Assembly (NCBI RefSeq): GCF_900217235.1
Contig: NZ_LT907975.1
Location: forward strand, 806,001 to 870,000
Reading direction: 5' to 3'
Source of the DNA: Pseudodesulfovibrio profundus
Lineage (GTDB): Bacteria > Desulfobacterota > Desulfovibrionia > Desulfovibrionales > Desulfovibrionaceae
DNA: 64,000 nt
The notes beneath the pieces were generated by a model. It saw only the letters and a list, made by a program, of their open reading frames with translations, did no database searches and was not told where the DNA came from. A program made the position numbers and the translations under genes. This document shows positions 1-64,000 of the stretch, piece after piece (positions within the stretch are counted from its first letter, which is position 1; the number at the start of each line of letters is the position of its first letter).

Positions 1-1922
1 AAGGCTTAAAAGCCAAGCACCCGATTTACGACAGAGAATCTCCTGTTGTGTTGGCTGATTACGTAACGCTGGAAAGCGGTACTGGCTGTGTCCACACTGC
101 GCCGGGTCACGGACGTGAGGACTTTGAGACCGGCCTCAAGTATGGACTGGAAGTTTACTCTCCCATGAACGATCGAGGGGAATTCCTGCCTGAGGTAGAG
201 CATTTCGCAGGCCTGAATGTTTGGGATGCCAACCCCAAAGTCATTGAGAAGCTCACCGAACTGGGTAACCTGCTTGCATCGGAAGAAATCTCTCACTCCT
301 ACCCCCACTGCTGGCGCTGTAAGGAGCCTGTCATTTTCCGTGCGACAACCCAATGGTTTGTCGGCATGGACGAAAACGACCTGAGAAAGCGCTCCCTGGA
401 CGCCATCCGCAACCAGGTTGAGTGGGTACCCGCCTGGGGCGAAGAACGTATTTACAACATGGTCGCCAACAGACCTGACTGGTGTATCTCTCGCCAAAGA
501 AACTGGGGTGTCCCCATTTCCGCACTCATCTGTGAGGACTGCGATGAAACGTGGTTCGACGCACAGTGGGTCTACGATATTTGTGACAAGTACGCTCAGC
601 ACGAGACCGGTTGCGACTACTGGTTTGAAGCTCCCATTGAGGAAATCGTTCCGGAAGGACTGACCTGCGCCAAGTGCGGTGGTCAGCACTGGAAACGTGA
701 AACCGACATCCTTGATGTCTGGTTTGACTCCGGCACCTCCTATGCGGCCGTTGTCGAGCAACGCAAGGAAACCCGATTCCCGGCAGATCTCTACCTTGAA
801 GGTTCAGATCAGCACAGAGGTTGGTTCCACTCTTCCCTGCTCGCTTCCGTAGGCACCCGAGACATTCCGCCTTACAAAACCGTTCTCACGCATGGATATG
901 TTGTTGATGCGGAAGGCCGCAAGATGTCCAAGTCCATCGGCAACGTTATTGCTCCGCAAGAGATCATCGACAAATATGGCGCTGAAATCCTCCGCATGTG
1001 GGTATCCGCTTCCAACTATCAGGAAGATATCCGTATCTCGGATGAAACCCTCAATCGCCTGGTTGACGCATATCGCCGCATTCGCAACACCTGTCGCTAC
1101 CTGCTGTCCAATCTGAACGACTTTGATCCTAAAGATCGCGTCAAGCCTGAAGACATGCTGCCCATCGACAAGTACGCACTGGACATGGTCACTCGTCATC
1201 ACAATGTCATCCAGAATGCATACAAAGGTTTTGAATTCCACAAGGTCTACCACACCCTGCACAACCTGTGCGTCGTAGACCTGTCGTCCTTCTACCTGGA
1301 TATCATCAAAGACCGCCTGTACGTGGAAGAAGAGAACGGCCTTAAGCGCCGCTCTGCCCAGACAGTCTTGTGGCAGGTCCTGCTGATGCTCCTTCAGGAT
1401 ATGGCTCCTGTACTTTCCTTTACAGCAGAAGAGGCATTCCAAAACCTGCCGAATACCATCAAGGAAAGCCTTGACCAAAACGATACCGTTTTTGCCCTGC
1501 GCTTCACTCCTGATTCTGTTGAGATGACCAGCGACGAACGCGCCAAATGGGAAACGCTTGCCGCTGTTCGCGGTGTGGTCAACAAGGCCATCGAACCCAA
1601 AAGAAAAGACGGTGTTGTCGGTAAATCCCTTGATGCATCCATCACCCTGTACACAACTGAAAAGATTCGTAAAATGGTCGAATCCAATGAAGTTGACAGC
1701 ATGGAGTTCTTCATTGTTTCTCAAGTAAAGCTTGAAGATTTAGCAAGCGCGCCGGAAGACGCATTTGCCCGTGAAGAAGTCGCAGATGTCAAGGTTGGTG
1801 TTGAACCGGCAACTGGCGAAAAATGCGAACGGTGCTGGCGAATCAGCGAAGAGCTTGGCCCTGATCCTGAATTCGCAGATGCATGCCCCCGTTGCACGGC
1901 GGTTCTGAAGACACTGTCGTAA
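1..1922 (+). CDS. ileS: Isoleucyl-tRNA synthetase, C-terminal part (5' truncated by window edge)
   Basis: Charges tRNA-Ile with isoleucine in the cytoplasm. The reading frame is open to the left edge (first full codon at 3), so about 639 C-terminal residues of a usual 930-940 are present and the HIGH signature lies outside. The visible part starts in the CP1 editing domain ([17 protein letters not shown]). The second class Ia signature KMSKS is encoded at 921-935. It is followed by the anticodon-binding helical domain and a C-terminal zinc finger with CERC and CPRC pairs. An in-frame ATG at 48 is internal and not the start. The stop is 5 nt before lspA, so the two are probably co-transcribed, a common ileS-lspA arrangement. 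Identification is secure. Confidence 0.97.
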
Positions 1923-1927
1923 AAACT

Positions 1928-2416
1928 ATGAATCGGTATCTCAAAGCATCCATATGGGCGGTGGCTATGGTCATAATCGACCAGGCCACCAAACTATGGG
2001 TGACTTCAACCATGGAAGTTTGGACAGGCAAGGTAATCATTCCCGGCCTGTTCAATCTTGTCCACGTCCTCAATAGAGGCGCTGCGTGGGGCTTTCTCAA
2101 CAGTGAAAGCATCAGTTGGCAGCGGCCGCTCTTCATTGCCATTACGTTTGTAGCCCTTGGCTTCATTTTCTACATGCTCAAAACCGCTGAAAAAAATGAC
2201 AACTGGCTCATTACTGGGCTAGGGCTCATCGCAGGCGGTGCTGTGGGCAACCTCATCGATCGAATCCGTACAGGTTCAGTAATCGACTTCCTCGACTTTT
2301 ATGTCGGGGACTATCACTGGCCTGCATTCAATATTGCCGACTGCGCCCTCACTGTTGGCGCAGGGTGCATCATCTTCTCATTGATTATCAACCGGCATCG
2401 AGACACCACGAGCTGA
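1928..2416 (+). CDS. lspA: Lipoprotein signal peptidase (signal peptidase II)
   Basis: Inner-membrane aspartyl protease that cleaves the signal peptide of diacylglyceryl-modified prolipoproteins. The 162-residue length is normal for the family. Visible motifs are DQATKLW near the N-terminus, NRGAAWGFL, GNLIDRIRTGSVIDF and FNIADCALT. The aspartates of the N-x2-D-R and F-N-x-A-D motifs are the catalytic pair by family knowledge. Four hydrophobic segments fit the known topology. I chose ATG at 1928 rather than the in-frame ATG at 1883, which lies inside ileS, because MNRYLKAS is the typical beginning. It follows ileS by 5 nt. Its substrates probably include the lipobox proteins encoded at 2667, 27946, 50142 and 52387. 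Confidence 0.96.
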   Translation: MNRYLKASIWAVAMVIIDQATKLWVTSTMEVWTGKVIIPGLFNLVHVLNRGAAWGFLNSESISWQRPLFIAITFVALGFIFYMLKTAEKNDNWLITGLGLIAGGAVGNLIDRIRTGSVIDFLDFYVGDYHWPAFNIADCALTVGAGCIIFSLIINRHRDTTS

Positions 2417-2442
2417 TTTTCGTTGCCTAAGGAGCTTTTTTG

Positions 2443-2670
2443 ATGATTGCAGACTTCTCCGCTCTAACCTCCACACAGTGGATCATCATTATTGCCATTG
2501 TCTCTTTATGCTTTTCCTTTTCAGCGTGGTCCATACTCGATTGCTGGAAGCGTATATTTGAATCAACGAATGAAAAAGTCCTGTGGATTCAAATATGCAT
2601 TTTTGTTCCAATATTAGGCTCACTGGCGTATCTTTTCATCGGAAGAAAACGAGGGAGCAAAAATCCATGA
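2443..2670 (+). CDS. Small membrane protein, PLDc_N-like
   Basis: A 75-residue protein with two hydrophobic segments separated by a short polar loop containing SILDCWKRIFES, then a basic tail (IGRKRGSKNP). This pattern matches the phospholipase D nuclease N-terminal (PLDc_N) family of two-helix membrane proteins, which often occur alone without a PLD domain; no function is established for such stand-alone forms. The start is ATG 2443, with AAGGAG at 2429-2434; a TTG directly upstream at 2440 is also in frame. It sits 26 nt after lspA, and its stop overlaps the start of the next gene (ATGA), which indicates translational coupling. Confidence 0.75.
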   Translation: MIADFSALTSTQWIIIIAIVSLCFSFSAWSILDCWKRIFESTNEKVLWIQICIFVPILGSLAYLFIGRKRGSKNP

Positions 2671-3569
2671 CCAAAAAAATAAATGTTTTTAGTGCGTTAC
2701 TTTTACCTGTACTGATTTTTTCTGTCGCTGGCTGCGTCACGAAAACAGACTTTGAAACGTTGCAACTCGAAAGACGACAGGACCTGAACCGTATCAAACA
2801 GCTTGAAAACGAGCTGGCTGAAACCAAAAGCCTACTGCAGGATGAGATTGAGCAATCACAAACACCTGTTCGCCAGCGCACAGCCGATATGTGGGCAGAG
2901 CTTCAGGGACTGCGTACCGATATCGCGAAACTTCGCGGAAACGTGGATACGCTCAATATCAGACTGGATAGACAAGTTGGTCCGGCTCAGTCTGACCTGA
3001 CGTTAGGTGGACTTGACAGCCAATTGGATGAAATCGTTTTCATACTTGAAAATGAGCTCCAGGTTGATATGGCCAAGGTGAAAAAAGAAGCGGCGGCGAA
3101 TCCTGGTCAAACCACGCCCGAGGGTCTCCCGGAAAAGGTTACAGTTGGAGAACCGACTCCAGTCCCTGCCACTACCCCGCCTGCAGAAGATGCTGATCCA
3201 GCTAAAGCCCTTTATGACAAAGCATACGCATTGTACAAGGAAGGCGAGTTTGAAAAGGCTCGATCCTACTGGGCTGAATTCACAGATACATTTAAGGGCC
3301 ATCCTTTTTCTGCCAGTGCCTTTTTTTGGCAGGGGCAGTGCTACTTCAAACTCAAAGATTACGCCCGGGCTGCCATCCTCTTTGAAGACGTCATTGAACG
3401 GTTCAAAAAGAGTTCAAAATACAAATCGGCCCTTTTGAAAGCCGGGTACTGCTGGGATTATTTGAAGAAGCCTGAACTTGCCAAACTTCGCATGGAACAG
3501 GTCATCAACCAATTCCCCAAGTCTGTGGAAGCAACCCAGGCGAAGCGGTTTTTGGAAAAAAACAAATAA
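2667..3569 (+). CDS. YbgF/CpoB-like TPR lipoprotein
   Basis: A 300-residue envelope protein. It has a signal peptide ending in the lipobox SVAGC (lipidated Cys near residue 23), then a charged coiled-coil stretch rich in Leu, Glu, Arg and Gln, a proline/threonine-rich linker, and a C-terminal tetratricopeptide domain beginning around ALYDKAYALYKEGEFEKA. This is the architecture of the Tol-Pal-associated protein YbgF/CpoB, which in E. coli coordinates outer-membrane constriction with peptidoglycan synthesis. E. coli CpoB is periplasmic and not lipidated, so the lipobox is a difference. No tol or pal genes are adjacent. The start ATG at 2667 overlaps the preceding stop and gives the signal peptide; the frame extends upstream but only inside the previous gene. 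Confidence 0.85.
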   Translation: MTKKINVFSALLLPVLIFSVAGCVTKTDFETLQLERRQDLNRIKQLENELAETKSLLQDEIEQSQTPVRQRTADMWAELQGLRTDIAKLRGNVDTLNIRLDRQVGPAQSDLTLGGLDSQLDEIVFILENELQVDMAKVKKEAAANPGQTTPEGLPEKVTVGEPTPVPATTPPAEDADPAKALYDKAYALYKEGEFEKARSYWAEFTDTFKGHPFSASAFFWQGQCYFKLKDYARAAILFEDVIERFKKSSKYKSALLKAGYCWDYLKKPELAKLRMEQVINQFPKSVEATQAKRFLEKNK

Positions 3570-3631
3570 CCTGCTGACACTTGCGACAGCAGGGCTCCTT
3601 GTGCCATACATTTGATAAAACAGGATAACCA

Positions 3632-4069
3632 ATGAAAGAAGTGATTAAAGGTTTTAGAAAAATAGTATATCTTACTTTTCCGCCAGAGTCGTCCGGACGC
3701 CCTATCGTGTCCAACCTTGCGCGTTTGTTTGACCTGAATATCAACATATTGAAGGCCGACATCAGCCCAAGACATGAAGGGACCATGACCCTGGAATTCA
3801 CCGGTCTTGAGGAAGATTTTCATAAGGGCATTGCCTACCTCAAGGAAAATGGAATTCGCATAACCCCTGTTGCACATAAGATTTTCAGAGATGAAGAATC
3901 CTGCATTCATTGTGGTATGTGCACAGCAATGTGCCCCACTGACGCTCTCATTCTGGAAATGAGTGACAGAACAGTCCTGTTCGATGTGGAGAAATGTTCT
4001 GCTTGTGGCATGTGTACGCGAGTTTGTCCGGTCAAAGCGATGACACTGGATCTCGAAGACAACAATTAA
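3632..4069 (+). CDS. NIL-domain protein with two 4Fe-4S clusters
   Basis: A 145-residue protein. Residues 1-80 resemble the NIL domain, the small ligand-binding fold also found at the C-terminus of methionine ABC ATPases (MetN). Residues 91-132 hold two ferredoxin motifs, CIHCGMCTAMCP and CSACGMCTRVCP, for two [4Fe-4S] clusters. Similar NIL-ferredoxins occur in anaerobes and have been linked to homocysteine biosynthesis together with a DUF39 partner; that partner is not in this window, so the role here is an inference. An AGGA ribosome-binding site precedes the ATG. A hairpin (CCTGCTG/CAGCAGG, 3570-3593) without a T tract lies between it and the preceding gene. Confidence 0.85.
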   Translation: MKEVIKGFRKIVYLTFPPESSGRPIVSNLARLFDLNINILKADISPRHEGTMTLEFTGLEEDFHKGIAYLKENGIRITPVAHKIFRDEESCIHCGMCTAMCPTDALILEMSDRTVLFDVEKCSACGMCTRVCPVKAMTLDLEDNN

Positions 4070-4085
4070 CCATTTCGGAGAAAGC

Positions 4086-4604
4086 ATGAGCGACGAAAAA
4101 CGAACTTTTTCACGTGTGCCAGTCAGACTGAAGGGGTATGCCCGTCCCATGCGTTCATTGAAATCCTCTCAACTATTCTCTGGGGATGCCGTTGAAGAAG
4201 CACCCAACCGAGAGGAACTCTTTCGAAATACGAAACTGCCTGAAGATCTCACCAACTTTCTACTGCAGATGGATAGAAAGATGGACCGGATACTCGGCAT
4301 ACTCAGTAAGGACAACCTCAGGGATGACTTCCCATACGACATTGAAATAATGGAGTTGTCTGCTGCAGGTGTTAAAATCAGGTCTTCCCAGAAGTTTGCA
4401 GTGGATAGCGCACTTGAGATCGTCATAGTTCTGAGCCAGGTTCCTGTCCGGATGGCCGGCAGCAAAGGGCGTGTGTTGGGCATTGAAGAAGAAACCAACC
4501 TCTATCGTTTCGAGTTTGTAGACTTGCGAGGTTCCGACATGGAAGCAATCGTCCAGTATGTCTTCAAACAACAACGGGAACAAATTCGCAATTCAAAATA
4601 TTAG
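4086..4604 (+). CDS. PilZ-domain protein (probable c-di-GMP receptor)
   Basis: A 172-residue cytoplasmic protein. The N-terminus has R10-V-P-V-R14, the RxxxR c-di-GMP-binding motif. The later segment IMELSAAGVKI corresponds to the (D/N)xSxxG motif with Glu at its first position. GRVLGIEEETNLYRFEF matches the last PilZ strands. Between the two binding motifs lies an insertion of about 70 residues that is predicted helical (around LPEDLTNFLLQMDRKMDRIL), which may be an oligomerisation coil. It starts 16 nt after the ferredoxin gene and is followed 20 nt later by cheZ, so a role in motility or chemotaxis output is plausible. PilZ assignment is likely; c-di-GMP binding is untested given the D/N to E change. 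Confidence 0.8.
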   Translation: MSDEKRTFSRVPVRLKGYARPMRSLKSSQLFSGDAVEEAPNREELFRNTKLPEDLTNFLLQMDRKMDRILGILSKDNLRDDFPYDIEIMELSAAGVKIRSSQKFAVDSALEIVIVLSQVPVRMAGSKGRVLGIEEETNLYRFEFVDLRGSDMEAIVQYVFKQQREQIRNSKY

Positions 4605-4624
4605 ATTGCCTGAGGAGTGATTGT

Positions 4625-5362
4625 ATGACTGGCAACGAAGAACTCGTTCAAGAGATATTGGATAAAGTTTCCGCCGACCTTGGAAACAAGCTCAAAAACG
4701 CCATTAGTGTGGCGGTTGAAAAGGAAATAGCGGAGAATCTGTCACAAACACTCCTTGAAGGAGAGTTCTATCGCCGAGTCAACGATGACCTTCAAAGCGG
4801 TCTCAAGCAAATCTATCGGGAAGTAAAGGCCGCTCGGGGCGGATCTGAAATCAAGTCTATTGAAGCCGATATCGATCCTGAAGAACTGTTCAGCGAAACA
4901 TCAGATCAGCTTGATGCCGTACTGCAGACGACGGAAAAAGCAGCAGTGGACATCATTGAGATCGTGGAAAACCTCCAGGAGCTACAGGGCTCTGTCGCTT
5001 CAATTGTGAAGGGATTCGAGTCCGGCGGCGTAACTAAAGAGGACAGAGAGGCGCTCAAGGAGATCAACAACACCCTTGGTAATGATTTGTCCACCATCAT
5101 GGTCACGCTTAGCTTCCAGGACCTTACCGGACAACGCATCAAGATCATCATCAACTCCATCAGACAGGTGGAAAAAATCGTCCGAGAAGTCATGCTATCG
5201 ACAGGTCTCATGATCAAACAGCGGAAAGAAGAGCCACAACGAGATTTTGAATCCTTGTCCGAAGAGGCTAAAAACAAGGCAACATCTACCCTGTCCGGTC
5301 CAACAGCCGACACAAACCAGGATGATGTAGATGACCTCCTCGCCTCTCTCGGCCTTGATTAA
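4625..5362 (+). CDS. cheZ: Protein phosphatase CheZ
   Basis: Dephosphorylates CheY-P and so terminates the chemotaxis signal. The 245-residue protein is largely helical. The signature DLTGQR is present with Gln at about residue 170, equivalent to the catalytic Gln147 of E. coli CheZ. The C-terminal tail DDVDDLLASLGL is the amphipathic CheY-docking helix, joined by a flexible linker. It is last in the ileS-to-cheZ gene run. An IS element begins 10 nt after the stop codon, so the terminator that presumably ended this transcript (6694-6732) is now about 1.3 kb away, beyond the IS. Confidence 0.93.
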   Translation: MTGNEELVQEILDKVSADLGNKLKNAISVAVEKEIAENLSQTLLEGEFYRRVNDDLQSGLKQIYREVKAARGGSEIKSIEADIDPEELFSETSDQLDAVLQTTEKAAVDIIEIVENLQELQGSVASIVKGFESGGVTKEDREALKEINNTLGNDLSTIMVTLSFQDLTGQRIKIIINSIRQVEKIVREVMLSTGLMIKQRKEEPQRDFESLSEEAKNKATSTLSGPTADTNQDDVDDLLASLGLD

Positions 5363-5412
5363 AGACGTACCATGAGCCGTCCTGAAATAGGTTGACGGTT
5401 TTTGAAGGTTTC

Positions 5413-5446
5413 AATCAGGCTGTGGGGCTAGCCCCACAGCCTGATT
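5413..5446. repeat. 34-bp perfect palindrome at the orfB end of IS copy 1
   Basis: AATCAGGCTGTGGGGCT is followed directly by its exact reverse complement. It covers the orfB stop codon. It could act as a factor-independent or stalling hairpin that ends transposase transcription or blocks read-through from cheZ into the transposase antisense strand. There is no long T tract, so terminator activity is an inference. Confidence 0.8.
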
Positions 5447-6245
5447 CGTGTACATCGTTTGGCGTTCTCATTCCTAGGCTGAGATGTGGCCGTTGTGAAT
5501 TGTATATCTCAACGGATTCCCTCACCAGGGTATTGAGCTCTGCAAAGTCGTTGCATTTGGTGACCATGAACTCTTGCTTCAGAATTCCATTCATCCGTTC
5601 CGCCAAGGCATTTTGATAGCAGTCATAGCCATCTGTCATGGAAGGAACCATGCCGGATTCCTGGAGTTTTCTCTGGTAGACCGAAGAAGCGTATTGGAGT
5701 CCTCGATCTGAATGGTGAATTGTATTCACCCTCCTTCGCTTGTTTTCAACTGCCGCGTCCAGCGCTTTGGTTGTGCTTTCCGCACTGAGATCCCGGCTCA
5801 CGTTGTATCCCATTATCTTCCGGCTGAATGCATCTGTCACCAGCGACAGATAGCATGTTTGCTCACGTGTATTCACGTAGGTAATGTCGCTTACGAACAC
5901 CTGCTCAGGACATCTCGGTTGAACATCTTTCAACAAGTTGGGATGCTTTTTTAGCCAATGCTTCGAGTTGGTTGTCTTTGTATAGTTTTTCCGTCGCTTG
6001 ATGAGCATATGCTCTCGCCGCAGCAGGGAAAACAACCCATCACGTCCGAGCCTGATTCCCTTTGCGGAAAATGCGTCCTTCAACAGGTGGTACAGCTTTC
6101 GAGTCCCAAGGCGGGGCATCCTGGTCCGCACGTTCAGGACCATGGCCTTTGCCTCCTGATACATGGCTTCCCGTGCATCATGGCGCTTTTCAGCCTGATA
6201 CACGGACTGCCGACTGACCCCGAGCTGCCTGCAACAAGCAGACAA
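5415..6245 (-). CDS. IS3-family OrfB, DDE transposase catalytic part (copy 1)
   Basis: Catalytic rve-type integrase domain. The DDE residues lie in VFVSDITYVNT, HHSDRGLQYAS and ALAERMNGILKQEF. As drawn it would start at TTG (276 residues), but the frame is open upstream past the A6G slippery site in orfA, so the active product is most probably the OrfAB frameshift fusion rather than a free OrfB. Its stop codon lies inside a 34-bp perfect palindrome (5413-5446). The protein is identical to OrfB of copy 2 and appears intact, so the element may be active. Confidence 0.94.
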   Translation of the reverse strand: MSACCRQLGVSRQSVYQAEKRHDAREAMYQEAKAMVLNVRTRMPRLGTRKLYHLLKDAFSAKGIRLGRDGLFSLLRREHMLIKRRKNYTKTTNSKHWLKKHPNLLKDVQPRCPEQVFVSDITYVNTREQTCYLSLVTDAFSRKIMGYNVSRDLSAESTTKALDAAVENKRRRVNTIHHSDRGLQYASSVYQRKLQESGMVPSMTDGYDCYQNALAERMNGILKQEFMVTKCNDFAELNTLVRESVEIYNSQRPHLSLGMRTPNDVHESGCGASPTA

Positions 6246-6299
6246 GCTTATTTGTCTTTCTCTCTGAAGACTTCGTGCAGCTCGGGGGTAAGCTTTTTT
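6218..6299 (-). other. Programmed -1 frameshift signal of IS copy 1
   Basis: The slippery heptamer A AAA AAG in the orfA frame reads at 6299-6293 on the minus strand. It is followed after 5 nt by an 11-bp perfect stem (CCCCGAGCTGC with GCAGCTCGGGG, 6287-6277 and 6228-6218). This is the standard IS3-family arrangement for producing the OrfAB transposase. The mirror copy is at 33009-33090. Confidence 0.85.
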
Positions 6300-6646
6300 C
6301 TTATAGAAGTCCCAAACTCGCGGTCGGAAATCTCAATCATTTTATTGAGAAGCGCGGTCTTGATCTTTTCTTCCTCAAGCTCTTTCTCCAGCCGTTTGAT
6401 CTTCTGGACCGGTGTTTCTCTGGCTTTTGGGTCTTTTCGGGAATGTACCATGGACTTGCTCCAATCAAGGGTGCCGTGCTTCCTGAGCCACTTCAGCACA
6501 GTGCTTCGCCCTTGAATACCATAAAGAGCCTGAGCCTGCTTGTACGTCATCTCGCCCTTTTCCACCTGTGCCACAACCGACAATTTAAAGGCCATCGTGT
6601 AATCGCGTTGGGTGCGTCTAACTCGCTGTTTGGATTTGTCTTCCAT
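6248..6646 (-). CDS. IS3-family OrfA (copy 1)
   Basis: A 132-residue DNA-binding subunit of the transposase. The N-terminal half has a helix-turn-helix (AFKLSVVAQVEKGEMTYKQA through VLKWLRKHGTLDW), and the C-terminal half is a leucine-zipper-like coil (VQKIKRLEKELEEEKIKTAL). ATG is at 6646. The sequence A-AAA-AAG (6299-6293 on the minus strand) near its end should redirect a fraction of ribosomes to the -1 frame, giving a fused OrfAB of about 410 residues. The protein is identical to OrfA of copy 2. Confidence 0.95.
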   Translation of the reverse strand: MEDKSKQRVRRTQRDYTMAFKLSVVAQVEKGEMTYKQAQALYGIQGRSTVLKWLRKHGTLDWSKSMVHSRKDPKARETPVQKIKRLEKELEEEKIKTALLNKMIEISDREFGTSIRKKLTPELHEVFREKDK

Positions 6647-6693
6647 AAATAGGTCCTCTGGGTGTCAACCTATTTCAGGACGGGACACCAATC

Positions 6694-6732
6694 AAAAAAA
6701 AGCCCGTCACTGCATGTGACGGGCTTTTTTTT
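6694..6732. terminator. Bidirectional rho-independent terminator (mgtE / originally cheZ)
   Basis: A8, 9-bp stem GCCCGTCAC/GTGACGGGC with loop TGCAT, then T8. It is symmetric and should work on both strands. It serves mgtE on the minus strand and presumably served cheZ on the plus strand before the IS inserted. The IS end is 6 nt from the A tract. Confidence 0.93.
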
Positions 6733-6749
6733 GATCAAATGTTTGGCTC

Positions 6750-8081
6750 CTATAAAAGGAGTATGCCTGCAAGTCCCAGGAAACTCCAAAAGCCTATGGC
6801 ATCCGTAATAGTCGTAAGGAAAATCGATGATGCCTGAGCTGGATCTCGGCCAATTTCCTTAAGAATAAGCGGAATGGAAGAGCCAGCCAACGCACCGACC
6901 AACATGTCGATAACCAAGGCTATTCCCATACACGCAGCCAGCTTGAAATCACCGGTAAATGCAATGATTGCCAACAGCACGAGCATAGAGATCAGGCCAC
7001 TGTTGATCAGGCCAATCTTGATCTCACGAAAAACAGCGAACCACGCTTTTTTACGATCAAATTTTTCCATTGCCAACTGACGAATCATGACCGCCAAGGC
7101 TTGCTGTCCCGTATTACCTGCCTGGTTGGAAACAATGTGCATAAGTGCTGCAAGGATTGCCATGGCTGCAATCGTATCATCGAATAAATGGACAACATAT
7201 GCGGCTATAGCCGAGTTGGCCACGTTGATAATGAGCCACGGAATACGCTTTTTAACTGAAAAGATAACGGGCGAATCGGTTGTTTCATCAGCACCAGCAC
7301 CAACCATTGTCTGCATATCTTCACTGGCTTCTTCATGAATAATGTCAATGACATCATCAACAGTGACGACACCGAGCAGGCGATTGCCAAAATCGACAAC
7401 AGGCAGAGCAAGCAGGTTATATTTTGCGATATGGTGCGCAACCTCTTCCTTGTCGATATTATAGCCGACAGAGATAAGATTCTGCGTTTTAACCAAATCC
7501 TTCAACCTGACACCGCGTTTGGCAAGCAGGAGTTCTCGTAAAGAGACAACTCCAACCAGTCGATCCTTGGCATCAGTCAAGTAGGCGTAATATGGTATTT
7601 CCTTATCTTCAACTTCCTGACGTAATTTGGTGATGGCCTCATCAACATGAAGGTCCTGATCAAGGATCACGACCTCCGTATTCATGACACCACCAGCAGT
7701 ATCAGGACCAAACGTCAACAGAGTCTTGAGTTCGGCTCGCTCTTCCGCAGGCACTCGCTGAAGAAGAGCCTGACGGAGGACTTCGTCCAGTCCTTCCAAC
7801 AGATCAGTCGCGTCATCCGGCGACATCTGGTTAACAATGCGTGCAGCGAGTCCTCTATTCAGATTCTGAATGAGCGCGATCTGGTCATTGGATTCCATCT
7901 CCGCAATAGACTCGGCAGCATCCTTGATTGGAAGCTGTTTGACGAACTTAACCTGATCCGACATATCAAGACCTTCAATGGTCTCCGCGGCATCAGCCGG
8001 GTGCTGAGCTTCAAGCTCGGCAGCTGTCAGGCCATCAATCAATTCATCACCTTTAATGTGCATTTCCTCTTTTACGCTCAT
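6750..8081 (-). CDS. mgtE: Magnesium transporter MgtE
   Basis: Inner-membrane Mg2+ channel/transporter, 443 residues. The N-terminal superhelical MgtE_N domain spans roughly residues 15-130. A tandem CBS pair spans roughly 135-255 (VMNTEVVILDQDLHVDEAI; LLALPVVDFGNRLLGVVTVDD) and acts as the Mg2+ sensor by family knowledge. Five C-terminal transmembrane helices include the signature GNTGQQALAVMIRQ. Length and domain order are normal. It is a single-gene unit, transcribed away from nadC, with a strong terminator directly downstream. Confidence 0.95.
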   Translation of the reverse strand: MSVKEEMHIKGDELIDGLTAAELEAQHPADAAETIEGLDMSDQVKFVKQLPIKDAAESIAEMESNDQIALIQNLNRGLAARIVNQMSPDDATDLLEGLDEVLRQALLQRVPAEERAELKTLLTFGPDTAGGVMNTEVVILDQDLHVDEAITKLRQEVEDKEIPYYAYLTDAKDRLVGVVSLRELLLAKRGVRLKDLVKTQNLISVGYNIDKEEVAHHIAKYNLLALPVVDFGNRLLGVVTVDDVIDIIHEEASEDMQTMVGAGADETTDSPVIFSVKKRIPWLIINVANSAIAAYVVHLFDDTIAAMAILAALMHIVSNQAGNTGQQALAVMIRQLAMEKFDRKKAWFAVFREIKIGLINSGLISMLVLLAIIAFTGDFKLAACMGIALVIDMLVGALAGSSIPLILKEIGRDPAQASSIFLTTITDAIGFWSFLGLAGILLL

Positions 8082-8241
8082 GGGGAAATTTCCTAGCTTA
8101 ATTCAATACCAAGGTCAAAGAATTCAGACTTATTTCGGGGAGCAGACTTGTGAAATATTTCATCAACACGCAGTGCCCTTGACGTATGCCAAACCGTGCT
8201 TTACTTGGCTTCAACCAACAAACATAATATGGGATACTATC

Positions 8242-9111
8242 ATGCCTACCAACATTTTCGATGAGTTCTTCCAGGCAGAAGCCAGAATGTTTCTGCTTGC
8301 GACAATACGGATTGCACTGGCTGAAGACGGTTCAGACCTGACTTCAATGGGCCTTTTCAATGAAAACGACATGACGCAAGCCATGATCGTTGCCAAACAG
8401 GAAACTGTTGTGGCCGGTCTTCCAATTATCCCACTTGTTCTTGAATTTGGTGGAGCCGACTGCCAGGTCCACCTCAATGTTGAGGAAGGAGAACGTGTAT
8501 CGGAAGGCACCATGGTTGCAGCCCTTCAGGGATCAACGATACAGCTGCTCAAAGCCGAGCGCGTTATCATGAATTTTCTCTGTCACCTTTCCGGCATTGC
8601 CAACATGACATCTCGTTTTGTCAAAGCTCTGGAAGGCACCAATACTCAACTGCTGGATACCCGCAAGACACTTCCAGGCCTTCGATTCCCCGAAAAATAC
8701 GCTGTTCTGGCTGGTGGCGCCAAAAACCACCGGCTTACCCTGTCGGACATGCTCATGCTCAAAGACAACCACATTGATCGTGCCGGTTCTATTACGCAGG
8801 CTGTCGCCGCCCTTCACAATGCGCACAATCCCTGTCCTCCCATTGAGGTGGAATGCCGCACGTTGGAAGAGGTAGAAGAGGCGAGCAAGTGCCAGATTCA
8901 AAGAATCATGCTCGACAATATGGACGCTGAGACCGTCACCAAGGCTTTAGCCTTAATCCCTGACTCCATCGAAAGCGAGATCAGCGGAAATATCACTTTG
9001 AGCAATATAAAAGATGTTGCTGAACTTGGACCGGACTACATTTCCGTGGGCCAACTAACCCACTCTGCTCCGTCCAGCGACTTCAGCATGCAATTCGTGC
9101 CCATTAGCTAG
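8242..9111 (+). CDS. nadC: Nicotinate-nucleotide pyrophosphorylase (quinolinate phosphoribosyltransferase)
   Basis: Converts quinolinate and PRPP to nicotinate mononucleotide, CO2 and PPi in de novo NAD synthesis. The 289-residue protein shows LLDTRKTLPGLRFPEKYAVL, GGAKNHRLTLSDMLMLKDNH and the strand/loop segment VECRTLEEV...IMLDNM, all typical active-site regions of the family. The open frame extends to 8056, but ATG 8242 gives the family-typical N-terminus; the ribosome-binding site there is weak. It leads the nadC-nadA-nadB cluster, with nadA starting 12 nt later. The 160 nt to mgtE hold the divergent promoters. Confidence 0.94.
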   Translation: MPTNIFDEFFQAEARMFLLATIRIALAEDGSDLTSMGLFNENDMTQAMIVAKQETVVAGLPIIPLVLEFGGADCQVHLNVEEGERVSEGTMVAALQGSTIQLLKAERVIMNFLCHLSGIANMTSRFVKALEGTNTQLLDTRKTLPGLRFPEKYAVLAGGAKNHRLTLSDMLMLKDNHIDRAGSITQAVAALHNAHNPCPPIEVECRTLEEVEEASKCQIQRIMLDNMDAETVTKALALIPDSIESEISGNITLSNIKDVAELGPDYISVGQLTHSAPSSDFSMQFVPIS

Positions 9112-9123
9112 AGGGAGACCACT

Positions 9124-10164
9124 GTGAACAAAGCAACTGACACGATTCTTTCCATTAAAAAGGCCATGGGCGATAGGCTCGCCATTCTTGGACACCACTA
9201 CCAATCCGATGAGGTCATCCAGTATACGGATATTCGGGGAGACTCTCTTGAGCTTTCCCGTAGGATCAGCGGACTTGATGCAGAATATATAGTTTTTTGC
9301 GGAGTTTACTTCATGGCTGAATCCGCAGCAATCCTGCAGCGCGAAGGCCAAAAAATCCATATCCCGAACACTGAGGCTACCTGCCCCATGGCAGATATGG
9401 CGATTGCTGAGAATGTGGAAAAGACTCTCAACATCCTGCAGAAAGACGGCCGCAAGATAATCCCTCTGACCTATGTAAATTCCTCTGCTGCCGTTAAAGG
9501 TGTTGTCGGACGCTTCGGAGGCTCTGTCTGCACCTCTGCTAACGCCAAGACCATGCTCGAGTGGGCCATGGGTCAAGGAGATGCCGTTCTCTTTCTTCCT
9601 GACAAGCACCTCGCCCGAAATACGGCCAACACCCTGGGCATCCCCGAAGACAAGCGGATCATCTTGAGCGATGCTGTCATCGATAGCGACCCGGAGCTGC
9701 ACGTCTTTACTGACCAGGCCGCCGATAAAGATCTGATCATATGGCCGGGGTTTTGTCCCATCCATGAAGAATTTCAGCTTGAAACCATCCAGCACATCCG
9801 CCAGGAAGAGCCTGAGGCTCAGATCGTCGTTCACCCTGAGTGCGACCCAAAAGTGGTCCAGGCTGCTGATGGTAATGGGTCTACAACATTTCTTATCAAA
9901 TACGTAGAAGAGGCACCTTCAGGGGCAACAATCTACATAGGAACAGAAGACAATCTGGTCCAACGACTTGCCAAGCGGTTTGAAGGCGAAAAGACCATTA
10001 AGCCTTTGTCTGTGAGCCTCTGTGAAGATATGGGAAAAATAACCCTTGTTAATCTCGCAGCTTTGCTTGAGAATATAGAAAACATACAACCGGTTGAAGT
10101 AGAAGATTCCATCAAGGAACCTGCAAAACTGGCTCTCGAACGGATGCTCAAAGCATGCTCTTAA
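9124..10164 (+). CDS. nadA: Quinolinate synthase
   Basis: A [4Fe-4S] enzyme that condenses iminoaspartate with dihydroxyacetone phosphate to give quinolinate. It has 346 residues and starts at GTG 9124, preceded by GAGGGAGA. Diagnostic segments are HHYQSDEVIQYTD near the N-terminus, and the three cluster cysteines in EATCPMADMA, GSVCTSANA and HPECDPKVV. The NadA fold is a threefold repeat, and length and motifs are complete. It lies between nadC and nadB, which supplies its substrate iminoaspartate. Confidence 0.96.
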   Translation: MNKATDTILSIKKAMGDRLAILGHHYQSDEVIQYTDIRGDSLELSRRISGLDAEYIVFCGVYFMAESAAILQREGQKIHIPNTEATCPMADMAIAENVEKTLNILQKDGRKIIPLTYVNSSAAVKGVVGRFGGSVCTSANAKTMLEWAMGQGDAVLFLPDKHLARNTANTLGIPEDKRIILSDAVIDSDPELHVFTDQAADKDLIIWPGFCPIHEEFQLETIQHIRQEEPEAQIVVHPECDPKVVQAADGNGSTTFLIKYVEEAPSGATIYIGTEDNLVQRLAKRFEGEKTIKPLSVSLCEDMGKITLVNLAALLENIENIQPVEVEDSIKEPAKLALERMLKACS

Positions 10165-10180
10165 CAAAGTGATCTGACCT

Positions 10181-11770
10181 ATGAACGACTACCGTCTGCA
10201 AAGCGATGCTCTTATTATCGGCTCGGGTATCGCCGGGGCTGTCGCAGCCCTCACTCTGGCAGAAAAAGGGCTTGATGTAATACTCATCACTGCCAGCGAT
10301 ACCATTGCCAATGGGAATACTGCGCTGGCTCAAGGCGGAATCGTTTATCGCAATGAAAATGATGACCCCAGGATTCTTGAAAAAGATATAAAAACGGCTG
10401 GCTGGGAACACAATTACGGCAAAGCTGTTCGGTATCTTTGTCGTAAAGGACCAGAGGTTCTCCAAAAGATCTTCCTCGACAAGTATGAAATTCCTTTCAA
10501 CCAACGGAAGCCTGGGGACTGGTATCTGACCAAAGAAGGCGGCCATAGCCTTCCTCGCATATTGTATTGCGATGATCATACTGGTCGCAATATAATGGAC
10601 GTGCTGAGCGAAGCCTTGGAGGCAAACGACAATATCCGCGTCTTGACGAGGCGCACTGCTGTCGACCTGCTGACGACACAGCATCATGCGAAGCACCTTG
10701 ATTTCAAGTACAGCTTGTCCAACCAGTGTGTCGGAGCATATGTTTTCAATGAAAAAACCGGGACTGTTGAGACCATTGTGTCCAACTTCACCCTGCTCGC
10801 CACCGGCGGCATTGGCCAGATTTATCTGCACACAACCAATACGCCTGGCTCAATAGGGTCCGGTTTGGCCATGGCTTCCCGAGCTGGTGCGCAATTGATG
10901 AATTGCGAGTATGTCCAGTTCCATCCTACCGCCTTGTTTGGGGGTGCCAAACGCGGTGAAAAGCGTTTTCTTGTATCCGAAGCCGTCCGTGGCGAAGGTG
11001 CGTTTCTTATAAACGGCAAGGGCGACGCTTTCATGCCCCGCTATGACTCCCGAGCTGACCTTGCCCCACGCGATATTGTAACGCGAGCCATCATGGACGA
11101 AATGCTCCACTCGGGTGATGATTGTGTTTACCTGGATGTTTCTAAAGTAAAGCACGATGTGGCAAAGAGATTTCCCACCATTTATGATCGTTGCCAAAAG
11201 ATCGGTGTTGACATGAAGTGCGACCCAGTACCTGTTGTTCCGGCTGCACACTATTTTTGCGGTGGCGTATTGGCGGACAACAACGGACGCACCACCCTTG
11301 ACCGTCTTTACGCTGCTGGGGAATGCAGTTGCACGGGGGTGCATGGCGCTAACCGCCTAGCCAGCACTTCACTGCTTGAGGGACTCTTATGGGGTTACAG
11401 CGCAGGTGAAGATATCGCCAAAAGGACAAGCCCGCGATCAAAATTGAGTCGCAAGCTCAATGACTCCATTCCTGACTGGGTCCCCCACGGAGACAAACAG
11501 AATGAAGATCCGGCGCTGGTAGCTCAGGACTGGGCAAATATCCGCAATACCATGTGGAACTATGTCGGAGTATCACGGACTAAGCACAGACTGACACGTG
11601 CATTCACCGACCTTCGCAAGCTGACCAAGGACTTACAGGACTTTTACAAACAGACCCCACTCAGCAAACCGATCATTGACCTTTTTCACGGTTCTCAGAC
11701 AGCCTATATTATCACTTTGGCAGCTCTTCGTAATAAAGAAACCAAGGGATGCCACTACAGAGTGGACTAA
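10181..11770 (+). CDS. nadB: L-aspartate oxidase
   Basis: FAD enzyme oxidising L-aspartate to iminoaspartate, the first step of NAD synthesis; in anaerobes fumarate or another acceptor replaces oxygen. It has 529 residues. The N-terminal FAD-binding GSGIAGAVAAL is followed by the succinate dehydrogenase/fumarate reductase-type segments RAGAQLMNCEYVQFHPTAL and YAAGECSCTGVHGANRLAS. The C-terminal helical domain is present. It is the last gene of nadCAB, 16 nt after nadA. A very long AT-rich hairpin lies 58 nt after the stop. Confidence 0.95.
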   Translation: MNDYRLQSDALIIGSGIAGAVAALTLAEKGLDVILITASDTIANGNTALAQGGIVYRNENDDPRILEKDIKTAGWEHNYGKAVRYLCRKGPEVLQKIFLDKYEIPFNQRKPGDWYLTKEGGHSLPRILYCDDHTGRNIMDVLSEALEANDNIRVLTRRTAVDLLTTQHHAKHLDFKYSLSNQCVGAYVFNEKTGTVETIVSNFTLLATGGIGQIYLHTTNTPGSIGSGLAMASRAGAQLMNCEYVQFHPTALFGGAKRGEKRFLVSEAVRGEGAFLINGKGDAFMPRYDSRADLAPRDIVTRAIMDEMLHSGDDCVYLDVSKVKHDVAKRFPTIYDRCQKIGVDMKCDPVPVVPAAHYFCGGVLADNNGRTTLDRLYAAGECSCTGVHGANRLASTSLLEGLLWGYSAGEDIAKRTSPRSKLSRKLNDSIPDWVPHGDKQNEDPALVAQDWANIRNTMWNYVGVSRTKHRLTRAFTDLRKLTKDLQDFYKQTPLSKPIIDLFHGSQTAYIITLAALRNKETKGCHYRVD

Positions 11771-11828
11771 CCCTCTGAGGGTGCCCACTCAATCCACAGC
11801 CTTGCATAGCAGGTTAGAATAATACTAA

Positions 11829-11878
11829 AAAATTAAAAGTCTAGAGATTTATTAGTAAATCTCTAGACTTTTAATTTT
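11829..11878. terminator. Long AT-rich perfect hairpin between nadB and trkH
   Basis: A 23-bp perfect inverted repeat with loop TTAG. The outer parts are AAAATTAAAA and TTTTAATTTT and the inner part contains TCTAGAGATTTA. It lies between two convergent genes and could work as a bidirectional terminator, with the distal TTTTAATTTT replacing a normal U tract. The AT-rich stem is atypical, so function is uncertain. Confidence 0.6.
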
Positions 11879-11960
11879 ACAAAATTCTACAGAAAACGGT
11901 AAATCGCTCATTCACTGGTAAGCCGTGAAAAGAGATCTTAACCTGTTCTGTGGCTCATGA

Positions 11961-13424
11961 CTACTTTCGCCAGAACTCGGGAACGAAAAGGATGATGACA
12001 GTATAGATTTCAAGGCGGCCAAGTACCATGCAAAAGGTCAGAACCCATTTAGCCGTGTCAGGAAGCCATGCAAAGTTATCCGTCGGTCCTACCCCGCCGA
12101 TTCCCGGCCCGATATTACCAATACATGCAAGGGATGCGGCAAAGGATGTAACCACGTCCACCCCGGTTCCTGCCACAATAAAAGCCGCCAGTACAAACAA
12201 CCCGATCCAGAGAATGAAAAAGCCCCAAACACCACTGATTACATCATCCTGAACAACTGTCTTTCCCATTTTGACATGGTTGACAGAACGGGGATGAATG
12301 AGTCGAAACAGTTCTTTGTATGAGTGCTTTACGAGGAGCATGATACGCATGACTTTCATTCCGCCACCAGTTGACCCGGCACAGCCACCGACAAACATGA
12401 AAAAGAGCAATATTGCCTGAGCAATACCAGGCCACATTTCATAGTCTGCGGTTGCATATCCGGTAGTGGTCAGTATGGATGCGACCTGAAAAGAAGTATA
12501 CCGAACCGCATCAGGGACGTTATCGTAGTTTTGCCCCTGGTAGACGGCAACCGTGATCACAATTATTGCCAGTACAACCATACCAGCAAAGACTCTAAAT
12601 TCAGGGTCCTTGATTATTGAATCGAAACGCCCCTTCAGCAGCATATAGTGCAATGTGAAGTTGATACCGGCTATGAGCATGAAAGCCGTGATGACATAGT
12701 CGATATACGCGCTGTCAAACGCTGCCACCGAACTGTTCATGGTGGAGAACCCGCCAGTGGCCATGGTTCCGAATGTGTGACAGAGCGCATCGAACAAATC
12801 CATGCCGCCAAACATAAGCAGGATGGTTTCCAGCACACTGAACATGACATACACTTTCCAAAGTGTCATGGCGGTATCTTTGATGCGCGGCTTGAGCTTG
12901 TCAGGGACGGGTCCCGGCACCTCAGCCTTGTACAACTGCATGCCTCCAACGCCCAGAAACGGCAGTATGGCAAGAGACAATACAATAATACCCATGCCTC
13001 CCAGCCAATGGGTCAGGCTTCGCCAGAATAGGATTCCTCTTGGAACAGCTTCAATGTTGCTGAGTACCGATGCACCAGTGGTGGAAAAGCCGGAAAGAGA
13101 CTCAAAAACACAATCGACAACAGACTCGAATGTTCCAGCCAGATAGAACGGTAATCCACCAAAAAAACCTGCGGCAAACCACCCCAGAGCGACAATCGCC
13201 ATCCCCTCCCGGTGGGTCATTACGGAAGAGGCTTTGGATGCTTCCGGGTCCCGGAAGGCAAAGAACAAAACAACGCCGGAAACAACTGTAAGAAACATTG
13301 CATACGACAATGGCTTGGCAGAACCATCTCCGTAATATGCTCCCCATGCAAGCGGGAAAATCATGGTCAACCCGATGCAGGCAACAAGAGCACCTATGAC
13401 GTGAAGCACGTACTTCCAGCGCAT
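11961..13424 (-). CDS. trkH: Trk potassium uptake protein, membrane subunit TrkH
   Basis: Inner-membrane K+ channel subunit of the Trk system. It has 487 residues with about ten hydrophobic segments and the four pore-loop repeats of the superfamily, visible as SGFSTTGASVL, TMATGGFSTMNSS, TTTGYATADYEMWP and SLACIGNIGPGIGGVGP. The start codon directly abuts the trkA stop (no intervening base), so the pair is a translationally coupled trkA-trkH operon. The partner TrkA gates the channel through nucleotide binding. Confidence 0.94.
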   Translation of the reverse strand: MRWKYVLHVIGALVACIGLTMIFPLAWGAYYGDGSAKPLSYAMFLTVVSGVVLFFAFRDPEASKASSVMTHREGMAIVALGWFAAGFFGGLPFYLAGTFESVVDCVFESLSGFSTTGASVLSNIEAVPRGILFWRSLTHWLGGMGIIVLSLAILPFLGVGGMQLYKAEVPGPVPDKLKPRIKDTAMTLWKVYVMFSVLETILLMFGGMDLFDALCHTFGTMATGGFSTMNSSVAAFDSAYIDYVITAFMLIAGINFTLHYMLLKGRFDSIIKDPEFRVFAGMVVLAIIVITVAVYQGQNYDNVPDAVRYTSFQVASILTTTGYATADYEMWPGIAQAILLFFMFVGGCAGSTGGGMKVMRIMLLVKHSYKELFRLIHPRSVNHVKMGKTVVQDDVISGVWGFFILWIGLFVLAAFIVAGTGVDVVTSFAASLACIGNIGPGIGGVGPTDNFAWLPDTAKWVLTFCMVLGRLEIYTVIILFVPEFWRK

Positions 13425-14795
13425 TTAGAAAAACTCCACCGATGTCGTCAGCACTTTTTCGACCTTGGGAATATTCTGTCGTGTCGAGATAATAATGAGC
13501 TTATCTTCCGGTTCAATAACGGTATCGCCTCGGGGAATGACAACTTCATCCCCTCGCTGGAAACAAAGGATCAGACAACCTCGTGGGAAGTTGATATCTT
13601 TAACTTCTTTGCCAACTATCGGAGAGCCTTCCACAGCGATGACTTCAAGCGCTTCGGCCTCTTCACCTCGAATATTAACCGAAGAGATAATTCGACCACG
13701 ACGAATGAAATGAAGTAAGGAGTTGATGGCAGACTGTCTCGGACACACAACATAATCAATACCAATGGGTTCAATGAGCGGCATATAACCAAAGTTATTC
13801 ACTCGGGTGACAGTTCGTTTTGCTCCCAGACTTTTGGCAAGCAGACACGTAAGAATATTTGTTTCCTCGTCCCCGGTTACGGCAATAACCATATCCATAT
13901 CCTGAATATTCTCTTCGCGCAGAATATCCTGATCCGTGGAGTCGCCCATCAGCACAATAGGTCTGTCCAGGCGCTCGGAGAGAAAACGACAGCGCTTTTC
14001 CCTGTTTTCCAACAAACGAGTATGATAAAATTTGTTATCGAGCGCTTTGGCGAGTTTGTAGCCAATATTACCGCCACCGATAATCATAACCTCACGAACA
14101 GGCTCTGTATCGATACCCAATCGCTCAACAATCTGATCCTGATCCCGGATGTCACAAACAAAATAGACGATGTCCCCTTTTTTGACCTCATCGAGACCAC
14201 TGGGGATGATCAGTTCTCCGTCGCGAACAAGTGCCGCAATCACAAGGCCCAAATCTTCGCCGATCCTGTCCCGAAGATGCATCAGCTGCATTCCCACGAT
14301 AGGGCTATCCTCGGGCAGTTTCATGCCGATAAGACGAATCTTGCCACCGGCAAACTCGTTGATTTCCACTGCACCGGGCACACTCATGAGCCGCAGTACC
14401 GAGTTGACGACTTCTTCATCGGGGTTGATGATTTTAGTGATACCTGCCCCCTTATCCATAAGCAGGCCCTTGTAATTGGTGTACATACTGCCCCGAATAC
14501 GGGCCAGCTTGGTAACCTTCTCACCACCCAACATATTGGCAAAAAAACAGGCAATGAGATTTATCTCATCACTATCAGTCACCGCCAGGAAAATATCTGC
14601 GCGAGCTATCCCTGCGTCTTCCAAAACTTTAGGACTGGAGCCGGACCCTCGTATGGTCTGAACATCGGATGCTTCTGCAAGCTTGCGTAGAGCTTCGGAA
14701 CTCGTATCGATAACGACGACTTCCTTGTTCTCCACTGCCAAACGACGTGCGATATGATATCCAACCTCACCGGCACCAATGATAATGATACGCAA
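13425..14795 (-). CDS. trkA: Trk potassium uptake regulator TrkA
   Basis: Peripheral NAD(H)/ATP-binding regulator of TrkH. It has 456 residues in two RCK repeats, each a Rossmann RCK_N domain (IIIIGAGEVGYHIARRL; MIIGGGNIGYKLAKAL) followed by an RCK_C domain. I place the start at the TTG at 14795, because AAGGAG lies 7 nt upstream and the protein then begins directly with the first Rossmann strand, as in the family. An upstream frame extension adds 12 residues without a comparable site. It is first in the trkA-trkH operon. Confidence 0.93.
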   Translation of the reverse strand: MRIIIIGAGEVGYHIARRLAVENKEVVVIDTSSEALRKLAEASDVQTIRGSGSSPKVLEDAGIARADIFLAVTDSDEINLIACFFANMLGGEKVTKLARIRGSMYTNYKGLLMDKGAGITKIINPDEEVVNSVLRLMSVPGAVEINEFAGGKIRLIGMKLPEDSPIVGMQLMHLRDRIGEDLGLVIAALVRDGELIIPSGLDEVKKGDIVYFVCDIRDQDQIVERLGIDTEPVREVMIIGGGNIGYKLAKALDNKFYHTRLLENREKRCRFLSERLDRPIVLMGDSTDQDILREENIQDMDMVIAVTGDEETNILTCLLAKSLGAKRTVTRVNNFGYMPLIEPIGIDYVVCPRQSAINSLLHFIRRGRIISSVNIRGEEAEALEVIAVEGSPIVGKEVKDINFPRGCLILCFQRGDEVVIPRGDTVIEPEDKLIIISTRQNIPKVEKVLTTSVEFF

Positions 14796-14905
14796 AGCTC
14801 TTCTCCTTGCATTGGGAAATGCACAACTCAAGGGTTGTACCTGTCTTTTACTGTATGCGCAACACCAGCAAAAAAACGGCTAACCTCTTTATAAGAAAAA
14901 CAAAA

Positions 14906-14936
14906 TGTGAGTGAACCTTAACTAGATTCACTCACA
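14906..14936 (-). terminator. Terminator of the siroheme reductase operon
   Basis: A 10-bp perfect stem TGTGAGTGAA/TTCACTCACA with an 11-nt loop. On the minus strand it is followed by TTTTGTTTTTC. It lies 22 nt after the stop of the last gene of the operon. Confidence 0.8.
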
Positions 14937-14958
14937 AAGATTCTGATGGGACAAAGGA

Positions 14959-15618
14959 CTAAAGAATGGCAGCTTTAACTGCGTCAATCCCGACCTTCTT
15001 GAGAAGCATGGAAGAACGACTACGTTTTGTCGCATTATCTCTGTAGAAATCCATGAAACGTCCAACAACGTCCACAGCTTCAGATCGAGTGATATTTTCC
15101 ACCAACGTATCAGCAATACGAGGTTTTCCGGAAGCATTTCCACCCACTACAACGGTCCACCCTTTCTTTTTACCGATGAGGCCGATGTCGCGCACATAAC
15201 TCTCCGCACAACACATTGGGCAACCGGAAACACCGACCTTCATTTTCGCAGGCAACTCTTTGCCGACGAACATTTCCTCCAGCTCGATGCCCAGACCAAG
15301 AGAATCTCTCACGCCGAACTTGCACACTTCCGTGCCAGGACAAGCTTGGACATAGTGAACGCAGAGCCCGACGGCCGGACCAACGTCCATTTTCAGATCT
15401 TCCCATACAGCATCAACCTGATCCTGCTCCAGGCCGACCAGAGCTATACGCTGACCAGATGTGATCTTCATGATGGGAATTTCATATTTTTTTCCCACCC
15501 TGGCCAGTGCTTCCAGTATTTCGGGGGTTACCAAGCCTACCGGTGTGCGGGGAACAATGGCATATGTCTTCTTGTCACGTTGAAGAATAGCCCCTTTGGG
15601 CGTATCATTTGCCGTCAT
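14959..15618 (-). CDS. Small single-domain siroheme sulfite/nitrite reductase-like protein (paralog 1)
   Basis: A 219-residue protein made of one nitrite/sulfite reductase ferredoxin-like half domain and one siroheme/4Fe-4S half domain. This is the size of the low-molecular-weight assimilatory-type sulfite reductase described from Desulfovibrio. The four cluster cysteines are in CPGTEVC (C-x5-C) and CPMCC (C-x3-C); the last one should bridge to siroheme. The active-site strand reads TSGQRIALVGL. The start ATG has AGGAG 7 nt upstream. It is last in a five-gene operon, 23 nt after its paralog. Substrate (sulfite, nitrite or another siroheme substrate) cannot be decided from sequence. Confidence 0.85.
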   Translation of the reverse strand: MTANDTPKGAILQRDKKTYAIVPRTPVGLVTPEILEALARVGKKYEIPIMKITSGQRIALVGLEQDQVDAVWEDLKMDVGPAVGLCVHYVQACPGTEVCKFGVRDSLGLGIELEEMFVGKELPAKMKVGVSGCPMCCAESYVRDIGLIGKKKGWTVVVGGNASGKPRIADTLVENITRSEAVDVVGRFMDFYRDNATKRSRSSMLLKKVGIDAVKAAIL

Positions 15619-15641
15619 GAGAAAACTCCTGAAAAAGATAG

Positions 15642-16307
15642 TTATCTGTCGAACACGGCCTTTCTGACCGCTTCAAAACCGACACGCTCGACAAAACGTG
15701 CCGTGCGCTCCTTCTTCTTGGCGTTTTCGCTGTAAAAATCAAGTGCTTTGCCGATTATTTTCAGCCCTTCTTCTGCAGATACGCTCTCAGCCAGGACATC
15801 AGCCTTTCGGACCTGCTTACCGGCATTGCCACCAAATAAAATGGTCCAACCACTTTTCTTACCCACCATTCCCACGTCACGTACGTAGCTTTCCGCACAA
15901 GACATGGAACAGCCAGAGACCCCGCTCTTCAGTTTTGCAGGGAGGTTAGTTGTATTGAGGAAAGCTTCCAAGTCAGCGCCCATGGCCAGAGAATTCTGCA
16001 TTCCAAACCGGCATGCAGTATTACCCACACATGCTTGGACAAAATACTTGCAGACTTCCCCAACCTGACCTAAGCGCTCCACCACTGCCTGGAGGTCTTC
16101 TTCCTTGATACCAAGCAATTGAACTCGCTGACGCCCAGTGACGCGAACGCCCGGCAAGTGGAAATCCTGCACTACCGAATTGATGATATTGAGTTTTTCC
16201 GCTGAAACATCGCCAAGAGGTGTGCGAGCCATTATCGAATAAATGCCCTCTCCGCGGGAGCGACAAGCTCCCGCGGGTAATGAGGCGATTAGTTTATCAG
16301 TGCTCAT
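15642..16307 (-). CDS. Small single-domain siroheme sulfite/nitrite reductase-like protein (paralog 2)
   Basis: A 221-residue paralog of the next gene with the same domain order. Cluster and siroheme cysteines are in CVGNTAC and CSMSC. The active-site strand is TGRQRVQLLGI, so it keeps an Arg where paralog 1 has Gly. ATG 16307 is chosen; a TTG five codons upstream (16322) is in frame but less likely. Two tandem copies of a half-length reductase suggest homodimers or a heterodimer that mimics the two-fold repeat of full-length siroheme reductases. That pairing is my inference. Confidence 0.85.
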   Translation of the reverse strand: MSTDKLIASLPAGACRSRGEGIYSIMARTPLGDVSAEKLNIINSVVQDFHLPGVRVTGRQRVQLLGIKEEDLQAVVERLGQVGEVCKYFVQACVGNTACRFGMQNSLAMGADLEAFLNTTNLPAKLKSGVSGCSMSCAESYVRDVGMVGKKSGWTILFGGNAGKQVRKADVLAESVSAEEGLKIIGKALDFYSENAKKKERTARFVERVGFEAVRKAVFDR

Positions 16308-16337
16308 GTTTATCTGTTCCAATAATGAGTTTGCGAT

Positions 16338-16655
16338 TTAGATAGGAGGAGCAATAGTGACCAGCACACGCATATCAGTGATTGCCCTGACTCCATGAGG
16401 CTCGGCGATTTCCGAAACCAGGACATCACCAGTATGTGCTGGAATCGTAGCGCCATTCTCGCCAAGGAACTCTCCTTCACCTTCAAGGATGGTCAATGTC
16501 AACTCTCCCTCAAGATCATGGGAATGAACCGGGAGTTGTTGTCCAGCCTTGAAGTTGAAATTGATTACCTTCATAAACTCAGACTCATGAACCAGATAAT
16601 TGGAAAAGGTCAAATCCTTAAATCCATGTTCATTGAATAATTCTATCTTCTTCAT
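16338..16655 (-). CDS. Small cupin-domain protein
   Basis: A 105-residue single-domain cupin. The first cupin motif is visible as HSHDLEGELTLTILEGEGEF, and the second as HTGDVLVSEIAEPHGVRAI, giving candidate metal ligands in HSH and the later EPH. It probably binds a small ligand or metal, or serves as a sensor; no specific reaction can be assigned. AAGGAG lies 6 nt before the ATG. It sits inside the redox operon with 15-nt and 30-nt gaps to its neighbours, so it is likely needed with them. Confidence 0.85.
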   Translation of the reverse strand: MKKIELFNEHGFKDLTFSNYLVHESEFMKVINFNFKAGQQLPVHSHDLEGELTLTILEGEGEFLGENGATIPAHTGDVLVSEIAEPHGVRAITDMRVLVTIAPPI

Positions 16656-16670
16656 ATTTATCTCCTTGGC

Positions 16671-17462
16671 TTAAAATTGCAGCTTAACATCAGCTATGAC
16701 TTGTCCTGTACGTGATACCGTCACTCGATTGGTATCAACTTGCTTCCCGGAACGTTTCACAGCCTCAGCAAGGATTGCGCTCATGGAGGCACAACAAGGA
16801 ACCTCCATCTCCATGACAGTGATGGAGTTCAACTTGCTTTCGCTCAGAATAGCAGCCAGCTTCTCAACATACTCCATCTGGTTGTCAAACTTGGGACACC
16901 CCATGACCACCACGCGCCCATTCAGGAACTCGCTATGATAGGAAGGCATGGCGACCGGAACGCAGTCGGCGGTCAGCAACAGGTCGGCTCCCTTCAAGAA
17001 AGGCGCTGTGGGCGGAACCAAACGCAACTGGACAGGCCAATGGGTAAGAGCGGAAGCTCCTCCTGTATTTTGCGTTGGAATGTTTGCCTGTCCGCACGGA
17101 GAAAGAGACTGTACAGCAGATCCTGGGCATCCACCCATTGGGCGAGGACCACCAGGAGCTTGTTCATTAATACGAAGGCTTTCAGGGCTGGGCATATGAT
17201 CAGGCACAGACCGTCCCTGCGCCTTGAGGTGTTCTGCAACAGCATTAGGATCAAAGTCTTCAGCTTCACGGACTTCCACCTTCAAAGCGCCGGTCGGGCA
17301 ATCTCCGAGACAGGCGCCAAGGCCGTCACAATAGATTTCCTTCACGAGCTTGGCCTTGCCGTCAACAATGGCAAGAGCCCCTTCTTCGCATGCAGGAACA
17401 CATTCGCCACAACCGTTACAAAGCTCTTCATCAATGGTGATCATTTTTCTCTTGCTAATCAT
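16671..17462 (-). CDS. Ferredoxin-type 4Fe-4S protein with C-terminal cysteine-rich domain
   Basis: A 263-residue soluble Fe-S protein. The N-terminus has two ferredoxin-like motifs, CNGCGECVPACEEGAL and CDGLGACLGDCPTGAL, the second with altered spacing. The middle and C-terminal region has further conserved-looking cysteines (GGCPGSA, TADCVPVAM, VMGCPKFDN, VPCCASM). Proteins of this type are annotated in many anaerobes as 4Fe-4S dicluster proteins next to Crp/Fnr regulators; their exact role is unknown. The start ATG 17462 has GAGGT 8 nt upstream. It may pass electrons from the membrane Fe-S protein encoded upstream to the siroheme proteins encoded downstream (inference). Confidence 0.85.
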   Translation of the reverse strand: MISKRKMITIDEELCNGCGECVPACEEGALAIVDGKAKLVKEIYCDGLGACLGDCPTGALKVEVREAEDFDPNAVAEHLKAQGRSVPDHMPSPESLRINEQAPGGPRPMGGCPGSAVQSLSPCGQANIPTQNTGGASALTHWPVQLRLVPPTAPFLKGADLLLTADCVPVAMPSYHSEFLNGRVVVMGCPKFDNQMEYVEKLAAILSESKLNSITVMEMEVPCCASMSAILAEAVKRSGKQVDTNRVTVSRTGQVIADVKLQF

Positions 17463-17490
17463 GATAACTACCTCATTTTATTTTCGTATA

Positions 17491-18807
17491 TTAAATTCTT
17501 GCCACACCAAGGAAAATGGCATGGAGACTTACAATCAGGGTTATGAACAAGGTGCGAGCCTTTCCCGCATCCAAGCCCGGAAAATTATATGAAATCTGAC
17601 TGTGCCGACATGCCGATACACAATCTCCGCACATGGTGCAGGAAATAGCCGGTTTGCCTCTGCCAAGGCTCTCTTCGTCCAATGCATTATAGCGGCAACG
17701 GGTCAAACATGCTCCGCACTGAGTACAGCCGTCACCTATTCGTATCCGCCATGGAGTAACCTTGCTCAGCACGTTTGCAACAATGCCCATCGGACAATAG
17801 GTCGTGCAATGTACCATCAATCCAGCCTTGCGGGATATAACCAGCATGACCGCTAATCCAACTGCACCAAAAACTGCTGCAATCAAAACTGCATTGACTC
17901 CAGAAACTCCGAAAAGCCTCAAAACAACTGCCATAACGACCACTAGAATCAAGGTCCCCAAGCGCCCCCAAATGCTATACCGGCGAATCCGCTTGGAGGG
18001 AGCAGGACGTTGCCCCACTCGACTCATGGCATCATCCCATGCACCAATGTAACACAAATGGCTGCACCAAGCCGGTCCCACAAGCAGAACAGTGACTGTA
18101 AACAGTATGATCATGAAAAAACCATCTCCGCGAAACAACGGGCCAGCGACGATAAGAGCCGGGACTGGCAGGTGGAGCGTTCCAGTCATCAACATACGCT
18201 CCATTCCAATAAGCCCCAAAACCAATTGACCGAAAAACACTGCTGAAAACAGGCCCCAAATTCTAGGACGATTCGTTCTGTGCCCTTTGGGAGAAAGCAT
18301 CTTTCCACCTATCCACTGGGCATAAAATCCGAGCAAAAATATTTCCAGCCAGCCCCACCCCATAAAGTACCGATCAGCTAAAAGAATGGGAAAAGAGACA
18401 TTAGCACGTGCAGCAGCAAGGCCGACCACCGTCAAAATAAACATGGCAGCTCGTGTAGTGCCCTGATCAGAGTCTTTCAAGAAGAAAGAGCGGCACGTAT
18501 TAGTCAGCAGCACCCACAACCCAAGACAATTAAACAGAATGACTCCACCCATGATTGTAGCCAACCGAGTCCAAGGAGCACCCATCGCCTGACGGAAGCT
18601 GATGAAACTGACGGTTGTCTGCGCCCACTCAAGTCCTCCCCAAACCAAAACAGCGATAGTCGCCAATCGAAGCCAGGACTGCTGTGTTACAAACAGCGTT
18701 GGAAATAGAATTAAAGAAGCAGCAAGTCCGTAGTCCCCCTGTCGCAACTCATGTGCGCCCAAAAGGATCAAAGCGAGGATGGGTATGGATAGTAGTATTC
18801 GATTCAT
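17491..18807 (-). CDS. Membrane-bound 4Fe-4S protein, NapH/NosR/CcoG-like
   Basis: A 438-residue polytopic membrane protein. The long N-terminal half has several hydrophobic helices. A CysX3Cys-type motif (WCSHLCYIGAW) and a second (CTTYCPMG) lie near membrane segments, as in NapH and NosR C-terminal regions. Two ferredoxin motifs, CTQCGACLTRCRYNAL and CTMCGDCVSACRHSQI, follow, and a last hydrophobic helix closes the protein. NapH-type proteins carry electrons from quinol to periplasmic or cytoplasmic Fe-S partners. GGAG lies 8 nt before the ATG. It is first in the operon and divergent from the Crp/Fnr gene. Confidence 0.88.
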   Translation of the reverse strand: MNRILLSIPILALILLGAHELRQGDYGLAASLILFPTLFVTQQSWLRLATIAVLVWGGLEWAQTTVSFISFRQAMGAPWTRLATIMGGVILFNCLGLWVLLTNTCRSFFLKDSDQGTTRAAMFILTVVGLAAARANVSFPILLADRYFMGWGWLEIFLLGFYAQWIGGKMLSPKGHRTNRPRIWGLFSAVFFGQLVLGLIGMERMLMTGTLHLPVPALIVAGPLFRGDGFFMIILFTVTVLLVGPAWCSHLCYIGAWDDAMSRVGQRPAPSKRIRRYSIWGRLGTLILVVVMAVVLRLFGVSGVNAVLIAAVFGAVGLAVMLVISRKAGLMVHCTTYCPMGIVANVLSKVTPWRIRIGDGCTQCGACLTRCRYNALDEESLGRGKPAISCTMCGDCVSACRHSQISYNFPGLDAGKARTLFITLIVSLHAIFLGVARI

Positions 18808-18856
18808 TTCCGTGTCTCCGTGAGCAAAGAATGGACTTTTTTTTTGACGATACCCA

Positions 18857-18868
18857 TGACTTAGGTCA
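18857..18868. promoter_or_regulatory. Candidate Crp/Fnr-type operator between the redox operon and its regulator gene
   Basis: TGAC-TTAG-GTCA is an inverted repeat with a 4-nt centre, the geometry of Fnr-like sites. It lies 54 nt upstream of the Crp/Fnr ATG and 50 nt upstream of the NapH-like ATG. Only one such site is seen, and no clear -10/-35 pair could be tied to it. Confidence 0.4.
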
Positions 18869-18910
18869 ACTTAAGCGAAGAATTCCACTATACAGGAGTA
18901 TTTTTTTGCT

Positions 18911-19585
18911 ATGGATAAACTATCAGCAGTAAAAATGATAAATTTTTTCGAAGGCTTGCCCAATGAAAAATTTAAAAAGCTTGCAGAAATTTCTCACATA
19001 AAAACTTTCAACAAGGGTGAACTTCTTTTTGAAGCCGATGTCCATGCACATGGTTTTTTTGCGCCCATAACCGGACGAGTTAAGATTTTTCGCACCTCCC
19101 CTTCTGGCAAAGAGCAGATTCTGCATATCTTTGGTCCCGGTGAAGCATTTGGGGAGGTTCCGGTTTTTGAGGGAGGAACTTTTCCAGCTCACGGACAGGC
19201 TATCGAGAAGTGCAAAGCATTGTTCTTCCCACGAAATGATTTTGAAAAAATGATCAAGGATGACCCGGACCTTGCCATGAAAATGATGGCAATGCTTTCC
19301 CAACGCCTTAGAATCCTCGTCAATAAAATTGATGAGCTGAGCCTCAAAGAAGCCCCTTCACGTGTAGCATCGTATTTACTGTTACTTCGCTCGTCACAGG
19401 ATTCGGATACATTCAAACTTGATTTACCCAAGGGACAAATCGCGTTTTATCTCGGAACAATTCAAGAGACTTTATCACGCATATTCAAACGTCTTACTGA
19501 AGATGAAATTATTGAAATCGATGGTAAGGAAATCACGATAATTGATCGAAACAGACTAGAGACACTTGCAAATGAAGGTCGATAA
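18911..19585 (+). CDS. Crp/Fnr-family transcription regulator
   Basis: A 224-residue regulator. The N-terminal cyclic-nucleotide-binding-like beta-roll spans about residues 15-125 (FGEVPVFEGG). A long dimerisation helix follows, then a winged HTH with the recognition region GQIAFYLGTIQETLSRIFKRL. There is no Fnr-type N-terminal cysteine cluster, so it is not an O2-sensing Fnr; Desulfovibrio relatives include HcpR-type regulators of nitrosative stress. A ribosome-binding site AGGAG precedes the ATG. It is divergent from the five-gene redox operon, which it probably controls (inference). A shared hairpin follows at 19591-19620. Confidence 0.9.
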   Translation: MDKLSAVKMINFFEGLPNEKFKKLAEISHIKTFNKGELLFEADVHAHGFFAPITGRVKIFRTSPSGKEQILHIFGPGEAFGEVPVFEGGTFPAHGQAIEKCKALFFPRNDFEKMIKDDPDLAMKMMAMLSQRLRILVNKIDELSLKEAPSRVASYLLLLRSSQDSDTFKLDLPKGQIAFYLGTIQETLSRIFKRLTEDEIIEIDGKEITIIDRNRLETLANEGR

Positions 19586-19590
19586 CAAAA

Positions 19591-19620
19591 GAGGGGAACA
19601 GTCGTCTGACTATTCCCCTC
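19591..19620. terminator. Hairpin terminator between the Crp/Fnr gene and the tupA-like gene
   Basis: The stem is GAGGGGAA/TTCCCCTC plus 4 more pairs after one mismatch, with loop GTCT. On the minus strand it is followed by TTTTG, so it best fits the tupA-like gene; it also lies just after the Crp/Fnr stop. Confidence 0.7.
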
Positions 19621-19643
19621 ACTGCGTAAAGCTCTACTAGTTT

Positions 19644-20492
19644 TTAGTGGTCATATTGCTTGGCGTATTCGGCGTCATTATACATGGCTTCACCATACAT
19701 ATCTTTGCCATAGTCTCTGATAATCGACTGTCCCTTCTCGGAGCCAAGGAACTCAATAAACTTCACGGCCAGCTCGTGTTTGGGGGCTCCTTCAGGCATT
19801 GCCAGGGCATGATAGGTATTGATCAGCATCGGATCGCCACGGAACAACACCTTCAAATTGTCCATATTCTTCATACCGGCAACCCAGGTGGAGCTGTCCG
19901 TCATGAAGTAACCCTTTACATCATTAGCCTGCTTAAGCGTAGTCATCATGAAATCCTTGGTAATGACATACCAGTCACCACTCGGAGAGACACCCGCTTT
20001 TTTCCAGATTGCCAACTCTTTTTTGTGTGTTCCGGAATTGTCGCCACGGGACAGGAAGGTTGCTTTGGCTTTTGCAATTTTGCCATAGGCTTCAGCAACA
20101 CTGGAAGCATTCGCAATTCCAGCCGGATCATTTGCAGGGCCAACAATATAAAACTCATTTGAACCAATCAGTGTTCTGCCAACAGCCCAGCCGTCCTTCA
20201 TAGCCTGCTTTTCAGCTGCCGGAGCATGCACCATGCATGCGTCCACTTTACCGGCCTTGAGGAGCTTCAAAGATTTTCCTGAACCAGCCTTTACCCAACA
20301 CATAGTCACACCATGCTCAGCATTAAATGCTTCAGCCAGCACTTCAAGCAGACCGAGCTCGCCGGGGCTACCAGTCGCTACTTTATAGACGGTGTCGCTA
20401 CTTCCATACGTCGCCTTACAAGGGGCATCTGAGGCATATGCCATGCTTGTCAGCAGCATGAATGCCATCGCAAAACAGAGAACTTTTTTCAT
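19644..20492 (-). CDS. TupA-like periplasmic tungstate/anion-binding protein
   Basis: A 282-residue periplasmic substrate-binding protein with a Sec signal peptide ending around SMAYA-SD. Segments MVHAPAAEK and FLSRGDNSGTHKKE are characteristic of the TupA tungstate-binding family. The usual N-terminal TTTS ligand loop reads ATGSPGELGLL here, so specificity may differ. Sulfate reducers need tungstate for formate dehydrogenases and related enzymes. There is no tupB permease or tupC ATPase beside it; rpsT is upstream and a terminator downstream. It is therefore a single-gene unit. RBS AAAGGAG precedes the ATG. Confidence 0.8.
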   Translation of the reverse strand: MKKVLCFAMAFMLLTSMAYASDAPCKATYGSSDTVYKVATGSPGELGLLEVLAEAFNAEHGVTMCWVKAGSGKSLKLLKAGKVDACMVHAPAAEKQAMKDGWAVGRTLIGSNEFYIVGPANDPAGIANASSVAEAYGKIAKAKATFLSRGDNSGTHKKELAIWKKAGVSPSGDWYVITKDFMMTTLKQANDVKGYFMTDSSTWVAGMKNMDNLKVLFRGDPMLINTYHALAMPEGAPKHELAVKFIEFLGSEKGQSIIRDYGKDMYGEAMYNDAEYAKQYDH

Positions 20493-20610
20493 TTTTTACT
20501 CCTTTGGAATTACGAAAACAATTTCGACTCTCTAACACGATACCATTATGCTCATAAAGACTTAATTCTTGCTAACACTCTGACACTATGCGCAATCCCC
20601 CAACGCAAAA

Positions 20611-20638
20611 AGCCCGCCACACAAATGTGTGGCGGGCT
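20611..20638 (-). terminator. Rho-independent terminator of rpsT
   Basis: A 12-bp perfect stem AGCCCGCCACAC/GTGTGGCGGGCT with loop AAAT. On the minus strand a T tract (TTTTT) follows. It lies 29 nt after the rpsT stop. Confidence 0.92.
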
Positions 20639-20667
20639 ACATTGGTAGCTAAATCAGCTGCAGCTAA

Positions 20668-20934
20668 CTACGCTTCAATCTTGTTGACAGCGGTCTGCAA
20701 GCGAGAAATGCGACGCTTGGCCTGAGAGGCGTGGATAACATTCTTGCGAGCAGCTTTATCAAGAACAGAGGTAGCCTCAACAAGGGCCTCATTTGCCTTT
20801 GCGAGATCTTTTTCCTCGATAGCAGCACGAACAGCCTTCACGCTGTTCTTGATACGGGTCTTGGAAATACGGTTACGTGCACGACGCTTCAAGCTCTGAC
20901 GGTGCCTTTTCAAGGCGGATTTGTGATTAGCCAA
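20668..20934 (-). CDS. rpsT: 30S ribosomal protein S20
   Basis: Binds 16S rRNA in the small subunit. The 88-residue, highly basic, helical protein starts [20 protein letters not shown], typical of S20, and includes [10 protein letters not shown]. Length matches the family. It is a monocistronic gene with its own strong terminator. The start is supported by AGGAGAAATTACC immediately upstream. Confidence 0.97.
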
Positions 20935-21042
20935 GGTAATTTCTCCTGATCAATTTATTATCGCATTAAAAAGCTATTGATTGCATTTATTCCCCAAAGG
21001 GAGGGCCTTTTATACGGACTCTCCCCCTGATGTCAAGCCTTT

Positions 21043-23154
21043 TTAGACTTGCAGTGCGTTAAAGTCAGCAAGTCTGCCCAATCGATCGACCAAAGCCTTC
21101 AAGAGGTTCAGTCGGTTGAATCGAACATCACTGTCATCGCACATGACCATAACATTATCAAAAAACGCATCTACAGACGGACGCAGCTCGCGAAGCAAAC
21201 CAAGCAATCCGGCAAAGTCGTCTTTTTCCCATAATTCATCAAAGTGCGGAGCTACAGTCTCCAACTTTGTACCAAAAGCAGTTTCAGCTTCATCCTGGAA
21301 CAGCTCCGGATCATATGCTCCGGTCAAGGTCTGACCAGCTTCAGCACCCTGCTTGCGAATGATATTGGCTGCACGCTTGAAGGTAAGGACGGCCTGTTCA
21401 AAGTCATCTTCCTTCGTGAATGCACTCAATGCCTCAAGGCGAGCCTTTAAGGTACGGACATTGTCATATCCTGCGCCAATGGCGGCATCAACAGCTCGAG
21501 TATCAAATCCTTGCCCAATGAACAATGCCCTCAGGCGCTGAGCAAAGAATTCGAGGAGGTTTTCCAGAGACTCGTCCTGAGCAACCTTCCACTTGATATC
21601 CTTGCTGTATGCATTCTGTGCAGCAGCGAGGAAGTCTTTGAGGTTGATATCAAGCTCATGCTCCATAATGATCCTGGCAATGCCCAGGGCGCAACGACGA
21701 AGGGCAAACGGATCATTTGCTCCAGTGGGCTTTTTACCCAGGCCGAAACAACCGGCAAGTGTATCAGCCTTGTCAGCCATGGAGACCAAGGCACCAGACA
21801 GACTTGATGGCACAGGAGTTTCGGGTCCAGCAGGCAGATACTGTTCATATATGCCTTGGGAAACTATCTCACCCTTGCCAGCCCGAGCCGCATAAATACC
21901 ACCCATTTTACCCTGCAAGGAATCGAACTCAATGACCATCTCGGAAACGAGATCAGCTTTTGCCAATCGACCGGCCTCTGCATACTTCTGAACTTCTCCA
22001 GGGAGAATCTTCTTTTTGTCGGCAATGCGCTCGGCCAACTCTGTACACAGCACCTCGATACGACGAGCCTTGTCGCCAACAGAGCCAAGCGGCCCCAGAA
22101 ATACGACGTTCTCAAGCTTTTTGATCCATGTATTCAAATCAACTTTGCAGTCAGCTTCCCAGAAGAAACGAGCATCTTCAAGGCGCGCCTTAAGGACACG
22201 TTCCCACCCTTTTTTCACCAACTGTACATCAGTGGGATCAAGGTTAAGTGTGGTCAGGAAGTGTGCCAACAGCTTTCCATCGGCACCCTGGACTCCAAAG
22301 GATTTCTGGTGCGACTGCATGGAGGTCAACAAAACCTCACGAGGCAGCTCCAAATATAATTCATCAATGTCACCGATCAAAGGCCGAGGATACTCAACGA
22401 GGTTAGCGACCTCGTCAAGCAAAGCGTCATTCCAGACAACTTCGCCACCCAGAGCTTCAGCCTGACGGTTTCCATCTTCCAAAATCATCCGTTTACGCTC
22501 TTCAGGATCAATGATGACCTTACAGTCATTTTTAACCACAGCGAAGTAGGAAGCGGCATTTTCGATGGAAAATGGACCATGCCCCATTACACGATGCCCA
22601 CGAGTGGAACGGCCTGACTGCAGATTTTCAATGGTGAAGTCTACAACGTTCTCATCCAGAAGCGCGAGAAGCCAACGGACAGGGCGTCCGAAAGCGAAGT
22701 TATATCCACCCCAACGCATTTTCTTCGGGAAGGACAGTGACTCTATTGCCTTGATACAAAGCTCTGGCAAAATATCCGAAGCGCTCCCACCACCGACAAC
22801 CTTTTTTGCAGCAAGGTACTCACCTTTGCCCGTGTCCATGGAGAACAATGCGCTTTCCTCAACACCCTGCGTTTTGGCAAAGCCTGCACCAGCTTTAGTC
22901 AGATTGCCATCCTCATCGTAAGCAATCCGCACAGGAGGCCCGGTAACGGTTTCTTCTTCCTTGCGCTGGCTATCCGCTAATGCGGGAATATGAGCGGTGA
23001 TTCTTCTTGGCGTAGCATAAGTCTCTACCCCGTCGTTCTCCAACATCGCATCATCAAGCAGCTTGGTAAAAGCCCCTTTGAGTTCTGCTGCCAGTTTCGG
23101 AACGAAACGAGCTGGCATTTCCTCGGTTCCGATCTCAAGTACGAATTCGGCCAT
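21043..23154 (-). CDS. glyS: Glycyl-tRNA synthetase beta subunit
   Basis: The tRNA-binding and HD-like beta chain of the bacterial heterotetrameric GlyRS. It has 703 residues, normal for the family (about 690), and begins MAEFVLEIGTEEMPARFVP. The Gly-tRNA synthetase beta signature is also seen in SFPKKMRWGG and GRPVRWLLALL. The C-terminal anticodon-binding domain (around LIGQGFDTRAVDAAIGAG) is intact. It is 35 nt downstream of glyQ in the usual glyQ-glyS order. Confidence 0.97.
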   Translation of the reverse strand: MAEFVLEIGTEEMPARFVPKLAAELKGAFTKLLDDAMLENDGVETYATPRRITAHIPALADSQRKEEETVTGPPVRIAYDEDGNLTKAGAGFAKTQGVEESALFSMDTGKGEYLAAKKVVGGGSASDILPELCIKAIESLSFPKKMRWGGYNFAFGRPVRWLLALLDENVVDFTIENLQSGRSTRGHRVMGHGPFSIENAASYFAVVKNDCKVIIDPEERKRMILEDGNRQAEALGGEVVWNDALLDEVANLVEYPRPLIGDIDELYLELPREVLLTSMQSHQKSFGVQGADGKLLAHFLTTLNLDPTDVQLVKKGWERVLKARLEDARFFWEADCKVDLNTWIKKLENVVFLGPLGSVGDKARRIEVLCTELAERIADKKKILPGEVQKYAEAGRLAKADLVSEMVIEFDSLQGKMGGIYAARAGKGEIVSQGIYEQYLPAGPETPVPSSLSGALVSMADKADTLAGCFGLGKKPTGANDPFALRRCALGIARIIMEHELDINLKDFLAAAQNAYSKDIKWKVAQDESLENLLEFFAQRLRALFIGQGFDTRAVDAAIGAGYDNVRTLKARLEALSAFTKEDDFEQAVLTFKRAANIIRKQGAEAGQTLTGAYDPELFQDEAETAFGTKLETVAPHFDELWEKDDFAGLLGLLRELRPSVDAFFDNVMVMCDDSDVRFNRLNLLKALVDRLGRLADFNALQV

Positions 23155-23189
23155 GATATTTCTCTTTCCTGATCTACTGATTTATATCA

Positions 23190-24059
23190 CTATTTCTTCA
23201 ACATGGGATAACCCATTTCCTCACGCTGATCTGCGTAGAGGCGAGCTATCTTGGAAGCCAGATTTCGCACCCGGCCGATGTATGAAGCACGTTCCGTAAT
23301 GGAAATAGCTCCCCGAGCATCAAGCATGTTGAAAGAATGGGAACACTTGAGACAACAATCGTATGCAGGCCAAGGCAGCCCCTCTTCACACAAGTTCAAG
23401 CACTCCGCTTCAAACTTGTTGAAAAGGTCAAAGAGCATCTCTGGGTTGGACAACTCAAAGTTGTACTTGGACATCTCAACTTCATTTTGGTGAAAAACAT
23501 GCCCGTATGTGATCTCGTCATTCCACATCAGATCATAAACGGATTCTTTTTCCTGAAGGTACATGCAGATACGCTCAAGTCCATATGTCAACTCAACGGA
23601 AACCGGCTTCAGATCAATACCGCCCACCTGTTGAAAATAGGTGAACTGAGTGACTTCCATGCCGTTGAGCCACACTTCCCAACCAAGTCCCCATGCACCA
23701 AGAGTCGGAGATTCCCAATCATCCTCAACAAAGCGAATATCGTGCGCCTTGGCATCAATGCCAAGCGTCGCAAGACTCTCGAGGTATAGCTCCTGAACAT
23801 TATCAGGCGAGGGTTTCAAAATTACCTGAAACTGATAGTAATGCTGCAGCCTGTTGGGATTTTCACCATACCGACCATCAGTAGGACGGCGGGAAGGTTC
23901 CACATAGGCGGTTTTCCAGGGCTCAGGCCCTATTACGCGAAAGAAAGTGGACGGATTGAACGTACCTGCTCCACACTCGATATCCATCGGCTGAACAACG
24001 GCACATCCGTAATTGGCCCAAAAATTTTGAAGATTTAATATAACATCCTGAAAATTCAT
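23190..24059 (-). CDS. glyQ: Glycyl-tRNA synthetase alpha subunit
   Basis: Catalytic class II subunit that forms glycyl-adenylate. It has 289 residues. Diagnostic segments are [52 protein letters not shown] and the C-terminal [13 protein letters not shown]. The ATG at 24059 is chosen because GGAG lies 7 nt upstream; a TTG four codons earlier is in frame. The recO stop lies 12 nt upstream of this ATG, so recO, glyQ and glyS are likely one transcript. Confidence 0.96.
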
Positions 24060-24071
24060 CAGATTCTCCAA

Positions 24072-24830
24072 CTATACCTTTTTATACATACCATTATCCC
24101 AGGAGAGCCCCAGGTGATAGGCTACAAACAGTTCAACCAACTGACTGCACTGGCGCCGAACTTCACTATCCATGACTGTAGTAGCCCAGTCTGATGGAGT
24201 GCTTTGCTGAATCCAGTCGAGAGCACGAAGAGCGCCTGTAGAAATTGGTCGAGCAAGTCCATCTAACGGTTTCCCGGCTGAAAGACAAGTCGGACAGGCA
24301 ATCATACCCCTTTCAATGCCAAACTTGTACCCACTTTCCATCCCCACAGGCTTCCCACAGGCACCACATGCCATAAAGTCGGGAGTGAAGCCTGACTCGA
24401 ACGCATACTTCGCCCTGAACAACCACGGTACAAATTCCGGATTGGCCTGACTCTCATCGAGCATGGTCAACGTTTCAAGAAGCAGATCATACGCTATACC
24501 GGCGTCGTCAGGGTTAACCTCAACAGCCTCAACAAACCGCATGCAATTGACAGCAATACCGGTTCTTACAGAATCCTTCCGAATTTCAGAGAAGTTGTTC
24601 AGCAGAGAGCCTTCTTCCAGCACAGTGTAATCACCGCGCCTGCTGGTCCCTAAAGTGAACAAAACGTGAGATAGAGGGTCGAGACACCCAACAAAACGGC
24701 GGCGGCTCCTGCTACCACCAAAAGCAAATGCATTGAAAACGCCACGATTGGGCGTCAGCATACGGACCCAAACATCAGCTTCGCGAAAACGACCAATCTT
24801 CAGAACCAACGCTCTTTCAGTGGCATTCAT
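24072..24830 (-). CDS. recO: DNA repair protein RecO
   Basis: Recombination mediator that helps load RecA on SSB-coated gaps with RecF and RecR. It has 252 residues with an N-terminal OB fold (ERALVLKIGRFREADVWVRM, GGSRSRRRF). The C-terminal helical part contains a zinc-finger-like set ACGACGKP...ACPTCLS, found in many RecO proteins. The start is ATG 24830; the upstream TTG adds two residues. It overlaps no neighbour and precedes glyQ by 12 nt. Confidence 0.9.
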   Translation of the reverse strand: MNATERALVLKIGRFREADVWVRMLTPNRGVFNAFAFGGSRSRRRFVGCLDPLSHVLFTLGTSRRGDYTVLEEGSLLNNFSEIRKDSVRTGIAVNCMRFVEAVEVNPDDAGIAYDLLLETLTMLDESQANPEFVPWLFRAKYAFESGFTPDFMACGACGKPVGMESGYKFGIERGMIACPTCLSAGKPLDGLARPISTGALRALDWIQQSTPSDWATTVMDSEVRRQCSQLVELFVAYHLGLSWDNGMYKKV

Positions 24831-24863
24831 GCCCAACTCCCAATGCGCAGGTCGAAAAGATAT

Positions 24864-25865
24864 CTATTGTCCAAATCGTAACGTCTGGATGTTGCTTTTA
24901 GACTTATTGAGTTCGTATGGTGCACCGTTGTATGTAACCGTGACTCCGGCAACATTACCAATACGGATGCGTCTGGGGGTATTGAACATCAACCGAAGAG
25001 GTTCGCCCTTCTGCAAAACAAAGTCGCGAGACATACGTGCTTCATCTCCCTTCCACACGCCAACCCAGCAACCTTTATCCGTGGTAGCCTGGACAACCAA
25101 CACATGGGCATACTTGGGATCTTCAGCTTCCACGACCTCTCTCTGCGCAGGTTCAGCAGGCGTTGCTGCAGTCTGAGCAGGCGCAGCATCCTCCTGTACC
25201 TCAACTGCAGACCGGTCAGGTTCAGTCGCGGCTACCACCTGCTCTTCATCCTCAACTACAGCCTGTTCATCAGACGCATTAGGGGTGACATCAGCTTCTG
25301 CCGACGCATCAACACCAAACTCTTCATCGGAAACAACTTCTTCCGAAGCAATTTCCTCTGCCGGCGCCACAGGCTCAGGTTGCTCCATCTGCGGAGCAAC
25401 ATTTTCGTTTTGTTGCTCCATGCTCACTTCGGGAGTCTGATCCTGTTGCTCATCCATTCCATTCATATTGAAGAAAAAAATAGCAGCACCGATCAGCAAC
25501 AAAACCAGGATGAGGAGCGTAGGCCACTTGGACTTCCGCTTGGAATCCATCTCCCCGCCATCCTGAAAAGCCTTTTCTGCGGCCGGAGAAACCTCGTAAA
25601 TATGCTCTTCCGGTCCATTGGCCTGATCCTGATATTCCTGATCGACAACCAGGGAAAGCTCTTCAGCGTCCATCCCCAGGTACCGTGCATAACTTTTGAC
25701 GAACCCTTTGGCGTAGACAGGATGAGGCAATGAGGCACGATCGCCGTTTTCCATGGCCACAATATTGGAGCGACTGATTTTAGTCGCTTCCATGACCATT
25801 TCAATTGTCAGCCCTTTATTTTCCCGTTCACGCTTCAGCGTTAACCCGAGCTCCTGAAAATCCAT
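24864..25865 (-). CDS. RodZ-like membrane protein with N-terminal HTH
   Basis: A 333-residue bitopic protein. Residues 1-65 form a Cro/CI-type helix-turn-helix (LGLTLKRERENKGLTIEMVM). A transmembrane helix lies near residue 125 (WPTLLILVLLLIGAAIFFF). A long acidic, Pro/Glu/Ala-rich periplasmic linker follows, and then a C-terminal DUF4115 beta domain (LVVQATTDKGCWVGVW). This is the RodZ architecture; RodZ links MreB to cell-wall synthesis. Start ATG 25865 has GGAG 6 nt upstream. It lies between the surA-like genes and recO in one minus-strand run. The call is by architecture; the exact orthology to RodZ is probable. Confidence 0.82.
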   Translation of the reverse strand: MDFQELGLTLKRERENKGLTIEMVMEATKISRSNIVAMENGDRASLPHPVYAKGFVKSYARYLGMDAEELSLVVDQEYQDQANGPEEHIYEVSPAAEKAFQDGGEMDSKRKSKWPTLLILVLLLIGAAIFFFNMNGMDEQQDQTPEVSMEQQNENVAPQMEQPEPVAPAEEIASEEVVSDEEFGVDASAEADVTPNASDEQAVVEDEEQVVAATEPDRSAVEVQEDAAPAQTAATPAEPAQREVVEAEDPKYAHVLVVQATTDKGCWVGVWKGDEARMSRDFVLQKGEPLRLMFNTPRRIRIGNVAGVTVTYNGAPYELNKSKSNIQTLRFGQ

Positions 25866-25892
25866 ATCGATCTCCGTTGATGTCAATTTGTT

Positions 25893-26825
25893 TTAATCCA
25901 TATAAACAATGACAGATCGTTGTTTTAATTTATCAAAATAATCTTTAAAAACAGTTTCCCGTTTCTCATCCATCAAATCTTCAAAGATATCGTCGCGAAC
26001 ATCCTCAAGGGGGATCATTTGATCTTCAATGATCTTGATCGGAGACAACAAGGATTCGTTACCCCGGACAGTAAGCGGTTCGCCAACTTCCCCTTCTTCA
26101 ACGCCGTTGATTGAGTCGCGCCAATCATCGGCAAGATCCGCCCAAGCGACTTCTCCGATTGATCCGCCCGAATCCTTGGCCGGGCCAATACTATATTTTG
26201 CAACAGCTTCTGTAAAAGTCAATTCACCGTCTTCAATACGCTTTTTTACCTCTTGAGCAGCAACATCAGGCGGAAGCATGATTATTCCAAGTTCAACAAT
26301 CTTGCCCATGGAATAAGCAGAACGCCGGGCTTCGTATTCTTCCTTGATCTCAGTGTCAGTGACCAATACCTTGCTATGCACGGCATAACCAAGCAGTTCA
26401 CGCTTTTCGATAATTGATTTCAACTGGTCACGAAACTCTTCAATTGTCATCCCGTCACTTTTAACAACTTCCAGAAACTCGTCGTCGCTTAACCCTTCGT
26501 TTCTTTTGAGCGCTTCGATCTCCTTATCGATGGCATCACTGGAAATCTCAATGCCGTATCGTTCAATCTCCTGGGCTATCAACGTATCGTTAACGAGTTT
26601 TTCCAAAGCCTGCTTGCGTAAAACGGCAACCTGTTCCTGTTGAGCGGCACTCAACTCTCGATCACCAATTTGTTTCAGCACCGGCTGCATCGCTTCATCA
26701 AGATCATATTGTGTAATTATATCCTCGTTAATTTTTACGAGGATACGATCATAAACTGCATCACTTGCCGTTGCCCCCAGAGGGAAAACCAGCAGAACAA
26801 ACCATATTGCTAAAAAACGAACCAC
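25893..26825 (-). CDS. SurA-type periplasmic chaperone / peptidyl-prolyl isomerase
   Basis: A 310-residue exported protein with a signal peptide cleaved near GATA-SD. A SurA N-terminal chaperone domain (ILVKINEDIITQYDLDEA) is followed by one parvulin-like PpiC domain (KIVELGIIMLP; YSIGPAKDSGGSIGEVAWAD). SurA chaperones outer-membrane beta-barrel proteins. The start is GTG 26825, because AAGGAG lies 6 nt upstream. E. coli SurA has two parvulin domains, and only one is present here. It follows the lipoprotein gene below by 92 nt and precedes the RodZ-like gene by 27 nt. Confidence 0.87.
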   Translation of the reverse strand: MVRFLAIWFVLLVFPLGATASDAVYDRILVKINEDIITQYDLDEAMQPVLKQIGDRELSAAQQEQVAVLRKQALEKLVNDTLIAQEIERYGIEISSDAIDKEIEALKRNEGLSDDEFLEVVKSDGMTIEEFRDQLKSIIEKRELLGYAVHSKVLVTDTEIKEEYEARRSAYSMGKIVELGIIMLPPDVAAQEVKKRIEDGELTFTEAVAKYSIGPAKDSGGSIGEVAWADLADDWRDSINGVEEGEVGEPLTVRGNESLLSPIKIIEDQMIPLEDVRDDIFEDLMDEKRETVFKDYFDKLKQRSVIVYMD

Positions 26826-26917
26826 GTACAGCTCCTTAGCTCCCCGCCAAAGGGGGCTCTCATTATTTTTGACGAATCTTAGTCTGTTTATGAAAAGTAT
26901 GCAACGGAATGGCCCAT

Positions 26918-27946
26918 TTAGCCTTCATTTTCAGAACTGACGCCTTCCAACTCTTTCTCTATGTCATTCATGTCCATAGGCTGGACCTGCTCTTCTGCTG
27001 CAGGCACATCTTCCAGCTTATCATTATCCGGGAGCAAATGGCTGCTCACAGTAATGTTGGCAGTTTGGACTGCACCATCAAGCCAGTTCTGGAAGGCCGT
27101 CCGCAATTTCTTTTCCAACAATGCTTTTTCAACTAATGGATAGGCCTGTGCAGGCTCAAGCACCTTGGCAGGACTGCGTTCGAGCAACACCAGGGACTCG
27201 AACCCGAAACGATCGGTCAAGATCCCACTCGATTCACCGACATCCAGACCCGATATAGCGTTTTTCCACGCCGCAGAAAGTCGCCCTTCATGGATAACCA
27301 CCTCACGGGTTTCCACTTCACCAAACGCTGTTTCCAGGCTGACGTAATCGCGCTCCTTCATGTACTTGTCTACAGCTTTGCCGACAATGCCCCGGCTGGG
27401 GCCACGAACCACAAGAATACGTAAGGTTTCAGGCAGGTAGAAATCGGAAATATGGTTTCGGTAGTACTGCTCTGCTTCCTTGTAATCAATTTTAATTTGA
27501 GGACGAAGTACCTGCTGGTAGAATTTTTTCATGGCCAGATGGTTGCGAAGCTGCAATCGCCAGGCCTTCAAATCAATATATTCTTCGACAAGCATCTGAT
27601 CGAAAGCCCCTTCCGGGTAATCGGCTCGAACCTGCTCTTCAGCTTTCAACAGTTCATGGTCCGAAACAGGCAGATCCCGATGCGCCAACTCCTGAACTAC
27701 TAGTTCATGTACGATCAGGTCGCTTAATATTTCGCCATACTCATCTTTTAGTTTCTGTACGCTCGGCACGTATGCACCGGCCACATCCGACTGGAACTGA
27801 TCATGCTGAAACTCAAGCAATGAAAGGTAGATGGGATCGCCATTCACTCTGGCAATAATCCCCATATCATCGGCATCATTGGCACATCCGAACAACAAGA
27901 CGAATGCAGCCACTATAAGTATGTTCCGCACCATATTCTGACTCAC
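26918..27946 (-). CDS. Lipoprotein with SurA/PpiC-like fold
   Basis: A 342-residue exported lipoprotein with lipobox LLFGC close to the N-terminus. The body resembles SurA N-terminal and PpiC proteins (IIARVNGDPIYLSLLEF; YLPETLRILVVRGPSRG; GRLSAAWKNAISGLDVGESS), with an acidic C-terminal tail. It is likely a folding factor at the outer membrane. Isomerase activity is unclear because the usual parvulin active-site residues cannot be located with confidence. Start is either GTG 27946 or ATG 27934; neither has a strong ribosome-binding site. It follows mfd by 10 nt. Confidence 0.8.
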   Translation of the reverse strand: MSQNMVRNILIVAAFVLLFGCANDADDMGIIARVNGDPIYLSLLEFQHDQFQSDVAGAYVPSVQKLKDEYGEILSDLIVHELVVQELAHRDLPVSDHELLKAEEQVRADYPEGAFDQMLVEEYIDLKAWRLQLRNHLAMKKFYQQVLRPQIKIDYKEAEQYYRNHISDFYLPETLRILVVRGPSRGIVGKAVDKYMKERDYVSLETAFGEVETREVVIHEGRLSAAWKNAISGLDVGESSGILTDRFGFESLVLLERSPAKVLEPAQAYPLVEKALLEKKLRTAFQNWLDGAVQTANITVSSHLLPDNDKLEDVPAAEEQVQPMDMNDIEKELEGVSSENEG

Positions 27947-27956
27947 TACTATACTA

Positions 27957-30900
27957 TTATTGTTTCACCGCTTCGGCAGGAGTCTCCTGCAACAATTCCA
28001 ATTCAAGGGCGGCATCTTCAAGTGCAACTCGCATTGACTCCGTCACTTTGTACCGAAGTTCAAGTTTGGCCGGAGGCAGCAACTTGGCTCTGTCGTTGCG
28101 TTCATCCACCCATTTCAAAAGGACCTGTGGATCTGTAGAGGCTGCATTGTCCCCCCAGGAGACAACAATTCTACCGGGGTACAATTCTGCCCTATCGGCT
28201 TGAAGGTGCGACAGAACCTGCTTGATTCGAAGGACTCCCAAGAAGGATTCAACGGGCTCGGGTAAGTGACCGAAGCGATCCTTGATCTCCGCCTCCAATT
28301 CTCTGAGGGAATATTCGTCGTCAGCCGCAGACAACGCCTTGTAGTAACGGAGCCTTTCTTTAGCATCAGGAATGAAGCTGCTTGGAATATGAGCCTCAAA
28401 AATGAAGTTGAGTTCAGGTTCCGAGACTCGCGCCGAAGACTCTCCTCGCACACGCCGTACCTCTTCCTCAAGCATTTCCAAAAATAGATCAAGGCCGATT
28501 TTGGCAATCTGACCAGACTGAGCTTCACCAAGGATATTACCCGCACCGCGCAGACGCAAGTCTTCCATGGCAATCTTGAACCCTGCGCCCAAGTAATCCA
28601 TATCCAATATTATGCGAAGGCGTTTTCTGACAACTTCCGAAAGATCTTCCACGTTTGGAACAACAAAATACGCATACGCCTGCCTGTCGCTACGTCCCAC
28701 TCGGCCACGTAATTGGTAGAGTTGCCCAAGGCCAAATAACTGCGCCTGATCAACTATAAGCGTGTTGGCATTGGGAAAATCAAGCCCGGACTCGACAATG
28801 GCCGTACAGACCAGCACATCGATTTCTCCATGCCAGAAGCCTCGCATGGTTTCCTCAAGTCCTTTTTCGGTCATTTTACCGTGGGCCATCCCGACTTTGG
28901 CGTCAGGAGCCAACTCGCGAACAAAATCCGCCACGCGCTCAAGCCCGTTCACACGGTTATACACCCAGTAGACCTGACCACCACGATCAAGCTCTCGACG
29001 AAGAATTCCCTGCAGAGCCAATTTGTCACGTTCACTGATAGCCGTTTCTACCGGCTTACGGTCCACTGGCGGAGTTTCAATGACGGAAAGGCCACGAATA
29101 CCGGAAAGAGACAGTTGCAACGTTCTCGGAATCGGGGTGGCTGTCAACGTCAAGACGTCAATATTGTTTCTGAATTGCTTCAGTTTTTCTTTATGCTTGA
29201 CCCCGAATCGCTGTTCTTCGTCCAGAATCAACAATCCCAGATTCGGCAACTCGACATCTTTGGAGAGAAGTCGGTGGGTACCAATAAGTATATCAATTTC
29301 CCCCCTGCTCGCAGCTTCGAGAACTGTTTTCTGACGCTTCCTCGATACGAAACGACTCAAAAGACCTATCCTGACAGGGAAGCCTTCCATTCGCTTCATG
29401 AATGTCTGGTAATGCTGCTCGGCCAAGACCGTTGTCGGACACAAGAGTGCTGTTTGCAGCCCTTCAAGTGCGGCCCGAAATGCCGCACGCAACGCAACTT
29501 CAGTTTTGCCAAATCCGACATCACCACATACAAGACGGTCCATGGGCTCAGGCTTTTCCATGTCACGAAATACATCTTTTACGGCTTTGTCCTGATCCGG
29601 GGTCTCTTCAAAACCGAATGTCGCTTCAAAGTCGGCGTACATTTCATCCAGCGGCCCATATTGAAACCCTTTTGCGACACGACGGAAAGCGTACATTTCC
29701 ACAAGTTCATGAGCGATCTTTTCAATGGCTTTACGAACACGAGCGGTGGTTTTAGCCCACCTTGTGCCGCCCAGCTTATCCAAAGATGGTTGTTTGGCAC
29801 CTTCAGGCCCTTTGAAACGCTGAACAAGTTTCAGACGGTCAACCGGCAGATACAGCTTGTCATCACCGGAAAAGAACAACAACAGGTAATCGTTGGCAGC
29901 ATCTCCCAGCTTCATGCTGTGTAGGCCACCAAACTGAGCAAGACCGTAATCTCTGTGAACGAGGAGGTCTCCCTCACTCAGATCATCATACTTTTCCAGC
30001 CCCTTGAACGCCTTGTCTCGGCCACCATGGGCTCTTGGTGGCTCAGGCTGAAGAACTTCCTCGCCCAAGATTCTGGTTTGGTTCCAGACCAACTCCATTC
30101 CTTTTCGCAATGGAGAAACCAGCGCGAAGATGCCTTGTGCTCGCGGCGAATAATCAAGGGAGATGGGCAGGTGTTCCTGCTCGGCCAGTTTAAGAAATTT
30201 CTTACGCGAACGCTCAGAACGGAAACTCAAAATGGTCTGAAATTGCGTACGGTGCCACTCTTTAATGCCAGCCATAAGAGCCGACCAGGGACGTCTGGAG
30301 GCTTCGGGTTTCCAGAATAAATCGGTAAAGTCGCTGTACGGGGACTCAGCCAGATCAATACCGTTTTTCTCGCGACCAATAGTCAATTCTTCAAATACTA
30401 TTTGCCGGGAACCCTGCCATACCTGACGAGCCCCCTCGTGGGATCGTCCAAAAAATCGCAAGGGCCAACGCACACTGTGCTGACGGTATTGCTCATCAAC
30501 GTAGTCCCGCCAGGCCTGATCCTGATCTTCCAACCTAGCTCGTAACGTGCTCCCTGATGAAAGCAAAAACACTGAGTCTTTTAAGAAATGCGCCTCCAGT
30601 CCTACCGGTTCCTCGTAGTACATCCCCGGCCATACAAAGCCATCATTGGACTCGAGCCGCTCAGTCAACGCGTGCTCTTCAGAAGCGGACATTTCACCAG
30701 TCGTTCTCAGTCGCTTCCAAACACTCCGAGCTTGGTCTGTGTAACTGTCAGTGGTGATCCCGGGCGCCACTGGCAAAAGCACCGCCTCTGCGAGGTCAGC
30801 TTTCGATCGCTGAGTCGCACCATCGAACAACCGAATCTCTTCCAGGAAGTCTCCAAAGAACTCCAATCTCAATGGCAAGTCATAACCCGGGGCATGCAAA

Positions 30901-31433
30901 TCGAGAATATCACCACGCATGGCCATATCACCTGGACCAGTGACAATCTTACGCCGTGTATAGCCCCACGAGACCAACTGCTCCAATAGAATCTCGGGCG
31001 ACATCTCCTCGCCCTTGTTCAAGGTCACCCAGTTTTCCTGTAGGACTTCCGCCGCAGGCCAGTGCGGCAACAGATTGTCCACAGTCATAATCAGTCCGCA
31101 TGGCTTTTTACCATAATGGAGAGCATACAACGCAGCCCAACGCTGACTCCAAGCAACCGCGTCGGGCTGTTGGGCGAGGTAGGGAGGGAAAGCAATCCAA
31201 TCATGCTCCCATACGGGTGACAAAGATTGATCTGAACCGGAAAACAGTGCCAGCAGTGCTTGCATCTGTTTGAATTCAGCCGCTCCAGGCAAGACAATGA
31301 CGGGACTCTTCCCTTTGGAAAGGAGGTAGGTTCCAAGAAACGCTTGGGTTGCAGGCCCACTTTTGAAGACCCGGACCACATCGCTGGATCCTGTGATAAA
31401 ATCGTTAATTGCTGGGGGAAGCTTTGTCGTCAT
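27957..31433 (-). CDS. mfd: Transcription-repair coupling factor
   Basis: Releases stalled RNA polymerase from DNA lesions and recruits UvrA. The 1158-residue length is standard. Order of domains: UvrB-like N-terminal module, RNA-polymerase-interacting CarD-like domain (LSEGDLLVHRDYGLAQFGG), then a RecG-like helicase with Walker A GDVGFGKTEVALRAAF, DEEQRFGVKHKEK as Walker B, TATPIPRTLQLSLSG, and QLYQLRGRVGRSDRQAYAY as motif VI, then a C-terminal TRCF domain. It precedes the SurA-like pair, so DNA repair and envelope-folding genes share a transcript. Confidence 0.97.
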   Translation of the reverse strand: MTTKLPPAINDFITGSSDVVRVFKSGPATQAFLGTYLLSKGKSPVIVLPGAAEFKQMQALLALFSGSDQSLSPVWEHDWIAFPPYLAQQPDAVAWSQRWAALYALHYGKKPCGLIMTVDNLLPHWPAAEVLQENWVTLNKGEEMSPEILLEQLVSWGYTRRKIVTGPGDMAMRGDILDLHAPGYDLPLRLEFFGDFLEEIRLFDGATQRSKADLAEAVLLPVAPGITTDSYTDQARSVWKRLRTTGEMSASEEHALTERLESNDGFVWPGMYYEEPVGLEAHFLKDSVFLLSSGSTLRARLEDQDQAWRDYVDEQYRQHSVRWPLRFFGRSHEGARQVWQGSRQIVFEELTIGREKNGIDLAESPYSDFTDLFWKPEASRRPWSALMAGIKEWHRTQFQTILSFRSERSRKKFLKLAEQEHLPISLDYSPRAQGIFALVSPLRKGMELVWNQTRILGEEVLQPEPPRAHGGRDKAFKGLEKYDDLSEGDLLVHRDYGLAQFGGLHSMKLGDAANDYLLLFFSGDDKLYLPVDRLKLVQRFKGPEGAKQPSLDKLGGTRWAKTTARVRKAIEKIAHELVEMYAFRRVAKGFQYGPLDEMYADFEATFGFEETPDQDKAVKDVFRDMEKPEPMDRLVCGDVGFGKTEVALRAAFRAALEGLQTALLCPTTVLAEQHYQTFMKRMEGFPVRIGLLSRFVSRKRQKTVLEAASRGEIDILIGTHRLLSKDVELPNLGLLILDEEQRFGVKHKEKLKQFRNNIDVLTLTATPIPRTLQLSLSGIRGLSVIETPPVDRKPVETAISERDKLALQGILRRELDRGGQVYWVYNRVNGLERVADFVRELAPDAKVGMAHGKMTEKGLEETMRGFWHGEIDVLVCTAIVESGLDFPNANTLIVDQAQLFGLGQLYQLRGRVGRSDRQAYAYFVVPNVEDLSEVVRKRLRIILDMDYLGAGFKIAMEDLRLRGAGNILGEAQSGQIAKIGLDLFLEMLEEEVRRVRGESSARVSEPELNFIFEAHIPSSFIPDAKERLRYYKALSAADDEYSLRELEAEIKDRFGHLPEPVESFLGVLRIKQVLSHLQADRAELYPGRIVVSWGDNAASTDPQVLLKWVDERNDRAKLLPPAKLELRYKVTESMRVALEDAALELELLQETPAEAVKQ

Positions 31434-31479
31434 GGATTAGCACCGGAACTGGGCCGGGTTTGGATATACAATAAGAAAA

Positions 31480-31508
31480 CCGCCTCCTCCCTAACGGGAG
31501 AAAGGCGG
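31480..31508 (-). terminator. Rho-independent terminator of cheW
   Basis: The outer stem is CCGCCT/AGGCGG and the inner stem CTCCC/GGGAG with loop TAAC. On the minus strand it is followed by TTTTCTTAT. It lies between the cheW stop and the mfd start. Confidence 0.85.
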
Positions 31509-31533
31509 ATTGTCACCTATAAATACCTTTCGG

Positions 31534-32034
31534 CTACACCGCGCCTAACGCTTCCATTTCCTCGTTATCGATGAGGGAATCGAGATCAAGCAAGATAAGG
31601 AGTCTGTCTTCAAGTTTACCGACACCGTCAATATAGTCGGAATCCATACCAGCAACGACCGGCGGCGGAGGCTGTACGGAACTGGCAGGAATACGGAGCA
31701 CTTCGGAGACAGAATCAACGACAAATCCAACAATGATCATGCCGATTTCAACAACTATGATACGTGTGTATTTATCGTGCTCTTTCGATTCAAGTCCGAA
31801 CCGGCTGCGCATGTCAACAATAGGAATCACCTTGCCTCGCAGATTAATCACGCCTTCGACAAATTCCGGCGCACGCGGGACATTGGTAATTTCCATGGTG
31901 CGGATAATCTCCTGCACCTGAAGGATATTTACACCAAATTCTTCTTCGCCAATGCTGAAAGTTACCAGCTGGATCAAATTCTGATCCGCCTCTACCTCTT
32001 CAGCATCAACAGCATCATCGTATTCAACGCTCAT
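31534..32034 (-). CDS. cheW: Chemotaxis coupling protein CheW
   Basis: Couples receptors to the kinase CheA. The 166-residue protein consists of an acidic N-terminal leader and a single CheW SH3-like double-barrel domain. LVTFSIGEEEFGVNILQVQE, NLRGKVIPIVDMRSRFGL and VGFVVDSVSEVLRIP are characteristic. Start ATG 32034 has GAGG upstream; an in-frame GTG at 32040 is possible. It is a single gene with a clear terminator, unlinked to other che genes in the window except cheZ 26 kb away. Confidence 0.94.
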   Translation of the reverse strand: MSVEYDDAVDAEEVEADQNLIQLVTFSIGEEEFGVNILQVQEIIRTMEITNVPRAPEFVEGVINLRGKVIPIVDMRSRFGLESKEHDKYTRIIVVEIGMIIVGFVVDSVSEVLRIPASSVQPPPPVVAGMDSDYIDGVGKLEDRLLILLDLDSLIDNEEMEALGAV

Positions 32035-32342
32035 GAACACCTCTTGCAGACGTTATCAAAAACATCCCGAATTTCAACGCCATCAATGTGTCAACCACAC
32101 TCATCTTTGTCAATTAAAAACCCGGAACACACTCAGTCCCCATGAAGCTGCATGAAATACCCATCGCCCATGCAAAGCAGTCATTTTTTTTTCCAATAAA
32201 ACATATCTGTTGAATGGCTTCTCACACAATGTTGTCGATAGGGAGTTGACGCACAGGAGATAAAGGAATAACTTAGGCACCACAAATGGCGTACACGCCT
32301 GATTTTCTTTGAATTTTTACAAAAAAGGATGGACCGCACCAT
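32035..32342. other. 308-nt divergent intergenic region (cheW / small acidic protein)
   Basis: No ORF with coding character is seen. The cheW side contains two TTGACA-type hexamers (minus strand) that could be its promoter. The plus-strand side holds the candidate promoter at 32246-32274. A T8 run occurs near 32184. Nothing else is recognised. Confidence 0.6.
32246..32274 (+). promoter_or_regulatory. Candidate sigma-70 promoter of the small acidic protein gene
   Basis: TTGACG, a 17-nt spacer, then TAACTT. It lies about 70 nt upstream of the ATG at 32343. Confidence 0.5.
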
Positions 32343-32558
32343 ATGGGTCAATACGCTTCCTTCACCGATCATGCCTCTATCGAAGAACAGGTCAAAAACC
32401 TGGCGGACGAAGAGCTTTTGGACTTTTGGGAAGAAACCCAGCAGCTTGCCAAATTGCTGGATCAGGATGAGCAGTTGGACCTGGAATACAACCCGGAATA
32501 TGAACGCGTCATCCTGCAAGAGTTACAATACCGAACCTGCTACAAAGGGCAATTCTAG
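32343..32558 (+). CDS. Small acidic protein of unknown function
   Basis: A 71-residue, acidic, probably all-helical cytoplasmic protein with repeated acidic/aliphatic stretches (IEEQVKNLADEELLDFWEE; LLDQDEQLDLEYN). I recognise no family. A reading frame beginning at 32329 in another phase is a shadow. Support for coding is the composition, a plausible promoter upstream, AAGGAT before the start, and a strong terminator immediately after the stop. It is transcribed alone. Confidence 0.7.
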   Translation: MGQYASFTDHASIEEQVKNLADEELLDFWEETQQLAKLLDQDEQLDLEYNPEYERVILQELQYRTCYKGQF

Positions 32559-32575
32559 CTCTTACCAAATCACAC

Positions 32576-32613
32576 AAAAAAAGCCCCCGCTCATATGAGC
32601 GGGGGCTTTTTTT
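32576..32613. terminator. Bidirectional rho-independent terminator (small protein / originally ugd)
   Basis: A7, GCCCCCGCTC/GAGCGGGGGC stem around ATAT, then T7. It ends the small acidic protein gene and presumably once ended the ugd transcript on the other strand. IS copy 2 begins 7 nt after the T tract. Confidence 0.93.
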
Positions 32614-32661
32614 GTAGGTATGTCCCGTCCTGAAATAGGTTGACACCCAGAGGACCTATTT

Positions 32662-33060
32662 ATGGAAGACAAATCCAAACAGCGAGTTAGACGCACCCAA
32701 CGCGATTACACGATGGCCTTTAAATTGTCGGTTGTGGCACAGGTGGAAAAGGGCGAGATGACGTACAAGCAGGCTCAGGCTCTTTATGGTATTCAAGGGC
32801 GAAGCACTGTGCTGAAGTGGCTCAGGAAGCACGGCACCCTTGATTGGAGCAAGTCCATGGTACATTCCCGAAAAGACCCAAAAGCCAGAGAAACACCGGT
32901 CCAGAAGATCAAACGGCTGGAGAAAGAGCTTGAGGAAGAAAAGATCAAGACCGCGCTTCTCAATAAAATGATTGAGATTTCCGACCGCGAGTTTGGGACT
33001 TCTATAAGAAAAAAGCTTACCCCCGAGCTGCACGAAGTCTTCAGAGAGAAAGACAAATAA
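32662..33060 (+). CDS. IS3-family OrfA (copy 2)
   Basis: A 132-residue HTH protein identical to OrfA of copy 1. It starts ATG 32662 (MEDKSKQRVRRTQRDYTMAF), 41 bp inside the element. The A-AAA-AAG slippery site at 33009-33015 allows fusion to OrfB at about residue 118. Confidence 0.95.
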   Translation: MEDKSKQRVRRTQRDYTMAFKLSVVAQVEKGEMTYKQAQALYGIQGRSTVLKWLRKHGTLDWSKSMVHSRKDPKARETPVQKIKRLEKELEEEKIKTALLNKMIEISDREFGTSIRKKLTPELHEVFREKDK

Positions 33061-33090
33061 GCTTGTCTGCTTGTTGCAGGCAGCTCGGGG
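33009..33090 (+). other. Programmed -1 frameshift signal of IS copy 2
   Basis: Slippery heptamer A AAA AAG at 33009-33015 in the orfA frame. After 5 nt, an 11-bp perfect stem follows, 33021-33031 with 33080-33090. Its loop contains a second small hairpin, AGACAA/TTGTCT at 33051-33068, which also covers the orfA stop. After slippage the frame reads A-Y-P-R and continues without a stop into OrfB. Confidence 0.87.
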
Positions 33091-33893
33091 TCAGTCGGCA
33101 GTCCGTGTATCAGGCTGAAAAGCGCCATGATGCACGGGAAGCCATGTATCAGGAGGCAAAGGCCATGGTCCTGAACGTGCGGACCAGGATGCCCCGCCTT
33201 GGGACTCGAAAGCTGTACCACCTGTTGAAGGACGCATTTTCCGCAAAGGGAATCAGGCTCGGACGTGATGGGTTGTTTTCCCTGCTGCGGCGAGAGCATA
33301 TGCTCATCAAGCGACGGAAAAACTATACAAAGACAACCAACTCGAAGCATTGGCTAAAAAAGCATCCCAACTTGTTGAAAGATGTTCAACCGAGATGTCC
33401 TGAGCAGGTGTTCGTAAGCGACATTACCTACGTGAATACACGTGAGCAAACATGCTATCTGTCGCTGGTGACAGATGCATTCAGCCGGAAGATAATGGGA
33501 TACAACGTGAGCCGGGATCTCAGTGCGGAAAGCACAACCAAAGCGCTGGACGCGGCAGTTGAAAACAAGCGAAGGAGGGTGAATACAATTCACCATTCAG
33601 ATCGAGGACTCCAATACGCTTCTTCGGTCTACCAGAGAAAACTCCAGGAATCCGGCATGGTTCCTTCCATGACAGATGGCTATGACTGCTATCAAAATGC
33701 CTTGGCGGAACGGATGAATGGAATTCTGAAGCAAGAGTTCATGGTCACCAAATGCAACGACTTTGCAGAGCTCAATACCCTGGTGAGGGAATCCGTTGAG
33801 ATATACAATTCACAACGGCCACATCTCAGCCTAGGAATGAGAACGCCAAACGATGTACACGAATCAGGCTGTGGGGCTAGCCCCACAGCCTGA
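33063..33893 (+). CDS. IS3-family OrfB, DDE transposase catalytic part (copy 2)
   Basis: A 276-residue frame identical to OrfB of copy 1, with DDE residues in VFVSDITYVNT, HHSDRGLQY and LAERMNGIL. It lies in the -1 frame relative to orfA. The nominal TTG start is doubtful; the active enzyme is most likely the OrfAB fusion of about 410 residues. It ends in a palindrome at 33862-33895. Confidence 0.94.
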   Translation: MSACCRQLGVSRQSVYQAEKRHDAREAMYQEAKAMVLNVRTRMPRLGTRKLYHLLKDAFSAKGIRLGRDGLFSLLRREHMLIKRRKNYTKTTNSKHWLKKHPNLLKDVQPRCPEQVFVSDITYVNTREQTCYLSLVTDAFSRKIMGYNVSRDLSAESTTKALDAAVENKRRRVNTIHHSDRGLQYASSVYQRKLQESGMVPSMTDGYDCYQNALAERMNGILKQEFMVTKCNDFAELNTLVRESVEIYNSQRPHLSLGMRTPNDVHESGCGASPTA

Positions 33894-33895
33894 TT
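33862..33895. repeat. 34-bp perfect palindrome at the orfB end of IS copy 2
   Basis: Same palindrome as at 5413-5446. It contains the orfB stop codon (33891-33893) and would form a very stable GC-rich hairpin at the end of the transposase transcript. Confidence 0.8.
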
Positions 33896-33941
33896 GAAAC
33901 CTTCAAAAACCGTCAACCTATTTCAGGACGGCTCAGTACAT

Positions 33942-35279
33942 TTACTTTACAGGCTGTCGACCGATGCTGAAGTAAGCAAAACCGGCTTCTCCCATACGTT
34001 CAGGCTGATAAAGGTTGCGACCGTCGAAAACGATGGGCGCTTTCAATTGACGCTTGATGTTATCAAAATCGGGATCACGGAACTGATTCCAATCGGTCAC
34101 AACGGCCAGGGCATCGGCGTCTTCGAGCACCGCATTCTGATCGTCAATGATCTCCAATCCCTCAATGTCTCCGATTTCTTCGCGAGCCCTTTCGTTGGCC
34201 ACAGGGTCGTAAGCGCGTACTTTCATTCCAAGCGCTGTCAGATCTTTAATGATTTCCGTAGCAGATGCCTCACGAATATCATCAGTGTTGGCCTTAAAAG
34301 CAATTCCCCACAATGCCAAGGTGCGTCCCTTCACCCCACCCTGAGGCTCGAAGTATTCTTTGATCTTATCAGCGAGTACATGCTTTTGGGCGTTGTTGAC
34401 GCTGTCCACGGACTGAATAAGACGAGCTTCGTAGCCGTAATCCTTCGCCGTATCGATGAGTGCTTTGACATCCTTGGGAAAACAAGAACCACCATAACCA
34501 ACACCGGGATAAATAAAGCTGTAGCCAATTCGGCTATCAGAGCCGATTCCAGCGCGAACCTCGGTGACATTCGCTCCGACGCGTTCACAAATATTGGCCA
34601 CTTCGTTGATGAAAGAAATCTTGGTGGCAAGCATGCAGTTGGCGGCATACTTGGTCATCTCTGCAGAACGCACTCCCATAACGATCAGCTTCTCACGGCT
34701 GCGAGCAAAGGGACCGTACAACTGCTGCAAAACGGCTGCGGATTCGGCATTCTCAGTTCCAACGACAACCCGGTCAGGCTTCATGAAGTCATTGACCGCG
34801 TCACCTTCTTTCAGGAACTCAGGATTGGAAACTACATCGAAAGGTATTGATTCTCCGCGCTTTTCCAACTCTTCGTTGATAATACCACGGACACGATCAG
34901 CCGTACCGACAGGGACTGTGGATTTATCAACGACGATTTTCGGTCCAGTCATCTTCTGGCCGATTTCTCGAGCAACTGCATCAACATATTTGAGATCGCA
35001 GCGTCCATCAGGCAGGCTAGGCGTTCCCACGGTGATGAAAATGACCTGGCAATCCGCCATTCCTTCTTCAAGGCTCGTGGTGAAATTCAAACGTCCCTGC
35101 GCCGTATTACGCTTTACCAGGTCTTCCAGACCCGGCTCATAGATGTGCACTTTGCCGGCTTCGAGAGTTTCAACAACCTTCGGATTCACATCCACACAAA
35201 AAATATTATTTCCCATCTCGGCAAAGCAGGCAGCAGAAACCAATCCCACATACCCAGTGCCAACTATACAAACATTCAT
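33942..35279 (-). CDS. ugd: UDP-glucose 6-dehydrogenase
   Basis: Oxidises UDP-glucose to UDP-glucuronate with two NAD+, for surface polysaccharide precursors. It has 445 residues. The N-terminal Rossmann motif is GTGYVGLVSAACFAEMG. The catalytic Cys lies in YPGVGYGGSCFPKDVKAL. The C-terminal UDP-binding domain (LALWGIAFKANTDDIREAS) is complete. It is a single gene. The IS ends 6 nt from its stop codon and separates it from the terminator at 32576-32613, so its transcript now runs into the IS antisense to the transposase. Confidence 0.96.
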   Translation of the reverse strand: MNVCIVGTGYVGLVSAACFAEMGNNIFCVDVNPKVVETLEAGKVHIYEPGLEDLVKRNTAQGRLNFTTSLEEGMADCQVIFITVGTPSLPDGRCDLKYVDAVAREIGQKMTGPKIVVDKSTVPVGTADRVRGIINEELEKRGESIPFDVVSNPEFLKEGDAVNDFMKPDRVVVGTENAESAAVLQQLYGPFARSREKLIVMGVRSAEMTKYAANCMLATKISFINEVANICERVGANVTEVRAGIGSDSRIGYSFIYPGVGYGGSCFPKDVKALIDTAKDYGYEARLIQSVDSVNNAQKHVLADKIKEYFEPQGGVKGRTLALWGIAFKANTDDIREASATEIIKDLTALGMKVRAYDPVANERAREEIGDIEGLEIIDDQNAVLEDADALAVVTDWNQFRDPDFDNIKRQLKAPIVFDGRNLYQPERMGEAGFAYFSIGRQPVK

Positions 35280-35466
35280 ATGTCTTTCTCCGAAATAGAG
35301 GTTTTGTACTCAATCAGGTCATGCGGATACATTGTGTTCGCTTTTCGTGTCAACTCGAAGTAAAAATAGATAAAGAGTCACAAGCCTGATTCTAGACGGT
35401 TGCCAAGCGCATCAAGAAGGCTTAACCAATACGGATATCAATCTAATACGTATCTCGGAGGAATAT

Positions 35467-36192
35467 ATGCCGGTACTTTCTGTTAATGTCGATCATGTTG
35501 CTACACTCAGACAAGCTCGTATGGGAATAGAACCAGAACCTGTTACTGCCGCCTACATGGCCGAGCTTGCTGGCGCCACAGGCATTATCGTTCACCTTCG
35601 GGAAGATCGCCGTCATATTCAGGACAGGGACGTAGAACTCATCAAGCAGACCTGCAACACCCGTTTGCATCTGGAAATGGCTGCAACCAAAGAAATGCAG
35701 GGTATCGCGCTAAAAACTGACCCGGAGTTCGTATGTCTGGTTCCTGAGAAACGTGAAGAGCTCACCACTGAAGGCGGTCTCAACTGCATCGGTCGTGAAC
35801 AAGAACTCTCCGACTATCTGGCTCCACTGCATGAAAAAGGCATTCGTTCGAGCCTCTTCATCGACGCCGACCCCAAGCAAATCGAATCAGCACGAGCCAT
35901 CGGTACAGAATACATTGAAATCCACACGGGCCATTTTGCCGATGCAAAAGAAATAAATGCCCGAAATGCAGAACTCGAAAAGATCATCCAGGGAATCAAA
36001 CTTGCTCAGGGCATAGGGCTTAAAGTAAACCTCGGACATGGCCTCAACTACAGAAACATTCTGGCTTTTAAAGATGTCCCCGGCATCAAAGAGTACTCCA
36101 TCGGGCATGCAATTATGGCCAAGGCCATCTATGTCGGACTCGATAGAGCCGTTCGTGATATGGTTGAGACAATTCGAACCTTCTCTGACTAA
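35467..36192 (+). CDS. pdxJ: Pyridoxine 5'-phosphate synthase
   Basis: Condenses 3-amino-2-oxopropyl phosphate with deoxyxylulose 5-phosphate to give PNP (DXP-dependent vitamin B6 route). It is a 241-residue TIM barrel. The N-terminal [15 protein letters not shown], then [22 protein letters not shown] and EIHTGHFAD are typical. CGGAGGA precedes the ATG. It is first in a seven-gene plus-strand run reaching cimA at 41930, with acpS starting 8 nt after its stop; pdxJ-acpS adjacency is a common bacterial arrangement. Confidence 0.97.
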
Positions 36193-36200
36193 GGAGAGCC

Positions 36201-36581
36201 ATGATTATCGGTCTGGGGATGGACATTACAGAGATTCCCCGAATTCAGTCCAATTGGGATACTTACGGCGAAAAATTCGCTCAAAAGATTCTGACGGACA
36301 AAGAGATAGCTGAATTGCCCAAACATCCGGTCCCCCGGCTGGCAGCCCTGTTCGCTTCAAAAGAGGCTGCTGTAAAGGCACTGGGGACAGGTTTTGCAGA
36401 AGGCATTCACTTCAAATGTGTAGAGATTCTCCATTCTTCCAACGGAAAACCCTACCTCACCTTCCTTGGGGCAGGGCTGAACAAGTGTCGCTCAATGGGA
36501 GTGACTAACGTGCATCTCACCATAACGCATTCTCGCGACATGGCAGCCGCCACAGTCATATTGGAAGGAACACAATCGTAG
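36201..36581 (+). CDS. acpS: Holo-[acyl-carrier-protein] synthase
   Basis: Transfers the 4'-phosphopantetheine arm from CoA to apo-ACP. The 126-residue protein shows GLGMDITEIPRI near the N-terminus (Mg2+-binding Asp) and FASKEAAVKALGTGF (Glu/Lys of the active site), both family signatures. It begins 8 nt after pdxJ, with GGAG before the ATG, and precedes nnr by 16 nt. Confidence 0.96.
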   Translation: MIIGLGMDITEIPRIQSNWDTYGEKFAQKILTDKEIAELPKHPVPRLAALFASKEAAVKALGTGFAEGIHFKCVEILHSSNGKPYLTFLGAGLNKCRSMGVTNVHLTITHSRDMAAATVILEGTQS

Positions 36582-36597
36582 TTCATGAGAGAGTAAC

Positions 36598-38127
36598 ATG
36601 CTGAAACCTTTGCCCACCCCGGCTGAAATGGCAGAATGGGACAACAGGACCATTCGTGACATCGGAATTCCCGGCTTGACGCTCATGGAAAGCGCAAGTC
36701 GAGAGGCTGTCCATGTTCTGCTTTCTGAATATGGTTCGGTCTCTGGGAAAAAAGTCTTCTGTTTTGCCGGGTCGGGCAATAACGGTGGCGATGCTTTCGC
36801 CATGGCCCGCATACTGATTGATCTTGGGGCTGAGGTCTCGGTATTTCACACAAAACCGAAAAAGCAATACCGTGGAGATGCGCGCACCAATCTCAAATGG
36901 GCACAAAAGCTATCCATTTCGATGGTTCACCTGCCCAGCATCCAAGCTCCCCTTCCCCAGCCCGATATCATCATAGATGGCCTACTCGGAACTGGTTTCA
37001 AAGACACACTGCGCGAATCCACACTTTCTATCGTAAGGGAGATCAATCGATTAGGAAGGAGAAGCTTTGTGCTGGCGATAGACATCCCATCCGGCCTCAA
37101 CGGCTTAAATGGGGTAGCCCAGCCTGAAGCTGTTTACGCCAATGCTACGGCGACCTTCCAGGCGCCAAAGCTGGGATTGTGCCTCCCATCAGCAACGAAG
37201 CATGTCGGTTGCCTCCACACTTGCAACATAGGCATTCCCAAGCAAATACAGAGTAAACACTCAACACGCCACTATTTGATATCCGATCATGCGTTGCAAT
37301 CTGTGCGCACTCCTCAACAGGATATGCATAAAGGAACGGCAGGCAAAGTACTTGTTATCGGAGGCTCCGAGGGGCTAACCGGTGCTCCCCACCTGACAGC
37401 TATTGGGGCGTTACGGAGTGGTGCAGGCCTCGTCACGGTGACATGCCCTATGGGAGTATGTGAATCAGTAAAGGCCAACTCGCCGGATATCATGACTTTT
37501 CCTCTTGGGAGTGGATCAGAATGGGAAGTTTCCATGGCGGAAATCCTGCTCGAAAAAGTCCCTGAATACGACTCTGTCGTCATAGGCCCGGGTCTTGGCA
37601 GAGCAAGGAAAACAGTTGATTTCCTCAAGTCTTTTGTTGCAAAGTGTCCAGCGCGAACAATTATTGATGCAGATGGATTATACGCCTTGGCTCAACATCC
37701 GCAGTTGCTATCTGAACTGAGAAACGACACCATACTCACTCCACATCCTGGTGAGATGGCGAAACTTATCAACTCGACGACTGAGGAAATCCAGAGAAAT
37801 CGGCTGAACGTGGCGCAACAATTTGTTACGGCATGCAAATCAGTCTTGATTCTCAAGGGAGCCGGGACCATTGTTACCGATCAAGATGTGACCTGTCTCA
37901 GCCCATTCAGCGAGCCCAACCTCTCAGTCGGAGGCTCTGGAGATGTACTGGCGGGTGTTATAGGAACCATGTTGGCACAGGGACACACTCCCCGGGATGC
38001 TGCCTGCATTGGCGTCTACTGGCACGGAGCCACAGGCCGTTTGCTAAAGAAGAATTTTCCAGCCAGAGGCAATCTGGCATTAGACATAGCCAACTCACTG
38101 CCCAAAGCAGTACAACAAGAACTATAG
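36598..38127 (+). CDS. nnr: Bifunctional NAD(P)HX epimerase/dehydratase
   Basis: Repairs hydrated NADH and NADPH: an N-terminal YjeF_N epimerase and a C-terminal ribokinase-like ADP/ATP-dependent dehydratase. It has 509 residues. FAGSGNNGGDAFAMARIL marks the epimerase. KVLVIGGSEGLTGAPHLTA, VVIGPGLGR, LTPHPGEMAKL and GGSGDVLAGVIGTMLAQG mark the dehydratase. It follows acpS in the pdxJ run; the neighbourhood pdxJ-acpS-nnr-tsaE is frequent in bacteria. Confidence 0.95.
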   Translation: MLKPLPTPAEMAEWDNRTIRDIGIPGLTLMESASREAVHVLLSEYGSVSGKKVFCFAGSGNNGGDAFAMARILIDLGAEVSVFHTKPKKQYRGDARTNLKWAQKLSISMVHLPSIQAPLPQPDIIIDGLLGTGFKDTLRESTLSIVREINRLGRRSFVLAIDIPSGLNGLNGVAQPEAVYANATATFQAPKLGLCLPSATKHVGCLHTCNIGIPKQIQSKHSTRHYLISDHALQSVRTPQQDMHKGTAGKVLVIGGSEGLTGAPHLTAIGALRSGAGLVTVTCPMGVCESVKANSPDIMTFPLGSGSEWEVSMAEILLEKVPEYDSVVIGPGLGRARKTVDFLKSFVAKCPARTIIDADGLYALAQHPQLLSELRNDTILTPHPGEMAKLINSTTEEIQRNRLNVAQQFVTACKSVLILKGAGTIVTDQDVTCLSPFSEPNLSVGGSGDVLAGVIGTMLAQGHTPRDAACIGVYWHGATGRLLKKNFPARGNLALDIANSLPKAVQQEL

Positions 38128-38138
38128 GAGTTTACACC

Positions 38139-38588
38139 ATGCTTACAGCTAAAGATATCATGACCACCGATTGCATCACATTGACTCCTGAAACCGACAT
38201 TGCAACCGCTGCAAAGACCTTGCTGGAAAACAAGATTAACGGCGCTCCGGTTATTGATGAAGGAAAAGTTGTTGGTATCTTGTGCCAATCCGATCTCGTG
38301 GCTCAGCAAAAGAAAATCACCCTGCCTTCATTCTTCACTCTGCTGGATGGAGTTTTCCCCATCTCCTCTCATGAGGAGTTGGAAAAAGAAATGTCCAAGA
38401 TTTCTGCACTGACAGTTGCCGAGGCCATGACTCCGACCCCGACATTTATCTCGCCTGCAACTAAGATTGATGACATTGCAACCATGATGGCCAATGAAAA
38501 GCTCTATACGCTGCCCGTCATCGAGGATGAAGCCCTTGTTGGTGTGGTGGGTAAAGAAGACGTTCTGAAAACGCTGCTGCAGAGCTAG
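38139..38588 (+). CDS. Tandem CBS-domain protein
   Basis: A 149-residue cytoplasmic protein made only of two CBS domains: MLTAKDIMTTDCITLTPETD at the start and TVAEAMTPTPTFISPATKID after the middle. Stand-alone CBS pairs bind adenine nucleotides and act as sensors; no output domain is present. ATG 38139 has TAGGAG upstream; the frame extends further up but only inside nnr. It sits between nnr and tsaE with 11-nt and 8-nt gaps. Confidence 0.9.
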   Translation: MLTAKDIMTTDCITLTPETDIATAAKTLLENKINGAPVIDEGKVVGILCQSDLVAQQKKITLPSFFTLLDGVFPISSHEELEKEMSKISALTVAEAMTPTPTFISPATKIDDIATMMANEKLYTLPVIEDEALVGVVGKEDVLKTLLQS

Positions 38589-38596
38589 GTATCGCT

Positions 38597-39085
38597 TTGG
38601 ACTCATTGGCACTTCATCTTCCAGACAGCACTGCGACCGTTGCCCTTGGAAAAGAACTGGCAAAGCATTTCGCGGCTACCAGTTGTCCTCCCGCCCTGCT
38701 TCTGCAGGGAGATCTCGGATCGGGAAAGACCACCCTTGTGCGCGGATTAGTGGAGTCTTTGCCGGGGGCAGACCAGGCGGAAGTATCAAGTCCGAGTTTT
38801 AATATTTTCAACCTCTATCCCACAACGCCTCCAGTGGCCCATTTCGACCTCTACCGATTGGAAGGAATGCCACCGGATGACGCGCTGTTCGAGTGTTTTG
38901 ATAATCCGCTGATGCTGACAATCGTTGAGTGGATTCAATTCCTCGACAAAGAAGAGTGGCCTAGTAACGCTCTCCACTTGATATGGACTCCGTCAAAGAC
39001 GGGGCGCAATGTGACTATTCACGCAACAAGTGGAGCGGCTTTAGATATAGCCCGATCCTTACCGGATCAATTTAAAATCAAGTAG
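38597..39085 (+). CDS. tsaE: tRNA threonylcarbamoyladenosine biosynthesis protein TsaE
   Basis: ATPase required with TsaB and TsaD for t6A37 modification of ANN-decoding tRNAs. It has 162 residues, Walker A GDLGSGKTTLVRGL and the switch region VSSPSFNIFNLYP, followed by HFDLYRLEG and IVEWIQFL, typical of the family. The start is TTG 38597, 8 nt after the CBS gene; another TTG 3 codons later is possible and the ribosome-binding site is weak. It is followed by lysC after 14 nt. Confidence 0.93.
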   Translation: MDSLALHLPDSTATVALGKELAKHFAATSCPPALLLQGDLGSGKTTLVRGLVESLPGADQAEVSSPSFNIFNLYPTTPPVAHFDLYRLEGMPPDDALFECFDNPLMLTIVEWIQFLDKEEWPSNALHLIWTPSKTGRNVTIHATSGAALDIARSLPDQFKIK

Positions 39086-39099
39086 AACACAGAGCTAAC

Positions 39100-40335
39100 A
39101 TGAACATCGTCGTACAGAAATTTGGCGGAACCTCGGTACGCAACCTTGAATGCCAGCGTCAAGTTATGCAGAAGGTGCTCCGTCCCTATCGAGCAGGCAA
39201 CAAAGTCATCGTCGTTCTTTCCGCAATGGCGGGAGAAACCAATCGCCTATTGGATTTGGTCAATGAATGGTCAGACAACCCGGACCCGGCAGAGGCTGAT
39301 TCCCTAGTCTCCACCGGTGAACAGGTTTCCTGTGCCCTTTTTGCAATGCTGCTGAAACAGCAAGGCGTCAAAGCCCGCTCGGTGCTTGGCTTTCAGGCTC
39401 CAGTCGAAACGGATGACTCGTACGGTCAGGCTCGTATCGTCAATATTGACGAGAACAAGCTCAAAGGCATGCTCAAGGAGTACGACATACTCGTTGTTGC
39501 CGGATTTCAGGGATGCGACCACGGACAACGTATCACCACTCTCGGACGAGGTGGGTCAGACACCTCAGCTGTGGCTCTGGCTGCAGCCATCAAAGCGGAT
39601 GTTTGTGAAATCTATACAGATGTCCCGGGAGTATTCACCACAGACCCCAATGTATGCTCCAAAGCACGCAAAATGGACAAGATCGCATATGACGAGATGC
39701 TGGAGATGGCCAGCATGGGCGCTAAAGTCCTACAGATTCGTTCCGTTGAGTTCGCAAAAAAATACAATGTAACCGTTCACGTCCGCTCCACTTTCGCTGA
39801 TGAGCCGGGCACCATAGTCACGCAGGAGGATGAAACCATGGAATCCGTACTTGTTTCCGGAATCGCATACGATAAGGATCAGGCCCGAATTACTCTCGTA
39901 CACGTCAAAGATACCCCTGGCGTGTCCGCACAAATTTTTTCCCCTCTTGCTGAAAAGAAAATCCTTGTCGATATGATCGTTCAGAATCCGAGCAAGGACG
40001 GTAAAACCGATATGACGTTTACCGTACCAAGGGCAGACGTAGATCAGACTATTAAGACACTGGAAAAACTAAAATATGAAATTGGATATGAAGAGCTAAA
40101 CTCAAACCTCAATGTCTCGAAGGTTTCGATTATCGGCGTCGGCATGCGTAACCACTCCGGAGTCGCTTCACACGCATTCCGAGCGCTTGCCGATGAGAAT
40201 ATCAATATCCTGATGATCAGCACGTCCGAGATCAAGGTCACATGCCTGATCGACGACAAATACACCGAATTAGCGGTGCGCACTCTTCACAAAGCCTTCC
40301 ATCTTGATGAAGGCGAACCATTAGAGACATTATGA
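39100..40335 (+). CDS. lysC: Aspartate kinase
   Basis: Phosphorylates aspartate at the entry to lysine, threonine and methionine synthesis. It has 411 residues. The kinase domain starts VQKFGGTSVRN and contains TTLGRGGSDTSAVALAAA and EIYTDVPGVFTTDP. The C-terminal half carries two ACT domains (VSGIAYDKDQARITLVHV; VSIIGVGMRNHSGVA), implying feedback control by lysine or threonine. Its last codons overlap the cimA start (ATGA), so translation of the two is coupled. Confidence 0.97.
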   Translation: MNIVVQKFGGTSVRNLECQRQVMQKVLRPYRAGNKVIVVLSAMAGETNRLLDLVNEWSDNPDPAEADSLVSTGEQVSCALFAMLLKQQGVKARSVLGFQAPVETDDSYGQARIVNIDENKLKGMLKEYDILVVAGFQGCDHGQRITTLGRGGSDTSAVALAAAIKADVCEIYTDVPGVFTTDPNVCSKARKMDKIAYDEMLEMASMGAKVLQIRSVEFAKKYNVTVHVRSTFADEPGTIVTQEDETMESVLVSGIAYDKDQARITLVHVKDTPGVSAQIFSPLAEKKILVDMIVQNPSKDGKTDMTFTVPRADVDQTIKTLEKLKYEIGYEELNSNLNVSKVSIIGVGMRNHSGVASHAFRALADENINILMISTSEIKVTCLIDDKYTELAVRTLHKAFHLDEGEPLETL

Positions 40336-41930
40336 GAAAAGTAAGCATATATGACACGACGTTGCGAGATGGTGCCCAGGCCGAAGAACTGAACCTGACT
40401 ACCGAAGACAAGATCAGAATCGCCCACAAGCTGGACGAACTGGGCATCCATTATATTGAAGCCGGCTGGCCCGGCTCCAATCCAACGGACAAGCGTTTTT
40501 TTGAGGATATCAAGAAGCACACCTTCGAAAACGCAAAACTGGCTGCTTTTGGCTCCACACACTTTGCCAAAAAGACGCCTGAAAACGATCCCAATCTTGC
40601 AGCTCTTCTGGAAGCTGAAACTCCGGTTATCACCATTTTCGGTAAAAGCTGGGACCTGCACGCAACCATTGCTCTCGGTGTTCCCCTGGAACGCAACCTG
40701 GAACTCATAGGTAACAGTGTCCGGTACATCAAGGAACGCACCGATGAAGTGTTCTTTGATGCCGAACATTTTTTCGATGGTTATATCAACAATGCAGACT
40801 ACGCATTGGAAGTACTCAGGACAGCCTATGAAGCTGGCGCCGACAAGCTGATTCTTTGCGACACCAATGGCGGCACCATGCCGCACCGGCTGTCTGAGAT
40901 CATCGAAGCGGTCAAGGAGACTCTTCCTGATGCCGAATTCGGGATTCACACGCACAATGATTCCGAACTTGCTGTCGCCAATGCGGTTGAAGCCGTGAGA
41001 ATGGGAGCCAGTCAGGTTCAGGGGACAATCAATGGCTACGGGGAACGGTGCGGCAATGCCAATCTCTGCTCCGTTATCCCCAACCTTGAATTGAAGATGG
41101 ATATTGAAACCATCGGTCGCGAAAACCTGAAACGACTCCTGGTCACTTCACACTTTGTAAGTGAAACAGCAAACCTTCGCCCCTTCATGCGACAGCCTTA
41201 CGTTGGCGCATCCGCATTTGCGCATAAGGGGGGCATTCATGTTTCCGCGATTCTCAAGGATTCAAAGACCTATGAGCATATTACCCCCGAATCTGTAGGT
41301 AATGAGCAGCGCGTACTGCTGTCTGATCAGGCGGGTAAATCGAACATCCTCTTCAAAGCCAAAGAACTGGGCTATGAGTTAGGGAAAGATGATCCGACAG
41401 TTGACCGACTTCTCAAGGAGCTTAAGCTTAAAGAAAGCATGGGGTATGAATACTCTGTTGCCGATGCTTCTTTTGAATTGATTCTTCAGCAGGCAATGGG
41501 CAAGGAGTTGAACTACTTCAGTTTCAAGAACTTCTTTGTCGTGGACGCCAAGCGAGAAGAAGACCCGGAACCGTTCACGGAAGCCACAGTTATCCTCGAC
41601 GTGAAGGGACAACAGGAACACACGGCCGCAACCGGCATGGGACCTGTTAACGCCCTGGACAGAGCGCTCAGAAAAGGATTGGAGCGATTCTACCCCAAAC
41701 TCAAGGAAGTACGACTGTTGGACTTCAAGGTTCGAGTTCTTTCCGGTGCCGTGAGAGACACTGGTGGAACAGCATCATTTGTTCGCGTCCTCATTGAAAC
41801 GGGAGACAAGAACGAGCGATGGACCACTATGGGGGTTTCGCACAACATTATCGAAGCAAGTTGGCAGGCGGTCGTTGATGCGATCAACTACAAGTTGTTC
41901 CGTGATGACGTCAGGGCTTCACAAGCGTAA
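40332..41930 (+). CDS. cimA: (R)-citramalate synthase
   Basis: Condenses pyruvate and acetyl-CoA to (R)-citramalate, the first step of the threonine-independent isoleucine route. It has 532 residues. The DRE-TIM catalytic domain begins YDTTLRDGAQAEELNLTTED, which matches CimA better than LeuA. Metal ligands lie in HTHNDSELAVANA. The C-terminal LeuA-type allosteric domain is present. It overlaps lysC by 4 nt and is followed by a strong terminator. The pairing of lysC with cimA places two pyruvate/aspartate family branch points on one transcript. Confidence 0.92.
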   Translation: MRKVSIYDTTLRDGAQAEELNLTTEDKIRIAHKLDELGIHYIEAGWPGSNPTDKRFFEDIKKHTFENAKLAAFGSTHFAKKTPENDPNLAALLEAETPVITIFGKSWDLHATIALGVPLERNLELIGNSVRYIKERTDEVFFDAEHFFDGYINNADYALEVLRTAYEAGADKLILCDTNGGTMPHRLSEIIEAVKETLPDAEFGIHTHNDSELAVANAVEAVRMGASQVQGTINGYGERCGNANLCSVIPNLELKMDIETIGRENLKRLLVTSHFVSETANLRPFMRQPYVGASAFAHKGGIHVSAILKDSKTYEHITPESVGNEQRVLLSDQAGKSNILFKAKELGYELGKDDPTVDRLLKELKLKESMGYEYSVADASFELILQQAMGKELNYFSFKNFFVVDAKREEDPEPFTEATVILDVKGQQEHTAATGMGPVNALDRALRKGLERFYPKLKEVRLLDFKVRVLSGAVRDTGGTASFVRVLIETGDKNERWTTMGVSHNIIEASWQAVVDAINYKLFRDDVRASQA

Positions 41931-41962
41931 CACCTGAGCTGATACAGATATGTCACAACTGG

Positions 41963-41993
41963 GACGCCCTCTTCCAAGGGCGTCTCTTTTTTT
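41963..41993 (+). terminator. Rho-independent terminator of the pdxJ-cimA run
   Basis: The stem is GACGCCCT/AGGGCGTC with a 6-nt loop, followed by TC and T7. Confidence 0.92.
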
Positions 41994-42003
41994 GCACAAT
42001 GCC

Positions 42004-42040
42004 AAAAAAAATCCCCCTGCTGCATAAGAAACAGGGGGAT
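42004..42040 (-). terminator. Rho-independent terminator of gapA
   Basis: The stem is ATCCCCCTG/CAGGGGGAT with a 12-nt loop. On the minus strand a T8 tract follows. It lies 59 nt after the gapA stop and is back to back with the cimA terminator. Confidence 0.9.
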
Positions 42041-42099
42041 CCAATCTACGTCGTTGAAAGCGCTAAAAGCAGCGCCTTCCGGCTCGACATCCTCTCAAA

Positions 42100-43083
42100 T
42101 TAGAGCATGCCTGCCACTTTCTTGGTCAAGCGAAGCAACTGGTTCGTGAACCCGGCTTCGTTGTCGTACCAAATGATAAGTTTGAGCTGCGTATCGCCCA
42201 TGACGCGAGTCAGGGAACTGTCGACCACGCCACCAAAGGTGGAACCCATGAAGTCTACCGAAACCAGAGGCTCTTCGGTGTAGCCCATGGAGTCGTTGGC
42301 AGCAGCCTTCAAAGTCGCATTGACCTCTTCAGCGGTAACCGGCTTTTCCAACTCGCAAACCAAGTCCACGAGGGAAACGTTGGGGGTCGGGACACGGATA
42401 GCCATGCCATCCAGAACACCGTTCAACTCAGGGATGACCAACCCTACAGCTTTTGCAGCACCAGTTGTGGTCGGCACCATATTGACAGCGCAAGCACGAG
42501 CACGACGCATGTCCTTATGGGAACCATCAAGGATACGCTGGCTCATTGTGTAGGAGTGCACAGTGGTCATATTACCATGCTTGATCCCATACTTGTCATT
42601 GATGACCTTGGCCACAGGAGCCAGGCAGTTCGTTGTGCAGGAAGCATTGGAAATAATGTTGTGCTCCGGCTTGATGAGCTCGTCATTAACACCCATGACA
42701 ACAGTCAAATCAGGGTCAGAGCCGGGGGCGGAGATAAGAACTTTCTTGGCGCCACATGCAATCATCTTCTCGCAGCTTTCCCTATCACGGAAGCTACCAG
42801 TGGATTCAACAACAATATCGCAGCCCAAGTCACCCCAAATCCACTCGCCGGGAGCTTTACGGGTCACGGTAACGGGTTTTCCATTCATGACGAAACCGTC
42901 TTCTGTCGGCTCCACATCCATGAAGCGACCGTGGACAGAGTCATATTTCAGAAGATGAGCCAGATCTTCATTAGAAGCTCGAGCGTTTACAGCAGCCAAC
43001 TCCAGATCATCATTCTCTGCAATTAGTCGAGCCAAGTATCTGCCAATTCTTCCGAATCCGTTCAAACCGATCTTAACAGCCAT
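42100..43083 (-). CDS. gapA: Glyceraldehyde-3-phosphate dehydrogenase
   Basis: Glycolytic/gluconeogenic NAD(P)-dependent enzyme. It has 327 residues. The Rossmann start is KIGLNGFGRIGRYLARL, and the catalytic Cys lies in NASCTTNCLAPVAKV. TTTGAAKAVG and WYDNEAGFTNQLLRL are also typical. A strong site (GAGGAGG) precedes the ATG. It has its own promoter candidate at 43144-43173 and its own terminator, so it is probably transcribed largely alone although surE lies upstream on the same strand. Confidence 0.97.
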   Translation of the reverse strand: MAVKIGLNGFGRIGRYLARLIAENDDLELAAVNARASNEDLAHLLKYDSVHGRFMDVEPTEDGFVMNGKPVTVTRKAPGEWIWGDLGCDIVVESTGSFRDRESCEKMIACGAKKVLISAPGSDPDLTVVMGVNDELIKPEHNIISNASCTTNCLAPVAKVINDKYGIKHGNMTTVHSYTMSQRILDGSHKDMRRARACAVNMVPTTTGAAKAVGLVIPELNGVLDGMAIRVPTPNVSLVDLVCELEKPVTAEEVNATLKAAANDSMGYTEEPLVSVDFMGSTFGGVVDSSLTRVMGDTQLKLIIWYDNEAGFTNQLLRLTKKVAGML

Positions 43084-43143
43084 ACAGCTTCCTCCTCACT
43101 TGGTGTGCTGTGTTATTTTTACAAATGCCTAGGAAGACGAATT

Positions 43144-43173
43144 ACAATACGCCCTGAAATATTTTTTCGTCAA
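43144..43173 (-). promoter_or_regulatory. Candidate sigma-70 promoter of gapA
   Basis: On the minus strand TTGACG, an 18-nt spacer, then TATTGT. It lies about 60 nt upstream of the gapA ATG. Confidence 0.5.
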
Positions 43174-43176
43174 CCA

Positions 43177-43929
43177 TCATAATAGTTTTTCGCTGAGCAC
43201 TTGCATTGTTTCACGTTCGGTGAAGTCAAAATGCAACGGCGTCATCGTGATATGCCCTTTCGTCAACAAGGCTCTATCCCTATCTGCACTGATCCTCTCA
43301 GGTGGAATCGCACCATTCAGCCAGTAGTAGTCACTTCCTCTGGGATCCTGACGTGTATCATAATAGTCTGTATATGACGCGCGAGTATGAGCGCAAACCA
43401 CCATTTCCTTGGCCTCTTCGATGGGACAGTTGGGGAAATTGAGATTCAGAACACATTTAGGAGCCAAACTGTCCCAAGGGATTTTATCGAGAAGTTCTGC
43501 GGTGTACCGAGCTTGTCCGACCAAGTCTGTCGGTTTGAAGCAATCCATGGATACAGCCATTGCCGGAATATCCATCAAGGCCCCTTCCGTCGCAGCGGAA
43601 ACTGTACCCGAATACAGGATGTCGACCCCGACATTGGCACCCGCATTTATACCGGAAAGAACGAGGTCCGGAGCTTTATCAAGCAAGGTTGAAAGGCCGA
43701 GTTTGACGCAATCAACAGGTGTTCCATGTACTCCTTGCCCAACAAATCCGTTTTCACGGAAATCTTTGACTTTGATGGGCATGAAGAGCGTTACGGCGTG
43801 ACCAACAGCAGATTGCTCGGTCACGGGAGCGACCACTCGAACCGTATGTCCGGCTTCAACAAGTGCAAAGTAAAGCGAACGCAAGCCAATGGCCTGGATT
43901 CCATCGTCGTTGGCAAGTAGTATATTCAT
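43177..43929 (-). CDS. surE: 5'/3'-nucleotidase SurE
   Basis: Metal-dependent nucleoside monophosphate phosphatase, linked to stationary-phase survival. It has 250 residues. The N-terminal motif MNILLANDDGIQAIGL carries the metal-binding DD. GTPVDCVKLGLS, LVLSGINAGANVGVDILYSG and TDYYDTRQDPRG are family hallmarks. ATG 43929 is chosen over a GTG two codons upstream because of GGGG before it. It is divergent from the YhaM-like gene. Confidence 0.96.
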   Translation of the reverse strand: MNILLANDDGIQAIGLRSLYFALVEAGHTVRVVAPVTEQSAVGHAVTLFMPIKVKDFRENGFVGQGVHGTPVDCVKLGLSTLLDKAPDLVLSGINAGANVGVDILYSGTVSAATEGALMDIPAMAVSMDCFKPTDLVGQARYTAELLDKIPWDSLAPKCVLNLNFPNCPIEEAKEMVVCAHTRASYTDYYDTRQDPRGSDYYWLNGAIPPERISADRDRALLTKGHITMTPLHFDFTERETMQVLSEKLL

Positions 43930-44069
43930 GATCACCCCGTGGTATTAGATTTGACAATCCAAGTGAAATCGGGTTTCTAACCTTGAAGCGGACAATCCGC
44001 ATTTCACATCGCTCACTTCGGCTAAGGTTATGGGCGAGGTACCTCAACACTAAAGAGATAGCAAGATTC

Positions 44070-45098
44070 GTGACCCAAAAGTCGCAATATATTCAAGACC
44101 TGACCCCCGGCATACCGGTTAATGACTATTTCATGCTGAGCGCAGCGAGTCTGGCTCAGTCACGAAACGGCCCGTACTGGAACCTGACGTTTCAAGATGC
44201 GACCGGCAAAGTGGATGGTAAGATATGGAGCCCTAAAAGCCAAGAATACCCTTCACTCGTTGCGGGACAAATAACTCGTGTTCAAGGATTTGTCGAAAGC
44301 TACAGGGACAAGAATCAACTCAAAGTTGATCACCTTGAACTTGTCAGTGCAGACCAGCCTTCAATAGATTTGGCCGATTACCTTCCGACATCAAAAACAC
44401 CGCCTACTGAGTTGCTAGAACAAGTCGAAGACTTGATTACGGAGCATATGAAATACGCTCCATGGAAGTCGTTCTGCCGCAAAGTACTGAGCAACGATGA
44501 TATCAGAAATCGGCTGCTGACGGCTCCTGGTGCCAAAACAGTCCACCATGCATATATCGGTGGATTACTAGAACATTCGCTCCGCGTGGCTCAGTCGTGC
44601 ATGGCAATATGCAATGTATACCGAGATCTGGATCGACAGACACTGTTGGCCGGAGCAATCTTTCATGACCTTGGCAAAGCGTGGGAACTCACCGGTGGTC
44701 TTGCAAACGACTACACCGACGAAGGCAGACTTCTCGGTCACATACAACTCGGTCAGGAAAAACTGGAGCCATTTCTCAAGCGATCCAAATCCCTTGATGA
44801 TGGACTCAAGTTGCATTTTCGGCATTTGATCACCAGCCATCATGGTGAACACGAGTTCGGCTCCCCTGTGCGCCCCAATACGCCCGAAGCATTTGTTCTT
44901 CATTTTGCTGACAACATGGACGCCAAACTCAACATTATCGATCAGGCGTACGAGGATATGGAAAAAACTGATCAGCAATGGTCGCCTTACCTCAGATTCC
45001 TCGAACGAAGCGTCTTCCGTCCGACCGTGACCCCCGATATGGGGAAAAAGAAAAACGACAAGCCGGAGAACCAATGTTTATTACCTTTGAAGGCATAG
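44070..45098 (+). CDS. YhaM-like HD-domain 3'-5' exonuclease
   Basis: An OB-fold nucleic-acid-binding domain (NDYFMLSAASLAQSRNGPYW...DATGKVDGKIW) is followed by an HD phosphohydrolase domain (HHAYIGGLLEHSLRVAQSC, GAIFHDLGK, HLITSHHGEHEFGSP, HFADNMDAKL). This is the order of YhaM/CbfA 3'-5' exoribonucleases. I favour GTG 44070 (342 residues): the frame runs up to 43983, but that extension is Arg-rich and unlike the family. The true start is uncertain. Its 3' end overlaps tmk by 25 nt. Confidence 0.82.
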   Translation: MTQKSQYIQDLTPGIPVNDYFMLSAASLAQSRNGPYWNLTFQDATGKVDGKIWSPKSQEYPSLVAGQITRVQGFVESYRDKNQLKVDHLELVSADQPSIDLADYLPTSKTPPTELLEQVEDLITEHMKYAPWKSFCRKVLSNDDIRNRLLTAPGAKTVHHAYIGGLLEHSLRVAQSCMAICNVYRDLDRQTLLAGAIFHDLGKAWELTGGLANDYTDEGRLLGHIQLGQEKLEPFLKRSKSLDDGLKLHFRHLITSHHGEHEFGSPVRPNTPEAFVLHFADNMDAKLNIIDQAYEDMEKTDQQWSPYLRFLERSVFRPTVTPDMGKKKNDKPENQCLLPLKA

Positions 45099-45739
45099 AA
45101 GGCACCGGGAAATCGACGCAGATATTAAAAGTCAAAGAGTACTTTGAATCCAAAGGGCGCGAGGTGTTACTCACGCTCGAACCTGGGGGAAGTCGCATTG
45201 GGCAGGAGCTTAGAAAAATGCTTCTCCATGTCGACAATGATGATATCACGCCCATAACAGAACTCTTTCTGTATCTCGCCGACAGAGCGCAACACGTGGC
45301 ACAAGTAATTCGCCCTGCCCTGGAAGAAGGCAAGGTCGTACTGTGCGATCGATTTGCCGACTCAACAGTCGTCTATCAGGGATACGGTCGAGGCATAGAC
45401 ACAGCCACGTTACAGCACCTGAATGAGGTTGCCGTGGATTCGATGTGGCCAGACCTGACCATACTCCTCGATATTGATCCCGAAATCGGATTGAAGCGCG
45501 CTACCCTTCGCAACCTGGAAGAAGGTAAAGCCAAGGAAGAGGGCCGGTTTGAAGCTGAACACATTTCGTTTCACAACCGAATCCGCGAGGGCTACCAGAC
45601 CTGGGCTGCACTGAACAAGGACAGGATCAAATCCATCAGCGCCAACGGTACGCCAGATGAAGTATTCGATGGCATCAAGTCACTGATTGAAGCTTTCCCA
45701 AGCCATGATAAAGCTGCCGAGTCGCTGCAAAAGGAATAG
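45074..45739 (+). CDS. tmk: Thymidylate kinase
   Basis: Phosphorylates dTMP to dTDP. It has 221 residues, P-loop FEGIEGTGKSTQILKV, the DR(Y/F) region VVLCDRFADSTVVYQGYGRG and a lid EEGRFEAEHISFHNRIREGY. The usual TREPGG loop reads TLEPGGSRIGQELR. ATG 45074 follows a CGGAGAA site within the end of the upstream gene, so the genes overlap by 25 nt and are probably translated together. The longer frame upstream is not needed. Confidence 0.95.
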   Translation: MFITFEGIEGTGKSTQILKVKEYFESKGREVLLTLEPGGSRIGQELRKMLLHVDNDDITPITELFLYLADRAQHVAQVIRPALEEGKVVLCDRFADSTVVYQGYGRGIDTATLQHLNEVAVDSMWPDLTILLDIDPEIGLKRATLRNLEEGKAKEEGRFEAEHISFHNRIREGYQTWAALNKDRIKSISANGTPDEVFDGIKSLIEAFPSHDKAAESLQKE

Positions 45740-45821
45740 TTACTGGATTATTTGATTGAATCTGTTATGTTATGCAAACAAGCTCGACAGGTCGTAGCCA
45801 ATCAATAAACACCACAGATTC

Positions 45822-46643
45822 ATGACGTTGCAGCATTCGGAAAAACCGCCATTACTCCAACGAGTTCCCATTTCATCCATTTGGGATACATTCAAGTTCA
45901 TAGCACTCCTCGGAGTGATTTTCTGGTTTGTTCTACTTGGAACCAATCAGCTTGGATACAACTGGCAATGGTACCGGGTTCCTCAGTATATCTTTACGAT
46001 GACTGAGGGAGGTCTCTCCTGGGGGCCACTTATGCAAGGACTCGGTGTCACCCTGCAGATAACCGCCATATCAATGGTTTTCATGCTGCTGTTTGGTCTG
46101 ACCACGGCCCTTCTGCGCATGTCCAATTCCTGGGTGGGACAAGGTCTCGCTCGGTTTTACATGGAGTTGATCCGCAATTCGCCACTCCTTATTCAGCTCT
46201 TTTTCATCTATTTTGTTATAGCCCCTATCATGGATATGTCCGGTTTTTGGGCAGCAGTCCTTGCGCTCTCGCTTTTTGAGGGGGCATATGCTTCGGAAAT
46301 TTTCCGCGCTGGAATCACATCCATAGACAAAGGCCAGTGGGAAGCGGCCAAGAGTCTCGGCATGCCCCCGCTGGAGATGTATCGACATATTATCCTGCCA
46401 CAGGCAATCAGACGGGTACTTCCTCCACTGACAAGTCAGGCAATATCTTTAATCAAAGATTCTGCGCTTGTATCTACGGTGGCTATCCTTGATCTGACAC
46501 AGCGAGGCAGGATGATCGATGCGGAAACATTCTTAACTTTTGAAATATGGTTTACGGTTGCCGCCATATATCTGGTCATAACCACGACACTGTCTGGCCT
46601 GGTCAATTTTATGGAGCGGCGCACCAAAAGCATTTCGCTTTAA
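45822..46643 (+). CDS. Polar amino-acid ABC transporter permease (first)
   Basis: A 273-residue inner-membrane permease of the HisMQ/GltJK type. LRMSNSWVGQGLARFYMEL and IRNSPLLIQLFFIYF are the usual N-terminal half. The EAA loop that docks the ATPase is EAAKSLGMPPLEMYRHIILP. About five hydrophobic segments follow a longer cytoplasmic N-terminus. It is followed by the binding-protein gene and a second permease; no ATPase gene is in the cluster. Confidence 0.9.
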   Translation: MTLQHSEKPPLLQRVPISSIWDTFKFIALLGVIFWFVLLGTNQLGYNWQWYRVPQYIFTMTEGGLSWGPLMQGLGVTLQITAISMVFMLLFGLTTALLRMSNSWVGQGLARFYMELIRNSPLLIQLFFIYFVIAPIMDMSGFWAAVLALSLFEGAYASEIFRAGITSIDKGQWEAAKSLGMPPLEMYRHIILPQAIRRVLPPLTSQAISLIKDSALVSTVAILDLTQRGRMIDAETFLTFEIWFTVAAIYLVITTTLSGLVNFMERRTKSISL

Positions 46644-46665
46644 CCCCAACCACATGGAGTATAAA

Positions 46666-46764
46666 ATGACCATTTGGCGTGCAATCAACACGGGAGAAGG
46701 AACCATGATTGCGATTTTGGGAGTATCCCATGTCACCTTCGCTCAAGAGTCCTGCAAAGCATAA
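46666..46764 (+). CDS. Possible 32-residue ORF between permease and binding-protein genes
   Basis: ATG 46666 with ATGGAG just upstream, 32 codons and a TAA. The peptide contains an aliphatic stretch (MIAILGVSHVTFAQ) resembling a signal peptide remnant. It lies in the 161-nt gap. No family is recognised. It could be a leader peptide, a decayed gene copy or chance. Confidence 0.25.
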   Translation: MTIWRAINTGEGTMIAILGVSHVTFAQESCKA

Positions 46765-46804
46765 CTTTAATAATATCGACCACATTGGTCCAAGGAGATT
46801 ACGT

Positions 46805-47626
46805 ATGAAATCCATCCGATTAACATTCCTGTTTTTCATTCTCTGCATTTTCGCATTTTCTTTCAGCGTCACCACCGCTCAAGCAAGTGAAAGCAATCAA
46901 AGCCAGCTTGAAACCATCCTTAAACGCGGCACCATCAAGGTCGGCTTCGACACATTCAAGCCATGGGCAATGAAAGATAAAAAAGGCGATTATATCGGTT
47001 TTGAAATCGAAGTTGCCAAAAAACTGGCCGAGGACATGGGAGTCAAAGTCGAGTTTGTTCCCACACAATGGTCCGGCATCATTCCTGCCCTTCTCACCGG
47101 CAAATTCGATATCATCATCGGTGGCATGTCCATCACCCCACAGCGTAATCTCAAGGTTAACTTTTCCATTCCCTACGAATTCTCGGGGATGTCCATCGTT
47201 GCCAGCAAATCCAAGGCTGGGGACAGATCAACTCTTGCAGACTTCAATACTCCAGACACCAAGATTGCCGTGCGACTTGGGACAACTGCTGCCGAAGCAG
47301 CCAAGAACTTTCTTCCCAAAGCAGAAAAGCTGTACTTTGCCGAAGAATCGCAGACCATCCAGGAACTGCTGAACAATCGTGTTCACGCCCTGGTCGCATC
47401 CAACCCTCTGCCCTTCAATCTGGCAAAAGAGTATGCAGAGCAACTGTACCTCCCTCTGGACGAAGACTTCACCAAAGAGCCAATCTCGTTTGCTGTACGC
47501 AAAGGTGATCACGACTTCCTGAACTGGTTGGACAATTGGGTCAGAGTCAACATGAGCAAGGGGTGGTTGCAAAATCGTTACGACTATTGGTTCTTTTCCA
47601 AAGAATGGGAAAACCAGATTCAGTAA
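46805..47626 (+). CDS. Periplasmic polar amino-acid-binding protein
   Basis: A 273-residue exported solute-binding protein (family 3). The signal peptide runs to about TTAQA-SE. LKRGTIKVGFDTFKPW, GFEIEVAKKLAEDMGVKVEF, LLTGKFDIIIGGMSITPQR and AVRLGTTAAEAAK are family signatures. ATG 46805 has AAGGAG 8 nt upstream. The ligand is likely a polar amino acid but cannot be named. It lies between the two permease genes. Confidence 0.92.
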   Translation: MKSIRLTFLFFILCIFAFSFSVTTAQASESNQSQLETILKRGTIKVGFDTFKPWAMKDKKGDYIGFEIEVAKKLAEDMGVKVEFVPTQWSGIIPALLTGKFDIIIGGMSITPQRNLKVNFSIPYEFSGMSIVASKSKAGDRSTLADFNTPDTKIAVRLGTTAAEAAKNFLPKAEKLYFAEESQTIQELLNNRVHALVASNPLPFNLAKEYAEQLYLPLDEDFTKEPISFAVRKGDHDFLNWLDNWVRVNMSKGWLQNRYDYWFFSKEWENQIQ

Positions 47627-47636
47627 GCAGTAGACC

Positions 47637-48527
47637 TTGTCTTACCCTCACCATCGTAAAAAATTAAAGATTACCCTGCTGGATGCTGCCATACTGGCAG
47701 CTCTGGCGGGGGCTGTCTTTTATCTTGTCTTCAAAGCAGCCACCGGCCTGAATTATCACTGGAAATGGGAGATAATCCCTCAGTATATCCTACGGTTTGA
47801 CGATGCCTCCGGCAGTTGGGAAGCCGGGCTGCTACTACAGGGACTCTACACCACCCTGCGCCTTTCCATTTGGGGCACGATCCTGGCGCTCATTGTGGGG
47901 ATCATTTTTGGACTATTTCGTGTGAGCCCATCCCTATTCAAGCGTCAGATCGCTACGACATATATCGGCCTGATCAGAAATACGCCCCCATTGGTACTTA
48001 TCTTCATTTTCTATTTCTTCATTGGCGACCAGATCATGAAGGCCATCAACCTTGAAACTTTCATTGATGGTTTGCCAACTGAATACAAGTCAGCACTATC
48101 TTTTTTCATCGGCCCAATTAACCGTGCTCCTCAGTTCTTTTCCGCAGTCCTGACCCTGGCTCTTTTTGAAGCAGCCTATATAGCTGAGATTGTGCGAGCA
48201 GGAGTTCAATCCGTTGAAACCGGGCAATGGGAAGCCTCCACAGCTCTTGGGATGCGCCGTAGCCAGTGCCTGCGGTACGTCATCCTTCCTCAAGCCCTTC
48301 AGCGCATGCTCCCCGCATTGGCCGGTCAGTTTATATCCATTATCAAGGACTCTGCAATTGTGTCAGTCATCTCCATCGAAGAACTCACTTTCCAGGCACA
48401 ACAGATAATGACCACAACCTATAGGAGCTTTGAGATATGGACTACGGTATTCATCATGTACTTTGTCCTGACATTTCTCTGCTCAATAGCTATCAGAAAA
48501 CTTGAACTTGTTTTGCAAAGGAATTAG
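47637..48527 (+). CDS. Polar amino-acid ABC transporter permease (second)
   Basis: A 296-residue partner permease. It shares the layout of the first, including TYIGLIRNTPPLVLIFIFYF and the EAA loop EASTALGMRRSQCLRYVILP. An extra segment of about 30 residues (MKAINLETFIDGLPTEYKSA) lies between two helices. The start is TTG 47637, 10 nt after the binding protein stop, with no strong site, so another start is possible. The two permeases should form a heterodimer. Confidence 0.88.
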   Translation: MSYPHHRKKLKITLLDAAILAALAGAVFYLVFKAATGLNYHWKWEIIPQYILRFDDASGSWEAGLLLQGLYTTLRLSIWGTILALIVGIIFGLFRVSPSLFKRQIATTYIGLIRNTPPLVLIFIFYFFIGDQIMKAINLETFIDGLPTEYKSALSFFIGPINRAPQFFSAVLTLALFEAAYIAEIVRAGVQSVETGQWEASTALGMRRSQCLRYVILPQALQRMLPALAGQFISIIKDSAIVSVISIEELTFQAQQIMTTTYRSFEIWTTVFIMYFVLTFLCSIAIRKLELVLQRN

Positions 48528-48634
48528 CGTGGGGTCTTACACAATGAATTTTACATCCTCGTCGCGTTGGTAGACATGGTTGATATGCATATCTGCGACA
48601 GAGACAAAGTGAACCGCTTGACTTGGAGGCCTAG

Positions 48635-48889
48635 ATGGACGATGTGAAAGTATACGCTCTTTCCACTTGTATTCATTGCAGAAATGCAAAAAAATATCTT
48701 GATGAATGTGGCATAAAATACAGCTGCGTGCATGTCGATGAGCTCAAAGGAGAAGAGCGAAAAGAAGTCGTCAAAGAACTCAAGGACCACAATCCGGCTG
48801 TTTCTTTTCCGACTATCGTCATAAAGGACACAGTGGTTGTCGGATACCACAAGGACAAGATCGACAAAGCGCTTAAAAAGGCAGAGTAA
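48635..48889 (+). CDS. Glutaredoxin-like protein
   Basis: An 84-residue thioredoxin-fold protein. The redox motif is CIHC in STCIHCRNAKKYL, instead of the CPYC of classical glutaredoxins. The cis-Pro lies in VSFPTIVIKDTVVVGYH. The next gene, an FTR catalytic subunit, starts 3 nt after its stop, so the pair is translationally linked. The protein probably acts as the thiol substrate or partner of that reductase. Confidence 0.9.
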   Translation: MDDVKVYALSTCIHCRNAKKYLDECGIKYSCVHVDELKGEERKEVVKELKDHNPAVSFPTIVIKDTVVVGYHKDKIDKALKKAE

Positions 48890-48892
48890 TCA

Positions 48893-49225
48893 ATGAACGC
48901 TGAACAACTGTATGATGCGCTGAAAAAAATTCAAGAGCCCAAAGGCTATTACTTCAATAAAGACATGGAAATGACCATGCCGCTTATTGAATCACTCCTT
49001 ACCAACAAAGAGCGGTTGGGTTACATGGCTTGTCCTTGCCGTCTTGCCAACGGCGAGATCGAAGCAGACAAAGATATCATTTGCCCCTGCACCTACAGAG
49101 AAGAAGACATCAAAGAATACGGTGCTTGCTTCTGTGCTTTATATGTCAGCAAAGAGTACAATGAAGGAACCATTGAAAAAGAAGTAGTTCCGGAACGCCG
49201 TCCTGCTGACAAAATACTTTTCTAG
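48893..49225 (+). CDS. Ferredoxin-thioredoxin reductase catalytic subunit-like protein
   Basis: A 110-residue protein with the FTR catalytic cysteine pattern: MACPCRLANGEIEADKD, IICPCTYREEDI and GACFCALYVSKEY. These give a [4Fe-4S] cluster plus an active-site disulfide that is reduced by ferredoxin. The plant-type variable subunit is absent, as in other anaerobes. In this cell it probably reduces the adjacent glutaredoxin-like protein. A hairpin terminator follows within 16 nt. Confidence 0.9.
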   Translation: MNAEQLYDALKKIQEPKGYYFNKDMEMTMPLIESLLTNKERLGYMACPCRLANGEIEADKDIICPCTYREEDIKEYGACFCALYVSKEYNEGTIEKEVVPERRPADKILF

Positions 49226-49240
49226 GTGATTAAAACAACG

Positions 49241-49265
49241 AAAGCCCCGTTTAGAACGGGGCTTT
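49241..49265. terminator. Terminator after the glutaredoxin/FTR pair
   Basis: A 10-bp perfect stem AAAGCCCCGT/ACGGGGCTTT with loop TTAGA. The T tract is short (TTTC). It may also stop read-through from the convergent lipoprotein operon. Confidence 0.75.
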
Positions 49266-49392
49266 CGCATTTCTAAGCTTTCAACTCGACAACTCAGCAT
49301 AAAAGCGACAACGCACTTCCTATACTCCAGCTTCCAATTACCATCTTACTTTCACCAATAGAGAAAGTGATCGCACAGGTGAATCAGTGCTT

Positions 49393-50142
49393 TTAAATTA
49401 CATCGGTCAAAATTCTCAGCATTCTCTGCTGAACGCCTGATGTAATCTCTGACTGATCAACATTTCGGCCACCAGCATATACTGCCAAAGTAACTTTCTC
49501 ACGCTGACGAAAGCCCCTGAAGTTATTCTTTTTGCGGCTTATCTTCTCACTCTTTCCGAAGACGATAGTCGTACCATCGTTCTCTTCTCTAGGAGCGATA
49601 GTAGCTAAAGTTATGTCTGAACGAATGATATATGTGTCGTCCGTCACGTAACTACCAAGAATATAGCCAACTGTTGCACCGACAACCGCTCCAGCAGTTC
49701 CTTTGGCCCATGTATTACCGGAACCGGTTGTTATGGGATCATAGGCACCAGCCACACCACCCAATGCTCCACCGGCCAACAGCCCTTCACCACGCATGTC
49801 TTCTTGTATTTGGCCGGAGTAGTTTACGTTGATATCCAGCAGAATACCAAAATCATTTCCATCCGTAGGCTCATACCCTTGTGCAGCGTAGGCGTTTTCC
49901 AGGCGATTTTTGAACTCATAAAGATTGAAAGCCGGATCACCAGACGTGTTGCGGATTCTCAGTTTAATCTTGTTGTTAACAAAGAGACTGGAGTCCACGA
50001 TAAACTGCCTATCCATTGCTGACCCATACATCAGACCATCCGGACTCTGCACCATCCCCAGTCGGCTTTTGGATGCAGTACATGAAGCCAGCACCATTGA
50101 AACCAAAACAACACAGACTATATATTTGAATCTAGTGAACAT
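49393..50142 (-). CDS. TraT-like outer-membrane lipoprotein
   Basis: A 249-residue lipoprotein with lipobox VLASC (Cys near residue 21) and a Thr after it, favouring the outer membrane. The body matches the TraT/complement-resistance family, with glycine-zipper stretches GGALGGVAGAYDP and GTAGAVVGATVGYILGSYV in a hydrophobic region. TraT of F plasmids acts in surface exclusion and serum resistance; here it is chromosomal and its role is unknown. ATG 50142 with GGAAAA before it is chosen over a longer frame reaching into the upstream gene. It lies 1 nt after the protease stop, so the two are an operon. Confidence 0.85.
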   Translation of the reverse strand: MFTRFKYIVCVVLVSMVLASCTASKSRLGMVQSPDGLMYGSAMDRQFIVDSSLFVNNKIKLRIRNTSGDPAFNLYEFKNRLENAYAAQGYEPTDGNDFGILLDINVNYSGQIQEDMRGEGLLAGGALGGVAGAYDPITTGSGNTWAKGTAGAVVGATVGYILGSYVTDDTYIIRSDITLATIAPREENDGTTIVFGKSEKISRKKNNFRGFRQREKVTLAVYAGGRNVDQSEITSGVQQRMLRILTDVI

Positions 50143-50143
50143 T

Positions 50144-52387
50144 TTATTTTCCTTTTCGGTAGTCAACATTATTATCATCAAGGAAAGTAAACACTTCTGA
50201 ATAATGAATACTAAAGTTCAATCCTTCAGAAATCTGTTTGCTAAGCCCCCAATCATTTACCCCGACAACCTGATTGCCAAGAAACAAAGGGCCTCCCGAG
50301 TTACCGCTATTAATGGGTGTATCTGTTTGCACAAACATTACCGGTTTACCCTTCACTCCCATGACAGTCTCATGCTTTCGAATCGTGCTGATGACTCCCC
50401 GAGTCAGTGTAAAGAGGTGCCCCTTGGGATGACCAATTGCTTCAACAGTCTCGCCTACAGGTAATTTCTTTTTAGAATAGAATGTCACGGGAAGTCCTCT
50501 GTCCTGAACCTTGATCAAGGCAAGATCCAAGCGAACATCTTTGGCTATCACTTTTCCAAAGGTTTCAATTTCATCCCACTTTTTAAGCTCGACGAATTTC
50601 TGTTCTTCCACCACATGATAATTGGTCAAAACAAGGTTGCTTGTAACGTAGAACCCTGTCCCCAAAGAGTTGGAAGCCTGAACGACCACCACACTTTCAA
50701 AACGCTTATCTTTTTTCTTGTCAAATCCGTATTCTTTCTCTTTGGCCTTTGCCACGGCAACATTACGATTCTTAACCACATCCTTCCGAATGGTGCTCAG
50801 CGATGCGTACCGTTTATGGTTCGCTTTGTTCTTGGAGTAATGGTCGAGTAATTCGGAAATTTTCACCGAAATGGCTTCACCCTCGAATTCATCGACCACA
50901 ACCTCTGTTACGTTTGTGGTCTGATGCTTTTCCTTATCAGGGTCCTCATCCAAAACATTGTAGGCGACGGTGAAAAACTCCTGTGAATGGATGTCGAAGA
51001 AATCAGTATAATACGTCTTTCTACGCTGATCGATGACGTAATACTGAACCGTACCTGTCTTTTCGACTTCCATCTCCACTCGTTGGAAGTGATACGGTTC
51101 ATACACGGGCTCATCAATGTACCGAGGGGTATTTCTGAACTTCTCCTTCAACTCCTCAACCTTGTCCTTGGCTTCATTTATCTGAAGATCTCGTCCAAGG
51201 TTAGCAAGTGCATTGCCAAGGTTTGTATACGGATTAGCAGTGCTTGTGCTCAGCCTGCCGCCGGAGTTGGTCATGATCTCCATGTTGGCTTGCTGCAGTT
51301 CCACCTGCAGCACATCCCACTCAGGGTTATTGACTTGTTTATGCCCAGCCAGGAACTTGGATTTGACGTAGTTGCTGCTGTCCACCCGTCGAAAGGTTTT
51401 CGTTGAGGCCAAATTGAAAAGAATGACGATATCGGCACTCTTCACATCTTTATGCTCAAACCCTTTACTAAGCCCTGCGCTCGTAGCGGAAAAAGGCATG
51501 TCCATCTCGACTCCCACCGGAAACTCGATCACGCCCTTATCTTTCAGTGTCTCACTAGTTACTTCGAGAAATGAAATTTTCACCCCCGGCACAGAATCAA
51601 TTTCCAAGCCAGCTTCGTTCACCTTTGAATAGGCGGCCATAAGCTGCTTGAGGTCTGCCTTTTCCGGAGAAGGACAATGAGCGGAAAAATACTCATCTGC
51701 CAAGAGCGTTTTGAGGTCCGAGGTCAGATAGTCGACATACTTCTCATTAATATGGAGCAGTTCTTTCCCTTTCGCTTTAGTAATGGTTTCTTGAAAAACT
51801 ACAGCGTGGACCTCGACAAACTGCTCACCATTTACCTCGACGGGGTATGCTTCAAAAAAACACTCATCCGTAGTTAACTGATACTTGCCCAGCGCAGTGG
51901 GTGCATATTCGATTAACTGCTTACGCTTGGATGCCAACGTAGTCTTGGCTTTATCTATGGTATCACTCTTAAAGCCAGGAGCTTGAAACAGACGAATGGA
52001 AGCCGACTTTTGAATATCTACGTAAAATGCGTCCAGAGTCTTCTTTGTGGCTTTCCATTGATTTCTTTCAACTGGCCACTGAATCGCTGCAACTCGGCTA
52101 GTCTCTTGTTCAAGTGGGGTTAAATATTTAGCATCAAGCTCTTTATACACAACCTGCAACAGGGACATGATCTCTTGATCATCCTGGCGCTCCACAAACC
52201 ACATCTCCTCGGAATTATAAACCATTGAAGCTTCATCATACTTTTTAGCTTCAACCAGTTCCTCCAAATGATCCCCGGGAGTGTACAAAAACGAATATCC
52301 GATATCACCGGATGTGGTTGTCTTCTTACAACCAACTGAAATCAATAGCCCCATCATGCAGACAGCAACCAGCAGAACCCTCTTCAC
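50144..52387 (-). CDS. Large lipoprotein with C-terminal HtrA-like serine protease domain
   Basis: A 747-residue exported lipoprotein: lipobox LISVGC, lipidated Cys20 followed by Lys. Residues from about 560 form a trypsin-like protease of the PF13365/DegP type with H591 in TNYHVVEE, D621 in RLDLALIKV and S697 in NSGNSGGPLF; the spacings are close to DegP, but no PDZ domain follows. Residues 25-550 match no family I know; they contain a helical region (NLGNALANLGRDLQ) and the beta-rich part before the protease. It is first in an operon with the TraT-like lipoprotein. It probably processes or monitors envelope proteins; substrates are unknown. Confidence 0.85.
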   Translation of the reverse strand: MKRVLLVAVCMMGLLISVGCKKTTTSGDIGYSFLYTPGDHLEELVEAKKYDEASMVYNSEEMWFVERQDDQEIMSLLQVVYKELDAKYLTPLEQETSRVAAIQWPVERNQWKATKKTLDAFYVDIQKSASIRLFQAPGFKSDTIDKAKTTLASKRKQLIEYAPTALGKYQLTTDECFFEAYPVEVNGEQFVEVHAVVFQETITKAKGKELLHINEKYVDYLTSDLKTLLADEYFSAHCPSPEKADLKQLMAAYSKVNEAGLEIDSVPGVKISFLEVTSETLKDKGVIEFPVGVEMDMPFSATSAGLSKGFEHKDVKSADIVILFNLASTKTFRRVDSSNYVKSKFLAGHKQVNNPEWDVLQVELQQANMEIMTNSGGRLSTSTANPYTNLGNALANLGRDLQINEAKDKVEELKEKFRNTPRYIDEPVYEPYHFQRVEMEVEKTGTVQYYVIDQRRKTYYTDFFDIHSQEFFTVAYNVLDEDPDKEKHQTTNVTEVVVDEFEGEAISVKISELLDHYSKNKANHKRYASLSTIRKDVVKNRNVAVAKAKEKEYGFDKKKDKRFESVVVVQASNSLGTGFYVTSNLVLTNYHVVEEQKFVELKKWDEIETFGKVIAKDVRLDLALIKVQDRGLPVTFYSKKKLPVGETVEAIGHPKGHLFTLTRGVISTIRKHETVMGVKGKPVMFVQTDTPINSGNSGGPLFLGNQVVGVNDWGLSKQISEGLNFSIHYSEVFTFLDDNNVDYRKGK

Positions 52388-52534
52388 GTCGACTCCATTA
52401 TGCTCGTATCATCAACAAAAACAGTCATTCTGCTCATAAAAAAAGAACAAAAGACAACCCCAGCAGAGAAACTCCAACTGAGGTAGACAAAACGAGCAAA
52501 AAAAGCAACGCCTATATTCTATGAGGTATTAAGA

Positions 52535-52563
52535 AGGTCGACCAGCAAAGTGCTGGTCGACCT
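52535..52563 (-). terminator. Terminator of the O-acetylhomoserine sulfhydrylase gene
   Basis: A 13-bp perfect stem AGGTCGACCAGCA/TGCTGGTCGACCT with loop AAG. On the minus strand it is followed by TCTTAATACC; the T tract is weak but the hairpin is strong. Confidence 0.75.
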
Positions 52564-52571
52564 GGGTTGGA

Positions 52572-53879
52572 TTATTTTTGAGAGGCGATCAAAGCGCGAT
52601 CAAGATCTTCTATTATATCTTCAACATCTTCGAGCCCGACTGAGATACGAACGAGATCATCGGGAACCCCCGCGGCCAAACGCTCTTCTCGCGTGGATTG
52701 ACCATGAGTGGTCGATGCCGGATGTACCACCAGGGTTTTTGCATCGAGAATATTTGCAAGATGCGAGCATAGCTGAACGGAATTAATGAATGTCCGGCCG
52801 GCTTCCAGCCCACCTTTGACACCGAAGCCGAAAACGGCTCCAGGCCCGTGAGGGAACAGGTTCTTGGCTCGTTCGTGGTCCTTATGATTTTTCAGACCTG
52901 CGTAATTAACCCATTCCACGGCATAATGAGTGTCCAGAAATTCAGCGACCTTCTGGGCGTTTTCACAATGCTTCTGTACACGAAGCGGCAGTGTCTCCAT
53001 GCCTTGGATTATCTGAAAGCTATTTGCTGGTGATATGGCTGCCCCTGTATCTCGCAACAGCCCAATCCGAGCTTTGACTGTAAAGATAGGACACGGGTTA
53101 CCATCAGCACCTCCAAGAGCCTCCCACAGATTCACATTGTTATAAGTGGGGTCAGGGGTAGTAAATTCTGGGAACCGTTGGTTGGCACCCCAATCGAAAT
53201 CACCCTTTTCTACAATGGCACCCCCCATTGCCACACCATGTCCACCTATGATCTTGGTCAAAGAATGAACAACTATATCGGCACCATATTCAAACGCATT
53301 GAACATCGGCGGAGGCGACACTGTGGCATCCAGAATGAAAGGCAGACCGTACGTATGTGCGACATCGGCAATACCCTGAATATTATCCACATTACAGCTC
53401 GGGTTACCGATTGATTCGCTGTAAACAAGTCGGGTATTCTCATCAATGGCCGCTTCAAAATTCGCAGGATCGGAGGAATCCACAAAACGGGCTTCAATAC
53501 CAAACCGTTTCAGGGTGTGCTCGAACAAGGTCTGCGTACCACCATAGAGGTTGGAGCCGGTGACAATATTCTGCCCCGCAGACGTTATGTTGACGATGGA
53601 ATAGAAAATAGCAGCCATGCCGGAAGAGACCGCCAAAGCGCCCAGCCCGCCGTGCAAAGCGGCAAGCCGCTCTTCCAGCACAGAGGTCGTCGGGTTCATA
53701 ATACGTGTATATATGTACCCCGGCTCTTTGAGTGAGAAGAGGTTGGCGGCATGATCCGCGTCCTTAAACAAGTATGCGGTTGTATAGTGGATAGGCACAG
53801 CACGTGACCCGGTATCGGTATCCGGGGCATGCCCTGCGTGCAGAGCCTGTGTCTGTGGTCCGTACGTTTTTTCAGCCAT
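52572..53879 (-). CDS. metY: O-acetylhomoserine aminocarboxypropyltransferase (sulfhydrylase)
   Basis: PLP enzyme that makes homocysteine from O-acetylhomoserine and sulfide, which is abundant in a sulfate reducer. It has 435 residues. The PLP lysine lies in VHSLTKIIGGHGVAMGG. TQALHAGHAPDTDTGSRAVP near the start and SSGMAAIFYSIVNITSAGQN are family hallmarks of MetY rather than of the shorter cystathionine synthases. It is a single gene after trmFO with a 127-nt gap in which I see no recognisable SAM riboswitch. Confidence 0.93.
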   Translation of the reverse strand: MAEKTYGPQTQALHAGHAPDTDTGSRAVPIHYTTAYLFKDADHAANLFSLKEPGYIYTRIMNPTTSVLEERLAALHGGLGALAVSSGMAAIFYSIVNITSAGQNIVTGSNLYGGTQTLFEHTLKRFGIEARFVDSSDPANFEAAIDENTRLVYSESIGNPSCNVDNIQGIADVAHTYGLPFILDATVSPPPMFNAFEYGADIVVHSLTKIIGGHGVAMGGAIVEKGDFDWGANQRFPEFTTPDPTYNNVNLWEALGGADGNPCPIFTVKARIGLLRDTGAAISPANSFQIIQGMETLPLRVQKHCENAQKVAEFLDTHYAVEWVNYAGLKNHKDHERAKNLFPHGPGAVFGFGVKGGLEAGRTFINSVQLCSHLANILDAKTLVVHPASTTHGQSTREERLAAGVPDDLVRISVGLEDVEDIIEDLDRALIASQK

Positions 53880-54006
53880 GACTAGCTCCCTTGTTACAAA
53901 TTCGGCTCATACAAATATTCATACTTAGTAACATGCGCAAAACGTATTGAATAAGCAACCCCGTACTCATAGGGTCTTTTTATAACACTCATCACACCAT
54001 CAAATG

Positions 54007-55338
54007 CTAATCGGATTCAGCCTTGACCGCTTCCATCCATTTGGCGAACGCTTCCTGAGCCCGTTTACCGTAGGCTTCCTTGCGCAACTTCTTTTTCATT
54101 TTCTTTTCCAACCCCGGCATCAAACCAAAGTTGATATTGGAAGGCTGGAAATCTTTGTCAGAACGAGTAGACAAATGACCAAGCAAGGCTCCCAAAGCAG
54201 TCTCCGACGGAAGAGGCTTCAAGGATTTACCCTCGAATTTTGTAGCCAGAGACAGCCCCAACCACAGACCGGAAGCGGCAGATTCGAGATACCCCTCAAC
54301 GCCTGTGATTTGGCCTGCCAAGTAAAAACCAGGCCGAGCCTTCAATTGCAACTCACCATCCAATACGTCGGGAGCATTAACGTATGTGTTGCGATGAATT
54401 GAACCAAGACGCAAAAACTCTGCCTGTTCCAGGCCTGGAATCATTCGAAATACGCGTTTTTGTTCCGGGTATTTGAGTTTAGTCTGAAACCCTACGAGAT
54501 TGAACGCGGTCTTATCTTTGTTCTCAGTGCGCAACTGAACGATAGCAAAGGGTCGTTCACCGGTTTTGGGATCGACAAAGCCAACGGGTTTCAGCGGCCC
54601 AAAAGCAAGGGTCATTTCCCCGCGCTCTGCCATGGCTTCCACCGGAAGACATGCTTCAAAATGTACTTCCTTCTCAAAATCCCGAGGCTTGACCTTCTCC
54701 CCTTCCACCAAGGCGGCAACAAAGGTCTTGTATTCCTCTTCGTTCATGGGACAGTTCAGGTAATCATCATCTTCGGGCTTCCAACGTGATCCCCAAAAAA
54801 CCTTATCAAAATCAATCGAGTCCCGGGACACAATAGGAGCTATTGCATCGTAAAAGTACAACCGTTGATCACCGACTACTTGCATGAGGCTCTGGGTCAA
54901 CTCTTCACTCGCCATGGGACCTGCGGCAATGACGACACCATCAGCCCCGGCCAGTTCCTCCGCATCCAGAGAGGTAATTTCCTTTCTGATGACAGTAACA
55001 TTGGGCGCATCTTCCAATTTCTGTGTGACGTATTCGGAGAACAGAGTTCGGTCCACGGCCAGCGCACCACCGGCGGGAACCTGTGTGGCAAAGGCTGCTT
55101 CCATGACCAGACTGCCGAGCGCTTCCATTTCTTCTTTGAGTAAACCGATAGCCGCAGCGCTACCAGTTGCCCTGAAGGAATTCGAGCATACAAGCTCAGC
55201 CAAACCGTCCTCAGAATGGGCTTCGGAGTGCTTGTGAGGCTTCATTTCATACAGCTCTACCTCAACACCGGCGTTGGCCAATTGCCAAGCGCAATCCACT
55301 CCGGCCAAGCCTCCTCCAACTATGATAACCTTTGGCAT
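54007..55338 (-). CDS. trmFO: Methylenetetrahydrofolate--tRNA-(uracil-5-)-methyltransferase
   Basis: FAD-dependent enzyme that makes m5U54 in the T loop of tRNA using methylenetetrahydrofolate. It has 443 residues, an N-terminal Rossmann motif VIIVGGGLAGVDCAWQLANAG, then the TrmFO segments ELVCSNSFRATGSAAAIGLL and PAGGALAVDRTLFSEYV. The C-terminal GVEGYLESAASGLW is also conserved. The start ATG has a preceding GGGGATATGAA region. It is followed by metY on the same strand. Confidence 0.95.
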   Translation of the reverse strand: MPKVIIVGGGLAGVDCAWQLANAGVEVELYEMKPHKHSEAHSEDGLAELVCSNSFRATGSAAAIGLLKEEMEALGSLVMEAAFATQVPAGGALAVDRTLFSEYVTQKLEDAPNVTVIRKEITSLDAEELAGADGVVIAAGPMASEELTQSLMQVVGDQRLYFYDAIAPIVSRDSIDFDKVFWGSRWKPEDDDYLNCPMNEEEYKTFVAALVEGEKVKPRDFEKEVHFEACLPVEAMAERGEMTLAFGPLKPVGFVDPKTGERPFAIVQLRTENKDKTAFNLVGFQTKLKYPEQKRVFRMIPGLEQAEFLRLGSIHRNTYVNAPDVLDGELQLKARPGFYLAGQITGVEGYLESAASGLWLGLSLATKFEGKSLKPLPSETALGALLGHLSTRSDKDFQPSNINFGLMPGLEKKMKKKLRKEAYGKRAQEAFAKWMEAVKAESD

Positions 55339-55414
55339 TTCATATCCCCGATTTCGTTTACGTTTGCAGTATTATCCCGTATAAAGAATAAAAAAAATTA
55401 TAAGCCGTGGTATT

Positions 55415-56389
55415 ATGATGTCCACACCTCTTCTCGACATACGCAAGCTGACAACATGCTTTACATCACCCCAAGGTATAGCCAAGGCGGTGGATACCGT
55501 CAGCCTATCCTTTATGCAAGGAGAAACCCTTGCCGTAGTCGGTGAATCCGGCTGCGGGAAAACAGTTCTTGCACTCTCCATCCTTGGACTCATCCCGGAC
55601 CCGCCCGGTCGAATTACGGAAGGAACCATACTCTATAAAGGGGAAGACCTTCTGGAAATGGATGAATCAGAACTACGATCAGTTCGCGGCAACAGCATTT
55701 CCATGATCTTTCAGGAGCCAATGACTGCTCTGAATCCGGTGTTCCGCATTAATGAACAACTTGCCGAGCCACTGGTTCTTCATCAGAACCTTACCAAAAA
55801 AGAAGCTCTGGCAAAAGCAGTGGATTCACTTCAGCTGGTCGGAATCGCCAATCCCCAAAAAGTCGCGAAAGCCTATCCGCACGAGCTGTCAGGCGGCATG
55901 CGTCAGCGCGTCATGATTGCCATGGCGCTTTCATGTAATCCCGATCTACTTATTGCAGATGAGCCAACCACTGCCCTCGATGTAACCATACAGGCCCAAA
56001 TCCTTGATCTCATGAACGAACTCAAGGAACGAATGGATGGTTCACTCATGCTCATCACCCATGACCTTGGAGTCGTTGCACGAATGGCGCAACGAATAGC
56101 GGTCATGTATTCAGGGAAAATTGTTGAACTGGCCCATAGGGATCAACTCTTTTCAAACCCGTTGCATCCATACACTGAGGGATTACTCGCTTCTGTCCCC
56201 ACTATGGGAGACAAGTCCGAGCTCATCCCCATCCCTGGCATTGTTCCGTCCATTTTCGACCTTCCGCAAGGCTGTAGATTCCACCCACGATGCCCTCATG
56301 CATTTTCCAAGTGTTCATTGATCCTGCCGCCTTTAACCGAACCGGAACCGGGACGATTCGTTCGCTGCTGGCTTCATGAGAAGGAATAA
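55415..56389 (+). CDS. oppD: Oligopeptide/dipeptide ABC transporter ATPase, OppD/DppD type
   Basis: A 324-residue ATPase. Walker [18 protein letters not shown], signature [15 protein letters not shown] and Walker [15 protein letters not shown] are complete. The C-terminal oligopeptide-transport domain with [14 protein letters not shown], a putative Fe-S or zinc site in DppD, is present. Start is ATG 55415 or the next ATG 55418; no strong site is seen. It is followed by the oppF gene after 5 nt. There are no permease or binding-protein genes next to it. Confidence 0.92.
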
Positions 56390-56394
56390 TCTGT

Positions 56395-57348
56395 ATGTCT
56401 GCACTGATGGAAATCATCAACGTCAAAAAATATTACAAAGTTACAAGCGGAGTGCTTGGTCTTAAAACCGACTGGGTTAAAGCTGTTGATGGAGTGGATT
56501 TAACGGTTAAACGAGGCGAGACTTTGGGCTTGGTCGGAGAATCCGGTTGCGGCAAGTCTACACTGGCAAAGTGTATGATGGGCCTTGAACCAATGACTTC
56601 CGGGGATATACTTTTTAATGGCAAGTCATTGAGTGCGTGGGACGAAAAGGATCTGCGACGCAATATGCAGATGGTTTTTCAGGATCCATACTCTTCACTC
56701 AATCCTCGCCAAAAAATCCATTCAATTATCCGTGAAGGACTGGATATCCACGGTATTGGATCTTCGTATGACCGAAAAGCTCGAAGCAACGAACTGCTGA
56801 CACTTGTCGGATTGCGAGAGGAACACGGAAGTCGCTATCCGCATGAGTTTTCAGGCGGTCAAAGGCAACGAATCGCGGTAGCCCGCGCTTTGGCTCTCAA
56901 TCCTCAACTCATCGTTTGCGACGAGCCAGTCTCAGCCTTGGATGTCTCTGTCCAGGCACAGGTTATCAAGCTGCTGAAACAACTCCAAAAAGAGTTTGAT
57001 CTGACATACGTTTTCATTTCTCACGATCTCTCTGTGGTCAGCCATGTGGCGGACCGCGTGGCTGTCATGTATCTGGGACGAATCATGGAATCAGGGCCGT
57101 CAAACACGCTGTTTAGTAATCCTAAACACCCATATACTAAAGCACTGCTATCATCAGTGCTTCATGCTGACCCGACAATGCAGGCTGAGCCGATTCCACT
57201 TACTGGAGAATTGCCAAGCCCCATGAATCCCCCAACTGGCTGCCCTTTTCACCCTCGGTGTCCCGAGGCTTTTGATAAATGCCCCAACGCGCGACCGAAA
57301 CCCAAAAAAATGGGAGCGGACACCGAGGTTGCCTGCTGGCTTTATTAA
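56395..57348 (+). CDS. oppF: Oligopeptide/dipeptide ABC transporter ATPase, OppF/DppF type
   Basis: A 317-residue second ATPase of the pair. [20 protein letters not shown] is Walker A, FSGGQRQRIAVARALALN is the signature motif and LIVCDEPVSALDVSVQ is Walker B. CPFHPRCPEAFDKCPNARP forms the C-terminal domain motif. AAGGA precedes the ATG. The pair OppDF needs OppBC permeases encoded elsewhere. Confidence 0.93.
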   Translation: MSALMEIINVKKYYKVTSGVLGLKTDWVKAVDGVDLTVKRGETLGLVGESGCGKSTLAKCMMGLEPMTSGDILFNGKSLSAWDEKDLRRNMQMVFQDPYSSLNPRQKIHSIIREGLDIHGIGSSYDRKARSNELLTLVGLREEHGSRYPHEFSGGQRQRIAVARALALNPQLIVCDEPVSALDVSVQAQVIKLLKQLQKEFDLTYVFISHDLSVVSHVADRVAVMYLGRIMESGPSNTLFSNPKHPYTKALLSSVLHADPTMQAEPIPLTGELPSPMNPPTGCPFHPRCPEAFDKCPNARPKPKKMGADTEVACWLY

Positions 57349-57468
57349 ATCTGTTATGCCATTTTTCCCCATATCTGTTCCTATATTATCTTTCAGTAGA
57401 CAACTAACATGCCTTTTGTCGAAAGAGGCCAATCACATTTTGTAATAGATCAAACAGGTGGAGCCGCT

Positions 57469-58032
57469 ATGATTTCCAGAGAAGAAGCGCTGCAATTACT
57501 GCATGCAAAAAACAACGAACACAACTTGATCTGCCACGCTCTTGAGTCTGAAGCTGTCATGCGTGGGCTGGCTGAAAAATTAGGGCAGGACGAAGAACTG
57601 TGGGGTATCAGCGGTCTGTTGCATGATCTCGATTATGCAACAACAAAAGAAGATCATGATCGCCATGGGCTGGATACTGTTGATATGCTTGAAGGAAAAC
57701 TTCCTGAAGAAGCACTCAACGCGATCAGGAGACATGCCTGTGAAATGAATGGGGCTGAAGAACCCAGCACACAAATGGATTTTGCCCTTCGATGCGGTGA
57801 GACTGTTACCGGCCTCATTCATGCTGCAGCGCTTGTGCGCCCGACAAAGATAGATGGGATGAAACCAAAGAGCCTGAAGAAGAAAATGAAAGACAAGGCC
57901 TTTGCAGCCAGTGTTAATCGCGACTGTATTCGTGAGTGTGACAAGCTCGGTATTGAGTTGACTGAATTTCTTCAAATCGCCATAGCCTCCATAACTGCCA
58001 TTGCGCCCAATGTAGGGCTAACAGCCGAGTAG
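57469..58032 (+). CDS. HD-domain phosphohydrolase-like protein
   Basis: A 187-residue HD protein. The metal-binding His and Asp pairs are visible in HNLICHALESEAVMRGLAEK, GLLHDLDYATTKEDHDRHGL and AIRRHACEMNGAEEP. Related proteins are annotated only as HD-domain hydrolases; the substrate is unknown. ATG 57469 follows GGTGGAG; the frame runs to 57409 but that extension is unneeded. It stands alone, with the ECF genes 100 nt downstream. Confidence 0.85.
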   Translation: MISREEALQLLHAKNNEHNLICHALESEAVMRGLAEKLGQDEELWGISGLLHDLDYATTKEDHDRHGLDTVDMLEGKLPEEALNAIRRHACEMNGAEEPSTQMDFALRCGETVTGLIHAAALVRPTKIDGMKPKSLKKKMKDKAFAASVNRDCIRECDKLGIELTEFLQIAIASITAIAPNVGLTAE

Positions 58033-58132
58033 CGTGCTCAACGACCAGCAGATGTTGCGAGATCAAGTGATATGTACTACTCCCTATTGTACTGAAGAAA
58101 GACATGATTTCTTTGTATAGAAAGGATTAATT

Positions 58133-58903
58133 GTGCCGACGTTGGGAGAACCGTTCGCCCATGGCGAATCTCTGATACACGGGATAGATCCCCGCATCCG
58201 ATTGATATGCGCAACTCTGCTGACCGTACCGACAGCATTGCTGCTACGAATCGATCAATCGATAGCCATGCTGATACTTGGCGTAGTTCTGATCGGGACC
58301 GCACAACTATCGCCAGCAAGAGTATTGAGCCGACTGGCGATCGTTAATACATTCATTGCGTTCCTCTGGCTATTTATCCCCTTTTCAACTCCCGGATCCC
58401 CTATTGGCACCATTGGCCCGCTGACTGTGACGCATGAAGGTCTTGTGCTTTCCACGCTTGTCACACTCAAATCAAATGCCATTATCCTGACCCTTATAGC
58501 GCTGCTGGGGACCATCAAAGTACAGGACCTCGGTCCAGCCATGCAGTCCCTCAAGGTACCGGACAAGCTCTGTCATCTGCTTGTCTTCACGTATCGCTAT
58601 ATTTTCGTCATTCACCAAGAGTATCAGACCATGCGCCAGGCCATGTCTGCCCGCGGTTTTTGTCCGACAACCAACACACACACATATCGAACCTATGCCT
58701 GGCTCGTGGGGATGCTTCTGGTTAAAAGCTGGGACCGCGCCGAACGGGTACATGGAGCCATGATGTGTCGTGGTTTCAAGGGGAAATTTTATTCACTGGC
58801 TTCATTCACTACCAGTGTGACTGACTATTGCTTTTTAATGGGCTGCATGGTGATGATCATCGCTGTTCACACAAATGATATTTTCAAGAGAGTCTTTGTA
58901 TGA
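58133..58903 (+). CDS. cbiQ: ECF transporter transmembrane component, CbiQ/EcfT type
   Basis: A 256-residue inner-membrane protein of an energy-coupling factor transporter. The GTG start has AAAGGA upstream. Five or so hydrophobic segments are followed by two coupling motifs with the Arg-Gly signature, AMSARGF and MMCRGFKG, that contact the ATPase. The N-terminal segment ESLIHGIDPRIRLICATLL is typical. It overlaps the ATPase gene by 4 nt. No substrate-binding S component (such as CbiM/NikM) is next to it. Confidence 0.9.
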   Translation: MPTLGEPFAHGESLIHGIDPRIRLICATLLTVPTALLLRIDQSIAMLILGVVLIGTAQLSPARVLSRLAIVNTFIAFLWLFIPFSTPGSPIGTIGPLTVTHEGLVLSTLVTLKSNAIILTLIALLGTIKVQDLGPAMQSLKVPDKLCHLLVFTYRYIFVIHQEYQTMRQAMSARGFCPTTNTHTYRTYAWLVGMLLVKSWDRAERVHGAMMCRGFKGKFYSLASFTTSVTDYCFLMGCMVMIIAVHTNDIFKRVFV

Positions 58904-59616
58904 CCGCTCCAATAATAGAGCTACGGGATATAACGTACCACTTTCCAAATAGAAACAACGCATTGGAAAATCTAAGCTTCTCACTCTTCCCGGGGGAGCA
59001 GGTCGGATTATTCGGCCCTAACGGGGCAGGGAAATCAACTATGCTTCACATTCTCATGGGCTTGATCAAGCCCCAGAAAGGTGAAGTACGACTTTTTGGT
59101 ACCCTATCGGACTCAAAAAAGTGTTTTGACGAGGCCCGGCTGAAGATCGGATTCCTCTTTCAGCACTCCGATGATCAACTGTTCTGCCCTACAGTTCTCG
59201 ATGATGTCGCATTTGGCCCTCTCAATCAGGGGTTATCTGCTGATGAAGCGAAAAGCAAAGCCACTGAAGCCTTAAGCTGTGTCGGGCTGAAAGGGTTCGA
59301 GGATCGTGTCCCATACCGACTGTCCGGAGGCGAGAAGAAACTGGTTGCGCTGGCAACAATTCTTGCCATGGAGCCGGAGGTGCTCATTCTTGATGAACCA
59401 ACAACAGGCCTGTCGCCTGAAGCCAAGGAACGGTTGATCGACATCCTACAGAATCTGGAAATGGCTCGCCTTGTTGTTTCACACGAACCGGACTTTCTGG
59501 CCGCAACAACAAACAAATTGCTGGCAATGAGAAACGGGCACATTCGCCAAGGGGAACTCAAACCTCACACGCATACCCATGTTCATGAAGAGGGTGATGT
59601 TCCTCACCAGCACTAA
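58900..59616 (+). CDS. cbiO: ECF transporter ATPase with histidine-rich C-terminus, CbiO type
   Basis: A 238-residue ATP-binding subunit. Walker A is GPNGAGKST, the signature is YRLSGGEKKLVALATIL and Walker B is VLILDEPTTGLSPEAKERL. The protein ends HTHTHVHEEGDVPHQH, a His-rich tail that could bind nickel or cobalt. This supports a metal substrate for the cbiQ-cbiO pair. It starts inside the end of cbiQ (ATGA). Confidence 0.9.
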   Translation: MTAPIIELRDITYHFPNRNNALENLSFSLFPGEQVGLFGPNGAGKSTMLHILMGLIKPQKGEVRLFGTLSDSKKCFDEARLKIGFLFQHSDDQLFCPTVLDDVAFGPLNQGLSADEAKSKATEALSCVGLKGFEDRVPYRLSGGEKKLVALATILAMEPEVLILDEPTTGLSPEAKERLIDILQNLEMARLVVSHEPDFLAATTNKLLAMRNGHIRQGELKPHTHTHVHEEGDVPHQH

Positions 59617-59756
59617 CGATCTTCTCGCACCCCAAGCAAGCCAGAATCCACATGTTTCCAAAGTAATACGCGTCGCATTAAACCAGCCAATGTCCACCAT
59701 GAAGGGGCAAGGATGCGCATTCAGTTTATAAATTTGCAAAAAATATCATTTCCCCC

Positions 59757-59788
59757 TTGGCAAATGCTATCTGATACATATTGTATCA
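59757..59788 (+). promoter_or_regulatory. Candidate promoter with overlapping palindromic operator upstream of the MATE gene
   Basis: TTGGCA (59757-59762), a 16-nt spacer, then TATTGT (59779-59784). The second half overlaps a perfect 7-bp inverted repeat TGATACA-TAT-TGTATCA (59772-59788). A repressor of TetR or MarR size could bind there and block RNA polymerase. Confidence 0.55.
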
Positions 59789-59834
59789 AAACGACCTGTC
59801 CACTTCTTGGTCCGACTGAAACTCCTCTCACAGC

Positions 59835-61244
59835 ATGAACAACGATCTCAGCACGAACATGGCACAAGCGCCCTACCGCACCATCTGGAATCTGGCATGG
59901 CCCCAGGTTATCATGATGGTGTTTCACTTTTTCATCGGTCTCGTTGATGTGTGGGTTGCTGGACATATCAATCGTGAAGTTCAGGCATCTCTCGGTATCA
60001 TCTCCCAGTCACTCTTCTTTCTGCTCGTTGTTGCAGTAGCTGTCGCCAATGGCTCTGTTGCTGCAATCAGCCAGTCCATGGGGGCAGGCCTGCACAAGCG
60101 TGTAAAACGGTACGTGGGCCTTTGTCTGATACTTGCCGCCCTTCTGGGTGGGGTTTTCCTCATTCTGGGACTCCCCTTCAAGGGCCTCCTCGTCACAGCA
60201 TTGCAAGTACCTGAAGCCATGCGGCCTGTAACCAGCTACTTCCTGGAAGTATATCTGCTGCTTTTGCCGCCATACTACATTCTCATCATTACCAACGCCG
60301 TATTTCGAGCACGTCAGCAGGTCATGTTCCCACTGTACTCAATGATGCTGGTTACAGTCGCTAACACATTTCTGGATATTGGCCTTGGACTCGGCATGTT
60401 CGGCCTGCCCAATATAGGTTTTAAGGGACTCGCCTGGGCCACTTTCGGATCGGTAACAGCAGGCGCACTGCTCAATCTGACCATACTGGCGAAGCAGGGG
60501 CTGCTGCGACGTGTCAGCTTCGCTCCACTGCGCTGGATGAAGCGTGCCCTTCCATACCTGCTCAAGGTAGCATGGCCGGCAGGCCTGATGCAGGTAGTCT
60601 GGCACTCCGGTTATCTTGTTCTCTATGCAATTACCGCCAGCCTGCCCTGGAATGCAGTTAATGCGTTGGCAGGAATGGCCATTGGCTTACGGATTGAAGC
60701 ACTGCTCTTCCTTCCGGCCTTTGCATTCAACATGACCGCTTCAATCCTCATAGGACACTATCTTGGCGCACGCGAGCCTGATCAGGCCAAATTTTTTGGA
60801 TACAGGATACTGGTACTGGGCCTTGTTTCAATATGCATGTTCTCCATTGTCGTATGGCAATTCATCACCCCATGGGTGGGTCTGCTTACTCGCGATGCAG
60901 CCGTCGCGGCCCAAGCCGTGAGCTATCTCAAGTGGAATATGCTCGCGATACCATTCACCTTGACTAGTATGATATTGGCAGGTGCTTTTAATGGCGCAGG
61001 TGCCACCATGTACAACATGTTCATCATGGGAGCGGCCACGTGGCTGATCCGCCTGCCGTTGGCCTATGGATTGGGCCACGTCGGGATGCAGGAAGCCGAA
61101 GGCATCTGGATTGCCATGTTCTGCTCACAAATAGTACAAGCATCTGTTCTTTTGTACTTTTATGCATTCAAAAATTGGCAGCGGTTCGCTATGATCAAAA
61201 ACCGAACCCCCAAAACGACTCCTTTACCAGGGAAAACGATATGA
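59835..61244 (+). CDS. MATE-family efflux transporter
   Basis: A 469-residue membrane protein with twelve hydrophobic segments and the two-fold MATE repeat. WNLAWPQVIMMVFHFFIGLV begins the first half and LLKVAWPAGLMQVVWHSGYL the second. It couples Na+ or H+ influx to export of cationic drugs or metabolites; the substrate is unknown. It overlaps the DUF2156 gene by 4 nt, and has a putative operator-overlapped promoter upstream. Confidence 0.9.
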   Translation: MNNDLSTNMAQAPYRTIWNLAWPQVIMMVFHFFIGLVDVWVAGHINREVQASLGIISQSLFFLLVVAVAVANGSVAAISQSMGAGLHKRVKRYVGLCLILAALLGGVFLILGLPFKGLLVTALQVPEAMRPVTSYFLEVYLLLLPPYYILIITNAVFRARQQVMFPLYSMMLVTVANTFLDIGLGLGMFGLPNIGFKGLAWATFGSVTAGALLNLTILAKQGLLRRVSFAPLRWMKRALPYLLKVAWPAGLMQVVWHSGYLVLYAITASLPWNAVNALAGMAIGLRIEALLFLPAFAFNMTASILIGHYLGAREPDQAKFFGYRILVLGLVSICMFSIVVWQFITPWVGLLTRDAAVAAQAVSYLKWNMLAIPFTLTSMILAGAFNGAGATMYNMFIMGAATWLIRLPLAYGLGHVGMQEAEGIWIAMFCSQIVQASVLLYFYAFKNWQRFAMIKNRTPKTTPLPGKTI

Positions 61245-62122
61245 CATTACAATTCGAACCAATCACACTGGACAGACAAAAAGAATACCACGACGCATTG
61301 GAAGGATGCCCACAGCTCCTTACAAGCGACTTCTCCTTTGCAAACATTTTCGGCTGGGCTGATTTCTATGGATTGGAGTGGGCCTTTCACAAAGGATTAT
61401 GCTTCATACGCCAGACCAAACCAGATACTATTTACTGGGCGCCGGTCGGAGCATGGGAAGAGTATGATTGGAAGATGTGCAATGCCATGCGTGACAGCGG
61501 GCGCTTCACCAGAATTCCTGAAGAATTAGCAAAAATCTGGGAAAAAGCCTTCAATGGCGACATTACGCTCACCGAAAACCGGGATCACTGGGATTACATA
61601 TATTCCATCGAAGAACTCATCGCCCTCAAAGGAAAGAAATTTCACAAGAAAAAGAACCTGCTGAATCAGTTTAAGAAGAAGTACCTCTACCAATACGAAC
61701 CTATGGCTCCTGAGTGTGTAGAGGAAGTTTTGGACATGCAGGATGAGTGGTACAAGTGGTATGAAGAAAACAATCCTTCAGAAGAGCTTAAAGCGGAAAA
61801 CCACGCGATCACGAGAGTACTTCAACACATTGACCAAATTCACGGATTGCTTGGCGCAACGCTTCGAGTAGAAGGCAAAGTTATAGCCTACACAGTTGCT
61901 GAGCCGTTATGCGACGACTCGATCGTCATCCACTTTGAAAAGGGAGACATCAGGCATAAGGGCGTTTATCAGGCCATTAACCAGATGTTCCTGGAAAATG
62001 AAGCGGCTGAATATACCAACGTCAACCGCGAACAGGATCTGGGCGATCCAGGTTTACGCAAGGCCAAACTCTCGTACAACCCGGCTTTCTTTCTCAAGAA
62101 ATACGAGGCCACGATCACGTAA
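61241..62122 (+). CDS. DUF2156 protein (phosphatidylglycerol lysyltransferase C-terminal-like)
   Basis: A 293-residue protein of the DUF2156 family, whose members share the GNAT-like fold of the catalytic domain of MprF/LPG synthases. QLLTSDFSFANIFGWADFYG, HKKKNLLNQFKKKY and NVNREQDLGDPGLRKAKLSY are characteristic. MprF uses aminoacyl-tRNA to modify phosphatidylglycerol. No membrane segments are visible, so this is a soluble form whose substrate is unknown. ATG 61241 overlaps the MATE stop. Confidence 0.87.
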   Translation: MTLQFEPITLDRQKEYHDALEGCPQLLTSDFSFANIFGWADFYGLEWAFHKGLCFIRQTKPDTIYWAPVGAWEEYDWKMCNAMRDSGRFTRIPEELAKIWEKAFNGDITLTENRDHWDYIYSIEELIALKGKKFHKKKNLLNQFKKKYLYQYEPMAPECVEEVLDMQDEWYKWYEENNPSEELKAENHAITRVLQHIDQIHGLLGATLRVEGKVIAYTVAEPLCDDSIVIHFEKGDIRHKGVYQAINQMFLENEAAEYTNVNREQDLGDPGLRKAKLSYNPAFFLKKYEATIT

Positions 62123-62127
62123 TCATC

Positions 62128-63429
62128 ATGAGTCTTCTACTGTCTTCCAACACAACCAGAAAACGCCTTGTTGTACTGGGACTGGATGGATTGTCTCTGA
62201 AACTGGCCAAGCGATTGGGGAGGACGTTTCCCAATATTCATCGCATAGCCAGCAACGCAACGAGTGTTTTCGCAGAAATACCAGAGTTGTCCCCGGTCAA
62301 CTGGACTTCCTTTTTCACTGGGGAAGGCCCGGAGCGCCATGGGGTGTTTGGGTTTTCATCCATTGATCCTGCGACCTATGAATTATCAATAGCCGACAGA
62401 GACATTATCCAGTGCAAAACGATCTTTGATCATTTGGGTGATGCAGGCATCACTTCCCGGGTCGTTAATCTGCCCAACACCTATCCAGCTGCTCCGATGA
62501 AAGGAATGTTGGTTTCTGGGTTCGTATCCCATGATCTGGCAAAAGCCGCGTATCCTCCATTCCTTGCGGGTAAACTTGCCGACTTGGACTACAAACTGGA
62601 GGCGGACACCAACAGGGGAAGCTCCGACCTCACATTCCTGCTTAATGAGTTACGGGATACACTCCGATCACGGAAGCAGGCGCTGGATTTGTTGTGGCCA
62701 GACCTTTCATGGGATTTGTTCATCCATGTTTTCACGGAAACAGACAGACTGTTTCACTTTTTTATGGATGCTGTGCTTCATGATGATCATCCGCAGCACA
62801 TTCAATGCATAGCATTTCTGGCCCACTGGGATAATGCCATAGGCGACTTTCTCGATCGCTTCGAGCAGTTGCCCTCCCCCAAACGGTTGCTCGTACTGGC
62901 AGACCATGGCTTCACTGAGCTGAAGAGTGAAGTCTGCATCAATACATGGCTCAAGCATAATGGCTACCTTCAAACAGAAGGCACTCCGGCAAGTGAATGG
63001 GATGCACGAATAATCGCCCCAACCTCCCAGGCTTTCGCTCTTGATCCAGGCCGAATCTACATACATGATTCGCGGTTTGCCCGGGGAGGCGTATCAGATA
63101 ACGACAAGGCACAACTGATGGACTCCATTCGCGAAGGCCTGATGACCTTGACCTTAAATGGAGAGCGCGTCATGGAAGAGGTGCATACAGGGTGTACGCT
63201 TTACCCGGGATCAACATCACCTCAAACGCCTGACCTCATTTGCCAGACCAGACCCGGGTTTGATCTCAAGGCAAAGTTTGATAGATCAGAAATCTTCAGT
63301 CACCATGGGCGCACAGGAACGCACACTGTCCACGGAGCTGTTTTTTACGACTCAGAAGGATCGACTCCAGAACGAATGCGCGAAACAGGCAAAATCATTC
63401 TGAACCATTTCAACATATTGGAACAATAA
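62128..63429 (+). CDS. Alkaline phosphatase-superfamily protein (phosphodiesterase/nucleotide pyrophosphatase type)
   Basis: A 433-residue protein. Metal-site and nucleophile motifs are visible as VVLGLDGLSLKLAKRL, SPVNWTSFFTG, HVFTETDRLFHFF, VLADHGFTEL and IFSHHGRTGTH. This order matches type I phosphodiesterases/nucleotide pyrophosphatases. No signal peptide is seen, so it is probably cytoplasmic. It starts 5 nt after the DUF2156 gene; the three form a run with the MATE gene. Substrate is unknown. Confidence 0.87.
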   Translation: MSLLLSSNTTRKRLVVLGLDGLSLKLAKRLGRTFPNIHRIASNATSVFAEIPELSPVNWTSFFTGEGPERHGVFGFSSIDPATYELSIADRDIIQCKTIFDHLGDAGITSRVVNLPNTYPAAPMKGMLVSGFVSHDLAKAAYPPFLAGKLADLDYKLEADTNRGSSDLTFLLNELRDTLRSRKQALDLLWPDLSWDLFIHVFTETDRLFHFFMDAVLHDDHPQHIQCIAFLAHWDNAIGDFLDRFEQLPSPKRLLVLADHGFTELKSEVCINTWLKHNGYLQTEGTPASEWDARIIAPTSQAFALDPGRIYIHDSRFARGGVSDNDKAQLMDSIREGLMTLTLNGERVMEEVHTGCTLYPGSTSPQTPDLICQTRPGFDLKAKFDRSEIFSHHGRTGTHTVHGAVFYDSEGSTPERMRETGKIILNHFNILEQ

Positions 63430-63432
63430 TCC

Positions 63433-64000
63433 ATGCCTATAGATTTTGAGAACGAACTGAACGAAGCACAGCGTGAGGCAGTTCAGACAACAGAAGGACC
63501 GGTTCTGGTAATTGCCGGTGCAGGATCGGGTAAGACAAGGACAATCGTCTATAGATTGGCACACCTTGTTGAACAAGGAGTAGACCCTGCACAGATTCTG
63601 CTGCTCACCTTCACGCGAAAAGCTGCTCAGGAAATGCTCAATCGCGCTGAAACGATTCTTGGTCGTCCACTGACAGGAACAAGCGGTGGAACATTCCACT
63701 CGTTTGCCTACGCCACACTTCGACGAAATGCCGCCGACATCGGGTTCGAGAATGGCTTCACCCTCATGGATCGCGCCGACAGCGAGAACATTTGCAAGGA
63801 AGTCAAAGACAACCTGAAGCTTGGCAAGGGTGATCGCTCCTACCCCAAAAAAGGGACCCTTCTCGACATGATCACCAAATCGCGAAACAAGGAAGCCCCT
63901 ATTGAAGTGATCATGGAAAAAGAGGCGTACCACTTGAGCCCTTACCTTGATGACATGAACGAAATTGCGACAGGTTACGCCCATTTCAAAAAGCAGCATG
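63433..64000 (+). CDS. UvrD/Rep-family DNA helicase, N-terminal part (truncated by window edge)
   Basis: 189 codons visible of a protein usually of 650-750 residues. It begins MPIDFENELNEAQREAVQTT, followed by Walker A VIAGAGSGKTRTIVYRLAHL, motif Ia LLTFTRKAAQEM and the motif TFHSFAYATLRR. It is a 3'-5' superfamily I helicase of DNA repair or replication restart. It starts 3 nt after the preceding stop. Whether it is UvrD, PcrA or Rep cannot be decided from this part. Confidence 0.92.
   Translation, partial: MPIDFENELNEAQREAVQTTEGPVLVIAGAGSGKTRTIVYRLAHLVEQGVDPAQILLLTFTRKAAQEMLNRAETILGRPLTGTSGGTFHSFAYATLRRNAADIGFENGFTLMDRADSENICKEVKDNLKLGKGDRSYPKKGTLLDMITKSRNKEAPIEVIMEKEAYHLSPYLDDMNEIATGYAHFKKQH

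Follow-up and report, generated by a model that had tools for sequence, protein, structure and literature searches.

The window, the whole 64,000-nt stretch of DNA analyzed here and the source of all unprefixed coordinates, contains two copies of a 1,315 bp insertion sequence (IS) of the IS3 family with termini TGTCCC...GGCTCA. Copy 1 lies on the minus strand at 5373..6687, with its orfA end at 6687 and its orfB end at 5373, and is flanked by a CCA target duplication read directly at 5370..5372 on the orfB side and 6688..6690 on the orfA side. Copy 2, identical in sequence, occupies the plus strand at 32621..33935 with its orfA end at 32621, between GTA duplications at 32618..32620 (orfA side) and 33936..33938 (orfB side). 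In copy 1, orfA (6248..6646, minus strand) encodes 132 aa with an HTH_28 domain, while orfB is an open frame of 305 aa (5415..6332, minus strand) in the −1 frame relative to orfA and carries a DD(35)E transposase domain. The A6G at 6293..6299 (minus strand, IS position 389) is the candidate slip site for −1 frameshifting, a putative role that we presume from the IS3 family. Near the orfB end, 40 nt inside the right inverted repeat (IRR), is a perfect 34-nt palindrome without a T-tract (5413..5446 in copy 1, 33862..33895 in copy 2), at a position that matches an inward-facing hairpin in related elements.

Both copies lie next to an intrinsic terminator. The terminator between cheZ and mgtE (6694..6732) has tracts on both sides, with A8 at 6694-6701, a stem at 6702-6710 and 6716-6724, a loop at 6711-6715, and T8 at 6725-6732; an automated terminator scan missed it. 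Reading outward from the orfA end of copy 1, the sequence is CCAATC, A8, GCCCGTCAC-TGCAT-GTGACGGGC, and T8 (6688-6732). The terminator at copy 2 (32576..32613) consists of A7 at 32576-32582, a stem at 32583-32592 and 32597-32606, and T7 at 32607-32613, which reads outward from the orfA end as TACCTAC, A7, GCCCCCGCTC-ATAT-GAGCGGGGGC, and T7. In each case 14 nt separate the stem base from the IS. On the other side of copy 1, cheZ (PF04344; 4625..5362, plus strand) ends 10 nt before the element and is severed from the terminator, which the convergent mgtE (6750..8081, minus strand) retains. A convergent UDP-glucose/GDP-mannose dehydrogenase gene (33942..35279, minus strand), ending 6 nt after copy 2, is likewise severed, and the neighbor beyond that hairpin is a short frame without a Pfam match. 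The original prediction had described this shared distance and orientation, the same spacers, tracts and duplications, and entry between a gene stop and its terminator; the observation on the two window copies is confirmed. Its further claim that insertion separates genes from their terminators is right for the IRR-side gene but not for the gene beyond the hairpin, which keeps its terminator, as is usual at these convergent sites.

Related genomes preserve the first site without the element. MgtE orthologues occur in 34 of the 36 genomes of the genus, and 29 besides the source genome were examined for empty sites. The end of cheZ lies within 320 nt of mgtE, with a hairpin before it, in 26 of the 29. 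By a computed count, 23 have the mgtE and cheZ stop codons 74-109 nt apart with the hairpin present and the element absent, a gap too close for an element and thus an empty site.

OrfB scores 249 bits against the IS3 family model NF033516 (cut-off 160). Pfam finds integrase core domains and a helix-turn-helix in the element and no reverse transcriptase, and no Rfam match was found at 5300-6800. The two-ORF layout read from the sequence, with orfB in the −1 frame over A6G, is that of the IS3 family, as are the related terminal repeats together with a 3-bp duplication in 16 of 17 copies in this genome. Members of this family typically move by a copy-out, paste-in route through a circle. A DNA search finds the 17 copies, and an OrfB search in which all 77 candidates were scored recovers exactly these, with 99-100% identity. 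Of the 17, 16 are complete and identical, hence probably recent, and both pieces of the interrupted seventeenth (L021) have the same sequence. In this copy (L021:868-3007) the interruption measures about 0.8 kb, falls on CTAG, the middle of the internal palindrome, comes with a 4-bp repeat, and is perhaps another element that favors palindrome centres. Two copies lie in inverted order about 2.5 kb apart (L014:2098 and L014:5886), and the latter is the one without a target duplication, which suggests a rearrangement. The genome holds 75 IS3-type OrfB matches, among them several sets of identical or nearly identical copies, and has probably undergone a recent IS expansion.

The association with terminators extends through the genome. 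Fifteen of the 17 copies lie 12-14 nt from the base of a hairpin stem, and their orfA end (IRL) faces the stem in every case; the mean distance is 12.9 nt with an SD of 0.62. The two exceptions are L022, inside a gene at GGC-TTTTTT where a hairpin is absent, and L024, where the hairpin is 25 nt away. Strict and loose scans also each return 15 of 17, with different sets, as the strict scan drops L009 through its stem-trimming rule and keeps L024. Under the strict test, 118 of 9,353 random flank positions on the fetched stretches have a terminator-like stem 4-26 nt away, giving a binomial p of about 4e-27, and the orfB end (IRR side) scores in just 2 of 73 cases. The control set comprised 41 other IS3 copies, 32 from the same genome (sets of 6, 6, 10 and 10, the last two with the same ends, drawn from 58 other OrfB matches) and 9 from Leeuwenhoekiella. 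By eye none of the 41 has such geometry (Fisher p 5e-12), nor do any of the 32 from the same genome alone. The strict scan accepts 2 of 41, L214 with an AT-rich stem at 6 nt and L136 at 26 nt, while the opposite end of the controls never passes (0 of 41); in control L133 a terminator lies about 50 nt away. The original prediction of a terminator-targeting IS3-family element is thus borne out by this tabulation of all copies against random placement, by the single orientation and narrow spacing, and likewise by many relatives. The opposite outcome, copies in genes with no enrichment near terminators, was not seen, with just 1 of 17 in a gene.

The relatives are the best 80 of 582 confirmed loci from a scan of genome contigs, with OrfB 54-63% identical, and belong to Bacteroidota, Pseudomonadota and Desulfobacterota. 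At the 67 loci with a readable orfA end and flank, the terminator geometry is present in 53 by the strict test and in 59 by the loose, apex-based test, so that 8 to 14 of 67 fail. Duplications of 3 bp are found in 42 of the 57 relatives with both ends. Among more distant elements, those of Crocinitomicaceae (46%) pass the strict test in 3 of 4 cases, the fourth being an imperfect hairpin by eye, and L194 also has a hairpin. The counts are 2 of 4 by eye and 1 of 4 by the strict test for Shewanella elements at 48%, and 2 of 4 by the strict test for those at 58%; one 42% element lacks a terminator. A later set comprised ten loci from viral contigs and one plasmid, with L269 (without flank) and L272 left out. 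By eye, 6 of its 8 readable ends lie at hairpins, two of the six being homologous sites, while L270 has a T-tract without a hairpin and L266 has neither. On the Flavobacterium plasmid of this set (L273:3364-3376), the annotated neighboring gene ends inside the IRR, whose end is at 3376, so that the IS supplies its stop codon.

When 148 relatives were searched at the DNA level, other species gave short stretches and no full copy; these stretches include a remnant in a genome of the same genus (G003) and a decayed start in G011. The G003 remnant (L027:1476-1544) is short and MITE-like, has both element ends with CCC on each side, and lies 13 nt after a terminator; a search of the genus, 36 genomes in all, shows its inner pattern again only in the window element's own copies. 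A search of 395 genomes of the phylum at E 1e-40 returned one distant match besides the source genome. A quick tree with long branches, which does not prove a single origin, places all rows labeled terminator-targeting in one supported group of 65 rows (51 labeled with, 6 without and 8 unknown, by the loose test, or through its other copies for L066). The catalytic triad D120, D180 and E216, with 35 residues between D180 and E216, is kept by at least 97% of the 64 rows of the clade. Sixteen OrfB columns are as highly conserved in these rows and occur in at most one of nine outgroup rows. They include T204, D205, G206, Y207 and D208, ahead of the catalytic glutamate, and in the 42% element without a terminator D205, G206, Y207 and D208 are all changed. 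This loop is a correlate of shared descent and no more than a candidate for a part in target choice.

For the window's element the spacing points to a landmark. Longer stems put the loop apex correspondingly farther from the insertion (slope 0.98), which places the landmark at the stem base or the start of the T-tract; with this slope and the base SD of 0.62, the apex is rejected as landmark for this element only. Among pooled relatives the apex distance is steadier than the stem-base distance (SD 1.14 versus 1.60, slope 0.12), so the landmark is settled for the window's element alone. Spacing is also a property of each element. It is 12-14 nt in the window's element, 14 in three copies of Tenacibaculum MAR_2009_124, 15 in three of T. 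skagerrakense, and 17-18 in seven of Leeuwenhoekiella, whose reference was corrected by one base. The elements differ at a Kruskal p of 1e-4, a value that predates this correction, which widens the difference, and the pooled within-element SD is 0.8. This test left out L170, L179, L181, L107 and L182 through a score or distance limit; by eye, L170 and L107 have imperfect hairpins.

The tracts set the targets apart from other hairpins. Fourteen of 15 targets in the source genome have tracts on both sides, one has a tract on one side, and none lacks them, against 4, 23 and 97 of 124 background hairpins. Targets of relatives have both tracts in 29 cases and one in 9, against a background of 10 with both, 27 with one and 96 with none. 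This comparison covers the 53 of 84 sites that pass a hairpin score limit, and the background for the source genome comes from 134 kb of fetched stretches.

Several explanations could account for such an arrangement. The hairpin adjoins the element at 15 of 17 copies and might be part of it or carried along with it; its sequence varies by site, the duplication lies between hairpin and element, and the cheZ-mgtE hairpin stands without the element in the empty sites described above, so that this explanation is contradicted and keeps practically no probability. Positions beyond gene ends are probably harmless, and random insertion followed by selection could leave copies there. Such a process predicts neither the single orientation nor the narrow spacing and is contradicted by both; the other IS3 copies of the same genome lack the geometry, and the identical copies are probably recent, which makes it very improbable. 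A more serious proposal, though one we consider unlikely, is that the transposase reads a linear motif, GGC(C) plus a T-tract about 14 nt from the cut, that is frequent at terminators by chance. All 17 copies in this genome, both exceptions included, have a C at −15, and 15-16 of them have T at positions −12 to −9. The hairpin-less sites L022 and, in relatives, L182 and L270 keep the C and a run of 6-7 T in the same register, which indicates that recognition is partly of plain sequence or the T-tract and that a hairpin is not strictly needed; a T-tract alone, these sites suggest, can sometimes suffice. However, background places of equal motif score have a stem in just 27 of 109 cases at a score of at least 8, compared to 15 of 15 IS sites, and in 12 of 29 at a score of at least 11, compared to 14 of 14. 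The score is lower in L022 and L024, and this background, 191 kb of fetched stretches, includes at least one true IS site visible from a neighboring copy. The A-tract on the far side is enriched too. Stems at IS sites thus exceed those of the motif-matched background, so stem and T-tract both count, and the linear GGCC-T motif contributes without explaining the targeting.

Transcription could also mark the site, through RNA polymerase paused at the terminator or through the RNA hairpin. The sites are terminators, and a constant distance from the stem base, as in the window's element, is what a polymerase would keep. The orientation of neighboring genes bears on this point. By a codon-model gene caller, the 15 hairpin sites of the source genome comprise 12 between convergent genes, 2 with both neighbors on the plus strand (++) and 1 with both on the minus strand (--). 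Among relatives, 49 sites with both neighbors called comprise 31 convergent, 7 (++) and 11 (--), and ten more have one neighbor only; two gene callers differ at some places. Neither set includes a divergent pair. The T-tract is the stronger in 8 of 9 (++) sites, while the 12 (--) sites comprise 6 with a stronger A-tract, 5 with no difference and 1 with the reverse (p 4e-4 between the two groups). The terminator therefore tends to belong to the left gene at (++) sites, after which the element apparently inserts, and to the right gene at (--) sites, before which it inserts. Insertion on either side of one-sided terminators, together with the lack of divergent sites, probably means that DNA and not transcription direction is read. 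As far as the gene calls allow, this speaks against coupling to transcription, which we regard as improbable, although unnoticed antisense transcription could weaken the point.

A second hairpin is built into most of the relatives themselves. Of 60 distinct 3' ends, 57 have it, 28-50 nt inside the IRR. The 8 positions on its inner side include at least 5 A in every one of the 57, and the 8 on its outer side at least 5 T in 20. For transcription arriving from outside, the inner A-tract reads as a T-tract behind the hairpin. In an alignment of 36 rows (35 of 51 dereplicated relatives plus the window's element), seven of eight stem pairs change on both sides, in 82 such cells versus 21 in shuffles. 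The fraction of paired cells is 87% versus 57% and the covariation 0.712 versus 0.163, each unmatched in 500 shuffles; counts of changed pairs and of pair types show no excess over shuffles. The window's element has its 34-nt palindrome at that place and lacks the T-tract. The inner A-tract may be partly due to the lysine codons of orfB. Two control IS3 families also have 3' palindromes, without the A-tract, and two other IS3-family elements of this genome (L133, L139) have perfect palindromes of 32 and at least 40 nt, 75-79 nt inside the orfB end. The built-in hairpin would perhaps replace the terminator lost by the IRR-side gene and guard the element against antisense transcription.

These comparisons of sequence make it highly probable that the machinery by which this IS3-family element transposes picks out intrinsic terminators. 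In 15 of 17 copies of the window's element, insertion is at a constant 12-14 nt from where a GC stem with A- and T-tracts begins, with the IRL toward the stem and 3-bp duplications, and relatives keep similar, element-specific spacings of about 13 to 18 nt. Within gene-calling limits, the sites either follow a terminator or separate a stop codon from its terminator, so that transcription direction is not decisive. The transpososome would read a DNA feature, the stem (as a duplex dyad or an extruded hairpin) with its adjoining T-tract, rather than a terminating RNA polymerase. The benefit would be a safe site that leaves genes intact. The host terminator would shield the transposase genes from transcripts entering at the orfA side, while in most relatives the inward-facing hairpin and T-tract would stop transcripts from the other side and replace the lost terminator. 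Insertion about 12 to 18 nt from hairpins, with one facing, probably lets the element spread with little harm to its host.

A wider reading, on which belief and doubt are nearly balanced with doubt slightly ahead, is that a multi-phylum IS3 clade practices terminator targeting as a neutral exchange. The element would insert at a fixed DNA distance from the hairpin, cut one of two convergent genes off from the terminator they share, keep that host terminator as a shield on the transposase side, and bring a conserved inward-facing terminator for the severed gene; the recognition part may be the loop before the catalytic glutamate. Small DDE transposases are usually viewed as nearly random in target choice or as readers of short sequences. 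This two-gene element, in contrast, appears to read a structural class of targets, present in bacterial genomes as many unrelated sequences, almost to the nucleotide and in a single polarity. If so, target choice by DDE transposases and retroviral-type integrases becomes testable in a compact system whose natural variants differ in spacing. It would also provide a natural route to placing DNA past the ends of genes, and where a genome has no RNA data, copies would point to its terminators.

Among the titles and abstract starts listed from the openly licensed literature, no report of a terminator-targeting insertion sequence was found; an earlier note may exist in ISfinder or TnPedia. The named IS3 elements on plasmids (IS600, IS3, ISKpn18 and others) have an IS3 transposase too, with OrfB 28-37% identical among the 60 matches listed of at least 5,000; in this comparison of OrfB, the clade's own loop T204-D-G-Y-D208 before the catalytic glutamate sets it apart from them. 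The functional analogue is the bacterial class C, or group IIC, introns, which insert beside intrinsic terminators according to PMC3522654, which cites Robart et al. 2007. Both adjoin intrinsic terminators. Group IIC introns, however, are retroelements based on RNA, and downstream of the terminator they base-pair with short motifs as well, while this element has a DDE transposase, makes 3-bp duplications, and lies on either side relative to transcription. The group II ribozyme and reverse transcriptase of these introns are absent here by Rfam at 5300-6800 and by Pfam. Elements that target REP sequences (IS1397, ISKpn1 and ISPsy8 of IS3, and IS621 of IS110) include IS3 members that choose extragenic palindromes, as described in PMC1525189. 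They insert into, and break, one repeat family. The element described here, in contrast, settles beside unrelated hairpins and leaves them whole, with 15 of 17 insertions 12-14 nt outside the stem.
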